A stretch of 42,607 nucleotides of DNA, taken from contig JAHEIL010000003.1 of the NCBI GenBank assembly GCA_024639405.1, positions 15,387 to 57,993 on the forward strand, read 5' to 3'. A program made the position numbers and the translations under genes. Source of the stretch: Crocinitomicaceae bacterium. Lineage in GTDB: Bacteria > Bacteroidota > Bacteroidia > Flavobacteriales_D > Crocinitomicaceae. Position 1 is the stretch's first letter; every line of letters starts with the position of its first letter. Below the pieces are notes generated by a model. That model searched no databases. It was not told the origin of the DNA and saw nothing but the letters and a program-made list of their open reading frames with translations. Below, piece by piece: positions 1 to 42,607 of the stretch.

Positions 1-509
1 ACATTCCCATTGACTTGACCATTGGTATTCATCGTGTTTTGTTGCTGATTTCCTGAAACTTGTAAATTAGTTTGATTAGATTGAACGGGTGGTGTTGATG
101 TAACAATCTGAGTTGTCACAGGCGCATCTGAATAAACCGCATAATTGTCTTGTCTATAATAAACTACGCCTGTTTGTTGTAAAGCACCATGCGTTGGTTC
201 CATGCTCAACAATTGTAATTTTCCTTTTCCTTTTTTAAAAATGATGCGCGTTGTAATATCTGAAGGAGCATCAATAAAAAAGTTTTTATCAATATCGGCT
301 GTTTTACCATCAGCGAAAATCAATTTTGTAGAATAAGCACCATTTTTCAATCCACTCACATAAACATTCGTTTGAGGAATGGAATTTTGTTTAATTCCGT
401 TTAAAATAACATAAAATGCTTGTCCATTGTTATTAAAAACTGTGAAATTACTTTGTGAAAAAACACTAAAACTAACCATTAGTGCAACAATAATCATACT
501 TACTTTCAT
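1..509 (-). CDS. Secreted protein, N-terminal part (possible DUF4476 family), cut by window edge
   Basis: The gene reads leftward from an ATG at 507-509 and is still open after 169 codons at the window edge, so the C-terminus is missing. Residues 1-19 form a signal peptide (a short Lys-led hydrophobic core ending in FSQ), so the protein is exported. Residues 20-130 form a probable beta-rich domain starting FTVFNNNGQAFYVILNG. From about residue 130 the chain becomes a low-complexity linker rich in Asn, Gln, Thr and Pro. This order (signal peptide, small beta domain, N/Q-rich linker) recalls Flavobacteriales proteins that end in DUF4476, but that domain would lie outside the window, so the family is a guess. 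It is divergent from the padR-pspC pair, with about 180 bp of AT-rich DNA between. Confidence 0.7.
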   Translation of the reverse strand, partial: MKVSMIIVALMVSFSVFSQSNFTVFNNNGQAFYVILNGIKQNSIPQTNVYVSGLKNGAYSTKLIFADGKTADIDKNFFIDAPSDITTRIIFKKGKGKLQLLSMEPTHGALQQTGVVYYRQDNYAVYSDAPVTTQIVTSTPPVQSNQTNLQVSGNQQQNTMNTNGQVNGN

Positions 510-669
510 CCTATTCGATTTATTAATGGCTTAAAAATAATTAAAATAATTAAGTTAAAACGCACGAAATGATCATTTTAATTCTATTATCTTGGAGATG
601 ATAAACATAATTTATTAAATTTTAACAAAATATATAGTACCTTGTTATACATAGTTCTTTACAAAATTG

Positions 670-677
670 TAAATTTG
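670..677 (+). promoter_or_regulatory. Candidate -7 box for padR-pspC
   Basis: TAAATTTG is a perfect match to the Bacteroidota -7 consensus TAnnTTTG and lies 15 nt before the padR ATG. The nearest upstream TTG (642-644) is 25 nt away, slightly far for a -33 element. The 510-669 stretch is otherwise AT-rich and featureless. Confidence 0.4.
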
Positions 678-692
678 TAAAAAATTAATACA

Positions 693-1025
693 ATGAGTTT
701 AGAAAACACACAAGCTCAAATGCGAAAAGGAATTTTGGAATATTGCATACTTTCGATCTTAAACTCGAAAAAAGAAGCGTATCCATCTGAGATTTTAGAC
801 ACATTAAAAGAAGCAAAGTTAATCGTGGTCGAAGGAACACTTTACCCTCTATTAACTCGTTTAAAAAATATGGAATTATTACAATATCGCTGGGAAGAAT
901 CATCATCAGGTCCACCCAGAAAATACTATGCACTAACTAAAATTGGTCACGCATTTTTAGAAGAATTAAGTGAAACTTGGAAAGAATTAAACATTGCCGT
1001 AACTAAAATAACGGAGAAAAATTAA
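693..1025 (+). CDS. PadR family transcriptional regulator
   Basis: A 110-residue winged-helix DNA-binding protein of the PadR family, at the usual length for the short (PadR-s2-like) subgroup. The family hallmark VEGTLYPLLTRLKNMELL (about residues 46-63) is the recognition helix region, and PPRKYYALT (74-82) is the wing. A C-terminal helix (about 85-107) would form the dimer interface. PadR proteins generally repress a neighbouring membrane-protein or efflux gene and respond to small molecules or envelope stress. Here the stop is only 5 nt before the next ATG, so it is almost certainly co-transcribed with, and may control, the PspC-type gene. The ligand cannot be told from the sequence. Confidence 0.93.
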   Translation: MSLENTQAQMRKGILEYCILSILNSKKEAYPSEILDTLKEAKLIVVEGTLYPLLTRLKNMELLQYRWEESSSGPPRKYYALTKIGHAFLEELSETWKELNIAVTKITEKN

Positions 1026-1030
1026 AACAG

Positions 1031-2572
1031 ATGAAAAAGACTATTTCAGTAAATTTAAAAGGCACAAACTTCATCATCGAAGAAGATGCGTACAATCGTT
1101 TAGAAACTTACTTAACAAAATTAGCCTCTAAACTAGGTTCTGATCCAGGTAAAAATGACATCATTGAAGACATTGAATTACGAATTGCAGAATTATTCAA
1201 TGGATTATTGAATGATCGAAAAACAGTGATTGAAGATGAGGATGTCGCTCAAATACTTGTAAATTTAGGAGACCCAAGTTTATATGTCAGTGATGAATTT
1301 GAAGAAAACAGTTCAGGTACTGAACAAAAAGCAAGTGAATCGTTTAAAAGACGCTTATTTCGCGACACACAAAATGGTTCAATCGGAGGAGTTTGTGCTG
1401 GTTTAGCACACTATTTTACCATTGACATAGTTATTGTTCGAATCATCTTTGCAGTGTTATTTTTCATTGGTGGTTTCACAATTCCTTTGTACATTTTATT
1501 GTGGATAATATTACCTGAAGCGAAAACATCGATCGATCGTTTACAAATGCATGGCAAAGCTGTAACAATTGATTCTGTTAAAGAAGAAATTGAAAATGCA
1601 ACGGAATCTATAAAAACCAAATCCAATCAATTTGCTAAAAACTTTACACAGAACAAAGATAAATTAGCTGCAATTGGTAAAGTGATACGCGTCATTATTG
1701 GTTCAATTCTTATTTTTAAAGCAATTGGTATAACTATTTTACTTTTCACATTATTCTTTGTTGGATTTGCTATTTTTCCTGGAAACGAAAATGGTCATTT
1801 AACGTTTCAAGAAATGGGTGCTTATTTTTTAACAAGTGATTTTGATTTTACATTATCAGTAATTACTGTATTAGTAGCTTCTATATCGCTGATTTTGTTT
1901 TTACTAATTCTTGGATTAAAATTATTATTAAACATTCAAACAAAATGGACAAAATACACTTTGATTTTATTATTTACGGCAGGAATAATAAGTATTTTCA
2001 GTGCAACAATGATTGGTATTAATACGGCAAAAGATTTTGCCATTAATGGTGAAATTGAACGTACAATCTCAACACTTGATACTACCATTTTACATATTGA
2101 AAACAACCGCATTAGTCCTTTCAAAATTGGTGAAGAATTTACTGTGAAATCGGATGGATTCAATGAATTCATTCACGTTGAAAAAAACCGATTCATTCGC
2201 AATGGTATTGAAATTGAATACAGACGTTCAAAAGACAGTTTGTTTCACATCATTCAAAATTTATCAGCGCAAGGTTCAACACACCAAGCTGCATTAAAAA
2301 AGGCAAGAAATATTGAACATTTCTGTAAACTTATTGATGGAAAATTAGTGATTGCAACAGGCTACTTCTTCCCTATTCGTGATAAAATGAGATTTCAAAC
2401 CTTGAAATTAATTATTGAAATACCTGCTAACAAGTCGGTTGAGTATAATGGAAAAATGATTCAGTTAGAATTAGATCAGAAAGAAGAATGGGATTCTAGC
2501 GATCCTCAAGAAGAAGAATATTCAGAGAATGGTTTCCTCTCTCCTTCAGGAAATTATGAACATTGGGATTAA
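1031..2572 (+). CDS. PspC domain-containing membrane protein
   Basis: A 513-residue inner-membrane protein. An acidic N-terminal soluble part (1-105) precedes a PspC domain (about 107-165) with the typical KRRLFRDTQNGSIGGVCAGL entry and a membrane hairpin ending in LWIILPEA. Three to four further membrane segments lie around residues 215-250, 270-300 and 305-330. A soluble C-terminal domain (about 335-490) follows, then an acidic tail. PspC proteins are linked to the phage-shock/envelope-stress response in Proteobacteria. The Bacteroidota version, coupled to PadR, is probably a related envelope sensor or protector, but its role is not established. It sits 5 nt after padR, and a 12-bp RNA hairpin follows its stop codon. 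Confidence 0.88.
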   Translation: MKKTISVNLKGTNFIIEEDAYNRLETYLTKLASKLGSDPGKNDIIEDIELRIAELFNGLLNDRKTVIEDEDVAQILVNLGDPSLYVSDEFEENSSGTEQKASESFKRRLFRDTQNGSIGGVCAGLAHYFTIDIVIVRIIFAVLFFIGGFTIPLYILLWIILPEAKTSIDRLQMHGKAVTIDSVKEEIENATESIKTKSNQFAKNFTQNKDKLAAIGKVIRVIIGSILIFKAIGITILLFTLFFVGFAIFPGNENGHLTFQEMGAYFLTSDFDFTLSVITVLVASISLILFLLILGLKLLLNIQTKWTKYTLILLFTAGIISIFSATMIGINTAKDFAINGEIERTISTLDTTILHIENNRISPFKIGEEFTVKSDGFNEFIHVEKNRFIRNGIEIEYRRSKDSLFHIIQNLSAQGSTHQAALKKARNIEHFCKLIDGKLVIATGYFFPIRDKMRFQTLKLIIEIPANKSVEYNGKMIQLELDQKEEWDSSDPQEEEYSENGFLSPSGNYEHWD

Positions 2573-2579
2573 TGGATGT

Positions 2580-2612
2580 TGAACGCCAAATTATCACTAA
2601 ATTTGGCGTTCA
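2580..2612 (+). promoter_or_regulatory. Strong hairpin ending at the start codon of the nuclease gene
   Basis: GAACGCCAAAT (2581-2591) and ATTTGGCGTTC (2601-2611) are perfect inverted copies with a 9-nt loop; T2580 also pairs with A2612, the first base of the next gene's ATG. There is no T-tract on the 3' side, so it is a poor intrinsic terminator. It would cover the ribosome landing site of the downstream gene, so it may limit translation or stabilise the upstream mRNA end. Confidence 0.6.
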
Positions 2613-3982
2613 TGCATTATGCCATTGTCGACATAGAAACAACCGGTGGGAGTCCAAAAACTTCTAAGATCACTGAAATAGCGATTTACAAACACGATGG
2701 CGAAAAAGTCATTGATGAATTTGTGACTTTGGTTAATCCTGAAATGAACATTCCTGAATTCATTGTTCGGTTAACAGGAATCAAAGATAGCATGGTTCAA
2801 GATGCTCCAAAATTTTATGAAATCGCCAAACAAATTATTGAATTTACAGAAGGTTGTACATTCGTTGCACACAATGTTGGTTTCGATTATGGAATCATCC
2901 GCCAAGAATTCAAAAATTTAGGATACGATTATAGACGAGAACATTTATGTACTGTTCGTGCATCGCGTTATGTAATTCCCGGTCATTCATCCTACAGTTT
3001 AGGAAAACTTACGCGTGAATTAGGCATTGAAATCAATGGGCGACACCGAGCAGGTGGAGATGCTTTGGCTACAGCCGAATTATTTGGATTATTAGTCAAA
3101 AAAGATCCAAGCGGACTCGCTACATTCATCCAAAAAGAAGTCAATCCAAAGGTTTTACACCCAAACTTAAACATCGAATCATTGGAAGAAATCCCAGCGA
3201 AAACTGGCGTTTATAAATTCTTTAATGAATTCAATCAATTGATTTATGTTGGGAAAAGTAAAACTATTAAAAACCGTGTAGAACAACATTTACGCAATTC
3301 TAAAACTTCTAAAGGTGCGAAAATGATGAAAGAAATTGCGCGAATTGAATATGAATTAACCGGTTCCGAATTGATTTCTTTGTTGTTAGAATCGCAATTA
3401 ATAAAACACCACAGGCCGATTTTCAATCAACAATTGAAAAAAAATAAATTTCCATATGGACTTTTTGATGTAGAAGATGAACAAGGCTATTTGAACTTCT
3501 CCGTTGCCTTAACGTCAAAAACTTCATCTATTCCTTTAGTAAGTTACAGCTCTAAAAATGATGCCATCTCACATTTAACAAAGTTGTGCGATGATTATTC
3601 ATTGTGTCAGAAATTATGTGGACTTTACCCAACAAAATCAGCTTGTTTTCATTATTCTATTAAAAAATGTGAAGGTGCTTGTATTCAAGAAGAAGAAACA
3701 TCAGTATACAATGCAAAAGCAGAAGCGCTCATCAACAAACTAACATTAAACGGGGATTCGTTCTACATTATAGAAAAAGGCCGTGAGAAGAGCGAAAAAA
3801 GCCTAATATTAATTGAACGTGGTATATTAATTGGATTTGGATATGCACCTTATCATTTCAATGGCCATCAATTACCAAAATGGAAACGGTTCATTCAAGA
3901 GTTTCCTGAAGATCGCGATGCTAAAACAATTTTAGGAAGTTATTTAAGATCAAATCCTACCATTGAAATAATTCGATTTTAA
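2612..3982 (+). CDS. DnaQ-like 3'-5' exonuclease fused to a UvrC-like GIY-YIG nuclease domain
   Basis: A 456-residue two-domain nuclease. Residues 1-165 are a DEDDh exonuclease: DIETTGG supplies the first Asp and Glu, AHNVGFDYG the second Asp, and HRAGGDA the His and final Asp. Residues from about 192 to 270 are a GIY-YIG domain (TGVYKFF and YVGKSKTIKNRVEQHL) as in the N-terminal half of UvrC and in Cho. A Cys-rich stretch follows (about 330-358, six cysteines around LCGLYPTKSAC and KKCEGAC), which in this family can hold an Fe-S cluster. The likely role is DNA repair, with the exonuclease trimming and the GIY-YIG domain nicking. I chose the ATG at 2612 because the exonuclease fold begins at once (MHYAIVDIETT). 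An in-frame ATG at 2576 would add 12 residues encoded by the hairpin. The gene follows pspC closely and ends at a bidirectional terminator. Confidence 0.88.
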   Translation: MHYAIVDIETTGGSPKTSKITEIAIYKHDGEKVIDEFVTLVNPEMNIPEFIVRLTGIKDSMVQDAPKFYEIAKQIIEFTEGCTFVAHNVGFDYGIIRQEFKNLGYDYRREHLCTVRASRYVIPGHSSYSLGKLTRELGIEINGRHRAGGDALATAELFGLLVKKDPSGLATFIQKEVNPKVLHPNLNIESLEEIPAKTGVYKFFNEFNQLIYVGKSKTIKNRVEQHLRNSKTSKGAKMMKEIARIEYELTGSELISLLLESQLIKHHRPIFNQQLKKNKFPYGLFDVEDEQGYLNFSVALTSKTSSIPLVSYSSKNDAISHLTKLCDDYSLCQKLCGLYPTKSACFHYSIKKCEGACIQEEETSVYNAKAEALINKLTLNGDSFYIIEKGREKSEKSLILIERGILIGFGYAPYHFNGHQLPKWKRFIQEFPEDRDAKTILGSYLRSNPTIEIIRF

Positions 3983-4016
3983 ACCGAAAATCAACTTTTT
4001 TTAACTATTTCAACAT

Positions 4017-4050
4017 AAAAAAAGCCGACTTATTCAGTCGGCTTTTTTTT
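4017..4050. terminator. Bidirectional intrinsic terminator
   Basis: AAAGCCGACT (4021-4030) and AGTCGGCTTT (4036-4045) form a 10-bp GC-rich stem with a 5-nt loop. It is flanked by A's on one side and T's on the other, so it works in both directions and separates the convergent nuclease and secDF genes. Confidence 0.93.
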
Positions 4051-4066
4051 AATCTATTTATTTCAA

Positions 4067-7066
4067 TTACGCTTTTAAACGTTTTGAGAAGTCAATTAAG
4101 ATTGGTGTCGCAACACATAACGATGAATACGTTCCGATAATTACACCAACTAATAAGGCGAATAAGAAACCTTTAATCGCTGGTCCACCAAAGATGAACA
4201 TGATTAATACAACAACAAATAATATCATCGAAGTATTAAATGTACGACTTAACGTTGTATTCAATGATTTGTTAATGATATCATAGTGGTGATCATCTTC
4301 TTTACTGTTACGTAAATTCTCACGAATACGGTCAAATACAATTACCGTATCATTCATTGAATAACCAATAACAGTTAAGATCGCTGCAATAAATGCTTGA
4401 TTTACATCTAAACTAAATGGTAAGTAACCATGTAATAAAGAGAAAATAGAAATAACGAAGAATGCATCATGCGCTAAACCTACAATCGCACCAATCGAAT
4501 ACTGCCAGTGACCGAAACGCAATAAGATGTATGCGAAAATTGCTAATAATGATAATGAAATTGCTAAAGCTGAAGAAGTCCATAATTCACTTGAAACTGA
4601 AGCAGAAATACTTCTTGATTCTACGATTTCGTAACCACCCATTTTAGCTTTACAATTATCTAAAGCACCTTTTAGTTTCTCAGTAACTTCATTTGTTGCA
4701 TTATCGTTTTTCAATTTGTAGTTGGTAACGATCTCTACATTGTAATCATTAGATTTAGTTTTCAAATCAATCGAAGAAATCTCTCCATTTTCAACAAATA
4801 CTTTTTCTAAGTTTTTACGAATCACTTCGATGTCAGCTTTTTGTTCAAATTTCGCAACGAAAGTACGACCTCCTGTAAATTCAACACTTTGTTTTAAACC
4901 TCTACCAAACATCGAAACAACTCCTAAAATTGTAACAGTGATTGAGAAGATGTAGAAATACTTACGTTTTCCAACCCAGTCAAAATGGAAGTTTTGGAAC
5001 AATCCTTTCGACATATTTGTATTGAAAGAAATTGTTTTACCTTTTGTCAACCATCCAGTAATCACCAATTTAGAAATGATAATTGCAGAGAACATTGATG
5101 TGAAAATACCAATGATTAAGGTAGTAGCAAATGATTCAATTTCACCTGTTCCAAATACTTTCAAGATAATCGCAACTAATAAGTGAGTAACGTTTGCATC
5201 AATAATTGAAGGTAACGCTTTTTTGAAACCAACATTGATAGATCCTTCTAAATCCAATCCTTTTGCTTGTTCTTCACGAATACGTTCAAAAATCAAGATA
5301 TTCGCATCGACCGCTGTACCAATTGTTAAAACGATACCAGCAATACCAGCTAACGTTAATACCGCACCAAACGAAGCTAAACTTCCGAAGATAAACAATA
5401 CGTTTACTGCTAATGCAACGTTTGCTGCTAAACCAGCTTTTCCATAATAGAAGTACATGTATAACAATACAGCTAAGAATGCAAAACCAAATGAAATCAA
5501 ACCAGCTTTTGAATTTTCTGCTCCGATTGTTGGTCCAACTTTTGTTTGTTCTTTAATAACACATGGTGCTGGTAAAGCTCCACCATTTAACAAACCTGCT
5601 AAATCTTTCGCTTCATTAATGTCAAAGTTACCTGAAATCTGTGTGTTTCCACCAGTAATAGGATTGATCACACGTGGCGCACTGTAAACAACATCATCCA
5701 TTGTAATTGCTACAATTCGATTTACGTTATTATTTGTCATATCAGCCCATTTATCAGAACCATCATTGGTCATTGTTAAATCAACTGTAATTTTACCCGA
5801 TTGATCATCGTAACCTGTACGTGCATTTTTAACATCTTTTCCACCTACCAATGATTTTCCATTTTCAGGAACACGGATAGCGTATAATGTATATGCTTTT
5901 TCTTTAGAGTTTGCAGCAACTTGCTCTAAATCTGCTGACCACATAAATTTGATATCAGCTGGAAACAAATCCAAAATATCGTTTCTTTTTAAAATTGCGC
6001 TAACTGCAGCTTTATTTTCAGCAGCTACATAACCTAAAGCATAATCTCCAGCAGGTTTAACCATTTCAGCTAATCCTTTTTGAGAACCACCTAGTTTAGA
6101 AGTCAATGACTTAAGAGAAGGAGTTGCTTTTGCTTTTGTTTTTGATGTATCGCCTACAATTGTTGTATCTGAAACTACTTCTTCTGTTTTCTCTACTTCT
6201 TTTTGACGAGATAAAACACCAGCTTGTTGCCAAGTACTTGCAATTTCACTTGGGAAATACGTTTCGAAGAATTGTAAGTTCGCAGTTGATTGTAATTTAT
6301 TAGCAACTGTTGCTTCATCTTGAACTCCTGGTAACTCAATGTACAAACGGTTGTTTACCGCATCTTTTTGAATGTTAGGTTGCGCAACTCCAAATTGGTT
6401 AATACGTTTCCCCATAATTTGCTCAACTCCATCCATTGATGAAGAAGCAATTTTTCTAAAGAACGCATCAACGTCAGCATCGGTTGAGTTCAAACCTAAT
6501 TCTTCTGTTTCACTTGTATTCAATAAACGAACAACTTTCATTCCGTTGTTCATTTTTGCACTTTCCTTGATGAACGTTGAAATAAAATCACCTCCAACAG
6601 TTGCATATTTGTTAACTGCACTATCAAAAGGGCGTTTGAATTTCAAATCACGTGGGTTGCGTGCATAATTCATTACTAAGTCTGGCAAGGAGATTTCCAA
6701 AGTTACACTCATCCCTCCTACTAAGTCCAAACCGAAAGCTAAACTACGTTTTTTCGTTTCAGAGAAAGTAGATCCAAAAATTGGATAAACTTTGTTCTCA
6801 GCTTTTTCTTTTAAAATCTGATTGATAAAAGCAGCTTTCGCCAACTCCATCGATTCAGGTTTAGAAAAATCAACACTTGTGTTATTTGGTAAAACACCAA
6901 TATTATTTGTACTCGCAGCTTCTTTCTTAAGTGCTAATACTCTTTCATTTGCTTCCTTGATTGATTTATTCTCAACATTAGTGGAAACCCAAGTAAACGA
7001 TAATTGGTAAAGACAAACAGCCGTTAGCAATATCGTTAAAAACCAAAAAAATCCTTTGTTACGCAT
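4067..7066 (-). CDS. secDF: Protein translocase subunit SecDF (fused SecD and SecF)
   Basis: A 999-residue fusion of SecD and SecF, the proton-driven motor that helps SecYEG finish export across the inner membrane. There is an N-terminal membrane segment (about 7-27), then a large periplasmic SecD domain (P1, to about residue 515) holding the signature FGLDLVGGMSVTLE. Next come the SecD membrane helices with the catalytic-type motif VDANILIFERIREE (about 584-597). The SecF half begins near residue 690 with a membrane helix, then VEFTGGRTF, and ends with helices carrying MNDTVIVFDRIREN (about 901-914). The one-piece architecture is the usual one in Bacteroidota. Its own promoter lies just upstream and a strong terminator follows. 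The large number of exported lipoproteins and T9SS cargo in this window fits a heavily used Sec pathway. Confidence 0.97.
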   Translation of the reverse strand: MRNKGFFWFLTILLTAVCLYQLSFTWVSTNVENKSIKEANERVLALKKEAASTNNIGVLPNNTSVDFSKPESMELAKAAFINQILKEKAENKVYPIFGSTFSETKKRSLAFGLDLVGGMSVTLEISLPDLVMNYARNPRDLKFKRPFDSAVNKYATVGGDFISTFIKESAKMNNGMKVVRLLNTSETEELGLNSTDADVDAFFRKIASSSMDGVEQIMGKRINQFGVAQPNIQKDAVNNRLYIELPGVQDEATVANKLQSTANLQFFETYFPSEIASTWQQAGVLSRQKEVEKTEEVVSDTTIVGDTSKTKAKATPSLKSLTSKLGGSQKGLAEMVKPAGDYALGYVAAENKAAVSAILKRNDILDLFPADIKFMWSADLEQVAANSKEKAYTLYAIRVPENGKSLVGGKDVKNARTGYDDQSGKITVDLTMTNDGSDKWADMTNNNVNRIVAITMDDVVYSAPRVINPITGGNTQISGNFDINEAKDLAGLLNGGALPAPCVIKEQTKVGPTIGAENSKAGLISFGFAFLAVLLYMYFYYGKAGLAANVALAVNVLFIFGSLASFGAVLTLAGIAGIVLTIGTAVDANILIFERIREEQAKGLDLEGSINVGFKKALPSIIDANVTHLLVAIILKVFGTGEIESFATTLIIGIFTSMFSAIIISKLVITGWLTKGKTISFNTNMSKGLFQNFHFDWVGKRKYFYIFSITVTILGVVSMFGRGLKQSVEFTGGRTFVAKFEQKADIEVIRKNLEKVFVENGEISSIDLKTKSNDYNVEIVTNYKLKNDNATNEVTEKLKGALDNCKAKMGGYEIVESRSISASVSSELWTSSALAISLSLLAIFAYILLRFGHWQYSIGAIVGLAHDAFFVISIFSLLHGYLPFSLDVNQAFIAAILTVIGYSMNDTVIVFDRIRENLRNSKEDDHHYDIINKSLNTTLSRTFNTSMILFVVVLIMFIFGGPAIKGFLFALLVGVIIGTYSSLCVATPILIDFSKRLKA

Positions 7067-7102
7067 TTCGTAAAACAGTTAGTTATTATCTATTTAAGCC
7101 CG

Positions 7103-7133
7103 CAAATATAGGATTTAGGATTGTTAAAGTCAA
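7103..7133 (-). promoter_or_regulatory. Promoter of secDF
   Basis: On the minus strand TTG (7133-7131), a 20-nt spacer and TATATTTG (7110-7103) match the Bacteroidota promoter form. Predicted transcription start is near 7096, giving a leader of about 30 nt before the secDF ATG. Confidence 0.6.
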
Positions 7134-7209
7134 TAAACTTTTGCATCTATTTCGATAGTTTATTAACAAGCTGTTGAAAAACGCTACTTTTTTAAGTGCA
7201 AAAACTAAA

Positions 7210-8331
7210 TCAACATTCGTTTAAAACAAAGTTAATCAACTCTTTAGAGAAATTTCCCCAGGAATTTTTAGATTTTTCATCTCGAATATTTTCTTGGAAA
7301 ATTTCAACTTTTCCTTTCGTAAAAACATCTTCTATTGCCAAAACAAGTGCTTTTTCATCATTTGGAGGTACAATTATTCCTGTTTTTTCATTTTCAATTG
7401 CCTCTGCTAAACCACCAACATTGGAAGCGATTATTGGTACTTCAAAATGAAAGGATGTCGCTGTAATTCCAGATTGAGTAGCGGTTTTATAAGGCAAAAT
7501 ACATATATCAGTTGCAGAGAAATATTTCGTAACCTCATCATCAGGAATGTATTGATTGAAAAAATATATGGACGAATTGGCACTTTTCAAGATCAACTGA
7601 TCGTATTTATCAGTTTTACCATATACTTCACCAACAATGATCAATTGATACTCATCTGAAAGTTGATTGAAACTTTTCAATAACACATCCAATCCTTTGT
7701 AGTCGCGAATCAAACCAAAAAACAAAAGCGTTTTCTTGTCCAGTGCAACTCCTAATTGCTCCTTTGCCACTTGTTTATCAATTTTTTCTCCAAAATGATC
7801 GTACCACGGATGTTGAATGTGTTTAATTTTTGCAGTGGGCTGAATACTTAATATTGCTTGTTCAACAGCTTTTGACAATACTATAAAATGTGTGTATTGA
7901 CTCAAAAAAAGACGATTTAATGCAGCATCAAAAAAACGTTTTTCATGGGGGATTAAATTATGTACCAATGCAATCTTCTTGGTTTTTCTTGGAAGCACCT
8001 TTGCAAACAACGCTGAAAATACGCTGAAAAATGTCATCCAATAGTTGAGTATAAAAACTTCTGGTTGGGATTGTTTTATTTTTTTTGCAGCTGAAAAATA
8101 AGTAAAGGGATTAAATGTGGAAACAATTCGCTCAGCATGTATTCCCTTGTTTTCTGTTGTAACATATTGAGAAGTTCCAGGGAATAAAAAATCTGGGTAT
8201 TGTTTTTTAAATGTAAACGCATTAACGGAATGTTCTTTTTCTAATTCTTTAGCTAATCGTTCATTGAATTGAGCGATCCCACCTCTAAAAGGATGAAATG
8301 CAGAAAAAATAGAAATGCGTAGTTTTTTCAA
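7210..8331 (-). CDS. Glycosyltransferase family 4 (GT-B fold)
   Basis: A 373-residue sugar transferase. The N-terminal Rossmann half opens with RISIFSAFHPFRGGIAQFNERLA, the acceptor-side glycine loop of GT4 enzymes. The second half carries the donor-binding region LLFFGLIRDYKGLDVLLKSF (about 197-217). The end motif is ATQSGITATSFHFEVPIIAS (about 281-300), where the first Glu of the common EX7E motif is absent and the second (FEVP) is kept. It probably adds a sugar to a lipid-linked or cell-surface glycan at the cytoplasmic face. It is the last gene of a minus-strand operon (GT2, HAD, MORN, lipoprotein, GT4), 14 nt after the lipoprotein gene. Donor and acceptor cannot be predicted. Confidence 0.88.
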   Translation of the reverse strand: MKKLRISIFSAFHPFRGGIAQFNERLAKELEKEHSVNAFTFKKQYPDFLFPGTSQYVTTENKGIHAERIVSTFNPFTYFSAAKKIKQSQPEVFILNYWMTFFSVFSALFAKVLPRKTKKIALVHNLIPHEKRFFDAALNRLFLSQYTHFIVLSKAVEQAILSIQPTAKIKHIQHPWYDHFGEKIDKQVAKEQLGVALDKKTLLFFGLIRDYKGLDVLLKSFNQLSDEYQLIIVGEVYGKTDKYDQLILKSANSSIYFFNQYIPDDEVTKYFSATDICILPYKTATQSGITATSFHFEVPIIASNVGGLAEAIENEKTGIIVPPNDEKALVLAIEDVFTKGKVEIFQENIRDEKSKNSWGNFSKELINFVLNEC

Positions 8332-8345
8332 TGTATTAACGTAAT

Positions 8346-9035
8346 TTATTCGATTCCGTAAGATACAAGTGTATAATACAATTCTTTTCCTTTTTTAATA
8401 GTGTTTTTATCAAAATTGGCAATGGTATTGTCTTTAAAATACTTGTAAATTAACCCAACATTTTTTGCATAAACATCGTATTTTACACGATCATCAACCA
8501 GTGAAAAGAAATTTTGTATATCTACTTTTAACGTTTTATCAAATACTTGATTTCCTATTGTAAAAGGCTGGTCAATTGCTGCATATTTTGCATTGATTTT
8601 AGAAGAAACATTGAACATGTTGATGTTCCACACTTTTTCATATGTCGGTTTAAAAACGAGTTTAACAATGCGTTGGTTTTCTTCCACTAGTTCTGCTTTG
8701 TTATTTTCAATAAGTGTTGTCCAAACATCTTTTAAAAGCCAATTATCTTGAATAGAATCGCGTGTGTAACGCAAAAATTTACGGGTAATGCGACCTGAAT
8801 TATCGATGAAAGTATCTCCGATAACTGTTTTTAATTGGTAATAAGTTGTATCGTGCTGAACCGCTTGATTTTCGTCATGTTCAATATCTACAACATCATA
8901 AATACAAAATCTTCCAGGTGTCAAATCGTAATATTCGTAATCAAACGAAATTTCTTCAGTTGTATCTTTTTCACACGCTAGCAAGAACAATAGAACCGAA
9001 CTAAAAACGACAAAATTTAAAAAAGTGCTTTTCAT
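8346..9035 (-). CDS. Lipoprotein of unknown function
   Basis: A 229-residue protein with a lipoprotein signal: a basic start, hydrophobic core and lipobox LLAC, giving Cys21 as the lipidated residue. The mature part begins EKDTTEE and is rich in beta-type sequence. I see no catalytic motif and recognise no named family, though small lipoproteins of this size and look are common in Flavobacteriales. It sits 9 nt after the MORN-repeat gene and 14 nt before the GT4 gene, so it is part of the glycan-type operon. It should be anchored in a membrane facing the periplasm or cell surface. Confidence 0.8.
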   Translation of the reverse strand: MKSTFLNFVVFSSVLLFLLACEKDTTEEISFDYEYYDLTPGRFCIYDVVDIEHDENQAVQHDTTYYQLKTVIGDTFIDNSGRITRKFLRYTRDSIQDNWLLKDVWTTLIENNKAELVEENQRIVKLVFKPTYEKVWNINMFNVSSKINAKYAAIDQPFTIGNQVFDKTLKVDIQNFFSLVDDRVKYDVYAKNVGLIYKYFKDNTIANFDKNTIKKGKELYYTLVSYGIE

Positions 9036-9044
9036 GATTCTAGC

Positions 9045-9797
9045 TTATTCGTTTGGATCAATTCCTTTTTGTTTTAACACTGCTAATTTAGCTTCCAATG
9101 CTTTACCTTGGAACAATACACCATTGTAATAGTATTTTTTTCCAATTTGCTTGCCCGCTTCATCGAAGCCAAATGACCAACCGTGCAACAAGCCATTTTT
9201 GTAACGTTCTCGTGCAAATACCTTCCCACTCGCATAACAACGTTCCCAAACACCTGTTTTTTTTCCGTTTGTGTATAAACCCTTTTCCTTTATCGCTCCT
9301 GATTCGTAGTATTCAGTGAATTCTCCATTGATTATTCCTTTAACATAACTTTCAGTGGATAAAATCCGTGGCGATTTTGTCTGTTCGTTCCATGCTTTAT
9401 AAAAACAAACTCTTTTCCCATTTAACTGATCATTTGTATACGATTCACCAGAAATTAAAAAACCTGCTTCATTGTAATTGTACCACAAAGAATCTTTCTT
9501 CAAATTTTTATAAATCCCTACACTCATTAACTTGCCATTTTCATGGTACATTTTTGCGACAGAACGATTTGTATTTGCTTGGTGTTCAATTACTGCTTTT
9601 ACTGAATTACTTAAATAATAATAAGTAAACGTTCCAACAGGTTTATCATCTTTAAATTCACCTTTGTATTGTAATATTCTAGAATTTGGATACGTTTTAC
9701 TCCAAGCTCCTTGTTTTTTTCCTTTTGAATCTGTTACATTTTGACCAAAAACAAAATTACAAGTCAATAAAAGTGCAATTAAAATCTTATTTATCAT
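9045..9797 (-). CDS. Exported MORN-repeat (YwqK-like) protein
   Basis: A 250-residue protein with a signal peptide (1-19, ending FVFGQ) followed by about eight to nine MORN_2-type repeats. The repeat unit is seen as G-x-W/F-x-x-Y-x-x-G-x-x-x-x-x-x-Y, for example GVWERCYASGKVFARERY and HGWSFGFDEAGKQIGKKYYY. Databases often label such chains 'toxin-antitoxin system YwqK family antitoxin', but nothing here looks like a toxin partner, and the signal peptide puts this protein outside the cytoplasm. The repeats probably form a beta-ladder scaffold. It is translated 3 nt after the HAD gene and 9 nt before the lipoprotein gene, so it likely serves the same envelope process. Confidence 0.85.
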   Translation of the reverse strand: MINKILIALLLTCNFVFGQNVTDSKGKKQGAWSKTYPNSRILQYKGEFKDDKPVGTFTYYYLSNSVKAVIEHQANTNRSVAKMYHENGKLMSVGIYKNLKKDSLWYNYNEAGFLISGESYTNDQLNGKRVCFYKAWNEQTKSPRILSTESYVKGIINGEFTEYYESGAIKEKGLYTNGKKTGVWERCYASGKVFARERYKNGLLHGWSFGFDEAGKQIGKKYYYNGVLFQGKALEAKLAVLKQKGIDPNE

Positions 9798-9800
9798 GGC

Positions 9801-10340
9801 TTAACCTATTAAATGTGCTAAATCAATTAAACTATTCACTGTTACATCTGCTTCAACATTTATAGGCTCAACCGTTTGAATACGAACGGTTTTCATTTGC
9901 AATGATTTTCCAAATAAAATATCTGAGTCAGTATCTCCAACCATGATTGATTTTTCAAAGTTTATCGCTTGAAATTCACTTTTTGCTTTTAAAGCCATTG
10001 CTGACGATGGTTTTCGAGTTGAATTTTCCGCGTTTTTTAATTCTGGAGCAAAATAACATTGTGTTATTCGCCCACCGTTTTCTTCAATTTTTTCAACCAT
10101 AACACGGTGAATGTCCAATAAATCAGCTTCAGTCATTATCCCTTTTCCTATTCCTTGTTGGTTGGTGACTACAAAAATATATTGGAAGACTTTGTCAAAA
10201 ACAGCAATTGCATCTAAAACTCCTTCTTCAAAAGAAAATTCACTTTTTGAAGTAATGTAACCGCCCATTTTTCGTTGATTTATAACTCCGTCGCGGTCTA
10301 AAAAAAGCGTCCAAGAAGCATCAATGTTCCACGCTTTCAT
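9801..10340 (-). CDS. HAD-IIIA family phosphatase, GmhB/histidinol-phosphatase-like
   Basis: A 179-residue HAD phosphatase. Motif I is LFLDRDGVIN (Asp15 nucleophile, Asp17 acid/base), motif II is VVTNQQGIGKG (about 57-67), the Lys of motif III is in TRKPSSAMALKA, and motif IV is MVGDTDSDILFGK (about 136-148). The order and length match GmhB, which removes a phosphate from heptose 1,7-bisphosphate in LPS-heptose synthesis, and its relatives. The zinc loop of true GmhB (a Cys-x-His pair followed by a Cys-x-Cys pair) is mostly gone: only one Cys remains, in CYFAPELKNAENSTRKP. The substrate may therefore differ. The start overlaps the end of the GT2 gene by 20 nt, a sign of translational coupling, and supports a sugar-phosphate role in surface glycan synthesis. 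Confidence 0.87.
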   Translation of the reverse strand: MKAWNIDASWTLFLDRDGVINQRKMGGYITSKSEFSFEEGVLDAIAVFDKVFQYIFVVTNQQGIGKGIMTEADLLDIHRVMVEKIEENGGRITQCYFAPELKNAENSTRKPSSAMALKAKSEFQAINFEKSIMVGDTDSDILFGKSLQMKTVRIQTVEPINVEADVTVNSLIDLAHLIG

Positions 10341-11307
10341 CCGTCAAATATTTTTCAATCAAATAAACGTTACGTGTGGACGAATTTCGTCCAATTAATT
10401 CTGCTAGAAATCCAACCAAGAAAAATTGTACACCAATAATCATCGCTGCAAGTGCTATGTAAAATTCTGTTCGTTGAGCTATTAACTTAGCCGCATGATC
10501 AAAAAATAATTTATCAATGATTAAATAAAATGAAAATCCAAATCCAATCAAAAACATCAATGTTCCAATTGCTCCAAAGAAATGCATCGGTTTTTTACCA
10601 AATTTTCCCATAAAAACAACGGACAATAAATCCAACGGACCATTCAAAAAACGGTTAATACCAAATTTTGTTACTCCAAATTTTCGTGCTTGATGAATTA
10701 CAACTTTCTCGCCAATATTAGAGAAACCAGCATATTTTGCTAGTGCAGGAATGTAACGATGCATGTCACCATACAATTCAATACTTTTAACTACACTATT
10801 TTTGTAAGCTTTTAAACCACAATTAAAATCATGCAAGTATATTCCTGTTAATTTTCGTGCAGCCCAATTGTATAATTTGGTAGGGATTGTTTTAGAAATT
10901 GGATCATACCGTTTTTGTTTCCAACCAGAAACAACATCATAATCTTCTTCAACAATCATTTTGTACAAGGCTGGAATTTCATCCGGTGAATCTTGTAAAT
11001 CAGCATCCATTGTAATTACAACATCACCTTTACATATTTCAAAACCTTTCTGAAGAGCTGCAGATTTCCCATAATTTCGTTGAAATTTAATCCCTACTAC
11101 ATTGGAATCTTTTAAGCGTAAAGCTTCAACGACATCCCACGATCCGTCTTTACTTCCATCATCAATAAAAACAACTTCATATGTAAAACCATTTTCTTGC
11201 ATGACTTTCTGAATCCATGAATGTAATTCAGGTAACGATTCCACCTCGTTATACAATGGAATGACAATCGATAATGCCTTTTTATTTTTCAACTCTTTAT
11301 TAATCAT
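10321..11307 (-). CDS. Glycosyltransferase family 2, polyprenyl-phosphate sugar transferase type (GtrB/ArnC-like)
   Basis: A 328-residue GT-A enzyme. The fold opens with ALSIVIPLYNEVESLP, followed by VVFIDDGSKDGSW and the DxD-type motif ITMDADLQDSPDE (metal/nucleotide-sugar binding). The acceptor-side HDFNCGLKAYK and a two-helix membrane hairpin in the last 90 residues mark the DPM1/GtrB/ArnC group, which moves a sugar from UDP- or GDP-sugar to polyprenyl phosphate. I chose the ATG at 11305-11307 (MINKELKNKK); an upstream in-frame TTG at 11319 adds only four residues and falls inside the -7 box. First gene of the glycan operon, overlapping the HAD gene by 20 nt. Confidence 0.93.
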   Translation of the reverse strand: MINKELKNKKALSIVIPLYNEVESLPELHSWIQKVMQENGFTYEVVFIDDGSKDGSWDVVEALRLKDSNVVGIKFQRNYGKSAALQKGFEICKGDVVITMDADLQDSPDEIPALYKMIVEEDYDVVSGWKQKRYDPISKTIPTKLYNWAARKLTGIYLHDFNCGLKAYKNSVVKSIELYGDMHRYIPALAKYAGFSNIGEKVVIHQARKFGVTKFGINRFLNGPLDLLSVVFMGKFGKKPMHFFGAIGTLMFLIGFGFSFYLIIDKLFFDHAAKLIAQRTEFYIALAAMIIGVQFFLVGFLAELIGRNSSTRNVYLIEKYLTDESVEH

Positions 11308-11316
11308 AGTACACGA

Positions 11317-11324
11317 CAAATATA
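11317..11324 (-). promoter_or_regulatory. Candidate -7 box for the GT2 operon
   Basis: TATATTTG on the minus strand, a perfect TAnnTTTG, 9 nt before the ATG of the GT2 gene. No good -33 TTG is seen at 17-23 nt, so only the -7 part is supported. The implied leader is only a few nucleotides. Confidence 0.35.
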
Positions 11325-11390
11325 CAAAACGTACGAAAAGTAAACTAATTGTAGATTCAATAACTTTTCACAACACCTTTACTAGTAAAC

Positions 11391-11501
11391 CTACAATATA
11401 AAAAGTGCAGCAATTATGAAAATAACAATAATGATAATGTATTGCCAAACATCAACAAAATAAGGGTAAATTGATTTCAATCGTTTTTTTAATTTCATCA
11501 T
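11391..11501 (-). CDS. Predicted 36-residue single-pass membrane micropeptide
   Basis: A short frame with a start ATG at 11499-11501 (a second ATG follows at once), a basic head MMKLKKRLKSIYPY, one strongly hydrophobic stretch from VDVWQYIIIIVIFIIAAL to the end, and a TAG stop at 11391-11393. This positive-inside, one-helix form is what a tiny inner-membrane protein would look like. It sits in a 377-bp gap between two divergent genes, on the same strand as and 83 nt ahead of the GT2 gene, and has a -7 box directly upstream. I infer it is real from composition, position and promoter; short AT-rich frames can look hydrophobic by chance. The function is unknown. The rest of the gap (11308-11390, 11511-11632) holds only promoter elements. 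Confidence 0.5.
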   Translation of the reverse strand: MMKLKKRLKSIYPYFVDVWQYIIIIVIFIIAALFIL

Positions 11502-11502
11502 G

Positions 11503-11510
11503 CAAACATA
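11503..11510 (-). promoter_or_regulatory. Candidate -7 box for the micropeptide gene
   Basis: TATGTTTG on the minus strand, a perfect TAnnTTTG, ends 1 nt before the first ATG. If used, transcription would begin at or inside the start codons, so the message would be leaderless. No -33 element is evident. Confidence 0.3.
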
Positions 11511-11632
11511 CTAAAAATGAACAAATTCATCAGTTTATTCTGTAAAAAATCAAGCCTACTTTTTCTTTATTTCTTCAAATGCATCCAACCTATTACAACG
11601 AATTTTGAATTAAAAATCATACCAACCATAAT

Positions 11633-11666
11633 TTTGAAAATCGAACTAAGGTTTTTACTATCTTTG
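11633..11666 (+). promoter_or_regulatory. Promoter of the E1 dehydrogenase gene
   Basis: TTTG (11633-11636), a 22-nt spacer and TATCTTTG (11659-11666) match the Bacteroidota consensus on both elements. Predicted start near 11673, about 12 nt before the ATG. Confidence 0.6.
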
Positions 11667-11684
11667 TGTCGTTAAAAATTGGCT

Positions 11685-14129
11685 ATGGCAAAAGAAAAAA
11701 ACACTCAAAATTCACAAGAAATTGATTTTCAAAGCTTCAAAAATGAAGTATTGAATGATTACAAATTAGCTTGTATTTCTCGTGAAGCTTCTTTACTTGG
11801 AAGAAAAGAAGTGCTTACTGGAAAAGCAAAATTTGGGATTTTCGGTGACGGAAAGGAATTAGCTCAAATTGCTCTTGCCAAACAATTTAGAAACGGAGAT
11901 TTTAGATCTGGTTATTACCGTGATCAAACTTTAATGATGGCGAATGAACAATTAACCGTTCAACAATACTTTGCTGGATTGTATGGTCATACCGATGAAG
12001 TTGTAGAACCACAATCTGCTGGACGTCAAATGGGCGGACACTATTCAACTCGTAATTTAGATGCGAATGGTGAATGGAAAAATTTAATGGAACAAAAAAA
12101 TAGTTCTGCTGATATTTCTCCAACCGCTGGACAAATGCCGCGACTATTAGGTTTAGCTCAAGCATCAAAGGTTTATAGAAATCATCCAACACTTAAAGAC
12201 ATTGAGCATTTTAAAAAATTCACCAACGGAGGTAATGAAGTTGCTTTTGGAACTATAGGTGATGCTTCTACTTCTGAAGGTCCTTTTTGGGAAACTATCA
12301 ATGCCGCAGGTGTATTACAAGTACCAATAGTTATGTCTGTTTGGGACGATGGTTACGGGATTTCTGTACCTCGAGAATTTCAAACGACAAAAAGTAGTAT
12401 TTCTGAAGCTTTAGCTGGAATGCAACGCACTGCTGATAAGCCTGGTTATGAAATATTCATAACAAAAGGTTGGGATTATGCGCATTTGTGTGAAACGTAT
12501 GAAAAAGCTGTTAAATTAGCACGTGAAGAACACATCCCTGTTTTAGTTCATGTGAAAGAAGTAAACCAACCACAAGGCCATTCAACTTCTGGATCACACG
12601 AACGTTACAAATCTGAAGAACGCTTAATCTGGGAAACAGAATTTGATTGCATTGAAAAATTCAAAGAATGGATTTTGAAATTTAATGCCAATGGAAATAC
12701 AATTGCTTCTGAAGAAGAATTAGCAGCAATCCACAAAGAAGCAAAAACGCACGTTAGAGATCAAAAAAATGCAGCTTGGAAAGAATTTACAACAGATATT
12801 CAGGCTGATTTAGCTGAAGCAATCCAAGTGATGAAAGCTGTTGCAAACGAAAGTAGTAACCGCGTATTTATTGAAAAAGAAATTGAACAATTAGAAAAAA
12901 CATTTGAACCAATTCGCAAAGACGTGTTGAGCACAGCTCGACGAATTTTAAGAATGGTTAAAGATGAAAAATTTCCTTCAAGATTAACGTTAGCAGCTTG
13001 GATAAAAAGTAGAATCAATCAAAATCACGAAAGATATAGTTCCCATTTACATTCACAATCAGAACGTTCAGCCTTAAAAATCAAAGCGGTTGCGCCTATC
13101 TATGATGGTTCTAATACATTTGAAGATGGCCGTATTGTTTTGCGTGAAAATTACCGTTCATTGTTAACAAAATATCCAGAAGCACTTGTATTTGGAGAAG
13201 ATGCTGGAAAAATTGGAGGTGTAAACCAATCTTTGGAAGGCATGCAAGAGCAATTTGGAGATTTACGTGTTTCAGATACAGGAATTCGCGAATGCACAAT
13301 TATTGGTCAAGGAATTGGTATGGCAATGCGAGGATTACGCCCGATTGCAGAAATTCAATACTTAGATTATTTATTGTATGCGATTCAAATTATGTCGGAT
13401 GATTTAGCGACAGTTCAATACAGAACAAAAGGTGGACAAAAAGCTCCTTTAATCATCAGTACACGTGGTCACCGTTTAGAAGGAATTTGGCACAGTGGTT
13501 CACCAATGGGAATGATCATCAATTCGATTCGTGGAATGCATGTTTGTGTTCCTAGAAACATGACAAAAGCTGCTGGTTTTTACAATTTATTAATGGAAGC
13601 CGATGAACCTGCCTTGGTGATTGAACCGTTAAATGGTTATAGAACGAAAGAATTAATGCCAACCAATAGTGGCGAATACAAAGAGGCATTGGGTGTTCCT
13701 GAAATCGTGAAAAAAGGTAATGACCTAACAGTTGTATCGTATGGTTCAACATTCAATTTGTGTGAAGTTGCATGTAAAACGTTGACTGAATTAGGAATTG
13801 ATGTTGAATTAATTGATGTTCAAACATTATTACCGTTTGATATTAACCATTCAATAAAAGATTCTTTATCAAAAACAAATCGCTTGTTAATTGTTGATGA
13901 GGATGTGAGCAGTGGTGCAACAGCTTATATGTTGGATAAAATTTTAGTAGAACAAAAAGCGTATTATCATTTAGATGGTGCTCCTGAAACATTGAGTTCA
14001 AAAGACCACCGTCCTGCTTATGGAACAGATGGGGACTACTTCTCAAAACCAAGTATTGATGATATCGTTGAAAAAGTTTATGCCATCATGCATGAAGCAG
14101 ATCCTAAACGTTTTCCTTCTTTGTATTAA
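11685..14129 (+). CDS. 2-oxoacid dehydrogenase E1 component, fused alpha and beta subunits
   Basis: An 814-residue thiamine-diphosphate enzyme joining E1-alpha (about 1-400) and E1-beta (about 470-814). It decarboxylates a 2-oxoacid (branched-chain or pyruvate type) and passes the acyl group to lipoyl-E2. The alpha half has the ThDP/Mg motif GDASTSEGPFWETINAAG, with WDDGYGISVP where the classical motif has Asn-Asn-x-Tyr. The beta half has EALVFGEDAGKIGGVNQSLEG, RVSDTGIRECTIIGQGIG and the C-terminal transketolase domain (VVSYGSTFNLCEVAC). I start at the ATG 11685 (MAKEKNTQN); a TTG six bases earlier is less likely. Such fusions are common in Bacteroidota and are usually read as the branched-chain enzyme. 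The E2 and E3 genes are not in this window. It has its own promoter and terminator. Confidence 0.92.
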   Translation: MAKEKNTQNSQEIDFQSFKNEVLNDYKLACISREASLLGRKEVLTGKAKFGIFGDGKELAQIALAKQFRNGDFRSGYYRDQTLMMANEQLTVQQYFAGLYGHTDEVVEPQSAGRQMGGHYSTRNLDANGEWKNLMEQKNSSADISPTAGQMPRLLGLAQASKVYRNHPTLKDIEHFKKFTNGGNEVAFGTIGDASTSEGPFWETINAAGVLQVPIVMSVWDDGYGISVPREFQTTKSSISEALAGMQRTADKPGYEIFITKGWDYAHLCETYEKAVKLAREEHIPVLVHVKEVNQPQGHSTSGSHERYKSEERLIWETEFDCIEKFKEWILKFNANGNTIASEEELAAIHKEAKTHVRDQKNAAWKEFTTDIQADLAEAIQVMKAVANESSNRVFIEKEIEQLEKTFEPIRKDVLSTARRILRMVKDEKFPSRLTLAAWIKSRINQNHERYSSHLHSQSERSALKIKAVAPIYDGSNTFEDGRIVLRENYRSLLTKYPEALVFGEDAGKIGGVNQSLEGMQEQFGDLRVSDTGIRECTIIGQGIGMAMRGLRPIAEIQYLDYLLYAIQIMSDDLATVQYRTKGGQKAPLIISTRGHRLEGIWHSGSPMGMIINSIRGMHVCVPRNMTKAAGFYNLLMEADEPALVIEPLNGYRTKELMPTNSGEYKEALGVPEIVKKGNDLTVVSYGSTFNLCEVACKTLTELGIDVELIDVQTLLPFDINHSIKDSLSKTNRLLIVDEDVSSGATAYMLDKILVEQKAYYHLDGAPETLSSKDHRPAYGTDGDYFSKPSIDDIVEKVYAIMHEADPKRFPSLY

Positions 14130-14151
14130 ATTTATTAATATTTTTAAAATT

Positions 14152-14195
14152 AAAAGGTCATATTTTCTAAATAAATATGACCTTTTCTTATTTTT
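14152..14195 (+). terminator. Intrinsic terminator after the E1 gene
   Basis: A 14-bp perfect stem, AAAAGGTCATATTT (14152-14165) with AAATATGACCTTTT (14173-14186) and a 7-nt loop, followed by TCTTATTTTT-type T-rich sequence. It argues for starting the next gene at 14213 rather than within the hairpin. Confidence 0.85.
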
Positions 14196-14212
14196 ACCAA
14201 AAAGAACAAACA

Positions 14213-14767
14213 ATGAATTTCAACGAATATCAACTACAATTTGAAGCGATTCTTTCAGGCGCTTTAACAAATGGTGTATATGAAGATCCACATTTTGTAA
14301 ACTACACAAAATTGAACCAATCGAGAATGAATCGATGGTTGAAAAAAGGAGAATTATTAGCAAATACTAAACGAACATTAGCAGAAATAAATTCACCTCA
14401 AAAGTGGGTATTGATTTCAGAGCCTTGGTGCGGTGATGCAGCACATTGTGTCCCTTTCATTGTTATGATGGCTGAACAAAACAACTTCATTTCTCTAGAA
14501 ATTCAATTAAGAGACACCAATTCTGAAATTGATTCGTATTTAACCAATGGTGGGAAAGCTATACCAAAATTAATCATCCGTAATGAAGCAAATAAAGATT
14601 TAGCAATATGGGGTCCACGACCTGAACAATGCCAAAAAGTATTTACAGCAGAAAAAGAAAAAGGTGCTGAAATGGATGCTTTAAAAGTGGTGTTACAAGA
14701 ATGGTACAACGGCAATCATGGTGTTGCAATTCAAGAAGAAATTTGTGCAATTCTTTCAACAATCTAA
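14213..14767 (+). CDS. Thioredoxin family protein
   Basis: A 184-residue cytoplasmic protein with a thioredoxin-like centre: WVLISEPWCGDAAHCVPFIV (about 63-82). Where thioredoxin has C-x-x-C, this protein has a Cys, four residues, then a Cys (CGDAAHC), as in a Bacteroidota/Firmicutes subgroup annotated 'thioredoxin family protein'. The cis-Pro region appears as GGKAIPKLII. There is no signal peptide. The substrate is unknown. I start at ATG 14213 (MNFNEYQLQFE) because an earlier in-frame ATG (14177) lies inside the terminator hairpin. It is followed 2 nt later by an amidohydrolase lipoprotein gene, so the two are probably co-transcribed. Confidence 0.85.
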   Translation: MNFNEYQLQFEAILSGALTNGVYEDPHFVNYTKLNQSRMNRWLKKGELLANTKRTLAEINSPQKWVLISEPWCGDAAHCVPFIVMMAEQNNFISLEIQLRDTNSEIDSYLTNGGKAIPKLIIRNEANKDLAIWGPRPEQCQKVFTAEKEKGAEMDALKVVLQEWYNGNHGVAIQEEICAILSTI

Positions 14768-14769
14768 TT

Positions 14770-16404
14770 ATGAAAAACAACTTAGTGCATGTAATTCTCT
14801 TTTTAACGACGTTGTTATCGAGTTGTATAAAAGGAAAATCTGTTGATTTAGTAGTTTACAATGCCCAAATTCACACGATGGATGAAGCTGGATATCTTTT
14901 CAATGCGATGGCTATCAAAGATGGAAAAATTGTCGAAGTAGGTCCAGAGCGACAAATTCGAAATAAATATGCATCAGATGAAGAAATAGACGCACAAGGA
15001 AAAGATATTTATCCAGGTTTCACAGATGCACATGGACATATTTTCTCTTATGCAGATCAATTGCTAAGTGCTAATTTAGTTGGTTCAAAATCTTTTGACG
15101 AAGTTTTAGTTCGCTTAGAAAAATACCAACAAAAAAAACACCGCTCATTTATAATTGGAAGAGGATGGGATCAATCTTTATGGGAGGATAAAGCATTTCC
15201 AACGAATGAGAAATTATCTCAATTATTTCCAAATACCCCAGTTTGTTTAATTCGCATTGACGGTCATGCTTTGATTGCAAACGATGCATTATTGAAATTA
15301 GCAAAAATAGATGCTTCGACAAACATTGATGGTGGCATCATTCATGTAAATAAGGGGAAATGCACAGGATTTTTAGTCGATAATGCTATGAACCCAATTT
15401 ATGAATTAATACCTCCTTTTCCTGAAAAAGAAATTATGAAAGCCATTCTTGAAATTCAGGACGAATTATTGCAGTATGGTATTACAGGTGTTCATGAAGC
15501 AGGTATTCAATACAACCAACTGGGCATTTTTAATAAATTAATCGCGCAACAAAGATTAGTATTAAATGTTTATGCAATGTTAATGCCTACGAAAGAAAAC
15601 AAGGATTTTGCCTTGAAAAATGGAATTTATACCAACAAAAATTTATTGATTCGTTCATTTAAAGTCATTGGTGATGGTGCTTTAGGTTCTAGAGGTGCAT
15701 TTTTAAAGAAAGAATATTCTGACCAGCACAATCATTTCGGAGTTTTAACAACACCAGTGTCCGACATAAAAGCCATTGCAGCATTTTGTCAAAAAGTTGG
15801 ATATCAACTCAACACACATGCCATTGGTGATTCAACAAACGCATTGCTATTATCGATTTACAAAAATATTTTTACTGTCAACAAAGATCACCGATGGAGA
15901 ATTGAACACGCGCAAGTTGTTGACAAAAAAGACATTGATTTATTTGGAAAATATGCCGTATTTCCAAGCATTCAACCAACCCACGCAGTTTCTGATCAAC
16001 GCTGGGCAGAACTACGTTTAGGAAAAGAGCGCATCAAACATGCATATGCGTATAAATCATTGTTAAATCAAGTTGGTATGGTTGCCATTGGAACCGATTT
16101 TCCGATTGAAATAACAGATCCTTTTTTGACGATTCATGCTGCTGTTCAACGAAAAAATAGTGAAGATTTTCCAGCGAATGGTTTTTACATTTCAGAACAA
16201 TTAACATTGAGTGAATGCCTTAAAGGAATGACCATTTGGGCAGCTTTCGCAGCTTTCCAAGAAAAACAACTTGGGTCATTGGAAAAAGGAAAAGATGCAA
16301 CCTTTGCTATTTTTGAAAACAAACTAACTTCAACTTCTGAATACAAACCAAATTTTTCACTGGCAACATTTATAAAAGGAAAAAAAGTCTATAGTGTTGA
16401 CTAA
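14770..16404 (+). CDS. Amidohydrolase family lipoprotein (YtcJ-like)
   Basis: A 544-residue metal-dependent hydrolase of the amidohydrolase-3/YtcJ group, predicted to be a lipoprotein: basic start, hydrophobic core and lipobox LLSSC with Cys17. The metal-binding HxH lies in PGFTDAHGHIF (about 82-92). The later ligands are a His in THAIGDSTN (about 350), a His in IEHAQVV (about 378) and the Asp in IGTDFPIE (about 440). The C-terminal beta-sandwich (LGSLEKGKDATFAIF) closes on the N-terminal strands. The family breaks cyclic amides and related bonds; the substrate is not predictable. The real start is ATG 14770, 2 nt after the thioredoxin-like gene. An in-frame ATG upstream (14701) lies inside that gene and lacks a signal peptide. 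Confidence 0.9.
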   Translation: MKNNLVHVILFLTTLLSSCIKGKSVDLVVYNAQIHTMDEAGYLFNAMAIKDGKIVEVGPERQIRNKYASDEEIDAQGKDIYPGFTDAHGHIFSYADQLLSANLVGSKSFDEVLVRLEKYQQKKHRSFIIGRGWDQSLWEDKAFPTNEKLSQLFPNTPVCLIRIDGHALIANDALLKLAKIDASTNIDGGIIHVNKGKCTGFLVDNAMNPIYELIPPFPEKEIMKAILEIQDELLQYGITGVHEAGIQYNQLGIFNKLIAQQRLVLNVYAMLMPTKENKDFALKNGIYTNKNLLIRSFKVIGDGALGSRGAFLKKEYSDQHNHFGVLTTPVSDIKAIAAFCQKVGYQLNTHAIGDSTNALLLSIYKNIFTVNKDHRWRIEHAQVVDKKDIDLFGKYAVFPSIQPTHAVSDQRWAELRLGKERIKHAYAYKSLLNQVGMVAIGTDFPIEITDPFLTIHAAVQRKNSEDFPANGFYISEQLTLSECLKGMTIWAAFAAFQEKQLGSLEKGKDATFAIFENKLTSTSEYKPNFSLATFIKGKKVYSVD

Positions 16405-16427
16405 ATTAAATTTAAAAAGTATATTCG
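16397..16427 (+). promoter_or_regulatory. Candidate promoter of the fatty acid-CoA ligase gene
   Basis: TTG (16397-16399), a 20-nt spacer and TATATTCG (16420-16427), one base off TAnnTTTG. Spacing is ideal; it overlaps the end of the amidohydrolase gene. Predicted leader about 10 nt. Confidence 0.35.
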
Positions 16428-16444
16428 TAAACTAAACCTTAACT

Positions 16445-18211
16445 ATGAATGCTATTAAAAGACTTTTTGACATTCCTTATTTTCAATTAGCGAACTATCC
16501 ATCTAAGGATATGTTTGTAACCAAAGAAAATGGCAATTGGAATGGATTATCCACTGAAAAATTCTTAGATGAAGCAATGCTTTACTCAAAAGGATTATTA
16601 GGTTTAGGCATTCAAAAAGGTGATACTATAGCATTGGTTTCAAACAATCGATACGAATGGAACATAATGGATATTGCCATTCAACAAATTGGTGCGATTG
16701 TCGTTCCGCTCTACCCTACTATTTCAGAAAGTGATTACAATTATATATTAAACGATGCTTCGATAAAAATTTGTATCGTTAGCAGTGAGGAACTAGCCAA
16801 TAAAATTAAACACATAGAAGCAACAGTTCCTTCTTTAAAAAATTTATACACATTTGAAACTGTTGCTGGATTCGATCATTGGACAACCATTTTAAAAACT
16901 TCTGAAAACAGTTCTGATGAAATAGTAAATGAAATCATGCAATCTGTAAAATCTGATGATTTAGCTACAATTATATACACATCAGGAACTACTGGGAATC
17001 CTAAAGGAGTTATGCTCTCTCACTCAAATATCATTTCAACAGTATTGAGTTGTGTAGATCCTATACCTGTTGAAAATGGTTCTAAAGTTCTTTCGTTTTT
17101 ACCAATTTGTCACATATACGAGCGCATGTTACATTATTTGTACATGTATTTAGGTTGTTCAATTCACTTTGCTGAGTCAATGGATACAATTGGTGACAAT
17201 ATTCGCGAAGTTCAACCTGAAGTATTCAGTGCGGTTCCGCGTTTAATTGAAAAAGTTTACGATAAAATCATTGCAAAAGGAGAAGAATTAAAAGGGATTA
17301 AAAGATCTTTGTTTTTCTGGGCAGTTAAAGTTGGTGAGGAATTTGATTTTATGGGTAAAAGTCCATTCTACAAACTAAAATTAGCAGTTGCTCGTAAATT
17401 GATTTTTTCAAAATGGCAATTAGCATTAGGTGGCAATGTCAATGCCATTGCTTCAGGAAGTGCGGCATTACAACCGCGATTGGCTCGAATGTTTCATGCA
17501 GCTGGAATACCAATTTTAGAAGGATATGGTTTAACAGAAACTTCGCCCGTTGTTTCCGTGAATTGCTTTAAAAAAGGAATACGTATTGGTGCTGTAGGTG
17601 CATTGGTAGAAAATGTGCAGGTTAAAATTGCAGAAGATGGTGAAATATTAGTAAAAGGACCAAATGTAATGATGGGTTATTACAATTTACCTGAAGAGAC
17701 AGCTTCTGTTTTTGATGAAGAAGGTTGGTTTAAAACAGGTGATATTGGAGAATTTACTGAAGGGAAATTCTTGAAAATTACTGATCGTAAAAAAGAAATT
17801 TTCAAAACTTCTGGAGGGAAATATATTGTTCCACAAGCAATGGAAAACAAATTTAAAGAATCTCGCTTTATTGAACAAATTATGATTATTGGAGAAGGAC
17901 AAAAATTCCCTGCTGCACTCATTGTTCCTAATTTTGTATTTATAAAAGAATGGGCTCTTCGTAAAAAAATGGACTTTTCTAAATACACAAATGAAGAAAT
18001 AATCATTCTTCCGACAGTAATAGAAAGATACAACAAAGAAATAAAATTGTACAATCAAGATTTTGGTAGTTGGGAACAAGTTAAAAAGATAGCACTTCTC
18101 CCATCAGAATTCACGATTGAAAGTGGTGAAATCACACCAACATTGAAATTGAAGCGTAAAAAGATCTTAGAAAATAATATGGCGCGTTTTAATGAAATTT
18201 ACGCAGATTAA
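16445..18211 (+). CDS. Long-chain fatty acid-CoA ligase (AMP-binding enzyme)
   Basis: A 588-residue adenylate-forming enzyme that activates fatty acids to acyl-AMP and then acyl-CoA. The P-loop-like motif is IIYTSGTTGNPKGVMLSH (about 177-194). GYGLTETSPVVS (about 359-370) is the A5 motif, GWFKTGDIGEF (about 427-437) the A7 motif, and ITDRKKEIFKTSGGKYI (about 444-460) the hinge and A8 motif. The insert between the A3 and A5 motifs (CHIYERMLHYLYMYLGCSI) is typical of the FadD-like subgroup of Bacteroidota, usually annotated long-chain. Its stop overlaps the stop of the convergent small secreted-protein gene by 4 bp, with no terminator between them, so the two mRNAs should overlap at their ends. 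Confidence 0.94.
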   Translation: MNAIKRLFDIPYFQLANYPSKDMFVTKENGNWNGLSTEKFLDEAMLYSKGLLGLGIQKGDTIALVSNNRYEWNIMDIAIQQIGAIVVPLYPTISESDYNYILNDASIKICIVSSEELANKIKHIEATVPSLKNLYTFETVAGFDHWTTILKTSENSSDEIVNEIMQSVKSDDLATIIYTSGTTGNPKGVMLSHSNIISTVLSCVDPIPVENGSKVLSFLPICHIYERMLHYLYMYLGCSIHFAESMDTIGDNIREVQPEVFSAVPRLIEKVYDKIIAKGEELKGIKRSLFFWAVKVGEEFDFMGKSPFYKLKLAVARKLIFSKWQLALGGNVNAIASGSAALQPRLARMFHAAGIPILEGYGLTETSPVVSVNCFKKGIRIGAVGALVENVQVKIAEDGEILVKGPNVMMGYYNLPEETASVFDEEGWFKTGDIGEFTEGKFLKITDRKKEIFKTSGGKYIVPQAMENKFKESRFIEQIMIIGEGQKFPAALIVPNFVFIKEWALRKKMDFSKYTNEEIIILPTVIERYNKEIKLYNQDFGSWEQVKKIALLPSEFTIESGEITPTLKLKRKKILENNMARFNEIYAD

Positions 18212-18540
18212 TCAACCAAAGTGATCTTTACTTTTACATGATGAAAAGCAGGAAAATGATTTCCTTTTTCGAAAACAAAGGTGTTTAAGTAATTTCTTAC
18301 TTTTATTTTAGATGGAATCGACACTACAGTAGTAGCGGCTAAATCAAATGCAATTGAAGTTACTTTTCCTGTTCGGTCAACTGCTAATTCACAAACGACA
18401 AAACCTTTGTTACTGTCTTTTAATGTGAAATCGGTAGAAGTTTCCAATTTTCTATTTTCATCTAAAAGATCTCCAGATAATAATTGTGCATTGGAATTAT
18501 ACGCTAAAAAAGTCACGAAAAGAAGTCCGAAAAGTTTCAT
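18208..18540 (-). CDS. Small secreted protein, possibly TonB-C-like
   Basis: A 110-residue protein with a signal peptide (1-18, ending NSNA) and a short mature domain. The pattern GFVVCELAVDRTGKVTSIAF, then a spaced ...NTFVFEKGNHFPAFHHVKVKITLV, resembles the TonB C-terminal fold in which a Gly-Lys-Val turn is followed by a strand and a final F-x-V strand. It lacks the transmembrane anchor and Pro-rich linker of TonB, so it is at most a stand-alone TonB_C-like domain; the family call is tentative. It is divergent from the LTA-synthase-like gene across 90 bp of AT-rich DNA and convergent with the ligase gene. Confidence 0.7.
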   Translation of the reverse strand: MKLFGLLFVTFLAYNSNAQLLSGDLLDENRKLETSTDFTLKDSNKGFVVCELAVDRTGKVTSIAFDLAATTVVSIPSKIKVRNYLNTFVFEKGNHFPAFHHVKVKITLVD

Positions 18541-18630
18541 AAAATTGATTTTATTACTTTGATACGTACGAATTACGTTGAAAATAGTTACTTATTTGAT
18601 TTAAAATATATTTTAATGTAATTTTAAGCT

Positions 18631-21006
18631 GTGAATCATATTAAATTAATACTACAAAATAATTTCTCGTACATACTTTCTGCATGTTGTTTAATTGTCG
18701 GAATTCGTATGTATGAATTTTTTGCCTTTTCAAATGGCATAATCAATTATACTGCTGCTTATTTTTTTCAAGGTATATTCCTCGATTTACTGTTTTTATT
18801 AAACATAACAGCATTGTTGAGTCTTTTCCAAATTGGAATTTCTTTTCTTTCAAAGCCCATTTCTAACGTTCTATTTCATGTTAAACTGATCGCTCTAATT
18901 TTCTTTCAGTTTGGAATTAGCTACTATTTTGTTTTAAGTCAAACTCCTTTAGATGAAAGTGTTTTCTTTTTAAATTGGACGGATTTAATTGCTGTAATAG
19001 ATTTAAAATATTACCTCAATTTTTCAATTATCAGCATGGTAATTAGTGCAATTTTGGTGTATTTTTTGCTTGGGAAATTGTTTAATAAAATAAAAGTGTC
19101 GTTTAAAATTATTAGTGTATTAAGTATCATTGGAATATTAACAATACCATTTAATTTTTACACATCATCCAAAAATGATAAAACCATTTGTATCAATAAC
19201 CGCATCAATTATTTTATACAACGATCAATAATTTACATTCAATCAACTGACCATCAAAAAAATGGACTTCAACCGACAGATTTTGCCAATTTAAATCCAA
19301 AATTTTATCCTGCAAAAATTGAAAACAACGACTTCCCATTCTTTCATAAACTTGATACATCTAAAGATTTTGCAAACAATTTTAATTTAGACAAAAAAAA
19401 TCCACCCAATATTGTTCTCATCATTGTTGAAAGTTTAAATTCTTATTTTATTGGAAATCAACCCAAAGAAATGGTTCAACTTATGCCGTTTTTAAGTGAT
19501 TTATCAACTAAAAGTCTTTACTTTAAAAACACACTTTCCACCTGTGAAAGAACGTTTAATGTACTACCAACAACGATGGCTTCACTACCGATTGCTCCTG
19601 ATCGTATTTCAGCAATGACAATTGACCCAATGCCATTGCAATTTGGATTACCAAATCTATTAAAGAAAAATTATCATTCACGATTTTATTGTGGGTTGTA
19701 TTTATCTTTTACAAATATGAATGGGTATATGAATTATTTGAAAACTGATTATTTAATCGATCGTTGGGAACCAAAGTATAAAAAACGCAATAAGGATTAC
19801 ATCTGTGATGGAGATGTTTTCAAACAATCGTTTGATGACGAGCTACATTATCCAACAAAGAAAAGAAAACTAGATGTGTTTTTAACATACAATACGCATG
19901 AACCGTTTATTTACCCTCAAAAAAACAAGTATAAAAATAACGTTATTTCTCTGGTAAAACAATCACAACTACCTAAAGAAAGAGCCAAACACTTACTAGA
20001 AAATGCAGTTAAATTTGGTTCTTATGCTTATTTAGATGATCAATTAAAAGAATATTTTCAACAAGCTTCAAAAAATAAAGAACATAAAAACACCATTTAT
20101 TTCATCGTAGGCGATCACGGATCTGAATTGTGCTCATTTGACAATATTGCGCGCTTCCATACTTCATTATTGATTTATTCACCCCTCTTGAAAAAAGCAA
20201 AAGTTAGTAACGAAATTGTAAGTCAACTAGATATTGCCACATCCATTATCAGTTTATTGAAAAATTATCCTGCTTTAAACTTACCCGATAAGGTTGCATT
20301 CAATGGTAAAACCCTTGCAATTAAACCTACAATGAGCCACAATAGATTCTTGGTTTTTAAAGGGAATAACACTAATTTATTGGCTGCTTTATATGGTAAA
20401 TACTATTACGATCGCGATCAACTCTATACGTATTCTTCCAATTTAAAATTGAAAGAAATTAAAAATGAAAGCGTTCGTTCTGAAATCAAAGCTCAATTAG
20501 AAACCTATAATAAAATGTCTAGTTATGTGTTTTTTCAAAATAAATTGTTGCCTCCAATTTATTCGAAAAAATATATTAATAACGAAATCATGAAGCTATT
20601 TTTTCAAAATACTCAAAAAGTTGATGCTGCATCATTTTCTAAAAATGAATTCTTCTCACTGGCCAAATGTCCTAAAATTGCTCAAAAAACAACGTTAATC
20701 GCTACAAATGTTTCTCTTGATTTAGATGTAAAAGTACCCATAAAGTATGATGATTTACCTGTTTTAGTAGTCACGTTCTATGATAAAAACAAAGAAAAAC
20801 CAAGCTACTACAAAGGGATTCAAGCAGTTCCTTCGTCTTCACAAGAGAAAAATGGAAAATTGAAATTAGAATTTAAATCAACGGTTCAATTAAAAGATTT
20901 TAAAAGAACAAAAGACACACATTTCGAGTACTATATTTACAATCCAAAAAAGAAAGAATTCAAAGTAAATCAAGCAGATGTGAATTTTTATATCGATAAA
21001 AAATAA
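18631..21006 (+). CDS. LTA synthase family / sulfatase-fold membrane enzyme
   Basis: A 791-residue protein with about five membrane helices in residues 10-190 and a periplasmic alkaline-phosphatase/sulfatase domain (about 255-560). Family landmarks: the metal-binding Glu in NIVLIIVESLNSYFIG (about 260-275), the catalytic Thr in TCERTFNVLPTTMASLP (about 304-320), and the Asp-His pair of FIVGDHGSE (about 492-500). In Firmicutes LtaS polymerises glycerol phosphate from phosphatidylglycerol. In Gram-negatives this family adds phospho-head groups to periplasmic glycans or lipids, and that is the likelier role here. About 230 residues follow the enzyme domain, rich in Lys and beta-type segments, with no family I recognise. 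The start is a GTG at 18631, needed to include the whole first membrane helix; no ATG is suitable. Confidence 0.87.
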   Translation: MNHIKLILQNNFSYILSACCLIVGIRMYEFFAFSNGIINYTAAYFFQGIFLDLLFLLNITALLSLFQIGISFLSKPISNVLFHVKLIALIFFQFGISYYFVLSQTPLDESVFFLNWTDLIAVIDLKYYLNFSIISMVISAILVYFLLGKLFNKIKVSFKIISVLSIIGILTIPFNFYTSSKNDKTICINNRINYFIQRSIIYIQSTDHQKNGLQPTDFANLNPKFYPAKIENNDFPFFHKLDTSKDFANNFNLDKKNPPNIVLIIVESLNSYFIGNQPKEMVQLMPFLSDLSTKSLYFKNTLSTCERTFNVLPTTMASLPIAPDRISAMTIDPMPLQFGLPNLLKKNYHSRFYCGLYLSFTNMNGYMNYLKTDYLIDRWEPKYKKRNKDYICDGDVFKQSFDDELHYPTKKRKLDVFLTYNTHEPFIYPQKNKYKNNVISLVKQSQLPKERAKHLLENAVKFGSYAYLDDQLKEYFQQASKNKEHKNTIYFIVGDHGSELCSFDNIARFHTSLLIYSPLLKKAKVSNEIVSQLDIATSIISLLKNYPALNLPDKVAFNGKTLAIKPTMSHNRFLVFKGNNTNLLAALYGKYYYDRDQLYTYSSNLKLKEIKNESVRSEIKAQLETYNKMSSYVFFQNKLLPPIYSKKYINNEIMKLFFQNTQKVDAASFSKNEFFSLAKCPKIAQKTTLIATNVSLDLDVKVPIKYDDLPVLVVTFYDKNKEKPSYYKGIQAVPSSSQEKNGKLKLEFKSTVQLKDFKRTKDTHFEYYIYNPKKKEFKVNQADVNFYIDKK

Positions 21007-21032
21007 AAGATATTTAAGCGCTTTTTATTGTA

Positions 21033-23129
21033 TTAAGCAATTTTTCCCCAATCGGGTTTTGTCTTTAACACATCCACTAAAATCATTCGAATAGAAGCGT
21101 ACTCAGGCAAACTAAGGTTTGGATCTTTTTCTAAAATCGAACGTGCAGCATCCCTAGCTAAAATGACTAGTTGTGAATCTTTCGCCAAGTCAGCAATTTT
21201 GAGATTCAATAATCCACTTTGTTGCGTGCCCATTAAATCTCCCGGACCTCTCAATTGTAAATCAACTTCAGCAATTTCAAAGCCATCGCTCGAACGCACC
21301 ATTGTCTCTATGCGTTTTAAAGTGTCTTTCGATAACTTATCTCCTGTCATTAATATACAAAATGATTGTTCAGCTCCTCTACCTACTCTTCCGCGCAACT
21401 GATGCAATTGCGACAAGCCAAAGCGTTCTGAACTCTCAATGATCATCACCGATGCATTGGGCACATTTACTCCAACTTCAATCACAGTTGTTGCAACCAT
21501 GATCTGTGTTTCTCCTTTGATAAAACGCTGCATCTCAAAATCTTTGTCTGCTGGCTTCATTTGTCCGTGAACAATACTCACTTGATAATTAGGCATCGGA
21601 AAACTTCGCGTAATAGCTTCGTATCCATTTATTAAATTGTTAAAATCTAACTTTTCAGATTCGTTTATCAAGGGGTAAACAATGTAGATTTGGCGACCTT
21701 TTGCAATTTCTTCTTTCATGAAACCAAAAACGCGCAGGCGATGTGATTCGTAGCGATGAACGGTTGAAATTGGTTTTCTTCCTGGTGGAAGTTCGTCAAT
21801 AACAGACACATCTAAATCGCCATAGAATGTCATTGCTAATGTACGAGGAATAGGTGTTGCGGTCATAATTAACACATGAGGTGGCGTTGTGTTTTTTCGC
21901 CACATTCTAGCACGTTGTGCAACTCCAAAGCGATGTTGCTCGTCGATAACAACACATCCTAAATTTGAAAATTGTACAGTATCTTCCAACAAAGCGTGTG
22001 TTCCAACTAATATGTGTACACTTCCATCTTCTAATCCTTCGTGAATGTGTACCCTATTTTTCTTTGTTATTGATCCAGTTAACAATTCTATTCGAATGGG
22101 TAAATCCTTCACCATTTCGCGCAAGGTTTCTGCATGTTGATTGGCTAAAATTTCAGTTGGCGCCATCAATGCTGCTTGAAAACCATTTCCATTGGCTATT
22201 AACATGGTAAGAAGCGCTACCAACGTTTTACCACTTCCAACATCTCCTTGCAACAAGCGATTCATGTGGTGACCTGATAAAAAATCTTTTCTAATTTCTT
22301 TGAGTACTCTTTTTTGAGCTCCTGTTAATGAAAATGGTAAATACTTTTCGTAAAAATCTGTAAAAAGAGTTCCAACCTCACTAAAAATAAATCCTTTTGA
22401 TTTAGAAACACTAATTTGTTTGCGCAACAATAATTCCATCTGAAGAAAAAATAATTCTTCGAATTTTAAGCGTTGACGTGCAACGTGAAAAGCATGTTCA
22501 GATGTTGGCAAATGAACTTCTTTGAAAGCTGCTTCTCGCGACATGAAATTATGGGCTTTCAATATTTCATCAGGTAGGATTTCAGGAATCTTTCCCTTCA
22601 ATTGTAATGCTAGAACAGACGTTAATTTTTCAATTCCTTTCGTGTGCAAGCCTTTCGCTGCTAATTTCTCCGTGGAAGAATAAACTGGTTGAATTCCTGT
22701 TTTTAAACCTACATTTTGCCATTCTGTTAATTCAGGATGTGGAATATTCCATGTATTCCCATACATTTTTGCTTTGCCATACACTTGGTATTCAGCTCCC
22801 AATTTCAGTAGTGGTTTTATAAAATGAATTCCTTGGAACCAAACCAATTCAATCAATCCGGAAGCATCCTGAAATTTAGCAACTAATTTTTTTTGACGAC
22901 CAACAGCAACTTCATTAATACCAACAAGTGTTCCTCGTAATTGCGCATAACTATCCAAGTAGCGAAGATCAGCAACAGTATGATAAGCTGAACGATCTAC
23001 GTATCGAAATGGAAAATAATTTAATAAATCATTAACGGTAACAACATTAATCTCTTGTCGCAACAATTCGGCCCTTTGCGGACCAACTCCCTTTAGAAAT
23101 GCAATCGGTGTTTGTAAAAACTCATTCAT
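21033..23129 (-). CDS. recG: ATP-dependent DNA helicase RecG
   Basis: A 698-residue RecG, the branch-migration and fork-reversal helicase. The N-terminal wedge domain (about 1-230, OB fold around LRGTLVGINE and YQVYGKAKMYGNTWNI) precedes two RecA-like domains. Walker A is GDVGSGKT (about 294-301), Walker B VVIDEQHRFG (about 390), motif III MTATPIPRTLAMT, and motif VI HQLRGRVGRG. The C-terminal segment LQLRGPGDLMGTQQSG is the conserved RecG end. Length and order are normal. It is 28 nt downstream of dsbD on the same strand, with no terminator between, so read-through from the dsbD operon is likely. Its 3' end converges on the LTA-synthase-like gene with a 26-bp gap. Confidence 0.98.
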   Translation of the reverse strand: MNEFLQTPIAFLKGVGPQRAELLRQEINVVTVNDLLNYFPFRYVDRSAYHTVADLRYLDSYAQLRGTLVGINEVAVGRQKKLVAKFQDASGLIELVWFQGIHFIKPLLKLGAEYQVYGKAKMYGNTWNIPHPELTEWQNVGLKTGIQPVYSSTEKLAAKGLHTKGIEKLTSVLALQLKGKIPEILPDEILKAHNFMSREAAFKEVHLPTSEHAFHVARQRLKFEELFFLQMELLLRKQISVSKSKGFIFSEVGTLFTDFYEKYLPFSLTGAQKRVLKEIRKDFLSGHHMNRLLQGDVGSGKTLVALLTMLIANGNGFQAALMAPTEILANQHAETLREMVKDLPIRIELLTGSITKKNRVHIHEGLEDGSVHILVGTHALLEDTVQFSNLGCVVIDEQHRFGVAQRARMWRKNTTPPHVLIMTATPIPRTLAMTFYGDLDVSVIDELPPGRKPISTVHRYESHRLRVFGFMKEEIAKGRQIYIVYPLINESEKLDFNNLINGYEAITRSFPMPNYQVSIVHGQMKPADKDFEMQRFIKGETQIMVATTVIEVGVNVPNASVMIIESSERFGLSQLHQLRGRVGRGAEQSFCILMTGDKLSKDTLKRIETMVRSSDGFEIAEVDLQLRGPGDLMGTQQSGLLNLKIADLAKDSQLVILARDAARSILEKDPNLSLPEYASIRMILVDVLKTKPDWGKIA

Positions 23130-23157
23130 TTTAAAGGTGAATTTGTCACTTAAATGA

Positions 23158-25209
23158 TTAATTTCCTTTAAATGCTTTCATTCCGCTTTTTAACCAAGCT
23201 GCAAATTTTACAGGATCACTATGATTTTCATAATCCGCTGAACCAACTGGTATGTCTTTCCCTTCGGGAGTTTGTAACACATAATATGGTTGAGCTGTAA
23301 TGTTGTACTCACTAATTTGTTTGTACATCCACTTATCGCCAACAGTTTTCAACACTTGTTTTTTACCCGGCATAAATTCAACGGTTACTTGCTCTTTTTT
23401 AGGTAATTCTGTTCGTTCATCAACATGCAATGATACGATCACTACATCATTTTTCAAGTGTTCAATTACGCCTGGTTCTCCCCATACACTTTCCTCCATT
23501 TTACGGCAATTCACACAGTTTCTTCCTGTGAAATCAACAAATAATGGCTTGTTAACTTTTTGAGCGTATGCTAAAGCTTGATCATAATCGTGGAAAACTG
23601 GAATATTTTGTGGTCCAATGTGCATTCCTGGCGCCATTTCTTGATGACCTGTACCTGAATTAGATCCAAAAACGCCACCAATAGATTCACTGTAATTGCT
23701 TGGCGGTGGAAAGGCACTGATTAATTTCAACGGCGCTCCAAACAAACCTGGCAACATGTAAAAAACAAAAATTAACGTGAACGAACCGAACAATGTTCGA
23801 CCTACAGATAAACGCTCAAGTGGACTATCGTGAGGCAAACGAATGATACCAAATAAATACAAAGCTAATGTTAAGAAAATTCCAATCCAAATCGCTAAAA
23901 ACAATTCACGTTCCAAGAAATGCGCTTGCAAGGATAAATCTGCATTCGATAGAAATTTAAACGCTAAAGCCAATTCTAAAAATCCTAAAACAACTTTCAC
24001 CGAATTCAACCAACCACCAGATTTTGGCAAAGTATTCATCCATCCTGGAAATGCTGCAAATAAACCAAACGGTAAAGCTAATGCTAATGAGAAACCAAAC
24101 ATTCCAATAAAAGGAGCTGTACCACCTGCTGAAGCAGCTTGTACCAATAAGGTTCCAACGATAGGACCAGTACAAGAAAAAGACACCAAAGCCAAGGCTA
24201 AAGCCATGAAGAAAATTCCAATAATACCACCTTTATCTGCTTTAGAATCTGCTTTATTCACCCATGAGTTTGGCATTCTGATTTCGAAAGCTCCCAAAAA
24301 CGAAACAGCAAAAACAACCAAAATCAAGAAGAAAACAATATTGAAAGTTGGATTTGTAGACATTTCATTCAATGCTTTTGCACCAAATGTTGCGGTAACA
24401 ACTGTCCCTAACAGGATGTAAATAACTATGATTGAAAACGAATACAACAAGGCGTTTCTAATTCCTTGTGCTTTTGATTTACTTTGCTTGGTAAAGAATG
24501 AAACTGTCATTGGAATCATTGGGAACACACACGGTGTAAACAAGGCAGCTAAACCACTAATGAACGATAGAATAAAAATCATTAACAAAGATTTACCTTC
24601 TGTTGCGTCACTTTTTGTTGTTGCTTTTAAAGGCTCCATGACTGGTTTATCTAAATCAATAGCAGGAGTTGTTGAAATATCATTCGCTTTTTCAGTTGCT
24701 AAAGTATCACTTGTAATTACAGCTGCAACAGCTTCTTCGCTTCCCTTTACTTTAACAGAAAAATCTGCTGAATGGTCGCGCAAGCATTTCACCTCATCAC
24801 ACGGCTGAAAAGAAAACGTTCCATTTAACACAAAATCCTTTTTAGAATTGATTTTTATCTTTTGCTTTAAAACAATTGAACCTTCATGATACGCCAATTG
24901 TTCGTTAGCCAACTCATCGTATTTTGAAATTGGTTTTGGTTCAATAACGCTTCCAACTAAGGTATAATTTGGGGATTTTTTCAATACAAGACTTGTAGGA
25001 AAACCAAAACTTCCTTTCGGTAACTTCACTGCTGAAATGTGCCAATGTTCCACAATTTTGATTTTACCAATCAAGGTTGCTTCAGCTCCTTTTTGTTCAA
25101 TTGAAAATTGCCATTTTACTTTATCTTCAGCCAATTCAAGTTGCGCAAATGATTGAAATCCAAGTAAGGTAAAGAATAAAACCGTTAAAATATTGTTGAT
25201 TTTTTTCAT
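23158..25209 (-). CDS. Thiol:disulfide interchange protein DsbD-like (transmembrane electron conduit)
   Basis: A 683-residue protein with the complete three-part DsbD plan. After a signal peptide (1-22) comes a DsbD-alpha-like periplasmic domain with paired cysteines Cys137 and Cys142 (QPCDEVKC). Then about eight membrane helices (residues 205-500) include TPCVFPMIPMTVSFF and FSCTGPIVGTLLVQ, each with a Cys for cross-membrane electron relay. A C-terminal thioredoxin domain carries FTGRNCVNCRKMEE (about 558-571). It takes electrons from cytoplasmic thioredoxin and delivers them to periplasmic thiol partners. An adjacent gene 7 nt upstream encodes a free copy of the N-terminal domain, probably a partner. 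Regulation is likely shared with that gene. Confidence 0.93.
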   Translation of the reverse strand: MKKINNILTVLFFTLLGFQSFAQLELAEDKVKWQFSIEQKGAEATLIGKIKIVEHWHISAVKLPKGSFGFPTSLVLKKSPNYTLVGSVIEPKPISKYDELANEQLAYHEGSIVLKQKIKINSKKDFVLNGTFSFQPCDEVKCLRDHSADFSVKVKGSEEAVAAVITSDTLATEKANDISTTPAIDLDKPVMEPLKATTKSDATEGKSLLMIFILSFISGLAALFTPCVFPMIPMTVSFFTKQSKSKAQGIRNALLYSFSIIVIYILLGTVVTATFGAKALNEMSTNPTFNIVFFLILVVFAVSFLGAFEIRMPNSWVNKADSKADKGGIIGIFFMALALALVSFSCTGPIVGTLLVQAASAGGTAPFIGMFGFSLALALPFGLFAAFPGWMNTLPKSGGWLNSVKVVLGFLELALAFKFLSNADLSLQAHFLERELFLAIWIGIFLTLALYLFGIIRLPHDSPLERLSVGRTLFGSFTLIFVFYMLPGLFGAPLKLISAFPPPSNYSESIGGVFGSNSGTGHQEMAPGMHIGPQNIPVFHDYDQALAYAQKVNKPLFVDFTGRNCVNCRKMEESVWGEPGVIEHLKNDVVIVSLHVDERTELPKKEQVTVEFMPGKKQVLKTVGDKWMYKQISEYNITAQPYYVLQTPEGKDIPVGSADYENHSDPVKFAAWLKSGMKAFKGN

Positions 25210-25216
25210 GTGAATG

Positions 25217-25651
25217 TTAATTTTTAATGGGTATTATAAAAGTTTGATCTACCGGAGGTAAACACATTTCATCGTTGCAAAGCATAAAGTTCACAACACA
25301 TTCCAATGTTCCGTTTTGAATTACATTTATTTTCTGAGAAAATGTTACTGCTTTTTCGAAAAAGAGTACATCTGAACCAAATGTTTCTTCGTATTTTAAA
25401 TTTGGAGTAGGTTCAATTGTTTTACCAACTAAAGTGTAGAATTTAGACGGCAAAAACTCAAAAGTTGTTGGAACAGGTCCAGCTTCTATTGGGTTATTTT
25501 GACTGTAAATGTGCCAACCTTCTTTTAAGTTCGCTGAAAATTTGACAACTTTTTCTTTTACATCAAAAGTTGCGTTCCAGCTAATGTTTTCCTGACCAAA
25601 TAATGGTAAAAAAACACAACTAAACACTAAAAAAAATATTTGTTTGATCAT
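25217..25651 (-). CDS. Stand-alone DsbD N-terminal-domain protein
   Basis: A 144-residue exported protein with a signal peptide (1-20, ending FGQ) and one DsbD-alpha-like immunoglobulin-type domain. It aligns by pattern with the N-terminal domain of the adjacent dsbD product: a WHIYSQN/WHISAVK strand, YTLVGKTIEPTPNLKYEE against YTLVGSVIEPKPISKYDE, and a Cys pair Cys125/Cys130 (CNDEMC) matching Cys137/Cys142. The pair is the redox site that in DsbD receives electrons from the C-terminal domain and passes them on. This looks like a duplicated domain freed to act as a soluble or loosely bound electron carrier. First gene of the dsbD-recG operon, 7 nt before dsbD. Confidence 0.87.
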   Translation of the reverse strand: MIKQIFFLVFSCVFLPLFGQENISWNATFDVKEKVVKFSANLKEGWHIYSQNNPIEAGPVPTTFEFLPSKFYTLVGKTIEPTPNLKYEETFGSDVLFFEKAVTFSQKINVIQNGTLECVVNFMLCNDEMCLPPVDQTFIIPIKN

Positions 25652-25668
25652 TTTATATTTTTCAAATT

Positions 25669-25676
25669 CAAAAATA
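25669..25676 (-). promoter_or_regulatory. Candidate -7 box for the dsbD operon
   Basis: TATTTTTG on the minus strand, a perfect TAnnTTTG, 17 nt before the ATG of the stand-alone DsbD-N gene. No clear -33 element. Confidence 0.45.
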
Positions 25677-25723
25677 CGAATTCAAAAAGGATGTTAAAAG
25701 CTTTTTAGTACTTTTTTAACGAT

Positions 25724-25996
25724 TTAAACAATTATTTCAACAATGCGGTGAATTGGAATCCATGAACCACCTTTTAAGCAAATAAACTTTTGACCACTTG
25801 CCCAAATAGTGGTTTCTACCATTTTTGTACCTACATCATCTTTAAAAATTATTTTTACTTTTTTATGTTCATTATTTCCAAGCAAAGTAGCGTTCACAAT
25901 TTGCTGTTTCAAATTAGGGTGTTGCTCTACAACAGATTTATCTTGAACAAACGATAAATTAAGAATTAATTCTTTTTCAATAAGTAGTGGTTCCAT
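25724..25996 (-). CDS. Small conserved-looking protein of unknown function
   Basis: A 90-residue cytoplasmic protein with no signal peptide and no membrane segment. It looks like a small all-beta domain: a Glu-rich start, KVKIIFKDDVGTKMVETTIWA in the middle, and an ending with GQKFICLKGGSWIPIHRIVEI. I recognise no named family. A codon pattern like its neighbours, an ATG followed by a clean frame, and its place between two minus-strand genes with a -7 box upstream all support it as a real gene. It lies 73 nt ahead of the dsbD operon and 54 nt after tsaD, so it might be co-transcribed with tsaD. Confidence 0.75.
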   Translation of the reverse strand: MEPLLIEKELILNLSFVQDKSVVEQHPNLKQQIVNATLLGNNEHKKVKIIFKDDVGTKMVETTIWASGQKFICLKGGSWIPIHRIVEIIV

Positions 25997-26045
25997 CTTT
26001 TTAAATTTGTAGTTTTCACTAAATTATAAAAAATTATCGAACCTA

Positions 26046-26053
26046 CAAAATTA
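26046..26053 (-). promoter_or_regulatory. Candidate -7 box before the 90-residue protein gene
   Basis: TAATTTTG on the minus strand, a perfect TAnnTTTG, overlapping the tsaD stop codon and giving a leader of about 44 nt. Confidence 0.35.
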
Positions 26054-27094
26054 TTTTTTTACAATGCTATCATTTAATGGTAAACGTGAAGTTGCTGCAC
26101 TTTTCTGGCTGCCAAAAACTCCTTTTTCAAACAAAAATTTACCTGTTATTGCTATCATAGCAGCATTATCCGTGCAATATTCAAACTTAGGAATAAATAC
26201 ATTCCATTGGTGTTTCTTACCTGCTTCTAGCAAAGCATTTCTTAAACCTGAATTAGCTGAAACACCTCCTGCAATTGCGATTTGATGAATGTTATGTTCC
26301 TTAGCAGCTTTTGTGATTTTTTTTAAGAGAATCTCCACCACAGATGCTTGAATGGAAGCACACAAATCGGCTTTGTTTTCTTCAATGAAATTAGGGTTTA
26401 ACTTAGTTTCTTTTTGGAGAAAATACAAAATTGATGTTTTCAATCCACTGAAACTAAAATCTAATCCTTGAATGTTTGGTTTTGCAAAGGTAAATTTAGT
26501 CGGATCGCCTTCTATTGCAAATTTATCTATTAATGGTCCTCCAGGATAAGGAAAACCAAGTAATTTCGCTGCTTTATCAAATGCTTCACCTGCTGCATCA
26601 TCAATTGTTGTTCCAATAACTTTCATCGACAAATGATCTTCAACCAATACAATTTGAGTGTGACCTCCTGAAACAGTTAAACACAAAAATGGAAAGGTTG
26701 GTTTTTCTTTTCCTTCATCATCAATAAAGTGTGCTAAAACATGACCCATCATGTGATTGACTTCCAACAACGGAACATTCATTGCCATTGAAAAAGCTTT
26801 TGCAAAAGAAGTTCCCACTACGAGCGAACCCATTAATCCTGGACCTTTTGTAAAAGCAATCGCATCAATTTCTTCTTTCGTTATTCCAGCCTTTTTCAAC
26901 GCTGCATCAACAACTGGAATAATGTTTTGTTGGTGCGCTCTACTTGCCAATTCAGGCACAACTCCTCCATACAATTCATGAATTTCTTGTCGTGCTATTA
27001 AATTTGATAGAATCGTGCTATTTTTGAGAACAGCAGCAGAAGTATCATCACACGATGATTCAATACCTAGAATTATTATGTCTTTTTGACGCAA
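26051..27094 (-). CDS. tsaD: tRNA N6-adenosine threonylcarbamoyltransferase TsaD
   Basis: The catalytic subunit that transfers the threonylcarbamoyl group to A37 of tRNAs reading ANN codons, working with TsaB, TsaE and TsaC. The ASKHA fold opens with ILGIESSCDDTSAAVL, the metal-binding HxxxH is in NHMMGHVLAHF, followed by LTVSGGHTQIVLVED and FSFSGLKTSILYF, and the C-terminal IAIAGGVSANSGLR and YCTDNAAMIAITG. No ATG exists near the fold's start. The frame continues to a TTG at 27133, but I prefer the TTG at 27094 (fMet-RQKDIIILGIESS, 347 residues, normal length). The longer form would lie upstream of the probable -7 box and overlap the divergent tamB start. tRNA genes lie 11 kb away but no link is implied. 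Confidence 0.93.
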   Translation of the reverse strand: MRQKDIIILGIESSCDDTSAAVLKNSTILSNLIARQEIHELYGGVVPELASRAHQQNIIPVVDAALKKAGITKEEIDAIAFTKGPGLMGSLVVGTSFAKAFSMAMNVPLLEVNHMMGHVLAHFIDDEGKEKPTFPFLCLTVSGGHTQIVLVEDHLSMKVIGTTIDDAAGEAFDKAAKLLGFPYPGGPLIDKFAIEGDPTKFTFAKPNIQGLDFSFSGLKTSILYFLQKETKLNPNFIEENKADLCASIQASVVEILLKKITKAAKEHNIHQIAIAGGVSANSGLRNALLEAGKKHQWNVFIPKFEYCTDNAAMIAITGKFLFEKGVFGSQKSAATSRLPLNDSIVKK

Positions 27095-27101
27095 GATTAT
27101 G

Positions 27102-27109
27102 TAAATTTG
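27102..27109 (+). promoter_or_regulatory. Candidate -7 box of tamB
   Basis: TAAATTTG, a perfect TAnnTTTG, 8 nt before the tamB ATG. It lies within the 23-bp tsaD-tamB gap. The nearest TTG upstream (27086-27088) is only 13 nt away, so the -33 part is weak. Confidence 0.4.
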
Positions 27110-27117
27110 TATTCTAA

Positions 27118-30100
27118 ATGACAAAAGTATCAAAAATAGTAGTAAGAATTGGTGGAATTTCCATTGAATGGATTCTTATTGCTTTTATTTTGTTTGCTTT
27201 TTTTATCAGAACAAGCATAGTTCAAACTTATTTAGCCCAAAAAGCAACAGCATATTTATCAAAAGAATTAAAAACTACGGTTAAAATAGGTAAGGTTGAC
27301 ATTACTTTTTTTAATGAAGTAGTATTGGAAGAAGTATTGCTTTTGGATAAAAATAAAGATACCTTGATTAAAATGCAAGACCTTTATTTAAAATTGGATC
27401 GCTTTGATCAACTAAAAAAGAACATCTTTTTAGCTTCAGCTTCATTGGTAAACGGAACTGTTCACTTAACACAAGATAAAAAAAATGGGGATTTTAATTT
27501 TGATTTTTTAGAAGATTATTTCGCTAATTCCGATGAATCTTCCGCAACATCTAGCAAACCATTTAAATTATTTTTAGCTGCAATTAATTTAGAGAATATT
27601 CGTTTTCGCTACGATGATTACCGATTAGAATATCAAAAATACGGAATGGACTATGACCATTTAGACATTTCAAAAATTGATTTAAATGCTACTGATTTAA
27701 AAATAATTGATGGCGTGATATATGGAAATATAAAACACATCAAAGCATCGGAACGTTGTGGTTTTGAATTAAATCATTTTGAAGGAATCGCAAAGGTTTC
27801 CGCTGAAGGTATTGTTGTCGATCAAGTAAAAATAAAAACGCCTAAATCGTTGGTTTTTGCTCCCAAAGTACATCTATTATATGATGAATATGCTGACATT
27901 CTTGATTTTGTAGACAGTGTAACTTTTGACTCCAAACTTGCAAAAAGTATTGTTTCAATGAAAGACATTTCATACTTCGCAGATGATTTAGAAGGCATGG
28001 ATGAAATGGTTACTGTTAGTGGCGTTGTAACGAAAAAAGTTAAGGACTTGAGAATTGAAAAATTGAACTTGAAATTTGGTAATAATTCTCATGTGAAAGG
28101 AACAGTTAATCTACCTGATTTTGACAACTTTAGCAGCTCATTCTTAAATCAAAAAATTGATTATGCTTATTTAGATTTAGCGGATATAGAAAGAATAAAT
28201 TTACCGAAATTTTCAGTTAATAAGCATTTTAAATTGGACGAGTATTTAAAACGGTTTAAGTACATACAAGCAACTGATTTACGTTTAGATGGTTACGAGT
28301 CTCAATTTGTAATAGCAGCAGACAAAATAAAAACAGGATTGGGTAGCGTTTATCTTGACAATGGTGTTATGTTTACCCAAAACAAAGCTAATAACTCCTA
28401 CATCTTCGAACGATCACAAGCGAGTGAATACGATGTGAAAATCGAGCAGTTTGACTTAAAACAATTTCTGGATGATTCGGATTTTGGAATGGTAGATGGG
28501 ACGTTCTTTTTATCAGGAGAAGCCTTTTCGTTGAATGATATTCATTTCAATCAAATGGAAGGAAACATGAACCATTTTGACTACATGAATTATGCCTACA
28601 AAGATATTTTCATCGAACAAGGAAGTTTTATAGATAATGTGTTTACAGCAAAAATTGAGGTAAAAGATGATAATCTGGCTTTAACATATGATGGGTTTAT
28701 TGATTTTAACGAAAATCAACACATGCTTTTTACAGTTGATATTTCAAAGGCGTTGCTGCATAATTTGAATATTTCATTGAATGAAAAATCCAGTTTAACA
28801 TCAAGTTTTACAGTAGATATAGTTGGAAATAGCAGTAATTCTATGTCGGGTGACATTACAATGAACGGAATTATTTACAAAGAAGCTGGTAAAACTATTA
28901 CGATTCCAAAACTCAACATCGCTGTTAACAGGGGTGAAAAAGAAGATATCTTTTCAATAAAAAGTCAATTAGCCGATTTAAACATTCGTGGAAAAATAGA
29001 CTTTCAAACCTTGGTTGCGGATTTCACGAATCAGTTTGAAAAAGTCGTACCTTCCATTTTTCCGAAAAAAGCACAGTTGAGAGAAAAACAACGTAAAGCT
29101 TCAAAAAGTAAGTTTAATTACCAGCTAAAAACCTACGATTTAGACGATTTTTGTGCGATTTTTGTCCCTGACTTGCGGGTATCACCACAAACAGAATTAT
29201 CTGGTCATTTTGATGCACCAGCCTCTACTTTTTCTATGCAATTAAATGCAAAAGACATTCGTTACCAAAACTTAAAATTTAACACAATCGATTTAAAACA
29301 ATCAATCAAAGAAAATCAAATTAGTGCTTTGTATACTGTTAAGCATTTTTCTTTGAGTGATTCTGTCAGTTTTGACGATGTACAATTTTCAACGTTTGGT
29401 CAAAACAACATCCTAAATTCTACATTAACATGGGACACAGGTACGCAAAATGATTCAAAAATTTATTGGGAAACTACAGTTTTAGACAACAAAAATGTCG
29501 TTTTCAATGTTTCCCCATCCTACTTTAGTGTCAACGAAAAAAGATGGGAAACAGAAAATGAAGCAACAATTTCTATCTCTGAATACACGGTTAGTGCATC
29601 AAAACTGAAATTAAAACGCAACAAACAATTTATCAGTATTGATGGTAAATTTTCAAAGAACAATGCCGACCAAATGAATTTCAGAGTCAATGATGTCGAT
29701 TTAGATGAATTGAGTCAGTTAATTGGTTCGGATGTTAAAATGAAAGGACAAATTAATGGCTGGGGATTCCTTTCCAACCCCTATAAAAATTTATCCTACA
29801 TGGGTGATGCGATCATTGAAGACTTACACTTAAACAAGCAAGAAGTTGGAAATGTATTCATCCAATCACAATGGAGTAAAGAAGTTGGAAATGTTACTTT
29901 TAATGGCGATTTAGTACGTCGAGGAGAACAAACTTTACGCTTTGATGGTCAATATTTATTAGATAAAGAAAAAGACAACTTAGATTTTAACTTACTTTTT
30001 GATCAAACAGATCTTTCCTTCATCAATGGTTTTGTAGATTCAACCATTGTAACCAATATTCATGGCTTATTAGATGGGCGTTTAAAAGTAACCGGAAATT

Positions 30101-31737
30101 TGGATCAACCCATTTTAAATGGAGAAGTTGAATTACTAGCTGGAAATGCTAAAGTTTCAACATTAGGCGTAAATTTCGGATTAGACGGTACAATAAAAGC
30201 AGATCAATATGGTTTTTACATTGATAATATGCCAATCAATGACGAAGAAGGAAATACAGGAAAAGTAATTGGTACACTCTACCACACCAATTTTACGAAT
30301 TGGAATTACGATTTTCTTTTTGACTTAGAAACATACCCACCTACTAATCCCATTTTTAATCCTAGTGGCGCCGTTCCTTTAGAAAAATTTTTATTACTAA
30401 ATACCGCATATTCCGAAGATGAATTGTATTATGGAAAAGGTTATGGAAATGGAACAGTTGACCTTTCCGGTAATGAAGAGAATGTTAGCATTACAGTCAA
30501 CGTTGAAACAAAAAAAGGGACAACAATTAATTTCCCAATGTATGGAAATACAGAATTAACAGAAGAAGAGAAATTCTTAACCTTTAAATCTAAAACAAAA
30601 GATTCAACAGCATTTGTTCCAAAAATTGATTTTACGGGAATAGATTTAGATTTAAACTTTAAAGTGACGCCAGAGGCCAAATTGAAAATTATTTTTAATG
30701 ATCAGACAGGCGATGAAATTACAGCGACAGGTTCAGGTGATTTAAATGTAACAATTGATAATTTGGGTGATGTTGCATTAAACGGCGGATTCAATGTGAA
30801 AGAAGGGTTGTATAATTTCACGTTAGGAATCATTCGTCAACCATTTAACATCGAAGAAGGTGGGACAATTGTTTGGACGGGTGACCCATACAATGCGAAG
30901 ATCAATTTAAAATCGTTTTATACAGTAAATGCAAACTTATCAGAAATCTCTCCTGAGCAATTGCAAGGAACGAATAAAGGCGCCAATCAAAAAATAAATT
31001 GTTACTTATTACTTACAGAAGATTTAATGAAACCAACAATTGGATTCGACATTAAAGCACCAAAAGCAACCGACACAGATAGAGCTTTATTATCGAGAAT
31101 CACCAGTGATCCTGAAGAGTTAAATGGGCAATTTTTCTCCTTGTTGTTATGGAAAAAATTCAAACCATTGAAAGGAAGTATTACAAGTGGAAGTAGTTCA
31201 ACTGCAATGGATTTATTGACCAACCAAATTAATTCCATTCTATCACAAGTTTCTAAAGATTATAAATTAAATGTGAATTTGGATGCCGATGACATCACAG
31301 GCGGAAATACTGTTGCTGTAGGACTAACAAAAGGATTTTTAGATGATCGCTTGATTTTCAATGGAAGTTTTGGTGTTGAAAGCAGATCTGCAGCGACAAA
31401 TTACACAGGTAACACCTTAATCGGAAACGTGAGTTTGGAATATTTATTGAATGAAACTGGAACAATTCGCGTTAACATTTTCAATGAATCGAATGATTAT
31501 ACGATTATTCAAGAAAAAAACCTTGGGCCTTTCACGCAAGGAATTGGTATCAATTATCAGGAAGATTTCAATTCGTTCAATGATTTCAAAATGGCACAAT
31601 ATGTATTAGATTTTTTCAGAACTAAAGAAAATAAGAAAATAAAAACCAAACGTCGTTCGAATCAAAAACCTACACCTTCAATTCAAGGCATTCAGAACAA
31701 TGTAACACCTACTCCAACCAAAGGAAACAAAAAATAA
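27118..31737 (+). CDS. tamB: TamB-like translocation/assembly module protein (DUF490), very large AsmA-superfamily
   Basis: A 1539-residue protein. One N-terminal membrane anchor (about 14-36, WILIAFILFAFFIRTSIV) is followed by a very long chain of beta-type repeats and a C-terminal TamB/DUF490 domain (about 1130-1490, with the family-like GDLNVTIDNLGDVALNGGF and the closing VDLSGNEENVSITVNV region). TamB proteins span the periplasm as a long beta-groove and help phospholipids or outer-membrane proteins reach the outer membrane. The Lys/Arg- and Gln-rich tail after about residue 1490 is probably disordered. Bacteroidota TamB is usually this long. It is divergent from tsaD with only 23 bp between the two starts. 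A weak hairpin follows the stop. Confidence 0.92.
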   Translation: MTKVSKIVVRIGGISIEWILIAFILFAFFIRTSIVQTYLAQKATAYLSKELKTTVKIGKVDITFFNEVVLEEVLLLDKNKDTLIKMQDLYLKLDRFDQLKKNIFLASASLVNGTVHLTQDKKNGDFNFDFLEDYFANSDESSATSSKPFKLFLAAINLENIRFRYDDYRLEYQKYGMDYDHLDISKIDLNATDLKIIDGVIYGNIKHIKASERCGFELNHFEGIAKVSAEGIVVDQVKIKTPKSLVFAPKVHLLYDEYADILDFVDSVTFDSKLAKSIVSMKDISYFADDLEGMDEMVTVSGVVTKKVKDLRIEKLNLKFGNNSHVKGTVNLPDFDNFSSSFLNQKIDYAYLDLADIERINLPKFSVNKHFKLDEYLKRFKYIQATDLRLDGYESQFVIAADKIKTGLGSVYLDNGVMFTQNKANNSYIFERSQASEYDVKIEQFDLKQFLDDSDFGMVDGTFFLSGEAFSLNDIHFNQMEGNMNHFDYMNYAYKDIFIEQGSFIDNVFTAKIEVKDDNLALTYDGFIDFNENQHMLFTVDISKALLHNLNISLNEKSSLTSSFTVDIVGNSSNSMSGDITMNGIIYKEAGKTITIPKLNIAVNRGEKEDIFSIKSQLADLNIRGKIDFQTLVADFTNQFEKVVPSIFPKKAQLREKQRKASKSKFNYQLKTYDLDDFCAIFVPDLRVSPQTELSGHFDAPASTFSMQLNAKDIRYQNLKFNTIDLKQSIKENQISALYTVKHFSLSDSVSFDDVQFSTFGQNNILNSTLTWDTGTQNDSKIYWETTVLDNKNVVFNVSPSYFSVNEKRWETENEATISISEYTVSASKLKLKRNKQFISIDGKFSKNNADQMNFRVNDVDLDELSQLIGSDVKMKGQINGWGFLSNPYKNLSYMGDAIIEDLHLNKQEVGNVFIQSQWSKEVGNVTFNGDLVRRGEQTLRFDGQYLLDKEKDNLDFNLLFDQTDLSFINGFVDSTIVTNIHGLLDGRLKVTGNLDQPILNGEVELLAGNAKVSTLGVNFGLDGTIKADQYGFYIDNMPINDEEGNTGKVIGTLYHTNFTNWNYDFLFDLETYPPTNPIFNPSGAVPLEKFLLLNTAYSEDELYYGKGYGNGTVDLSGNEENVSITVNVETKKGTTINFPMYGNTELTEEEKFLTFKSKTKDSTAFVPKIDFTGIDLDLNFKVTPEAKLKIIFNDQTGDEITATGSGDLNVTIDNLGDVALNGGFNVKEGLYNFTLGIIRQPFNIEEGGTIVWTGDPYNAKINLKSFYTVNANLSEISPEQLQGTNKGANQKINCYLLLTEDLMKPTIGFDIKAPKATDTDRALLSRITSDPEELNGQFFSLLLWKKFKPLKGSITSGSSSTAMDLLTNQINSILSQVSKDYKLNVNLDADDITGGNTVAVGLTKGFLDDRLIFNGSFGVESRSAATNYTGNTLIGNVSLEYLLNETGTIRVNIFNESNDYTIIQEKNLGPFTQGIGINYQEDFNSFNDFKMAQYVLDFFRTKENKKIKTKRRSNQKPTPSIQGIQNNVTPTPTKGNKK
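27122..27129 (-). promoter_or_regulatory. Candidate -7 box of tsaD
   Basis: TACTTTTG on the minus strand, a perfect TAnnTTTG, overlaps the first tamB codons. It predicts a start near 27116 and a leader of about 22 nt to the TTG at 27094, supporting that tsaD start. Confidence 0.4.
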
Positions 31738-31757
31738 ACATTCACACGGTAATGTTT
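31736..31757 (+). terminator. Weak hairpin after tamB
   Basis: AAACATT (31736-31742) and AATGTTT (31751-31757) form a 7-bp AT-rich stem with an 8-nt loop, followed by GTATTTAATC rather than a clean T-run. It may be a weak terminator. Confidence 0.3.
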
Positions 31758-31850
31758 GTATTTAATCATTAAAAAGCTATTATAGATTCATTCAATTGTT
31801 TAATTTTATGCCGAAAATTGACAATGGTAACATTGTTTAAACAACATAAA

Positions 31851-33335
31851 ATGAAGAAGGTTTTAATTGCAAATAGAGGCGAGATTGCGCGAAGAGTTAT
31901 TCGAACATTGAAAAAAATGGACATTAAAAGTGTGGCTATTTACTCGGATGCTGATCGAAATGCACCACATGTTTTGGAAGCTGATGAAGCGGTTTATGTA
32001 GGCGAAAGTCCTTCTTCTGAAAGTTACTTAAAACAAGATTTAATTCTTGATTATTGCAAACAATTGAACGTTGATGCGATTCATCCAGGATACGGTTTTT
32101 TATCTGAAAATGCAGGTTTTGCGCGTAAAGTTCGTGAAGCTGGCATGAAATTAATTGGCCCTTCGCCAGAGTCGATGGAATTAATGGGTGATAAATTAAG
32201 TGCTAAACAAGCGGTTAAATCTTACAATGTACCTTTGGTTCCTGGTGTCGATTCAGCGATTACGGATATCGACGAAGCTATAAAAATTGCTGAAGAAGTT
32301 GGATACCCAATTTTAATCAAAGCTTCTGCAGGTGGTGGTGGAAAAGGAATGCGCTTAGTTGAAAAATCAGCTGATTTTAGAGAGCAAATGCGCATGGCAC
32401 AAAGTGAAGCACGTTCTTCTTTTGGAGACGACGCAGTGTTCATTGAAAAGTTTGTTACAAAGCCTCGTCACATAGAAATTCAAGTTTTTGCAGATAGTTT
32501 TGGAAACACTGTTTATTTGTTTGAACGCGAATGTTCGATTCAACGTCGCCACCAAAAAGTGATAGAAGAAGCACCAAGCGCATGCTTAACTCCAGCTTTG
32601 AGAAAAGAAATGGGTGAAGCAGCTGTAGCCGTTTGTAAAGCGTGTAATTATGAAGGTGCTGGAACCGTTGAGTTCTTAGTAGATGCAGATATGAAATTCT
32701 ATTTCTTAGAAATGAATACACGTTTGCAAGTAGAACACCCTGTTACTGAAGAAATTACAAAATTGGATTTAGTAGAATGGCAGATTCGTGTTGCACGTGG
32801 TGAGAAATTACCTAAAATGCAAGATGAATTAGCGATTCATGGTCACGCCATTGAAATACGCGTATATGCCGAAGATACTTTAAATGGATTTACACCTACA
32901 ATTGGCCGCTTGAACCGTTACCGCATTCCTACCGGTAAAAGCGTGCGTGTTGACGATGCATTTGTTGAAGGAATGGATATTCCAATTTACTATGATCCAA
33001 TGATTGCAAAATTGGTCGTTTGGGGTAAAGACAGAGCGCAAGCAATCGAACGTTCTATCAAAGCAATTAACGAATACCAAATTTCAGGATTGAAAACAAC
33101 CTTAGATTTTGGGAAATACGTCTTAAAACATCCTGCTTTTCAATCAGGTGATTTTGATACGAATTTCGTAAAGCACTACTTTGAAGATCCAACAATCATG
33201 TACGAAGCAATGGAAGAAGAAAAAGAAGCATTGCAGCATGGAATCAACCAAATTTGGGATGCAATTAAACAACGTGACAAAAAAGAATTTGCTTCAAAAT
33301 CAATTACAAGTTCTTGGAAAAACGCACGTAGTTGA
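31851..33335 (+). CDS. accC: Biotin carboxylase subunit (AccC-like)
   Basis: A 494-residue ATP-grasp enzyme that carboxylates biotin on the biotin carrier protein of an acyl-CoA carboxylase. It begins MKKVLIANRGEIARRVIRT (the family start), has the glycine-rich ATP loop KASAGGGGKGMRLV (about 156-169), IQVFADSFGNTVYLFERECS, and the catalytic EMNTRLQVEHPVTEE (about 286-300). E. coli AccC has about 450 residues, and the extra 45 or so here are an acidic/Lys-rich tail (YEAMEEEKEALQHG). The ATG at 31851 is the true start; an upstream in-frame TTG at 31818 adds residues unlike the family. There is no accB or carboxyltransferase gene nearby, so it could serve acetyl-, propionyl- or methylcrotonyl-CoA carboxylase; the symbol assumes the first. 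Confidence 0.9.
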   Translation: MKKVLIANRGEIARRVIRTLKKMDIKSVAIYSDADRNAPHVLEADEAVYVGESPSSESYLKQDLILDYCKQLNVDAIHPGYGFLSENAGFARKVREAGMKLIGPSPESMELMGDKLSAKQAVKSYNVPLVPGVDSAITDIDEAIKIAEEVGYPILIKASAGGGGKGMRLVEKSADFREQMRMAQSEARSSFGDDAVFIEKFVTKPRHIEIQVFADSFGNTVYLFERECSIQRRHQKVIEEAPSACLTPALRKEMGEAAVAVCKACNYEGAGTVEFLVDADMKFYFLEMNTRLQVEHPVTEEITKLDLVEWQIRVARGEKLPKMQDELAIHGHAIEIRVYAEDTLNGFTPTIGRLNRYRIPTGKSVRVDDAFVEGMDIPIYYDPMIAKLVVWGKDRAQAIERSIKAINEYQISGLKTTLDFGKYVLKHPAFQSGDFDTNFVKHYFEDPTIMYEAMEEEKEALQHGINQIWDAIKQRDKKEFASKSITSSWKNARS

Positions 33336-33447
33336 TCACAAAACAAAAAAAGAAATAATTAAGTATATTAAATTTACAGAAAAAAGCAAAATAAAAGCAC
33401 GAGATTTTACAAAATAGCGTTACTTTTACCGCACAAAAATTCAGGAG

Positions 33448-34659
33448 ATGAACTTACACGAATATCAAGGAAAATCAATTTTGAAAAGCTTTGGCGTTGC
33501 AATCCAAGAAGGAGTTGTCGTTGACAAAGTTGAAGATGCAGTAGCTGCAGCTAAAAAATTAACAGAAGAAACTGGTACAAGCTGGTACGTTGTTAAAGCA
33601 CAAATTCACGCAGGTGGACGAGGAAAAGGAACAATTGAAGAGACAGGTTCTCACGGTGTTGTTTTGGCAAAAGGCATCGATCAAGTTGAAGAAAAAGTTA
33701 ACGGAATTCTTGGTGGTCATTTGATGACGGCTCAAACAAACGGAAAAGCGAAAAAAGTAAACAAAGTTTTAATCGCTCAAGATGTATACTATCCTGGTGA
33801 ATCAGAAACATCAGAATTCTACATGTCTGTTTTGTTAGACCGTGAAAAAGGACGCAATGTAATCGTTTATTCTACTGAAGGTGGAATGGATATTGAGCAC
33901 GTTGCTGAGCACACACCTGAATTAATTTACAAAGAATTTATTGACCCACGTGTAGGAATCCAAGGATTTCAAGCGCGTAAAATTGCATTCAACTTAGGTT
34001 TGTCTGGTGAGGCGTTCAAACAAATGACAAAATTTGTTGTTTCTCTTTACAATGCGTACGATGGAATTGATGCTGCCATGTTTGAAATCAATCCAGTATT
34101 AAAAACTTCTGACAATAAAATCATTGCTGTAGATGCAAAAGTAACAATGGATGGAAACGGTTTATTCCGTCACCCAAATTACTTAGCAATGCGCGATAAA
34201 ACAGAAGAAGATCCAACAGAAGTTGAAGCAGATGAAGCAGGATTGAACTTCGTAAAACTAGACGGAAACGTTGGTTGTATGGTAAATGGTGCTGGTTTAG
34301 CGATGGCTACTATGGACATCATTAAGTTATCAGGTGGAAATCCAGCTAACTTCTTGGACGTAGGTGGTACTGCAAATGCAGAACGTGTTGAAAAAGCATT
34401 CCACATTATTTTAAAAGATCCAAATGTAAAAGCAATATTAATTAACATCTTTGGAGGAATCGTTCGTTGTGACCGTGTTGCTCAAGGTGTTGTTGATGCA
34501 TACAAAAACATGGGATCTATTCCAGTTCCAATCATCGTTCGTTTACAAGGAACAAATGCTGTTGAAGCAAAACGTTTGATCGATGAATCTGGATTGAATG
34601 TTCACTCTGCTGTCTTATTACAAGAAGCAGCTGATAAAGTAAAAGAAGTATTGGCGTAA
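33448..34659 (+). CDS. sucC: Succinyl-CoA ligase (ADP-forming) subunit beta
   Basis: A 403-residue ATP-grasp subunit of the TCA-cycle enzyme that makes ATP from succinyl-CoA. The N-terminal MNLHEYQGKSILKSFGVAI is the family signature, VKAQIHAGGRGKG the ATP-binding loop (about 49-61), FEINPVLKT and DAKVTMDGNG the metal/substrate loops, and NFLDVGGTANAERV with NIFGGIVRCD the C-terminal CoA-ligase domain. Length is normal. The sucD partner is not adjacent; in many Flavobacteriales the two are unlinked. It is alone between accC and a strong terminator. TACTTTTA at 33421, one base off the -7 consensus, may be its promoter. Confidence 0.97.
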   Translation: MNLHEYQGKSILKSFGVAIQEGVVVDKVEDAVAAAKKLTEETGTSWYVVKAQIHAGGRGKGTIEETGSHGVVLAKGIDQVEEKVNGILGGHLMTAQTNGKAKKVNKVLIAQDVYYPGESETSEFYMSVLLDREKGRNVIVYSTEGGMDIEHVAEHTPELIYKEFIDPRVGIQGFQARKIAFNLGLSGEAFKQMTKFVVSLYNAYDGIDAAMFEINPVLKTSDNKIIAVDAKVTMDGNGLFRHPNYLAMRDKTEEDPTEVEADEAGLNFVKLDGNVGCMVNGAGLAMATMDIIKLSGGNPANFLDVGGTANAERVEKAFHIILKDPNVKAILINIFGGIVRCDRVAQGVVDAYKNMGSIPVPIIVRLQGTNAVEAKRLIDESGLNVHSAVLLQEAADKVKEVLA

Positions 34660-34678
34660 GTCAAATCCTATAACTTTG

Positions 34679-34713
34679 AAAAGCGCAAGATTTATTTCTT
34701 GCGCTTTTTTTTT
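34679..34713 (+). terminator. Strong intrinsic terminator of sucC
   Basis: AAAAGCGCAAGA (34679-34690) and TCTTGCGCTTTT (34697-34708) form a 12-bp stem with a 6-nt loop, followed by five more T's. Confidence 0.93.
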
Positions 34714-34738
34714 ACCTTTATCAAAATAACGCTTTTAA

Positions 34739-35689
34739 ATGAAATACATAATTATTGGGTTCATTTGCATCCTTCAAGCTACAATTTCAGCACAGAATTA
34801 CTTTCCCATTCCAGAAACAAATACGGTCTGGATTCAAGCCTCCTTTTTGTATTCTGTAAATGGTCACGAACACAGTACAATTACGAATCCTATTTCATTT
34901 GGCCAAGACACAACGATGAATAATCAGACGTATCATACGCTTGTTGGACATGAAATTACTGAATGGGTGGATGGATTTGGTAATCCACAAAACTATGCAA
35001 CTGGAACATACACAACTGAGGGCTATCGCTTTTATTTCAGACAAGATGTTCCAGCTAAAAAAGTATATACATTCAGAAACAATCAAGACACCTTGTTGTA
35101 TGATTTCAATCTTTCCGTTGGTCAAGTTTATCCTGCAACTGCAACGAATAGCTTATATCCGAATTTAAAAGTGATGCAGGAAGACTCTATTCTTTTATTA
35201 GACGGACTTTATCATAAACGTTGGCAACTAGGAACAAATTCGTTAGATTCTGGATACATTTCAATCATAGAAGGTGTTGGGGCTACTTCAGGTTTCAGCT
35301 TAGACTTTTATCCTCAATTTGAACAAACAAGTGCCCTATTGTGCATGCGAACTTTCAGTGCTTATCTCTACGAAAACTGGAATTTTACCGGTTTAATTCC
35401 TCCAAAATATTCGGAATACTGCGACGCTAACTTAGGATTTGAAAAAATTGGACCAAACAATCATACTTTTGAAGTTTATCCAAATCCAGTCAATGAAGTA
35501 TTGAATCTAAATTCAACCATAAACAAGAGTGAAAACGTAAGTATAAAACTATATACAATCGATGGATTGGAAGTAATAAAGGATCAAAAAGTCGCACTAC
35601 CTGCTAAAATCGACGTTACTTACTTACAAAAAGGAATCTATATTATAATTATAAATGACGAACAGTTTATTAAATTCATAAAAGAATAG
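34739..35689 (+). CDS. T9SS type A sorting-domain secreted protein, unknown function
   Basis: A 316-residue secreted protein. The signal peptide is 1-18 (ends TISA). The middle (about 20-235) is beta-rich with many Tyr, Asn and Thr residues and no enzyme motif I recognise. The last 80 residues are a type A T9SS C-terminal domain: FEVYPNPVNEVLNLNST, then a strand ending GLEVIKDQ, then YLQKGIYIIII and KFIKE. T9SS moves such proteins across the outer membrane and removes or anchors the domain. It is probably a surface or released protein. Likely single-gene transcription unit: strong terminators precede and follow it. TACCTTTA at 34713-34720, one base off the -7 consensus, may drive it. Confidence 0.88.
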   Translation: MKYIIIGFICILQATISAQNYFPIPETNTVWIQASFLYSVNGHEHSTITNPISFGQDTTMNNQTYHTLVGHEITEWVDGFGNPQNYATGTYTTEGYRFYFRQDVPAKKVYTFRNNQDTLLYDFNLSVGQVYPATATNSLYPNLKVMQEDSILLLDGLYHKRWQLGTNSLDSGYISIIEGVGATSGFSLDFYPQFEQTSALLCMRTFSAYLYENWNFTGLIPPKYSEYCDANLGFEKIGPNNHTFEVYPNPVNEVLNLNSTINKSENVSIKLYTIDGLEVIKDQKVALPAKIDVTYLQKGIYIIIINDEQFIKFIKE

Positions 35690-35693
35690 GCAC

Positions 35694-35724
35694 AAAAAAA
35701 CCGATGAATACATTCACCGGTTTT
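35694..35724. terminator. Bidirectional terminator between convergent T9SS genes
   Basis: AAAACCG (35697-35703) pairs with CGGTTTT (35718-35724), and TGAA with TTCA inside, with one A-C mismatch. A's precede and T's follow, so it can serve both convergent genes. Confidence 0.85.
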
Positions 35725-35743
35725 CATTCGTTCATTGAAAAAA

Positions 35744-36607
35744 TTAGTGTTTCACCACTAACTTTTCTGAATATCCATTCTTTCCTTTTAAGAAATAAAT
35801 CCCTTCTTCTAATTGGCTACAATTCACTTCAGCTTTTACTGCTGGTATAATTTGAACTGTTTGAACAATTTGTCCTACTGCATTGTAAATTGAAATATTA
35901 TCTTCAATCGTTGATTCTATTACTAAAAGATTGTTTGCTGGGTTAGGAAAAACATTAAACGTTGCCTGTGCAATTTCATCAACACCTGTAACATTGTATA
36001 CAAATTGAATGTCATCAACTGTAATAGTAGAAGCTAAATTAAAGTTTTGACTTCCAAGTCCAATTGCTAAAAAAAGAGTATCTGGTGCAATTGTAATTGC
36101 AGGATCATAGATTATTGGAAAAGAAAAACGCATATAAGTTGATGCATTTTGCGTGATATATCCAAAACAAAATCCTGTTTGATTTGAACTTGTACTAGGA
36201 CTGTTTCCTAATAATACCTGAATCATAGCAGAATCACCGCTTAGTAAATTACTTTTATAATACCCTACAATTGAATCTGGTCTAGATTGAAATGGCACTC
36301 CAGGACTACCTCCTCCAGCTATATCAAAATCACCATACAATATACCTCCTTGTATTGTATCTACTGAACCACCGAATGAAATAATTGTACTGCTTATTTT
36401 TGCTGCAGAACTTCCACTATGCGCATCACTAACTTTGGTAACTGGTGTTGGTGTTGAACCAATAGCAAACTGATTGAATGTAAACCAATTGTTCGGTGTT
36501 TGGTAAATAATTTGATTATCCCAACTTTCAAAACCACCATTGGTTAAATACTGAGCATTGACAGTACAAACTGAAAATAATACCATTGATAAAATAAACT
36601 TTTTCAT
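35744..36607 (-). CDS. T9SS type A sorting-domain secreted protein with carbohydrate-binding-like N-terminal
   Basis: A 287-residue secreted protein starting MKKFILSMVLFSVCTVNAQ (signal peptide). The mature start NGGFESWDN with PNNWF is typical of PCMD/jelly-roll type domains found in Bacteroidota secreted carbohydrate-binding proteins; IDDIQF-type strands (TVDDIQFVYN) close that domain near residue 205. The last 75 residues are a T9SS type A sorting domain: FNVFPNPANNLLVIEST, YNAVGQIVQTVQI, LEEGIYFLKGKN and KLVVKH. The ATG at 36607 is preferred; a longer in-frame start at 36634 would hide the signal peptide behind nine polar residues. The ligand is unknown. Confidence 0.87.
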   Translation of the reverse strand: MKKFILSMVLFSVCTVNAQYLTNGGFESWDNQIIYQTPNNWFTFNQFAIGSTPTPVTKVSDAHSGSSAAKISSTIISFGGSVDTIQGGILYGDFDIAGGGSPGVPFQSRPDSIVGYYKSNLLSGDSAMIQVLLGNSPSTSSNQTGFCFGYITQNASTYMRFSFPIIYDPAITIAPDTLFLAIGLGSQNFNLASTITVDDIQFVYNVTGVDEIAQATFNVFPNPANNLLVIESTIEDNISIYNAVGQIVQTVQIIPAVKAEVNCSQLEEGIYFLKGKNGYSEKLVVKH

Positions 36608-36631
36608 AGAGCTACTTTTTAAATTATAGTA

Positions 36632-36639
36632 CAAAATTA
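36632..36639 (-). promoter_or_regulatory. Candidate -7 box of the minus-strand T9SS gene
   Basis: TAATTTTG on the minus strand, a perfect TAnnTTTG, 24 nt before the ATG at 36607; it also lies upstream of nothing else on that strand. Confidence 0.45.
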
Positions 36640-36682
36640 CTGAATAATACTTAAAGCTTTATTAAATACGTTCAAAGTTCAT

Positions 36683-36690
36683 TACCTTTG
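36683..36690 (+). promoter_or_regulatory. -7 box of map that decides the start codon
   Basis: TACCTTTG, a perfect TAnnTTTG, with TTTA 21 nt upstream as a weak -33. It predicts transcription from about 36697, which would cut off an in-frame ATG at 36696 and leave a 20-nt leader to the ATG at 36717. Confidence 0.5.
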
Positions 36691-36716
36691 CAAAAATGAA
36701 AATCTTCAATCGTCAT

Positions 36717-37493
36717 ATGATTATTTATAAAACAGCAGCAGAAATTGAAATCATGCGTGAAGCAGCGCAAGTAGTTAGTAGAACACTTGGAAAAGTTGCT
36801 GAAGCAATCGCAATTGGTGTAACTCCTAAATACTTAGATCAATTGGCAGAAGATTACATTCGCTCGCAAAAATCTATTCCAGGATTTTTAGGTTTGTATG
36901 GTTGTCCAAGCACGTTGTTGATTTCTGTCAACGAACAAGTTGTTCATGGTTTACCGACAGAACGTCCGTTTCAAGATGGCGATATCGTTTCGGTTGATTG
37001 TGGTGCTATTTTCGAAGGATATTACGGTGATCATGCATATACATTTGAAATTGGTAACGTTGACCCAGCAACCAAAAAACTTTTGCAAGTAACCAAAGAA
37101 TGTTTGTATTTAGGCATTGAACAATGTGTTACTGGTAACCGCATTGAAGACATTGGCTGGGCGATTCAAACGCATGCTGAAAAAAATGGTTATGGCGTTG
37201 TGCGCGACTTAGTTGGTCACGGATTAGGCAAAACATTACACGAGGATCCTCAAGTTCCGAATTATGGAAAACGCGGCCGTGGAAAAAAAATACAAGATGG
37301 TTTAACCATTGCCATTGAACCGATGATTAACATGGGAACTGAAAAAGTGGAACAATTAGACGATAATTGGACGATTGTAACAGCAGACGGTTTGCCAAGT
37401 GCGCATTTCGAACACGATATCGCAGTTGTAGATGGAAAACCTGTCATCCTTTCCACTTTTGATTACATCGAAGCTGCATTGGCAAAGAAATAA
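36717..37493 (+). CDS. map: Type I methionyl aminopeptidase
   Basis: A 258-residue pita-bread metallopeptidase that removes the starting Met from new proteins. It begins MIIYKTAAEIEIMREAAQVV, the usual family start. Metal ligands are seen as the Asp of VSVDCGAIFEGYYGDHAY (two Asp), the His in LVGHGLGKTLHEDP, the Glu in IAIEPMINMG, and the Glu of the late HFEHDIAV. An in-frame ATG at 36696 would add MKIFNRH, but the -7 box ends 5 nt before it, so the later start is better. It overlaps the start of the next membrane-protein gene by one base (ATAATGA). Confidence 0.96.
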   Translation: MIIYKTAAEIEIMREAAQVVSRTLGKVAEAIAIGVTPKYLDQLAEDYIRSQKSIPGFLGLYGCPSTLLISVNEQVVHGLPTERPFQDGDIVSVDCGAIFEGYYGDHAYTFEIGNVDPATKKLLQVTKECLYLGIEQCVTGNRIEDIGWAIQTHAEKNGYGVVRDLVGHGLGKTLHEDPQVPNYGKRGRGKKIQDGLTIAIEPMINMGTEKVEQLDDNWTIVTADGLPSAHFEHDIAVVDGKPVILSTFDYIEAALAKK

Positions 37494-38050
37494 TGACACG
37501 CGAAGCACGAACCGTATTTTTAGTAGTACTCACCCTACTCTTTTATGCGTTTTATTATTTGTTTTTTTATCAAACATTTATTTTTCCATTTCCGTTAAAT
37601 GAAAGCATTTTTTTTGGTGTAAGCCTTCAATTTGCTGTTTGGAATTGGAAAACCAATCGTTTATTGGTTGGTTCGAGTGTCTTATTTGCTCTTTTAAACG
37701 TAATAGCAACGCAATTTTTTTGGAGCTTTTTCCTTAAAGATACTTCGTTATTAGAATTAATTGAAAGCAATTACTTACTAGGCATCAATCTAATCGCCTT
37801 TCTCCCACTGCTTAGTTGGATTTATTGCTATTGCAAAGAAGTTTCAAATTCAACTAAATTTTTCCTTTCAGGAATCGCCGCTTTTGGCTTATTCAGTGCG
37901 CATCTATTTAATTTACCATTCTTACAAATTTTAGTATTTGCTGGTCTTTTCTTTTTAGGCGTTCGATCAAAAGGCAAAGGCACCAATCATTATTTATGGC
38001 TATTGTTGGCTGTTTTAGGAACCTTAAAACTGATAACATTACTCAGCTAA
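37493..38050 (+). CDS. Small multi-pass membrane protein of unknown function
   Basis: A 185-residue integral membrane protein with about six helices (roughly residues 7-28, 34-50, 55-75, 92-112, 122-142 and 145-183), short polar loops and a Lys/Arg-rich patch near residue 155 (RSKGKG). I recognise no family or catalytic motif. Its start overlaps the map stop codon by one base, so its translation is probably coupled to map; this coupling may be a matter of position rather than function. It ends about 45 nt before the tRNA-Ser promoter. Confidence 0.8.
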   Translation: MTREARTVFLVVLTLLFYAFYYLFFYQTFIFPFPLNESIFFGVSLQFAVWNWKTNRLLVGSSVLFALLNVIATQFFWSFFLKDTSLLELIESNYLLGINLIAFLPLLSWIYCYCKEVSNSTKFFLSGIAAFGLFSAHLFNLPFLQILVFAGLFFLGVRSKGKGTNHYLWLLLAVLGTLKLITLLS

Positions 38051-38052
38051 TC

Positions 38053-38095
38053 AATCGCTTACAATTATTTCATGTATTTTTTAGCGATTTTTCTT
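38053..38095 (+). terminator. Possible terminator after the map operon
   Basis: AATCGCT (38053-38059) pairs with AGCGATT (38083-38089), with TACA/TGTA inside and a T-rich bulge, then TTTTC. The loop and bulge are large, so this is only a candidate. It abuts the tRNA-Ser promoter. Confidence 0.35.
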
Positions 38096-38123
38096 TGAGT
38101 TGTCGATGGAATTACTAATTTTG
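38094..38123 (+). promoter_or_regulatory. Promoter of tRNA-Ser(GCT) and its repeat array
   Basis: TTTG (38094-38097), an 18-nt spacer and TAATTTTG (38116-38123): both elements are perfect. Predicted start near 38130, 17 nt before the mature tRNA. Confidence 0.65.
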
Positions 38124-38146
38124 TCGCCTAGTTCTTTGAACATATT

Positions 38147-38233
38147 GGAGGGATGGGTGAGTGGCTGAAACCACCAGTTTGCTAAACTGACGTACGGGTA
38201 ACTGTACCGCGGGTTCGAATCCCGCTCTCTCCG
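38147..38233 (+). tRNA. tRNA-Ser (anticodon GCT)
   Basis: An 87-nt class II tRNA. The acceptor GGAGGGA pairs with TCTCTCC (one G-T wobble), the anticodon stem CAGT/ACTG holds loop TTGCTAA with anticodon GCT (reads AGC/AGT), there is a long variable arm (GTACGGGTAACTGTAC), and the T-arm is GCGGGTTCGAATCCCGC. The discriminator is G38233; CCA is not encoded. The last 16 nt (38218-38233) are repeated downstream in the 94-bp array. It appears to be transcribed as one unit with the array. A long antisense frame across it is spurious. Confidence 0.97.
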
Positions 38234-38525
38234 CAATGTAGTGAAGGAAGAAAGGGATGAGAACCTTGGTTCGAGACGTAGTCCATCGAAATCAATTTTG
38301 ATTGATGAGATAATCCCGCTCTCTCCGCAATGTAATGAAGGAAGAAAGGGATGAGAACCTTGGTTCGAGACGTAGTCCATCGAAATCAATTTTGATTGAT
38401 GAGATAATCCCGCCAACTTCTTTTGTGCCGCAATGAAGTGAAGGAAGAAAGGGATGAGAACCTTGGTTCGAGACGTAGTCCATCGAAATCAATTTTGATT
38501 GATGAGATAATCCCGCTCTCTCCGC
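38218..38525 (+). repeat. Tandem repeat array built on the 3' end of tRNA-Ser (94-bp units)
   Basis: Four copies of the tRNA tail AATCCCGCTCTCTCCGC start at 38218 (the native one), 38312, 38406 (altered) and 38509. Between them are three copies of a 77-bp spacer. Unit 1 (38218-38311) and unit 2 (38312-38405) are 94 bp and differ at one base (tgtagtg/tgtaatg). Unit 3 (38406-38508) is 103 bp because CTCTCT in the tail is replaced by the 15-nt CCAACTTCTTTTGTG. Each spacer can fold: GAAC-CTTG-GTTC (38261-38272), TTCGAGAC/GTC-ca-TCGAA around GTA (38270-38290), ATCAAT-TTTG-ATTGAT (38291-38306), all enclosed by GGGAT (38254-38258) pairing with ATCCC of the next tail (38313-38317). No terminator lies inside, so the array should be co-transcribed with the tRNA. 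Its function is unknown. Confidence 0.93.
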
Positions 38526-38529
38526 ATAT

Positions 38530-38562
38530 AAATAGACTAAAAAACTAATTTTAATCTATTTT
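38530..38562 (+). terminator. AT-rich terminator candidate of the tRNA-Ser transcript
   Basis: AAATAGACTAAAA (38530-38542) and TTTTAATCTATTT (38549-38561) form a 13-bp stem with one C-A mismatch and a 6-nt loop. It directly follows the last tRNA-tail copy. The stem is AT-rich and the T-run is inside it, so efficiency is uncertain. Confidence 0.5.
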
Positions 38563-38564
38563 AC

Positions 38565-38594
38565 TTGCAAATTGTAAAAAAATCATTACTTTTG
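38565..38594 (+). promoter_or_regulatory. Promoter of tRNA-Pro
   Basis: TTG (38565-38567), a 19-nt spacer and TACTTTTG (38587-38594); both match the Bacteroidota consensus. Predicted start near 38601, leaving about 50 nt of 5' leader. Confidence 0.65.
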
Positions 38595-38650
38595 CACTCG
38601 CTTTTTAGGTAACGACCTATTGTAAAGCTTGAAATTATTGATGATTAGCT

Positions 38651-38725
38651 CGGGGCGTAGCGTAGTCCGGTCATCGCGCCTGGTTTGGGACCAGGAGGTC
38701 GCAGGTTCGAATCCTGCCGCCCCGA
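38651..38725 (+). tRNA. tRNA-Pro (anticodon TGG)
   Basis: A 75-nt tRNA: acceptor CGGGGCG with CGCCCCG, anticodon stem CTGG/CCAG holding loop TTTGGGA with TGG, and T-arm GCAGGTTCGAATCCTGC. Discriminator A; CCA is not encoded. Unlike its two neighbours, it has no 3' repeat array and is followed at once by a strong terminator. Confidence 0.96.
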
Positions 38726-38730
38726 CTTCG

Positions 38731-38759
38731 GGGGATGAGCAATCATCCCCTTTTTTTTT
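38731..38759 (+). terminator. Terminator of tRNA-Pro
   Basis: GGGGATGA (38731-38738), loop GCAA, TCATCCCC (38743-38750) and nine T's. Confidence 0.95.
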
Positions 38760-38760
38760 G

Positions 38761-38786
38761 TTAAGTAATTCTATTACTTAATTTTT
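38761..38786 (+). repeat. AT-rich inverted repeat between tRNA-Pro and tRNA-Arg
   Basis: TTAAGTAAT and ATTACTTAA form a 9-bp perfect stem with loop TCT, followed by TTTTTG. It may be a back-up terminator or an operator near the tRNA-Arg promoter; TAATTTTTG within it is one base longer than the -7 consensus. Confidence 0.4.
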
Positions 38787-38802
38787 GAAATACAACAATA
38801 AT

Positions 38803-38876
38803 GGCCCCGTAGCTCAGCTGGATAGAGCAACTGCCTTCTAAGCAGTAGGTCTTTGGTTCGAATCCAAACGGGGTCA
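38803..38876 (+). tRNA. tRNA-Arg (anticodon TCT)
   Basis: A 74-nt tRNA reading AGA/AGG: acceptor GGCCCCG with CGGGGTC (one G-T wobble), anticodon stem ACTGC/GCAGT around loop CTTCTAA with anticodon TCT, and T-arm TTTGG-TTCGAAT-CCAAA. Discriminator A; CCA is not encoded. The last 16 nt (38861-38876) are repeated downstream at 39025. The antisense frame across it is a common spurious prediction. Confidence 0.96.
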
Positions 38877-38882
38877 CAAAAG

Positions 38883-38913
38883 AAATCTCGACACGTTGTG
38901 TCGGGATTTTTTT
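38883..38913 (+). terminator. Terminator of tRNA-Arg (also copied in the repeat)
   Basis: AAATCTCGACAC (38883-38894) pairs with GTGTCGGGATTT (38898-38909; one T-G wobble) across loop GTT, then T's to 38913. An identical copy lies at 39047-39077 in the second unit. Confidence 0.9.
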
Positions 38914-38965
38914 GTTTAACAGCGTCAAAAATTCATTTTTGTAAGCTAGTGAAACAAAAAAATCC
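38904..38965 (+). repeat. Long inverted repeat inside the tRNA-Arg unit
   Basis: GGATTTTTTTGTTT (38904-38917) and AAACAAAAAAATCC (38952-38965) are perfect inverted copies, 34 nt apart. Inside, CAAAAAT (38926-38932) and ATTTTTG (38935-38941) form a second stem. The same structure recurs in unit 2 (39068-39129). The left arm uses the T-run of the terminator, so an alternative fold could compete with termination. Confidence 0.75.
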
Positions 38966-39214
38966 AGTGATGCGCAGCAGCACAAGATTTTATGATTGGA
39001 TTGAACAATTGCGATAGGTTCTTCAATCCAAACGGGGTCACAAAAGAAATCTCGACACGTTGTGTCGGGATTTTTTTGTTTAACAGCGTCAAAAATTCAT
39101 TTTTGTAAGCTAGTGAAACAAAAAAATCCAGTGATGCGCAGCAGCACAAGATTTTATGATTGGATTGAACAATTGCGCCAGGAACTTTAATCATTTAACA
39201 GCGTCAAAAATTCA

Positions 39215-39254
39215 TTTTCATTAACTAGTCACAATTGTGAATAGTTAATGAAAA
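39215..39254. repeat. 40-bp near-perfect palindrome at the end of the tRNA-Arg array
   Basis: From TTTTCATTAACTA (39215-39227) through the centre TCACAATTGTGA (39229-39240) to TAGTTAATGAAAA (39242-39254), all bases pair about one axis except the G39228/A39241 pair. It has no spacer, so it is a DNA palindrome (cruciform, operator or recombination-type site) rather than a normal hairpin. The rest of the gap before the XRE gene (39255-39355) shows nothing I can name. Confidence 0.8.
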
Positions 39255-39355
39255 ACAACCATCATCTTCAATATTTAAAAAATGAACTTATCACTAAAAT
39301 GAGATCTTTTTTAGAAATAAGATAGCGAATTAATTAAAAGTATAATTTACTACAA

Positions 39356-39643
39356 CTACTTCTCGTGTTTTCTCGGCTTGTACACCAAAGGTTGCTCATT
39401 AAATGTTTTGAAATCAAACTCAAATGTAAACAAGGTACTTAAATCTGTTTGCAAAGCTGCGGCGATGCGCGCATACGTTAATAATTGAGGATTTGACTTG
39501 CCATTTTCGATGACAGACAAATTAGAAGGTTCCATACCGATTTTAAAAGCCAAGTCTCTCAGGGATAAGTTATTCTCTTCGCGCTTTGCACGAATCTTCA
39601 AACCTATCAATTGCAACAATGACGCATCAGTAAATTCACTCAT
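39356..39643 (-). CDS. XRE family helix-turn-helix regulator
   Basis: A 95-residue DNA-binding protein. The Cro/CI-type HTH lies at about residues 14-68: IGLKIRAKREENNLSLRDLA (helices 1-2), GMEPSNLSVIENGKSNP (helix 3, recognition) and LLTYARIAAALQ (helices 4-5). A short basic tail follows (YKPRKHEK). There is no effector domain, so it is a simple repressor- or activator-size regulator. It is divergent from the LamG genes, and a 14-bp palindrome in the 95-bp gap is a candidate operator. It also lies next to the tRNA repeat region, but no toxin, restriction or phage gene accompanies it. Confidence 0.92.
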   Translation of the reverse strand: MSEFTDASLLQLIGLKIRAKREENNLSLRDLAFKIGMEPSNLSVIENGKSNPQLLTYARIAAALQTDLSTLFTFEFDFKTFNEQPLVYKPRKHEK

Positions 39644-39678
39644 AGCGCCAAATTGCGTCTATTTTTGAGTTTAAAAGT

Positions 39679-39692
39679 TATGTATATACATA
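39679..39692. promoter_or_regulatory. Candidate XRE operator palindrome
   Basis: TATGTATATACATA is a perfect 14-bp palindrome in the gap between the XRE gene and the first LamG gene, 7 nt before the LamG -7 box and next to TAACTTTT (a near -7 box) of the XRE gene on the other strand. The position suits binding by the XRE protein; inference only. Confidence 0.45.
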
Positions 39693-39699
39693 TTATAGT

Positions 39700-39707
39700 T
39701 ATATTTG
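39700..39707 (+). promoter_or_regulatory. -7 box of the LamG gene pair
   Basis: TATATTTG, a perfect TAnnTTTG, 31 nt before the first LamG ATG. No TTG lies at the right distance for a -33 element. Confidence 0.5.
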
Positions 39708-39738
39708 TTTTACTTTTTATAATTAAAACAACCTTTCA

Positions 39739-41064
39739 ATGAAAAAACTAACCTTTTTAACTGCAATACTTCTTGCAACAACAACATTTGCTCAAATTCC
39801 TAATTATGTCCCAACCAATGGCTTGGTTGGCTGGTGGCCTTTTAATGGCAATGCCAATGATGAAAGTGGAAATGGGAATAATGGAACGGTGAATGGCGCA
39901 ACCTTGACAAGTGATAGAAATGGGGTTGCAAATCAAGCGTATAGTTTTGATGGAATAAATGATTTTATATCTATGAATAACGCTCCTTTTATTAATGGAC
40001 CATTTACTATTTCAGGTTGGATAAAATATAATACTCAAAGCTTTAATCCTATTATCGGTTTAGGTGAATTAGGAGGGTCTAGTTTTAAAAGATTATATTT
40101 AGTTCCCGACTATTCATCAGGCAAACCAGGTATAGGTACTGCAGGATATAATGATATCACTTCTATAAGTAATGTTACTACAGTTAACGCTTGGAATCAT
40201 GTGGTAGTTGTTTTTAATAATTACAACTTGAATTCAGTTTATTTTTATGTGGGTGGAAATTTGTTAAGCTCTAATACAACTAATGGAAGTTCCATACCTT
40301 TTCCATTAAATAATACTGGCTTTACTATCGGTCGTCACACAGGCTCTGGCACAAATTATGCTGAAGCTAAAATTGACGACATAGGCATCTGGAACAGAGC
40401 ATTAACAGCTTGTGAAATAAAAGACTTATATCACTCTCAATTAGGGTATACGACAATCAATGCTGGTCTTGACCAATTTAGCTGTGTAGGAGAAGATGTT
40501 ACTTTACAAGGTGTAGGCGGTAATGCTTTAACATGGAATAATGGAGTAATCAACAATACTCCTTTTGTTCCAACTCAAACCAGTTCTTATATTTTGACAG
40601 GAACAGATTCTATTGGTTGTATTGGTTCAGATACAGTTACTGTTTTTGTTTCAGAATCTTCTTCCTCTTCCCAAACCCAAACAGCACTAGACACCTACAC
40701 CTGGCCAGTCAACAACCAAACCTACACGCAAAGCGGGACGTATTCAGACACCTTAGTGAACGCAGCGGGTTGTGATAGCATTGTAACCTTGAATTTAACC
40801 TTGAGCTACACTGGCATCAACGAATTGAACGCTTCTCAATTAGTGGTATCTCCCAACCCAACAAAAGACAATTTCTCTATTTCAGGTTTAGAATTATTGG
40901 GAACGATCACTTCATTAGAAATTAAAGACGCTGCTGGTAAAGTAGTAAAAGTACTCGATCCAACAACTACCAACTTTTCATGTGTTGGTTTAAAAGCGGG
41001 TGTTTACTTTTTAAACATTACTTCTAATAAATTAGAACGAGTAATTAAAATCATAAAAGAATAA
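39739..41064 (+). CDS. LamG-domain T9SS cargo protein, first of two tandem copies
   Basis: A 441-residue secreted protein: signal peptide 1-18 (ends TTFA), then LVGWWPFNGNANDESGNGNN, the typical start of a LamG/concanavalin-like jelly-roll domain (about 25-235) that usually binds sugars or proteins. A short Ig/PKD-like domain with SYILTGTDSIGCIGSDTVTV follows (about 240-310), then a Ser-rich linker and the QTALDTYTWPVNNQTYTQSG module (about 312-360), and a T9SS type A sorting domain (SPNPTKDNFSISGLELLG to RVIKIIKE). Residues 1-70 and the last 130 or so are nearly identical to the next protein, while the LamG core differs. The extra Ig-like domain is missing in copy 2. The stop is 2 nt before the second gene's ATG. 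Confidence 0.9.
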   Translation: MKKLTFLTAILLATTTFAQIPNYVPTNGLVGWWPFNGNANDESGNGNNGTVNGATLTSDRNGVANQAYSFDGINDFISMNNAPFINGPFTISGWIKYNTQSFNPIIGLGELGGSSFKRLYLVPDYSSGKPGIGTAGYNDITSISNVTTVNAWNHVVVVFNNYNLNSVYFYVGGNLLSSNTTNGSSIPFPLNNTGFTIGRHTGSGTNYAEAKIDDIGIWNRALTACEIKDLYHSQLGYTTINAGLDQFSCVGEDVTLQGVGGNALTWNNGVINNTPFVPTQTSSYILTGTDSIGCIGSDTVTVFVSESSSSSQTQTALDTYTWPVNNQTYTQSGTYSDTLVNAAGCDSIVTLNLTLSYTGINELNASQLVVSPNPTKDNFSISGLELLGTITSLEIKDAAGKVVKVLDPTTTNFSCVGLKAGVYFLNITSNKLERVIKIIKE

Positions 41065-41066
41065 CC

Positions 41067-42209
41067 ATGAAAAAACTAACCTTTTTAACCGCAATACTTC
41101 TTGCAACAACAACATTTGCTCAAATCCCCAATTATGTTCCAACCAATGGCTTGGTTGGCTGGTGGCCCTTTAATGGCAATGCCAATGATGAAAGTGGTAA
41201 TGGGAATAATGGAACGGTGAATGGAGCAACGTTGACAAGTGATAGAAATGGCATTGCAAATAAGGCTTATAGTTTTGATGGTTTGGATGATTATATAAAT
41301 ATTTTATATTCAAATATATTGCATGGTCAAAAAGGTTCAATAAATACTTGGATTCAAACAAATGGTAATTTCACAAGTCAAAAATCAATATTTTCTCAAT
41401 CATCTGGTAGACCTCAACTTGTAGCTGAAAGTCAAGGAGCAAATGGTAACCAAAGCTCAAACAGTGCTGCTATACATTGGAAATCAACAAATGGACTTTT
41501 TCCTTGTGCACAAACTACTTCATCAGTAGATAATAGTGAATGGATAATGATTACAGCGCTATATTCAGTTGATAGTTTTAAAATATTTGTAAATGGTAAC
41601 TTTGAAGCAATATCAATTACAAATTTAATTCAAGATAATTGTAGTCTTAATGATTTTCAAATTGGTGGAATATATAATTTAAATTCAAATTGTGGCCAAA
41701 GTACTGGTTTTTCACAAATGTTCAATGGTAAAATTGATGATATCGCTTTTTATAACCGCGCCCTAACAGATTGCGAAATCAAAAACCTATACATTGGTGG
41801 AGTTCCAAACTCTTCCCAAACTCAAACAGCTCTAGACACCTACACGTGGCCAGTCAACAACCAAACTTATACACAAAGTGGAACGTATTCAGATACTTTG
41901 GTGAACGCAGCAGGTTGTGATAGCATTGTAACCTTGAATTTAACCTTGAGTTACACAGGCATCAACGAATTAAACGCATCGCAGTTAGTGGTTTCTCCCA
42001 ACCCAACAAAAGACAATTTCTCCATTTCAGGCTTAGAATTATTGGGAACGATCACTTCTATAGAAATTAAAGACGCTGCAGGTAAAGTAGTAAAAGTACT
42101 CAATCCAACAGCTACCAACTTTTCATGTGTTGGTTTAAAAGCGGGTGTTTACTTTTTAGTAGTTACCTCTAATAAAACAGAACGCGTAATTAAAATTATA
42201 AAAGAATAA
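41067..42209 (+). CDS. LamG-domain T9SS cargo protein, second tandem copy
   Basis: A 380-residue secreted protein with the same layout: signal peptide, LamG domain (about 25-240, ending in the typical FNGKIDDIAFYNRAL), the QTALDTYTWPVNNQTYTQSG module, and a T9SS type A domain (to RVIKIIKE). Its first 70 residues match copy 1 with only a few changes (for example NGIANKAYSFDGLDD for NGVANQAYSFDGIND), and the DNA is about as close. The LamG middle is very different, with more Cys and Gln. The Ig/PKD-like domain of copy 1 is absent. The conserved ends with a divergent core suggest duplication followed by selection or recombination of the binding region. It is presumably translated from the same message. 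Confidence 0.9.
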   Translation: MKKLTFLTAILLATTTFAQIPNYVPTNGLVGWWPFNGNANDESGNGNNGTVNGATLTSDRNGIANKAYSFDGLDDYINILYSNILHGQKGSINTWIQTNGNFTSQKSIFSQSSGRPQLVAESQGANGNQSSNSAAIHWKSTNGLFPCAQTTSSVDNSEWIMITALYSVDSFKIFVNGNFEAISITNLIQDNCSLNDFQIGGIYNLNSNCGQSTGFSQMFNGKIDDIAFYNRALTDCEIKNLYIGGVPNSSQTQTALDTYTWPVNNQTYTQSGTYSDTLVNAAGCDSIVTLNLTLSYTGINELNASQLVVSPNPTKDNFSISGLELLGTITSIEIKDAAGKVVKVLNPTATNFSCVGLKAGVYFLVVTSNKTERVIKIIKE

Positions 42210-42228
42210 AATGATCGTATGTATCTTG

Positions 42229-42255
42229 AAAAGCATCCTGCAGGATGCTTTTTTT
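42229..42255 (+). terminator. Terminator of the LamG operon
   Basis: AAAAGCATCC, loop TGCA, GGATGCTTTT (42229-42252), followed by more T's; a perfect 10-bp stem. Confidence 0.95.
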
Positions 42256-42330
42256 ATGCAATAAAATAGGTGAGAATAGGAGAAAACCTATCTTTCTCAT
42301 ATAATTTTCAACCTATTTTTAGATCATTGA

Positions 42331-42338
42331 TATCTTTG
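42331..42338 (+). promoter_or_regulatory. -7 box of the last, partial gene
   Basis: TATCTTTG, a perfect TAnnTTTG, 15 nt before the ATG; no clear -33. Confidence 0.45.
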
Positions 42339-42353
42339 AAGAAAAATAATTGA

Positions 42354-42607
42354 ATGAATCGCCTAGTAATTTTCCTACTTATACTATCCCCTATTTTTTC
42401 TCACGCACAAAAGCGCTTAGACTTAATTCATGATAACGCATTTGCCTTCTTTGATTATCAAGAAAAAGCTTTTTGCGTATTAGACGATTCTACTTTCATT
42501 TGGAAATACGATGCAACTAAAATAAAATGGCAAAAAAAACCAATCGAATTGTCTATTGACATGCCGTTTGCAAAATTCCTTGCTGAATTTATACCAATGT
42601 CTGATAA
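42354..42607 (+). CDS. Secreted protein, N-terminal part, cut by window edge
   Basis: An ATG at 42354 opens a frame still running at the window end (84 codons). Residues 1-19 are a signal peptide (MNRLVIFLLILSPIFSHAQ). The mature start KRLDLIHDNAFAFFDYQEK and the Trp/Lys-rich stretch around residues 54-60 look like a periplasmic or surface protein. I cannot assign a family from this part. It has its own -7 box and follows a strong terminator. Confidence 0.75.
   Translation, partial: MNRLVIFLLILSPIFSHAQKRLDLIHDNAFAFFDYQEKAFCVLDDSTFIWKYDATKIKWQKKPIELSIDMPFAKFLAEFIPMSD

Follow-up and report, generated by a model that had tools for sequence, protein, structure and literature searches.

RtT-like tandem units behind a Crocinitomicaceae tRNA-Ser(GCT) gene: a possible tRNA-linked RNA or selfish repeat

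The window analysed in this study, a 42,607-nucleotide stretch of the genome of a Crocinitomicaceae bacterium, carries three tandem units directly behind a tRNA-Ser(GCT) gene. Each unit begins with a spacer and an arm antisense to the T-arm of the tRNA and closes with the 3′ end of the same tRNA, and units of this kind also follow tRNA and tmRNA genes in other phyla. These observations suggest that a tRNA-linked RNA, or else a selfish repeat, has been overlooked. The array and the neighbouring repeats are arranged as follows:

38147-38234, forward strand: tRNA-Ser(GCT), the host gene; its tail (38218-38234) runs from T-loop A58 to past the discriminator
38235-38328, forward strand: unit 1, closing with an exact tail copy (38312-38328); covariance model R1 scores 60.3 bits at 38246-38326
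38255-38265, forward strand: GGATGAGAACC, the antisense T-arm core of unit 1
38329-38431, forward strand: unit 2, with an interrupted tail copy (38406-38431); R1 scores 54.5 bits at 38340-38420
38432-38525, forward strand: unit 3, closing with an exact tail copy (38509-38525); R1 scores 60.3 bits at 38443-38523
38803-38877, forward strand: tRNA-Arg(TCT) of the same cluster, which bears a second, different tail repeat
38861-39188, forward strand: two 164-bp direct repeats (97%) from the tRNA-Arg tail onward, with an exact tail copy at 39025-39041

The three units measure 94, 103 and 94 bp (units 1, 2 and 3) and are 92-100% like unit 1 across 99 nt. The last 17 nucleotides of tRNA-Ser(GCT), AATCCCGCTCTCTCCGC, recur exactly together with the next A at 38312-38329 and 38509-38526, whereas the copy starting at 38406 reads AATCCCGC, followed by an insert and then CCGC. 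The original prediction had counted three further tails; two stand as exact copies, and the third is interrupted. The spacings of 94, 94 and 103 that it gave for the tail starts are correct, and its view that no terminator breaks the array agrees with a terminator scan that found no terminator-like sites within 38235-38526. The segment 38094-38123 presumably represents a promoter, as it resembles the Bacteroidetes TTG/TAnnTTTG type; it is not among the predictions of a sigma-70 promoter scan.

In unit 1, GGGAT (38254-38258) pairs with ATCCC (38313-38317), and GAACC pairs with GGTTC (38268-38272), with four of these five latter pairs present in the predicted fold. The closing GGGAT/ATCCC pair and the internal hairpins proposed earlier do appear in the single-sequence fold, yet this fold alone is unremarkable (z -0.73). 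Structure in the window units is supported because relatives covary, and not because of any single fold.

Downstream of the array lie tRNA-Pro and then tRNA-Arg. The 164-bp repeat at tRNA-Arg(TCT), which holds a T-rich hairpin stretch and then GGATTGAAC...GGTTCTTC ahead of its tail copy, looks by eye like a simpler arrangement of the same kind as the tRNA-Ser units, and exact Arg tail copies are also seen in relatives (L007, L018, L025). Further along, at 39739-42209, two neighbouring and similar secreted-type proteins (441 and 380 aa; Laminin_G_3 and Por_Secre_tail in Pfam) have the same ends and probably represent a recent tandem duplication. Elsewhere in the genome, on another contig, a fourth unit follows tRNA-Ser(GGA) and closes with the own, different tail of that tRNA; a covariance model search at E up to 0.1 reveals no units in this genome beyond these four.

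The general anatomy of a unit is a spacer, an antisense T-arm (3 nt, GGAUGAGAACC and ~3 nt), GGUUCGA, variable hairpins, and AAUCC with a copy of the 3′ strand of the host tRNA. The 5′ arm (3 nt, GGATGAGAACC and ~3 nt) resembles the reverse complement of nucleotides 49-65 of the host T-arm, except at a conserved central GA that would face the GA of the T-loop. This arm had escaped the original prediction, as had the wide distribution of the element and the terminator-like hairpin that often lies between tRNA and core elsewhere.

Over many units, the arm is matched to its host. In a set of 95 listed units from which duplicates and unreadable T-arms had been dropped, the three nucleotides ahead of GGAT complement the three nucleotides past AATCC at 173 of 285 positions (shuffle mean 95; none of 2000 shuffles reaches the observed value). 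Where the host T-stem and the unit's own partner differ, the nucleotides past GAACC match the host at 21 positions, the unit itself at eight and neither at 13 (28 units with loops of 6 or more, from 86 distinct listed units). A mere copy of the 5′ strand of the T-stem is disfavoured as the source of the arm, since at G-U positions of host T-stems (86 distinct listed units) the arm complements the tail by Watson-Crick pairing in 21 cases and equals the 5′ strand in five, with seven other cases. Decay of a tandem tRNA duplication is rejected because the T-arm is inverted within the unit and the core is common to several phyla. We also considered an integron-like crossover at G/TT of the T-arm, with attC boxes as the model, and set it aside; by hand alignment, identity begins at A58 and not at TT.

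Helices in related units show covariation. Among 27 Sphingobacterium units, 95.5% of cells are paired, against 90.3 in shuffled sets. In six pairs both partners change, compared with 3.1 in shuffled data (six of 500 shuffles reach six), and there are 29 double-change cells compared with 6.8, a count reached by none of 500 shuffles and by no slid version, all of which give 7 or fewer. The original prediction had named compensatory changes in homologs as a check, and they are present in these units. The second helix is uninformative in this comparison because the search pattern fixes it; in the window's genus, this helix is formed from quite different sequences, GAACC/GGTTC versus GTCCGTC/GACGGAT. 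A structured, tRNA-linked element with a repeated tRNA 3′ end, as had been proposed, is supported, and its relatives show covariation.

To chart the distribution of such units, GTDB species genomes were scanned with the pattern GGATGAGAACC-N(0-20)-GGTTCGA-N(30-60)-AATCC, which recovered at least 117 stretches, a sample neither complete nor random. On re-matching, 116 of the 117 listed stretches contain at least 129 units. Among the matches listed, 96 of 129 units have a tRNA or tmRNA gene that ends within 600 nt upstream on the same strand, and two of 129 have one on the opposite strand. The hosts of these 96 listed units are tRNAs for Ser (47), Pro (15), Lys (6), Arg (6), Cys (5), Tyr (4), Gln (3), Thr (2), Met (1), Asn (1) and Val (1), as well as tmRNA (5), and the Sphingobacterium units, which are kin, weigh on these counts. 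The exact 17-nt tail of the unit's own gene recurs within 260 nt in 63 of the 96 listed units, and in 70 with at most one mismatch, whereas a random other tail recurs exactly in none and with one mismatch in four. Genes for tmRNA carry units at L053, L085, L113, L137 and L222, with exact copies of the tmRNA 3′ end at L085, L113 and L222 and not at L053 or L137. The remaining 33 of 129 listed units lack a tRNA on their own strand within 600 nt; of these, 19 begin less than 300 nt into their stretch, and 14 had room for such a gene; one unit that lacks a tRNA (L098) is probably a chance match.

The taxa among the matches listed include Bacteroidota and Verrucomicrobiota groups, Gemmatimonadetes, Neomarinimicrobiota, Lentisphaeria, Alpha- and Gammaproteobacteria, Gracilibacteria and another member of the Patescibacteria, along with one MAG each of Clostridia, Cyanobacteria and Nanoarchaeota; single contigs of MAGs may be misbinned. 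In the Nanoarchaeota MAG (L060), GGATGAGAACC...GGTTCGA is seen directly behind tRNA-Gln and again behind a tail copy, and this unit is possibly archaeal or possibly misbinned. The strict pattern has no matches in viral contigs, which led us to reject a virus-borne element.

A covariance model built from 50 units (R1) detects units in at least 13 of the 26 genomes of the genus (E up to 0.1). With strict filters and E up to 0.01, it finds them in at least 16 of 296 Bacteroidota genomes, own genome included, and a search of the same sensitivity finds no unit in the other 280; these counts are lower bounds, as a divergent unit in G022 was missed. Outside the window's own genome, R1 identifies 29 places in 19 regions (one place read per region). 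A tRNA lies upstream in 18 of the 19 regions, each of these 18 has an exact 17-nt tail copy, and the remaining region (L212) lacks a tRNA. An origin by chance or by faulty assembly is rejected, given that units stand behind the same tRNA in several genomes and also occur in other phyla. Chance is excluded because the fourth unit ends in the own tail of tRNA-Ser(GGA) and because tRNA-Ser(GCT) is followed by units in further members of the genus too.

The original prediction had likened the array to the rtT repeats of E. coli while holding the sequences to be unrelated. The likeness is borne out, and the supposed lack of sequence relationship is contradicted by the Rfam model of RtT RNA (RF00391, E. 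coli rttR), which aligns over its full length (positions 1-130, core motif included) with 38236-38330 (21.2 bits) and with 38433-38527 (18.9 bits). Unit 2 has no match to this model at E up to 3. Because the scores stay under the gathering score of 45 bits, which is not reached in the window, we describe the window units as RtT-like and not as members of RF00391 as curated. Their layout is that of RtT, in that they lie behind a tRNA gene and close with a copy of its 3′ end. Over 60 genomes, own genome included, the RtT model yields 17 matches (best 30.3 bits), and none of the 60 genomes has a match above the cut-off. When judged one by one, 15 of the 17 are units, and 14 of these 15 lie within ~150 nt behind a tRNA or tmRNA gene; the other unit (G032:C206) has tail copies and no tRNA in the 1.7 kb read. 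An exact tail copy is present in eight of the 14 tRNA-linked matches, and the other six (G040 and G051) have no recognisable full tail copy while keeping all or most of its T-stem part. The remaining two matches (G004:C17 and G008:C44) are coding-like by eye, with no tRNA in the 1.7 kb read.

At Rfam cut-offs, RtT is recognised in three of six gammaproteobacterial scan loci (Pectobacterium, Amphritea and Marinobacterium; 46.4-75.9 bits) and in none of 14 loci from groups outside the gammaproteobacteria, among 20 in total. In the tyrT/tyrV loci of E. coli K-12, this core also lies between tails, and the annotation of E. coli rttR gives an RNA whose 3′ end is the CCA of a tail copy. The literature consulted describes RtT from Gammaproteobacteria as a by-product of tRNA operons. 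RtT RNAs are reported to be expressed in Actinobacillus, where two of them are sited upstream of tRNA genes (PMC4986893), and to be upregulated at low temperature in Thioalkalivibrio (PMC8092127), and rtT-like sequences are reported in BIMEs upstream of protein genes in Enterobacteria (PMC2965389). E. coli RtT is cited as being freed as RNA from the tRNA transcript (PMC4986893) and as modulating the stringent response (PMC4986893; PMC2965389). The central GA of the units is taken to be the tandem GA motif noted in RtT by Rivas (PMC7657543). In the partly surveyed literature, with subscription papers outside the survey, we found no recognisable description of such units outside Gammaproteobacteria.

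Comparisons within the genus reveal gain or loss of whole units. The tRNA-Ser(GCT) gene was found in 20 of 26 genus genomes. By eye, units follow it in ten genomes and are absent in five (G004, G006, G012, G013 and G015), while G003 has a core and then the contig end, and G010 has other content at this site; the survey leaves out G005, G021 and G023. Units are present or absent as blocks of spacer, core and tail. The flanks past the last tail of the empty site in G004 and the two-unit site in G008 differ at 2 positions in 78 nt, and the empty G006 flank aligns more loosely with that of the window array. In G008, G011, G016 and G024, the acceptor strand of the tRNA is altered and the tail copies carry the same change, so the tails evolve in step with the tRNA. 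Mobility of units between tRNA genes is suggested; in one Lishizhenia MAG, the variable regions of tRNA-Pro and tRNA-Ser units are 97% alike, but for Sphingobacterium units the closest variable region frequently belongs to a different species, whether behind the same tRNA or a different one. Between tRNA-Ser and tRNA-Pro at L159 (G010), decayed partial tRNA-Pro-like copies in tandem can be seen by eye.

Although the helices covary, a decisive signal for the RNA strand was not found. The pairs that extend P1 at offsets 1-4 show no G-U excess (G-U 20 versus 39 expected, A-C 36 versus 58), as tallied for the 82 distinct units among 86 usable ones in the first 80 loci listed. The variable pairs of Sphingobacterium units include 15 G-U and eight A-C cases. 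The strand difference in folding energy mostly vanishes once dinucleotide content is controlled for (p 0.028), and z-scores do not differ between strands (p 0.20), with three of 82 units dropped (two of L060 and one of L098). The strand bias of folding energies is mainly compositional, and its apparent strength is seen only in the uncontrolled version.

A terminator-like hairpin between tRNA and core is present in 57 of 83 listed units, as compared with one of 83 shuffled spacers. This scoring covered 83 of the 96 tRNA-linked units, namely those no more than 100 nt from the tRNA, with the 13 others outside it. In Sphingobacterium and many others (L033-L149, e.g. L050, L085 and L095), the core sits just behind the terminator-like hairpin of the tRNA, such that the tandem unit reads tail, terminator and core. 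Transcription of units that have such hairpins ahead of the core would be weak.

Structure predictions for the tRNA joined to a unit suggest that the two could interfere. Unit 1 alone is predicted to fold with its own tail copy (-21.9 kcal/mol) and tRNA-Ser(GCT) alone as a cloverleaf (-35.7 kcal/mol). The predicted joint fold is a swap in which the T-arm and tail of the tRNA itself pair with the arm and the tail copy takes the acceptor strand, at -64.6 kcal/mol compared with -57.6 when the two fold separately. Averages over 56 units give a predicted host T-stem pairing of 0.65 when the tRNA stands alone, 0.13 when the native unit is attached and 0.53 when spacer and core are shuffled; for the acceptor the corresponding values are 0.96, 0.05 and 0.06. 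Since the acceptor pairing is also lost with the shuffled unit, the tail copy by itself accounts for some of the effect. An insulating role, in which the arm shields the tRNA from tail copies, is not supported, as the native unit lowers the predicted pairing of the host T-stem. The predicted equilibrium fold disrupts the tRNA, which would do harm if the tRNA did not fold beforehand; co-transcriptional folding would favour the cloverleaf over the swap.

We tentatively prefer, at somewhat short of an even prospect, to view the array as an RtT-like trailer RNA that is excised at tRNA-type 3′ ends, whose arm can pair with its own tail copy or with the host T-arm, and which is amplified by recombination between tails; its excision and function are what we infer. 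Because no terminator intervenes, the window units would be transcribed together with tRNA-Ser(GCT). The antisense arm and the unit's own split copy of the T-arm would form a helix that resembles a tRNA 3′ end, and tRNA 3′-processing enzymes might then cut past the real tail and past the tail copies. RNAs of ~95 nt would be released, by analogy with E. coli rttR, which ends at the CCA of a tail copy. Released or nascent RNA may also base-pair with the T-arm of the host tRNA, thereby tuning the maturation of that tRNA. Recombination between identical tails could shift copy number and keep the tails in step with the tRNA. A trailer-derived small RNA, one of the roles originally put forward, is a possibility.

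Counting in favour of an excised trailer RNA are the tail copies, the host-matched arm, the Sphingobacterium covariation, the link to RtT, the annotation of rttR, the reports of RtT expression, and the empty and filled sites. Against it stand the terminator-like hairpins, the lack of a G-U excess, the lost strand difference, the tRNA-disrupting fold, the patchy distribution, the six of 14 RtT-model matches without a full tail, and the placements described in PMC4986893 and PMC2965389. Selfish tandem DNA, also named in the original prediction, is a live rival and the main one. It would be a short element, selfish or neutral, that passes from one tRNA or tmRNA gene to another and multiplies by unequal recombination; its structure would help the element to be copied, for example as folded single-stranded DNA, and would not serve the host. 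Its patchy distribution and empty sites, tandem arrays, the within-genome likeness of variable regions at different tRNA genes in the Lishizhenia MAG, a P1 extension free of G-U excess, and the position of most scored units behind terminator-like hairpins all fit such a repeat. However, neither an enzyme nor a free form has been identified, viral contigs hold no strict-pattern matches, the likeness within genomes is not the rule in Sphingobacterium, and E. coli rttR is annotated as an RNA. On the terminator count we slightly lowered our estimate for the trailer RNA and slightly raised that for the selfish repeat, which we consider a serious possibility even though it probably does not apply.

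Two other explanations appear less promising. The unit might be a cis regulator of tRNA maturation, with an arm that captures the T-arm of the nascent pre-tRNA and a tail copy that replaces the acceptor strand, such that the precursor is switched off under some condition. This proposal draws on an arm that matches the host T-stem beyond what its own helix needs, on the more stable joint fold with its swap, and on the loss of predicted T-stem pairing relative to shuffled units, but nearest-neighbour energies take no account of tertiary structure and modifications in the tRNA or of co-transcriptional folding, the shuffled control likewise loses acceptor pairing, and units behind terminators would act rarely. 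We regard such a regulator as improbable. Even more doubtful, indeed very unlikely, are scars of attachment sites, that is, partial tRNA 3′ ends left by integrated islands. The tail copies do look like att repeats, and a direct repeat of the tRNA 3′ end is present. Moreover, four proteins picked by eye from 13 tRNA-less loci comprise three tyrosine integrases (L073, L074 and L106) and one Fic protein (L134), and some tRNA-less units thus adjoin integrases, as if islands integrate at these tails. However, scars would explain neither the conserved core nor the tandem 94-bp units with their host-matched antisense arm, and they are disfavoured by a core common to several phyla. None of the nine ORFs that overlap 34500-42607 matches an integrase family (Pfam). 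At L073, L074 and L106, islands with tyrosine integrases appear inserted between the tRNA and the array, leaving the array with no nearby tRNA.

The same layout at Ser, Pro, Lys, Arg, Cys, Tyr and other tRNA genes and at tmRNA genes in many phyla makes function testable in many organisms. The units would then represent a general RNA regulator linked to tRNAs or, alternatively, a selfish element bound to the T-arm, and repeated tRNA tails need not always be island scars. A bolder proposal, which we consider unlikely, would unite all of these units as a single pan-bacterial family on the T-arms of tRNAs and tmRNA, composed of an antisense arm and a 3′ end copy, that moves between hosts while re-matching both and acts as an arm-swapping RNA, with E. 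coli rtT as one branch.

Among known systems, tRNA attachment sites of integrative elements share with the window array a duplicated block that runs from the T-loop to the 3′ end, although the units are ~94 bp, lack genes, and have a conserved core and an antisense arm. If released, the units would resemble other sRNAs derived from tRNA 3′ trailers, for example the 3′ETS sponge of E. coli leuZ, in being RNA freed from a tRNA precursor; those sRNAs are not known to carry tail copies or an antisense T-arm. The closest counterpart is RtT RNA. The window units differ from it in their shorter variable region, their scores below the cut-off, their host (tRNA-Ser in place of tRNA-Tyr), a tail with no encoded CCA, and their occurrence in another phylum. 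They share with RtT RNA a tandem position behind a tRNA gene, with each unit closing in the tRNA 3′ end, the core GGAUGAGAA-C..GGUUCG..UAAUCC, and a closing helix formed with the tail.
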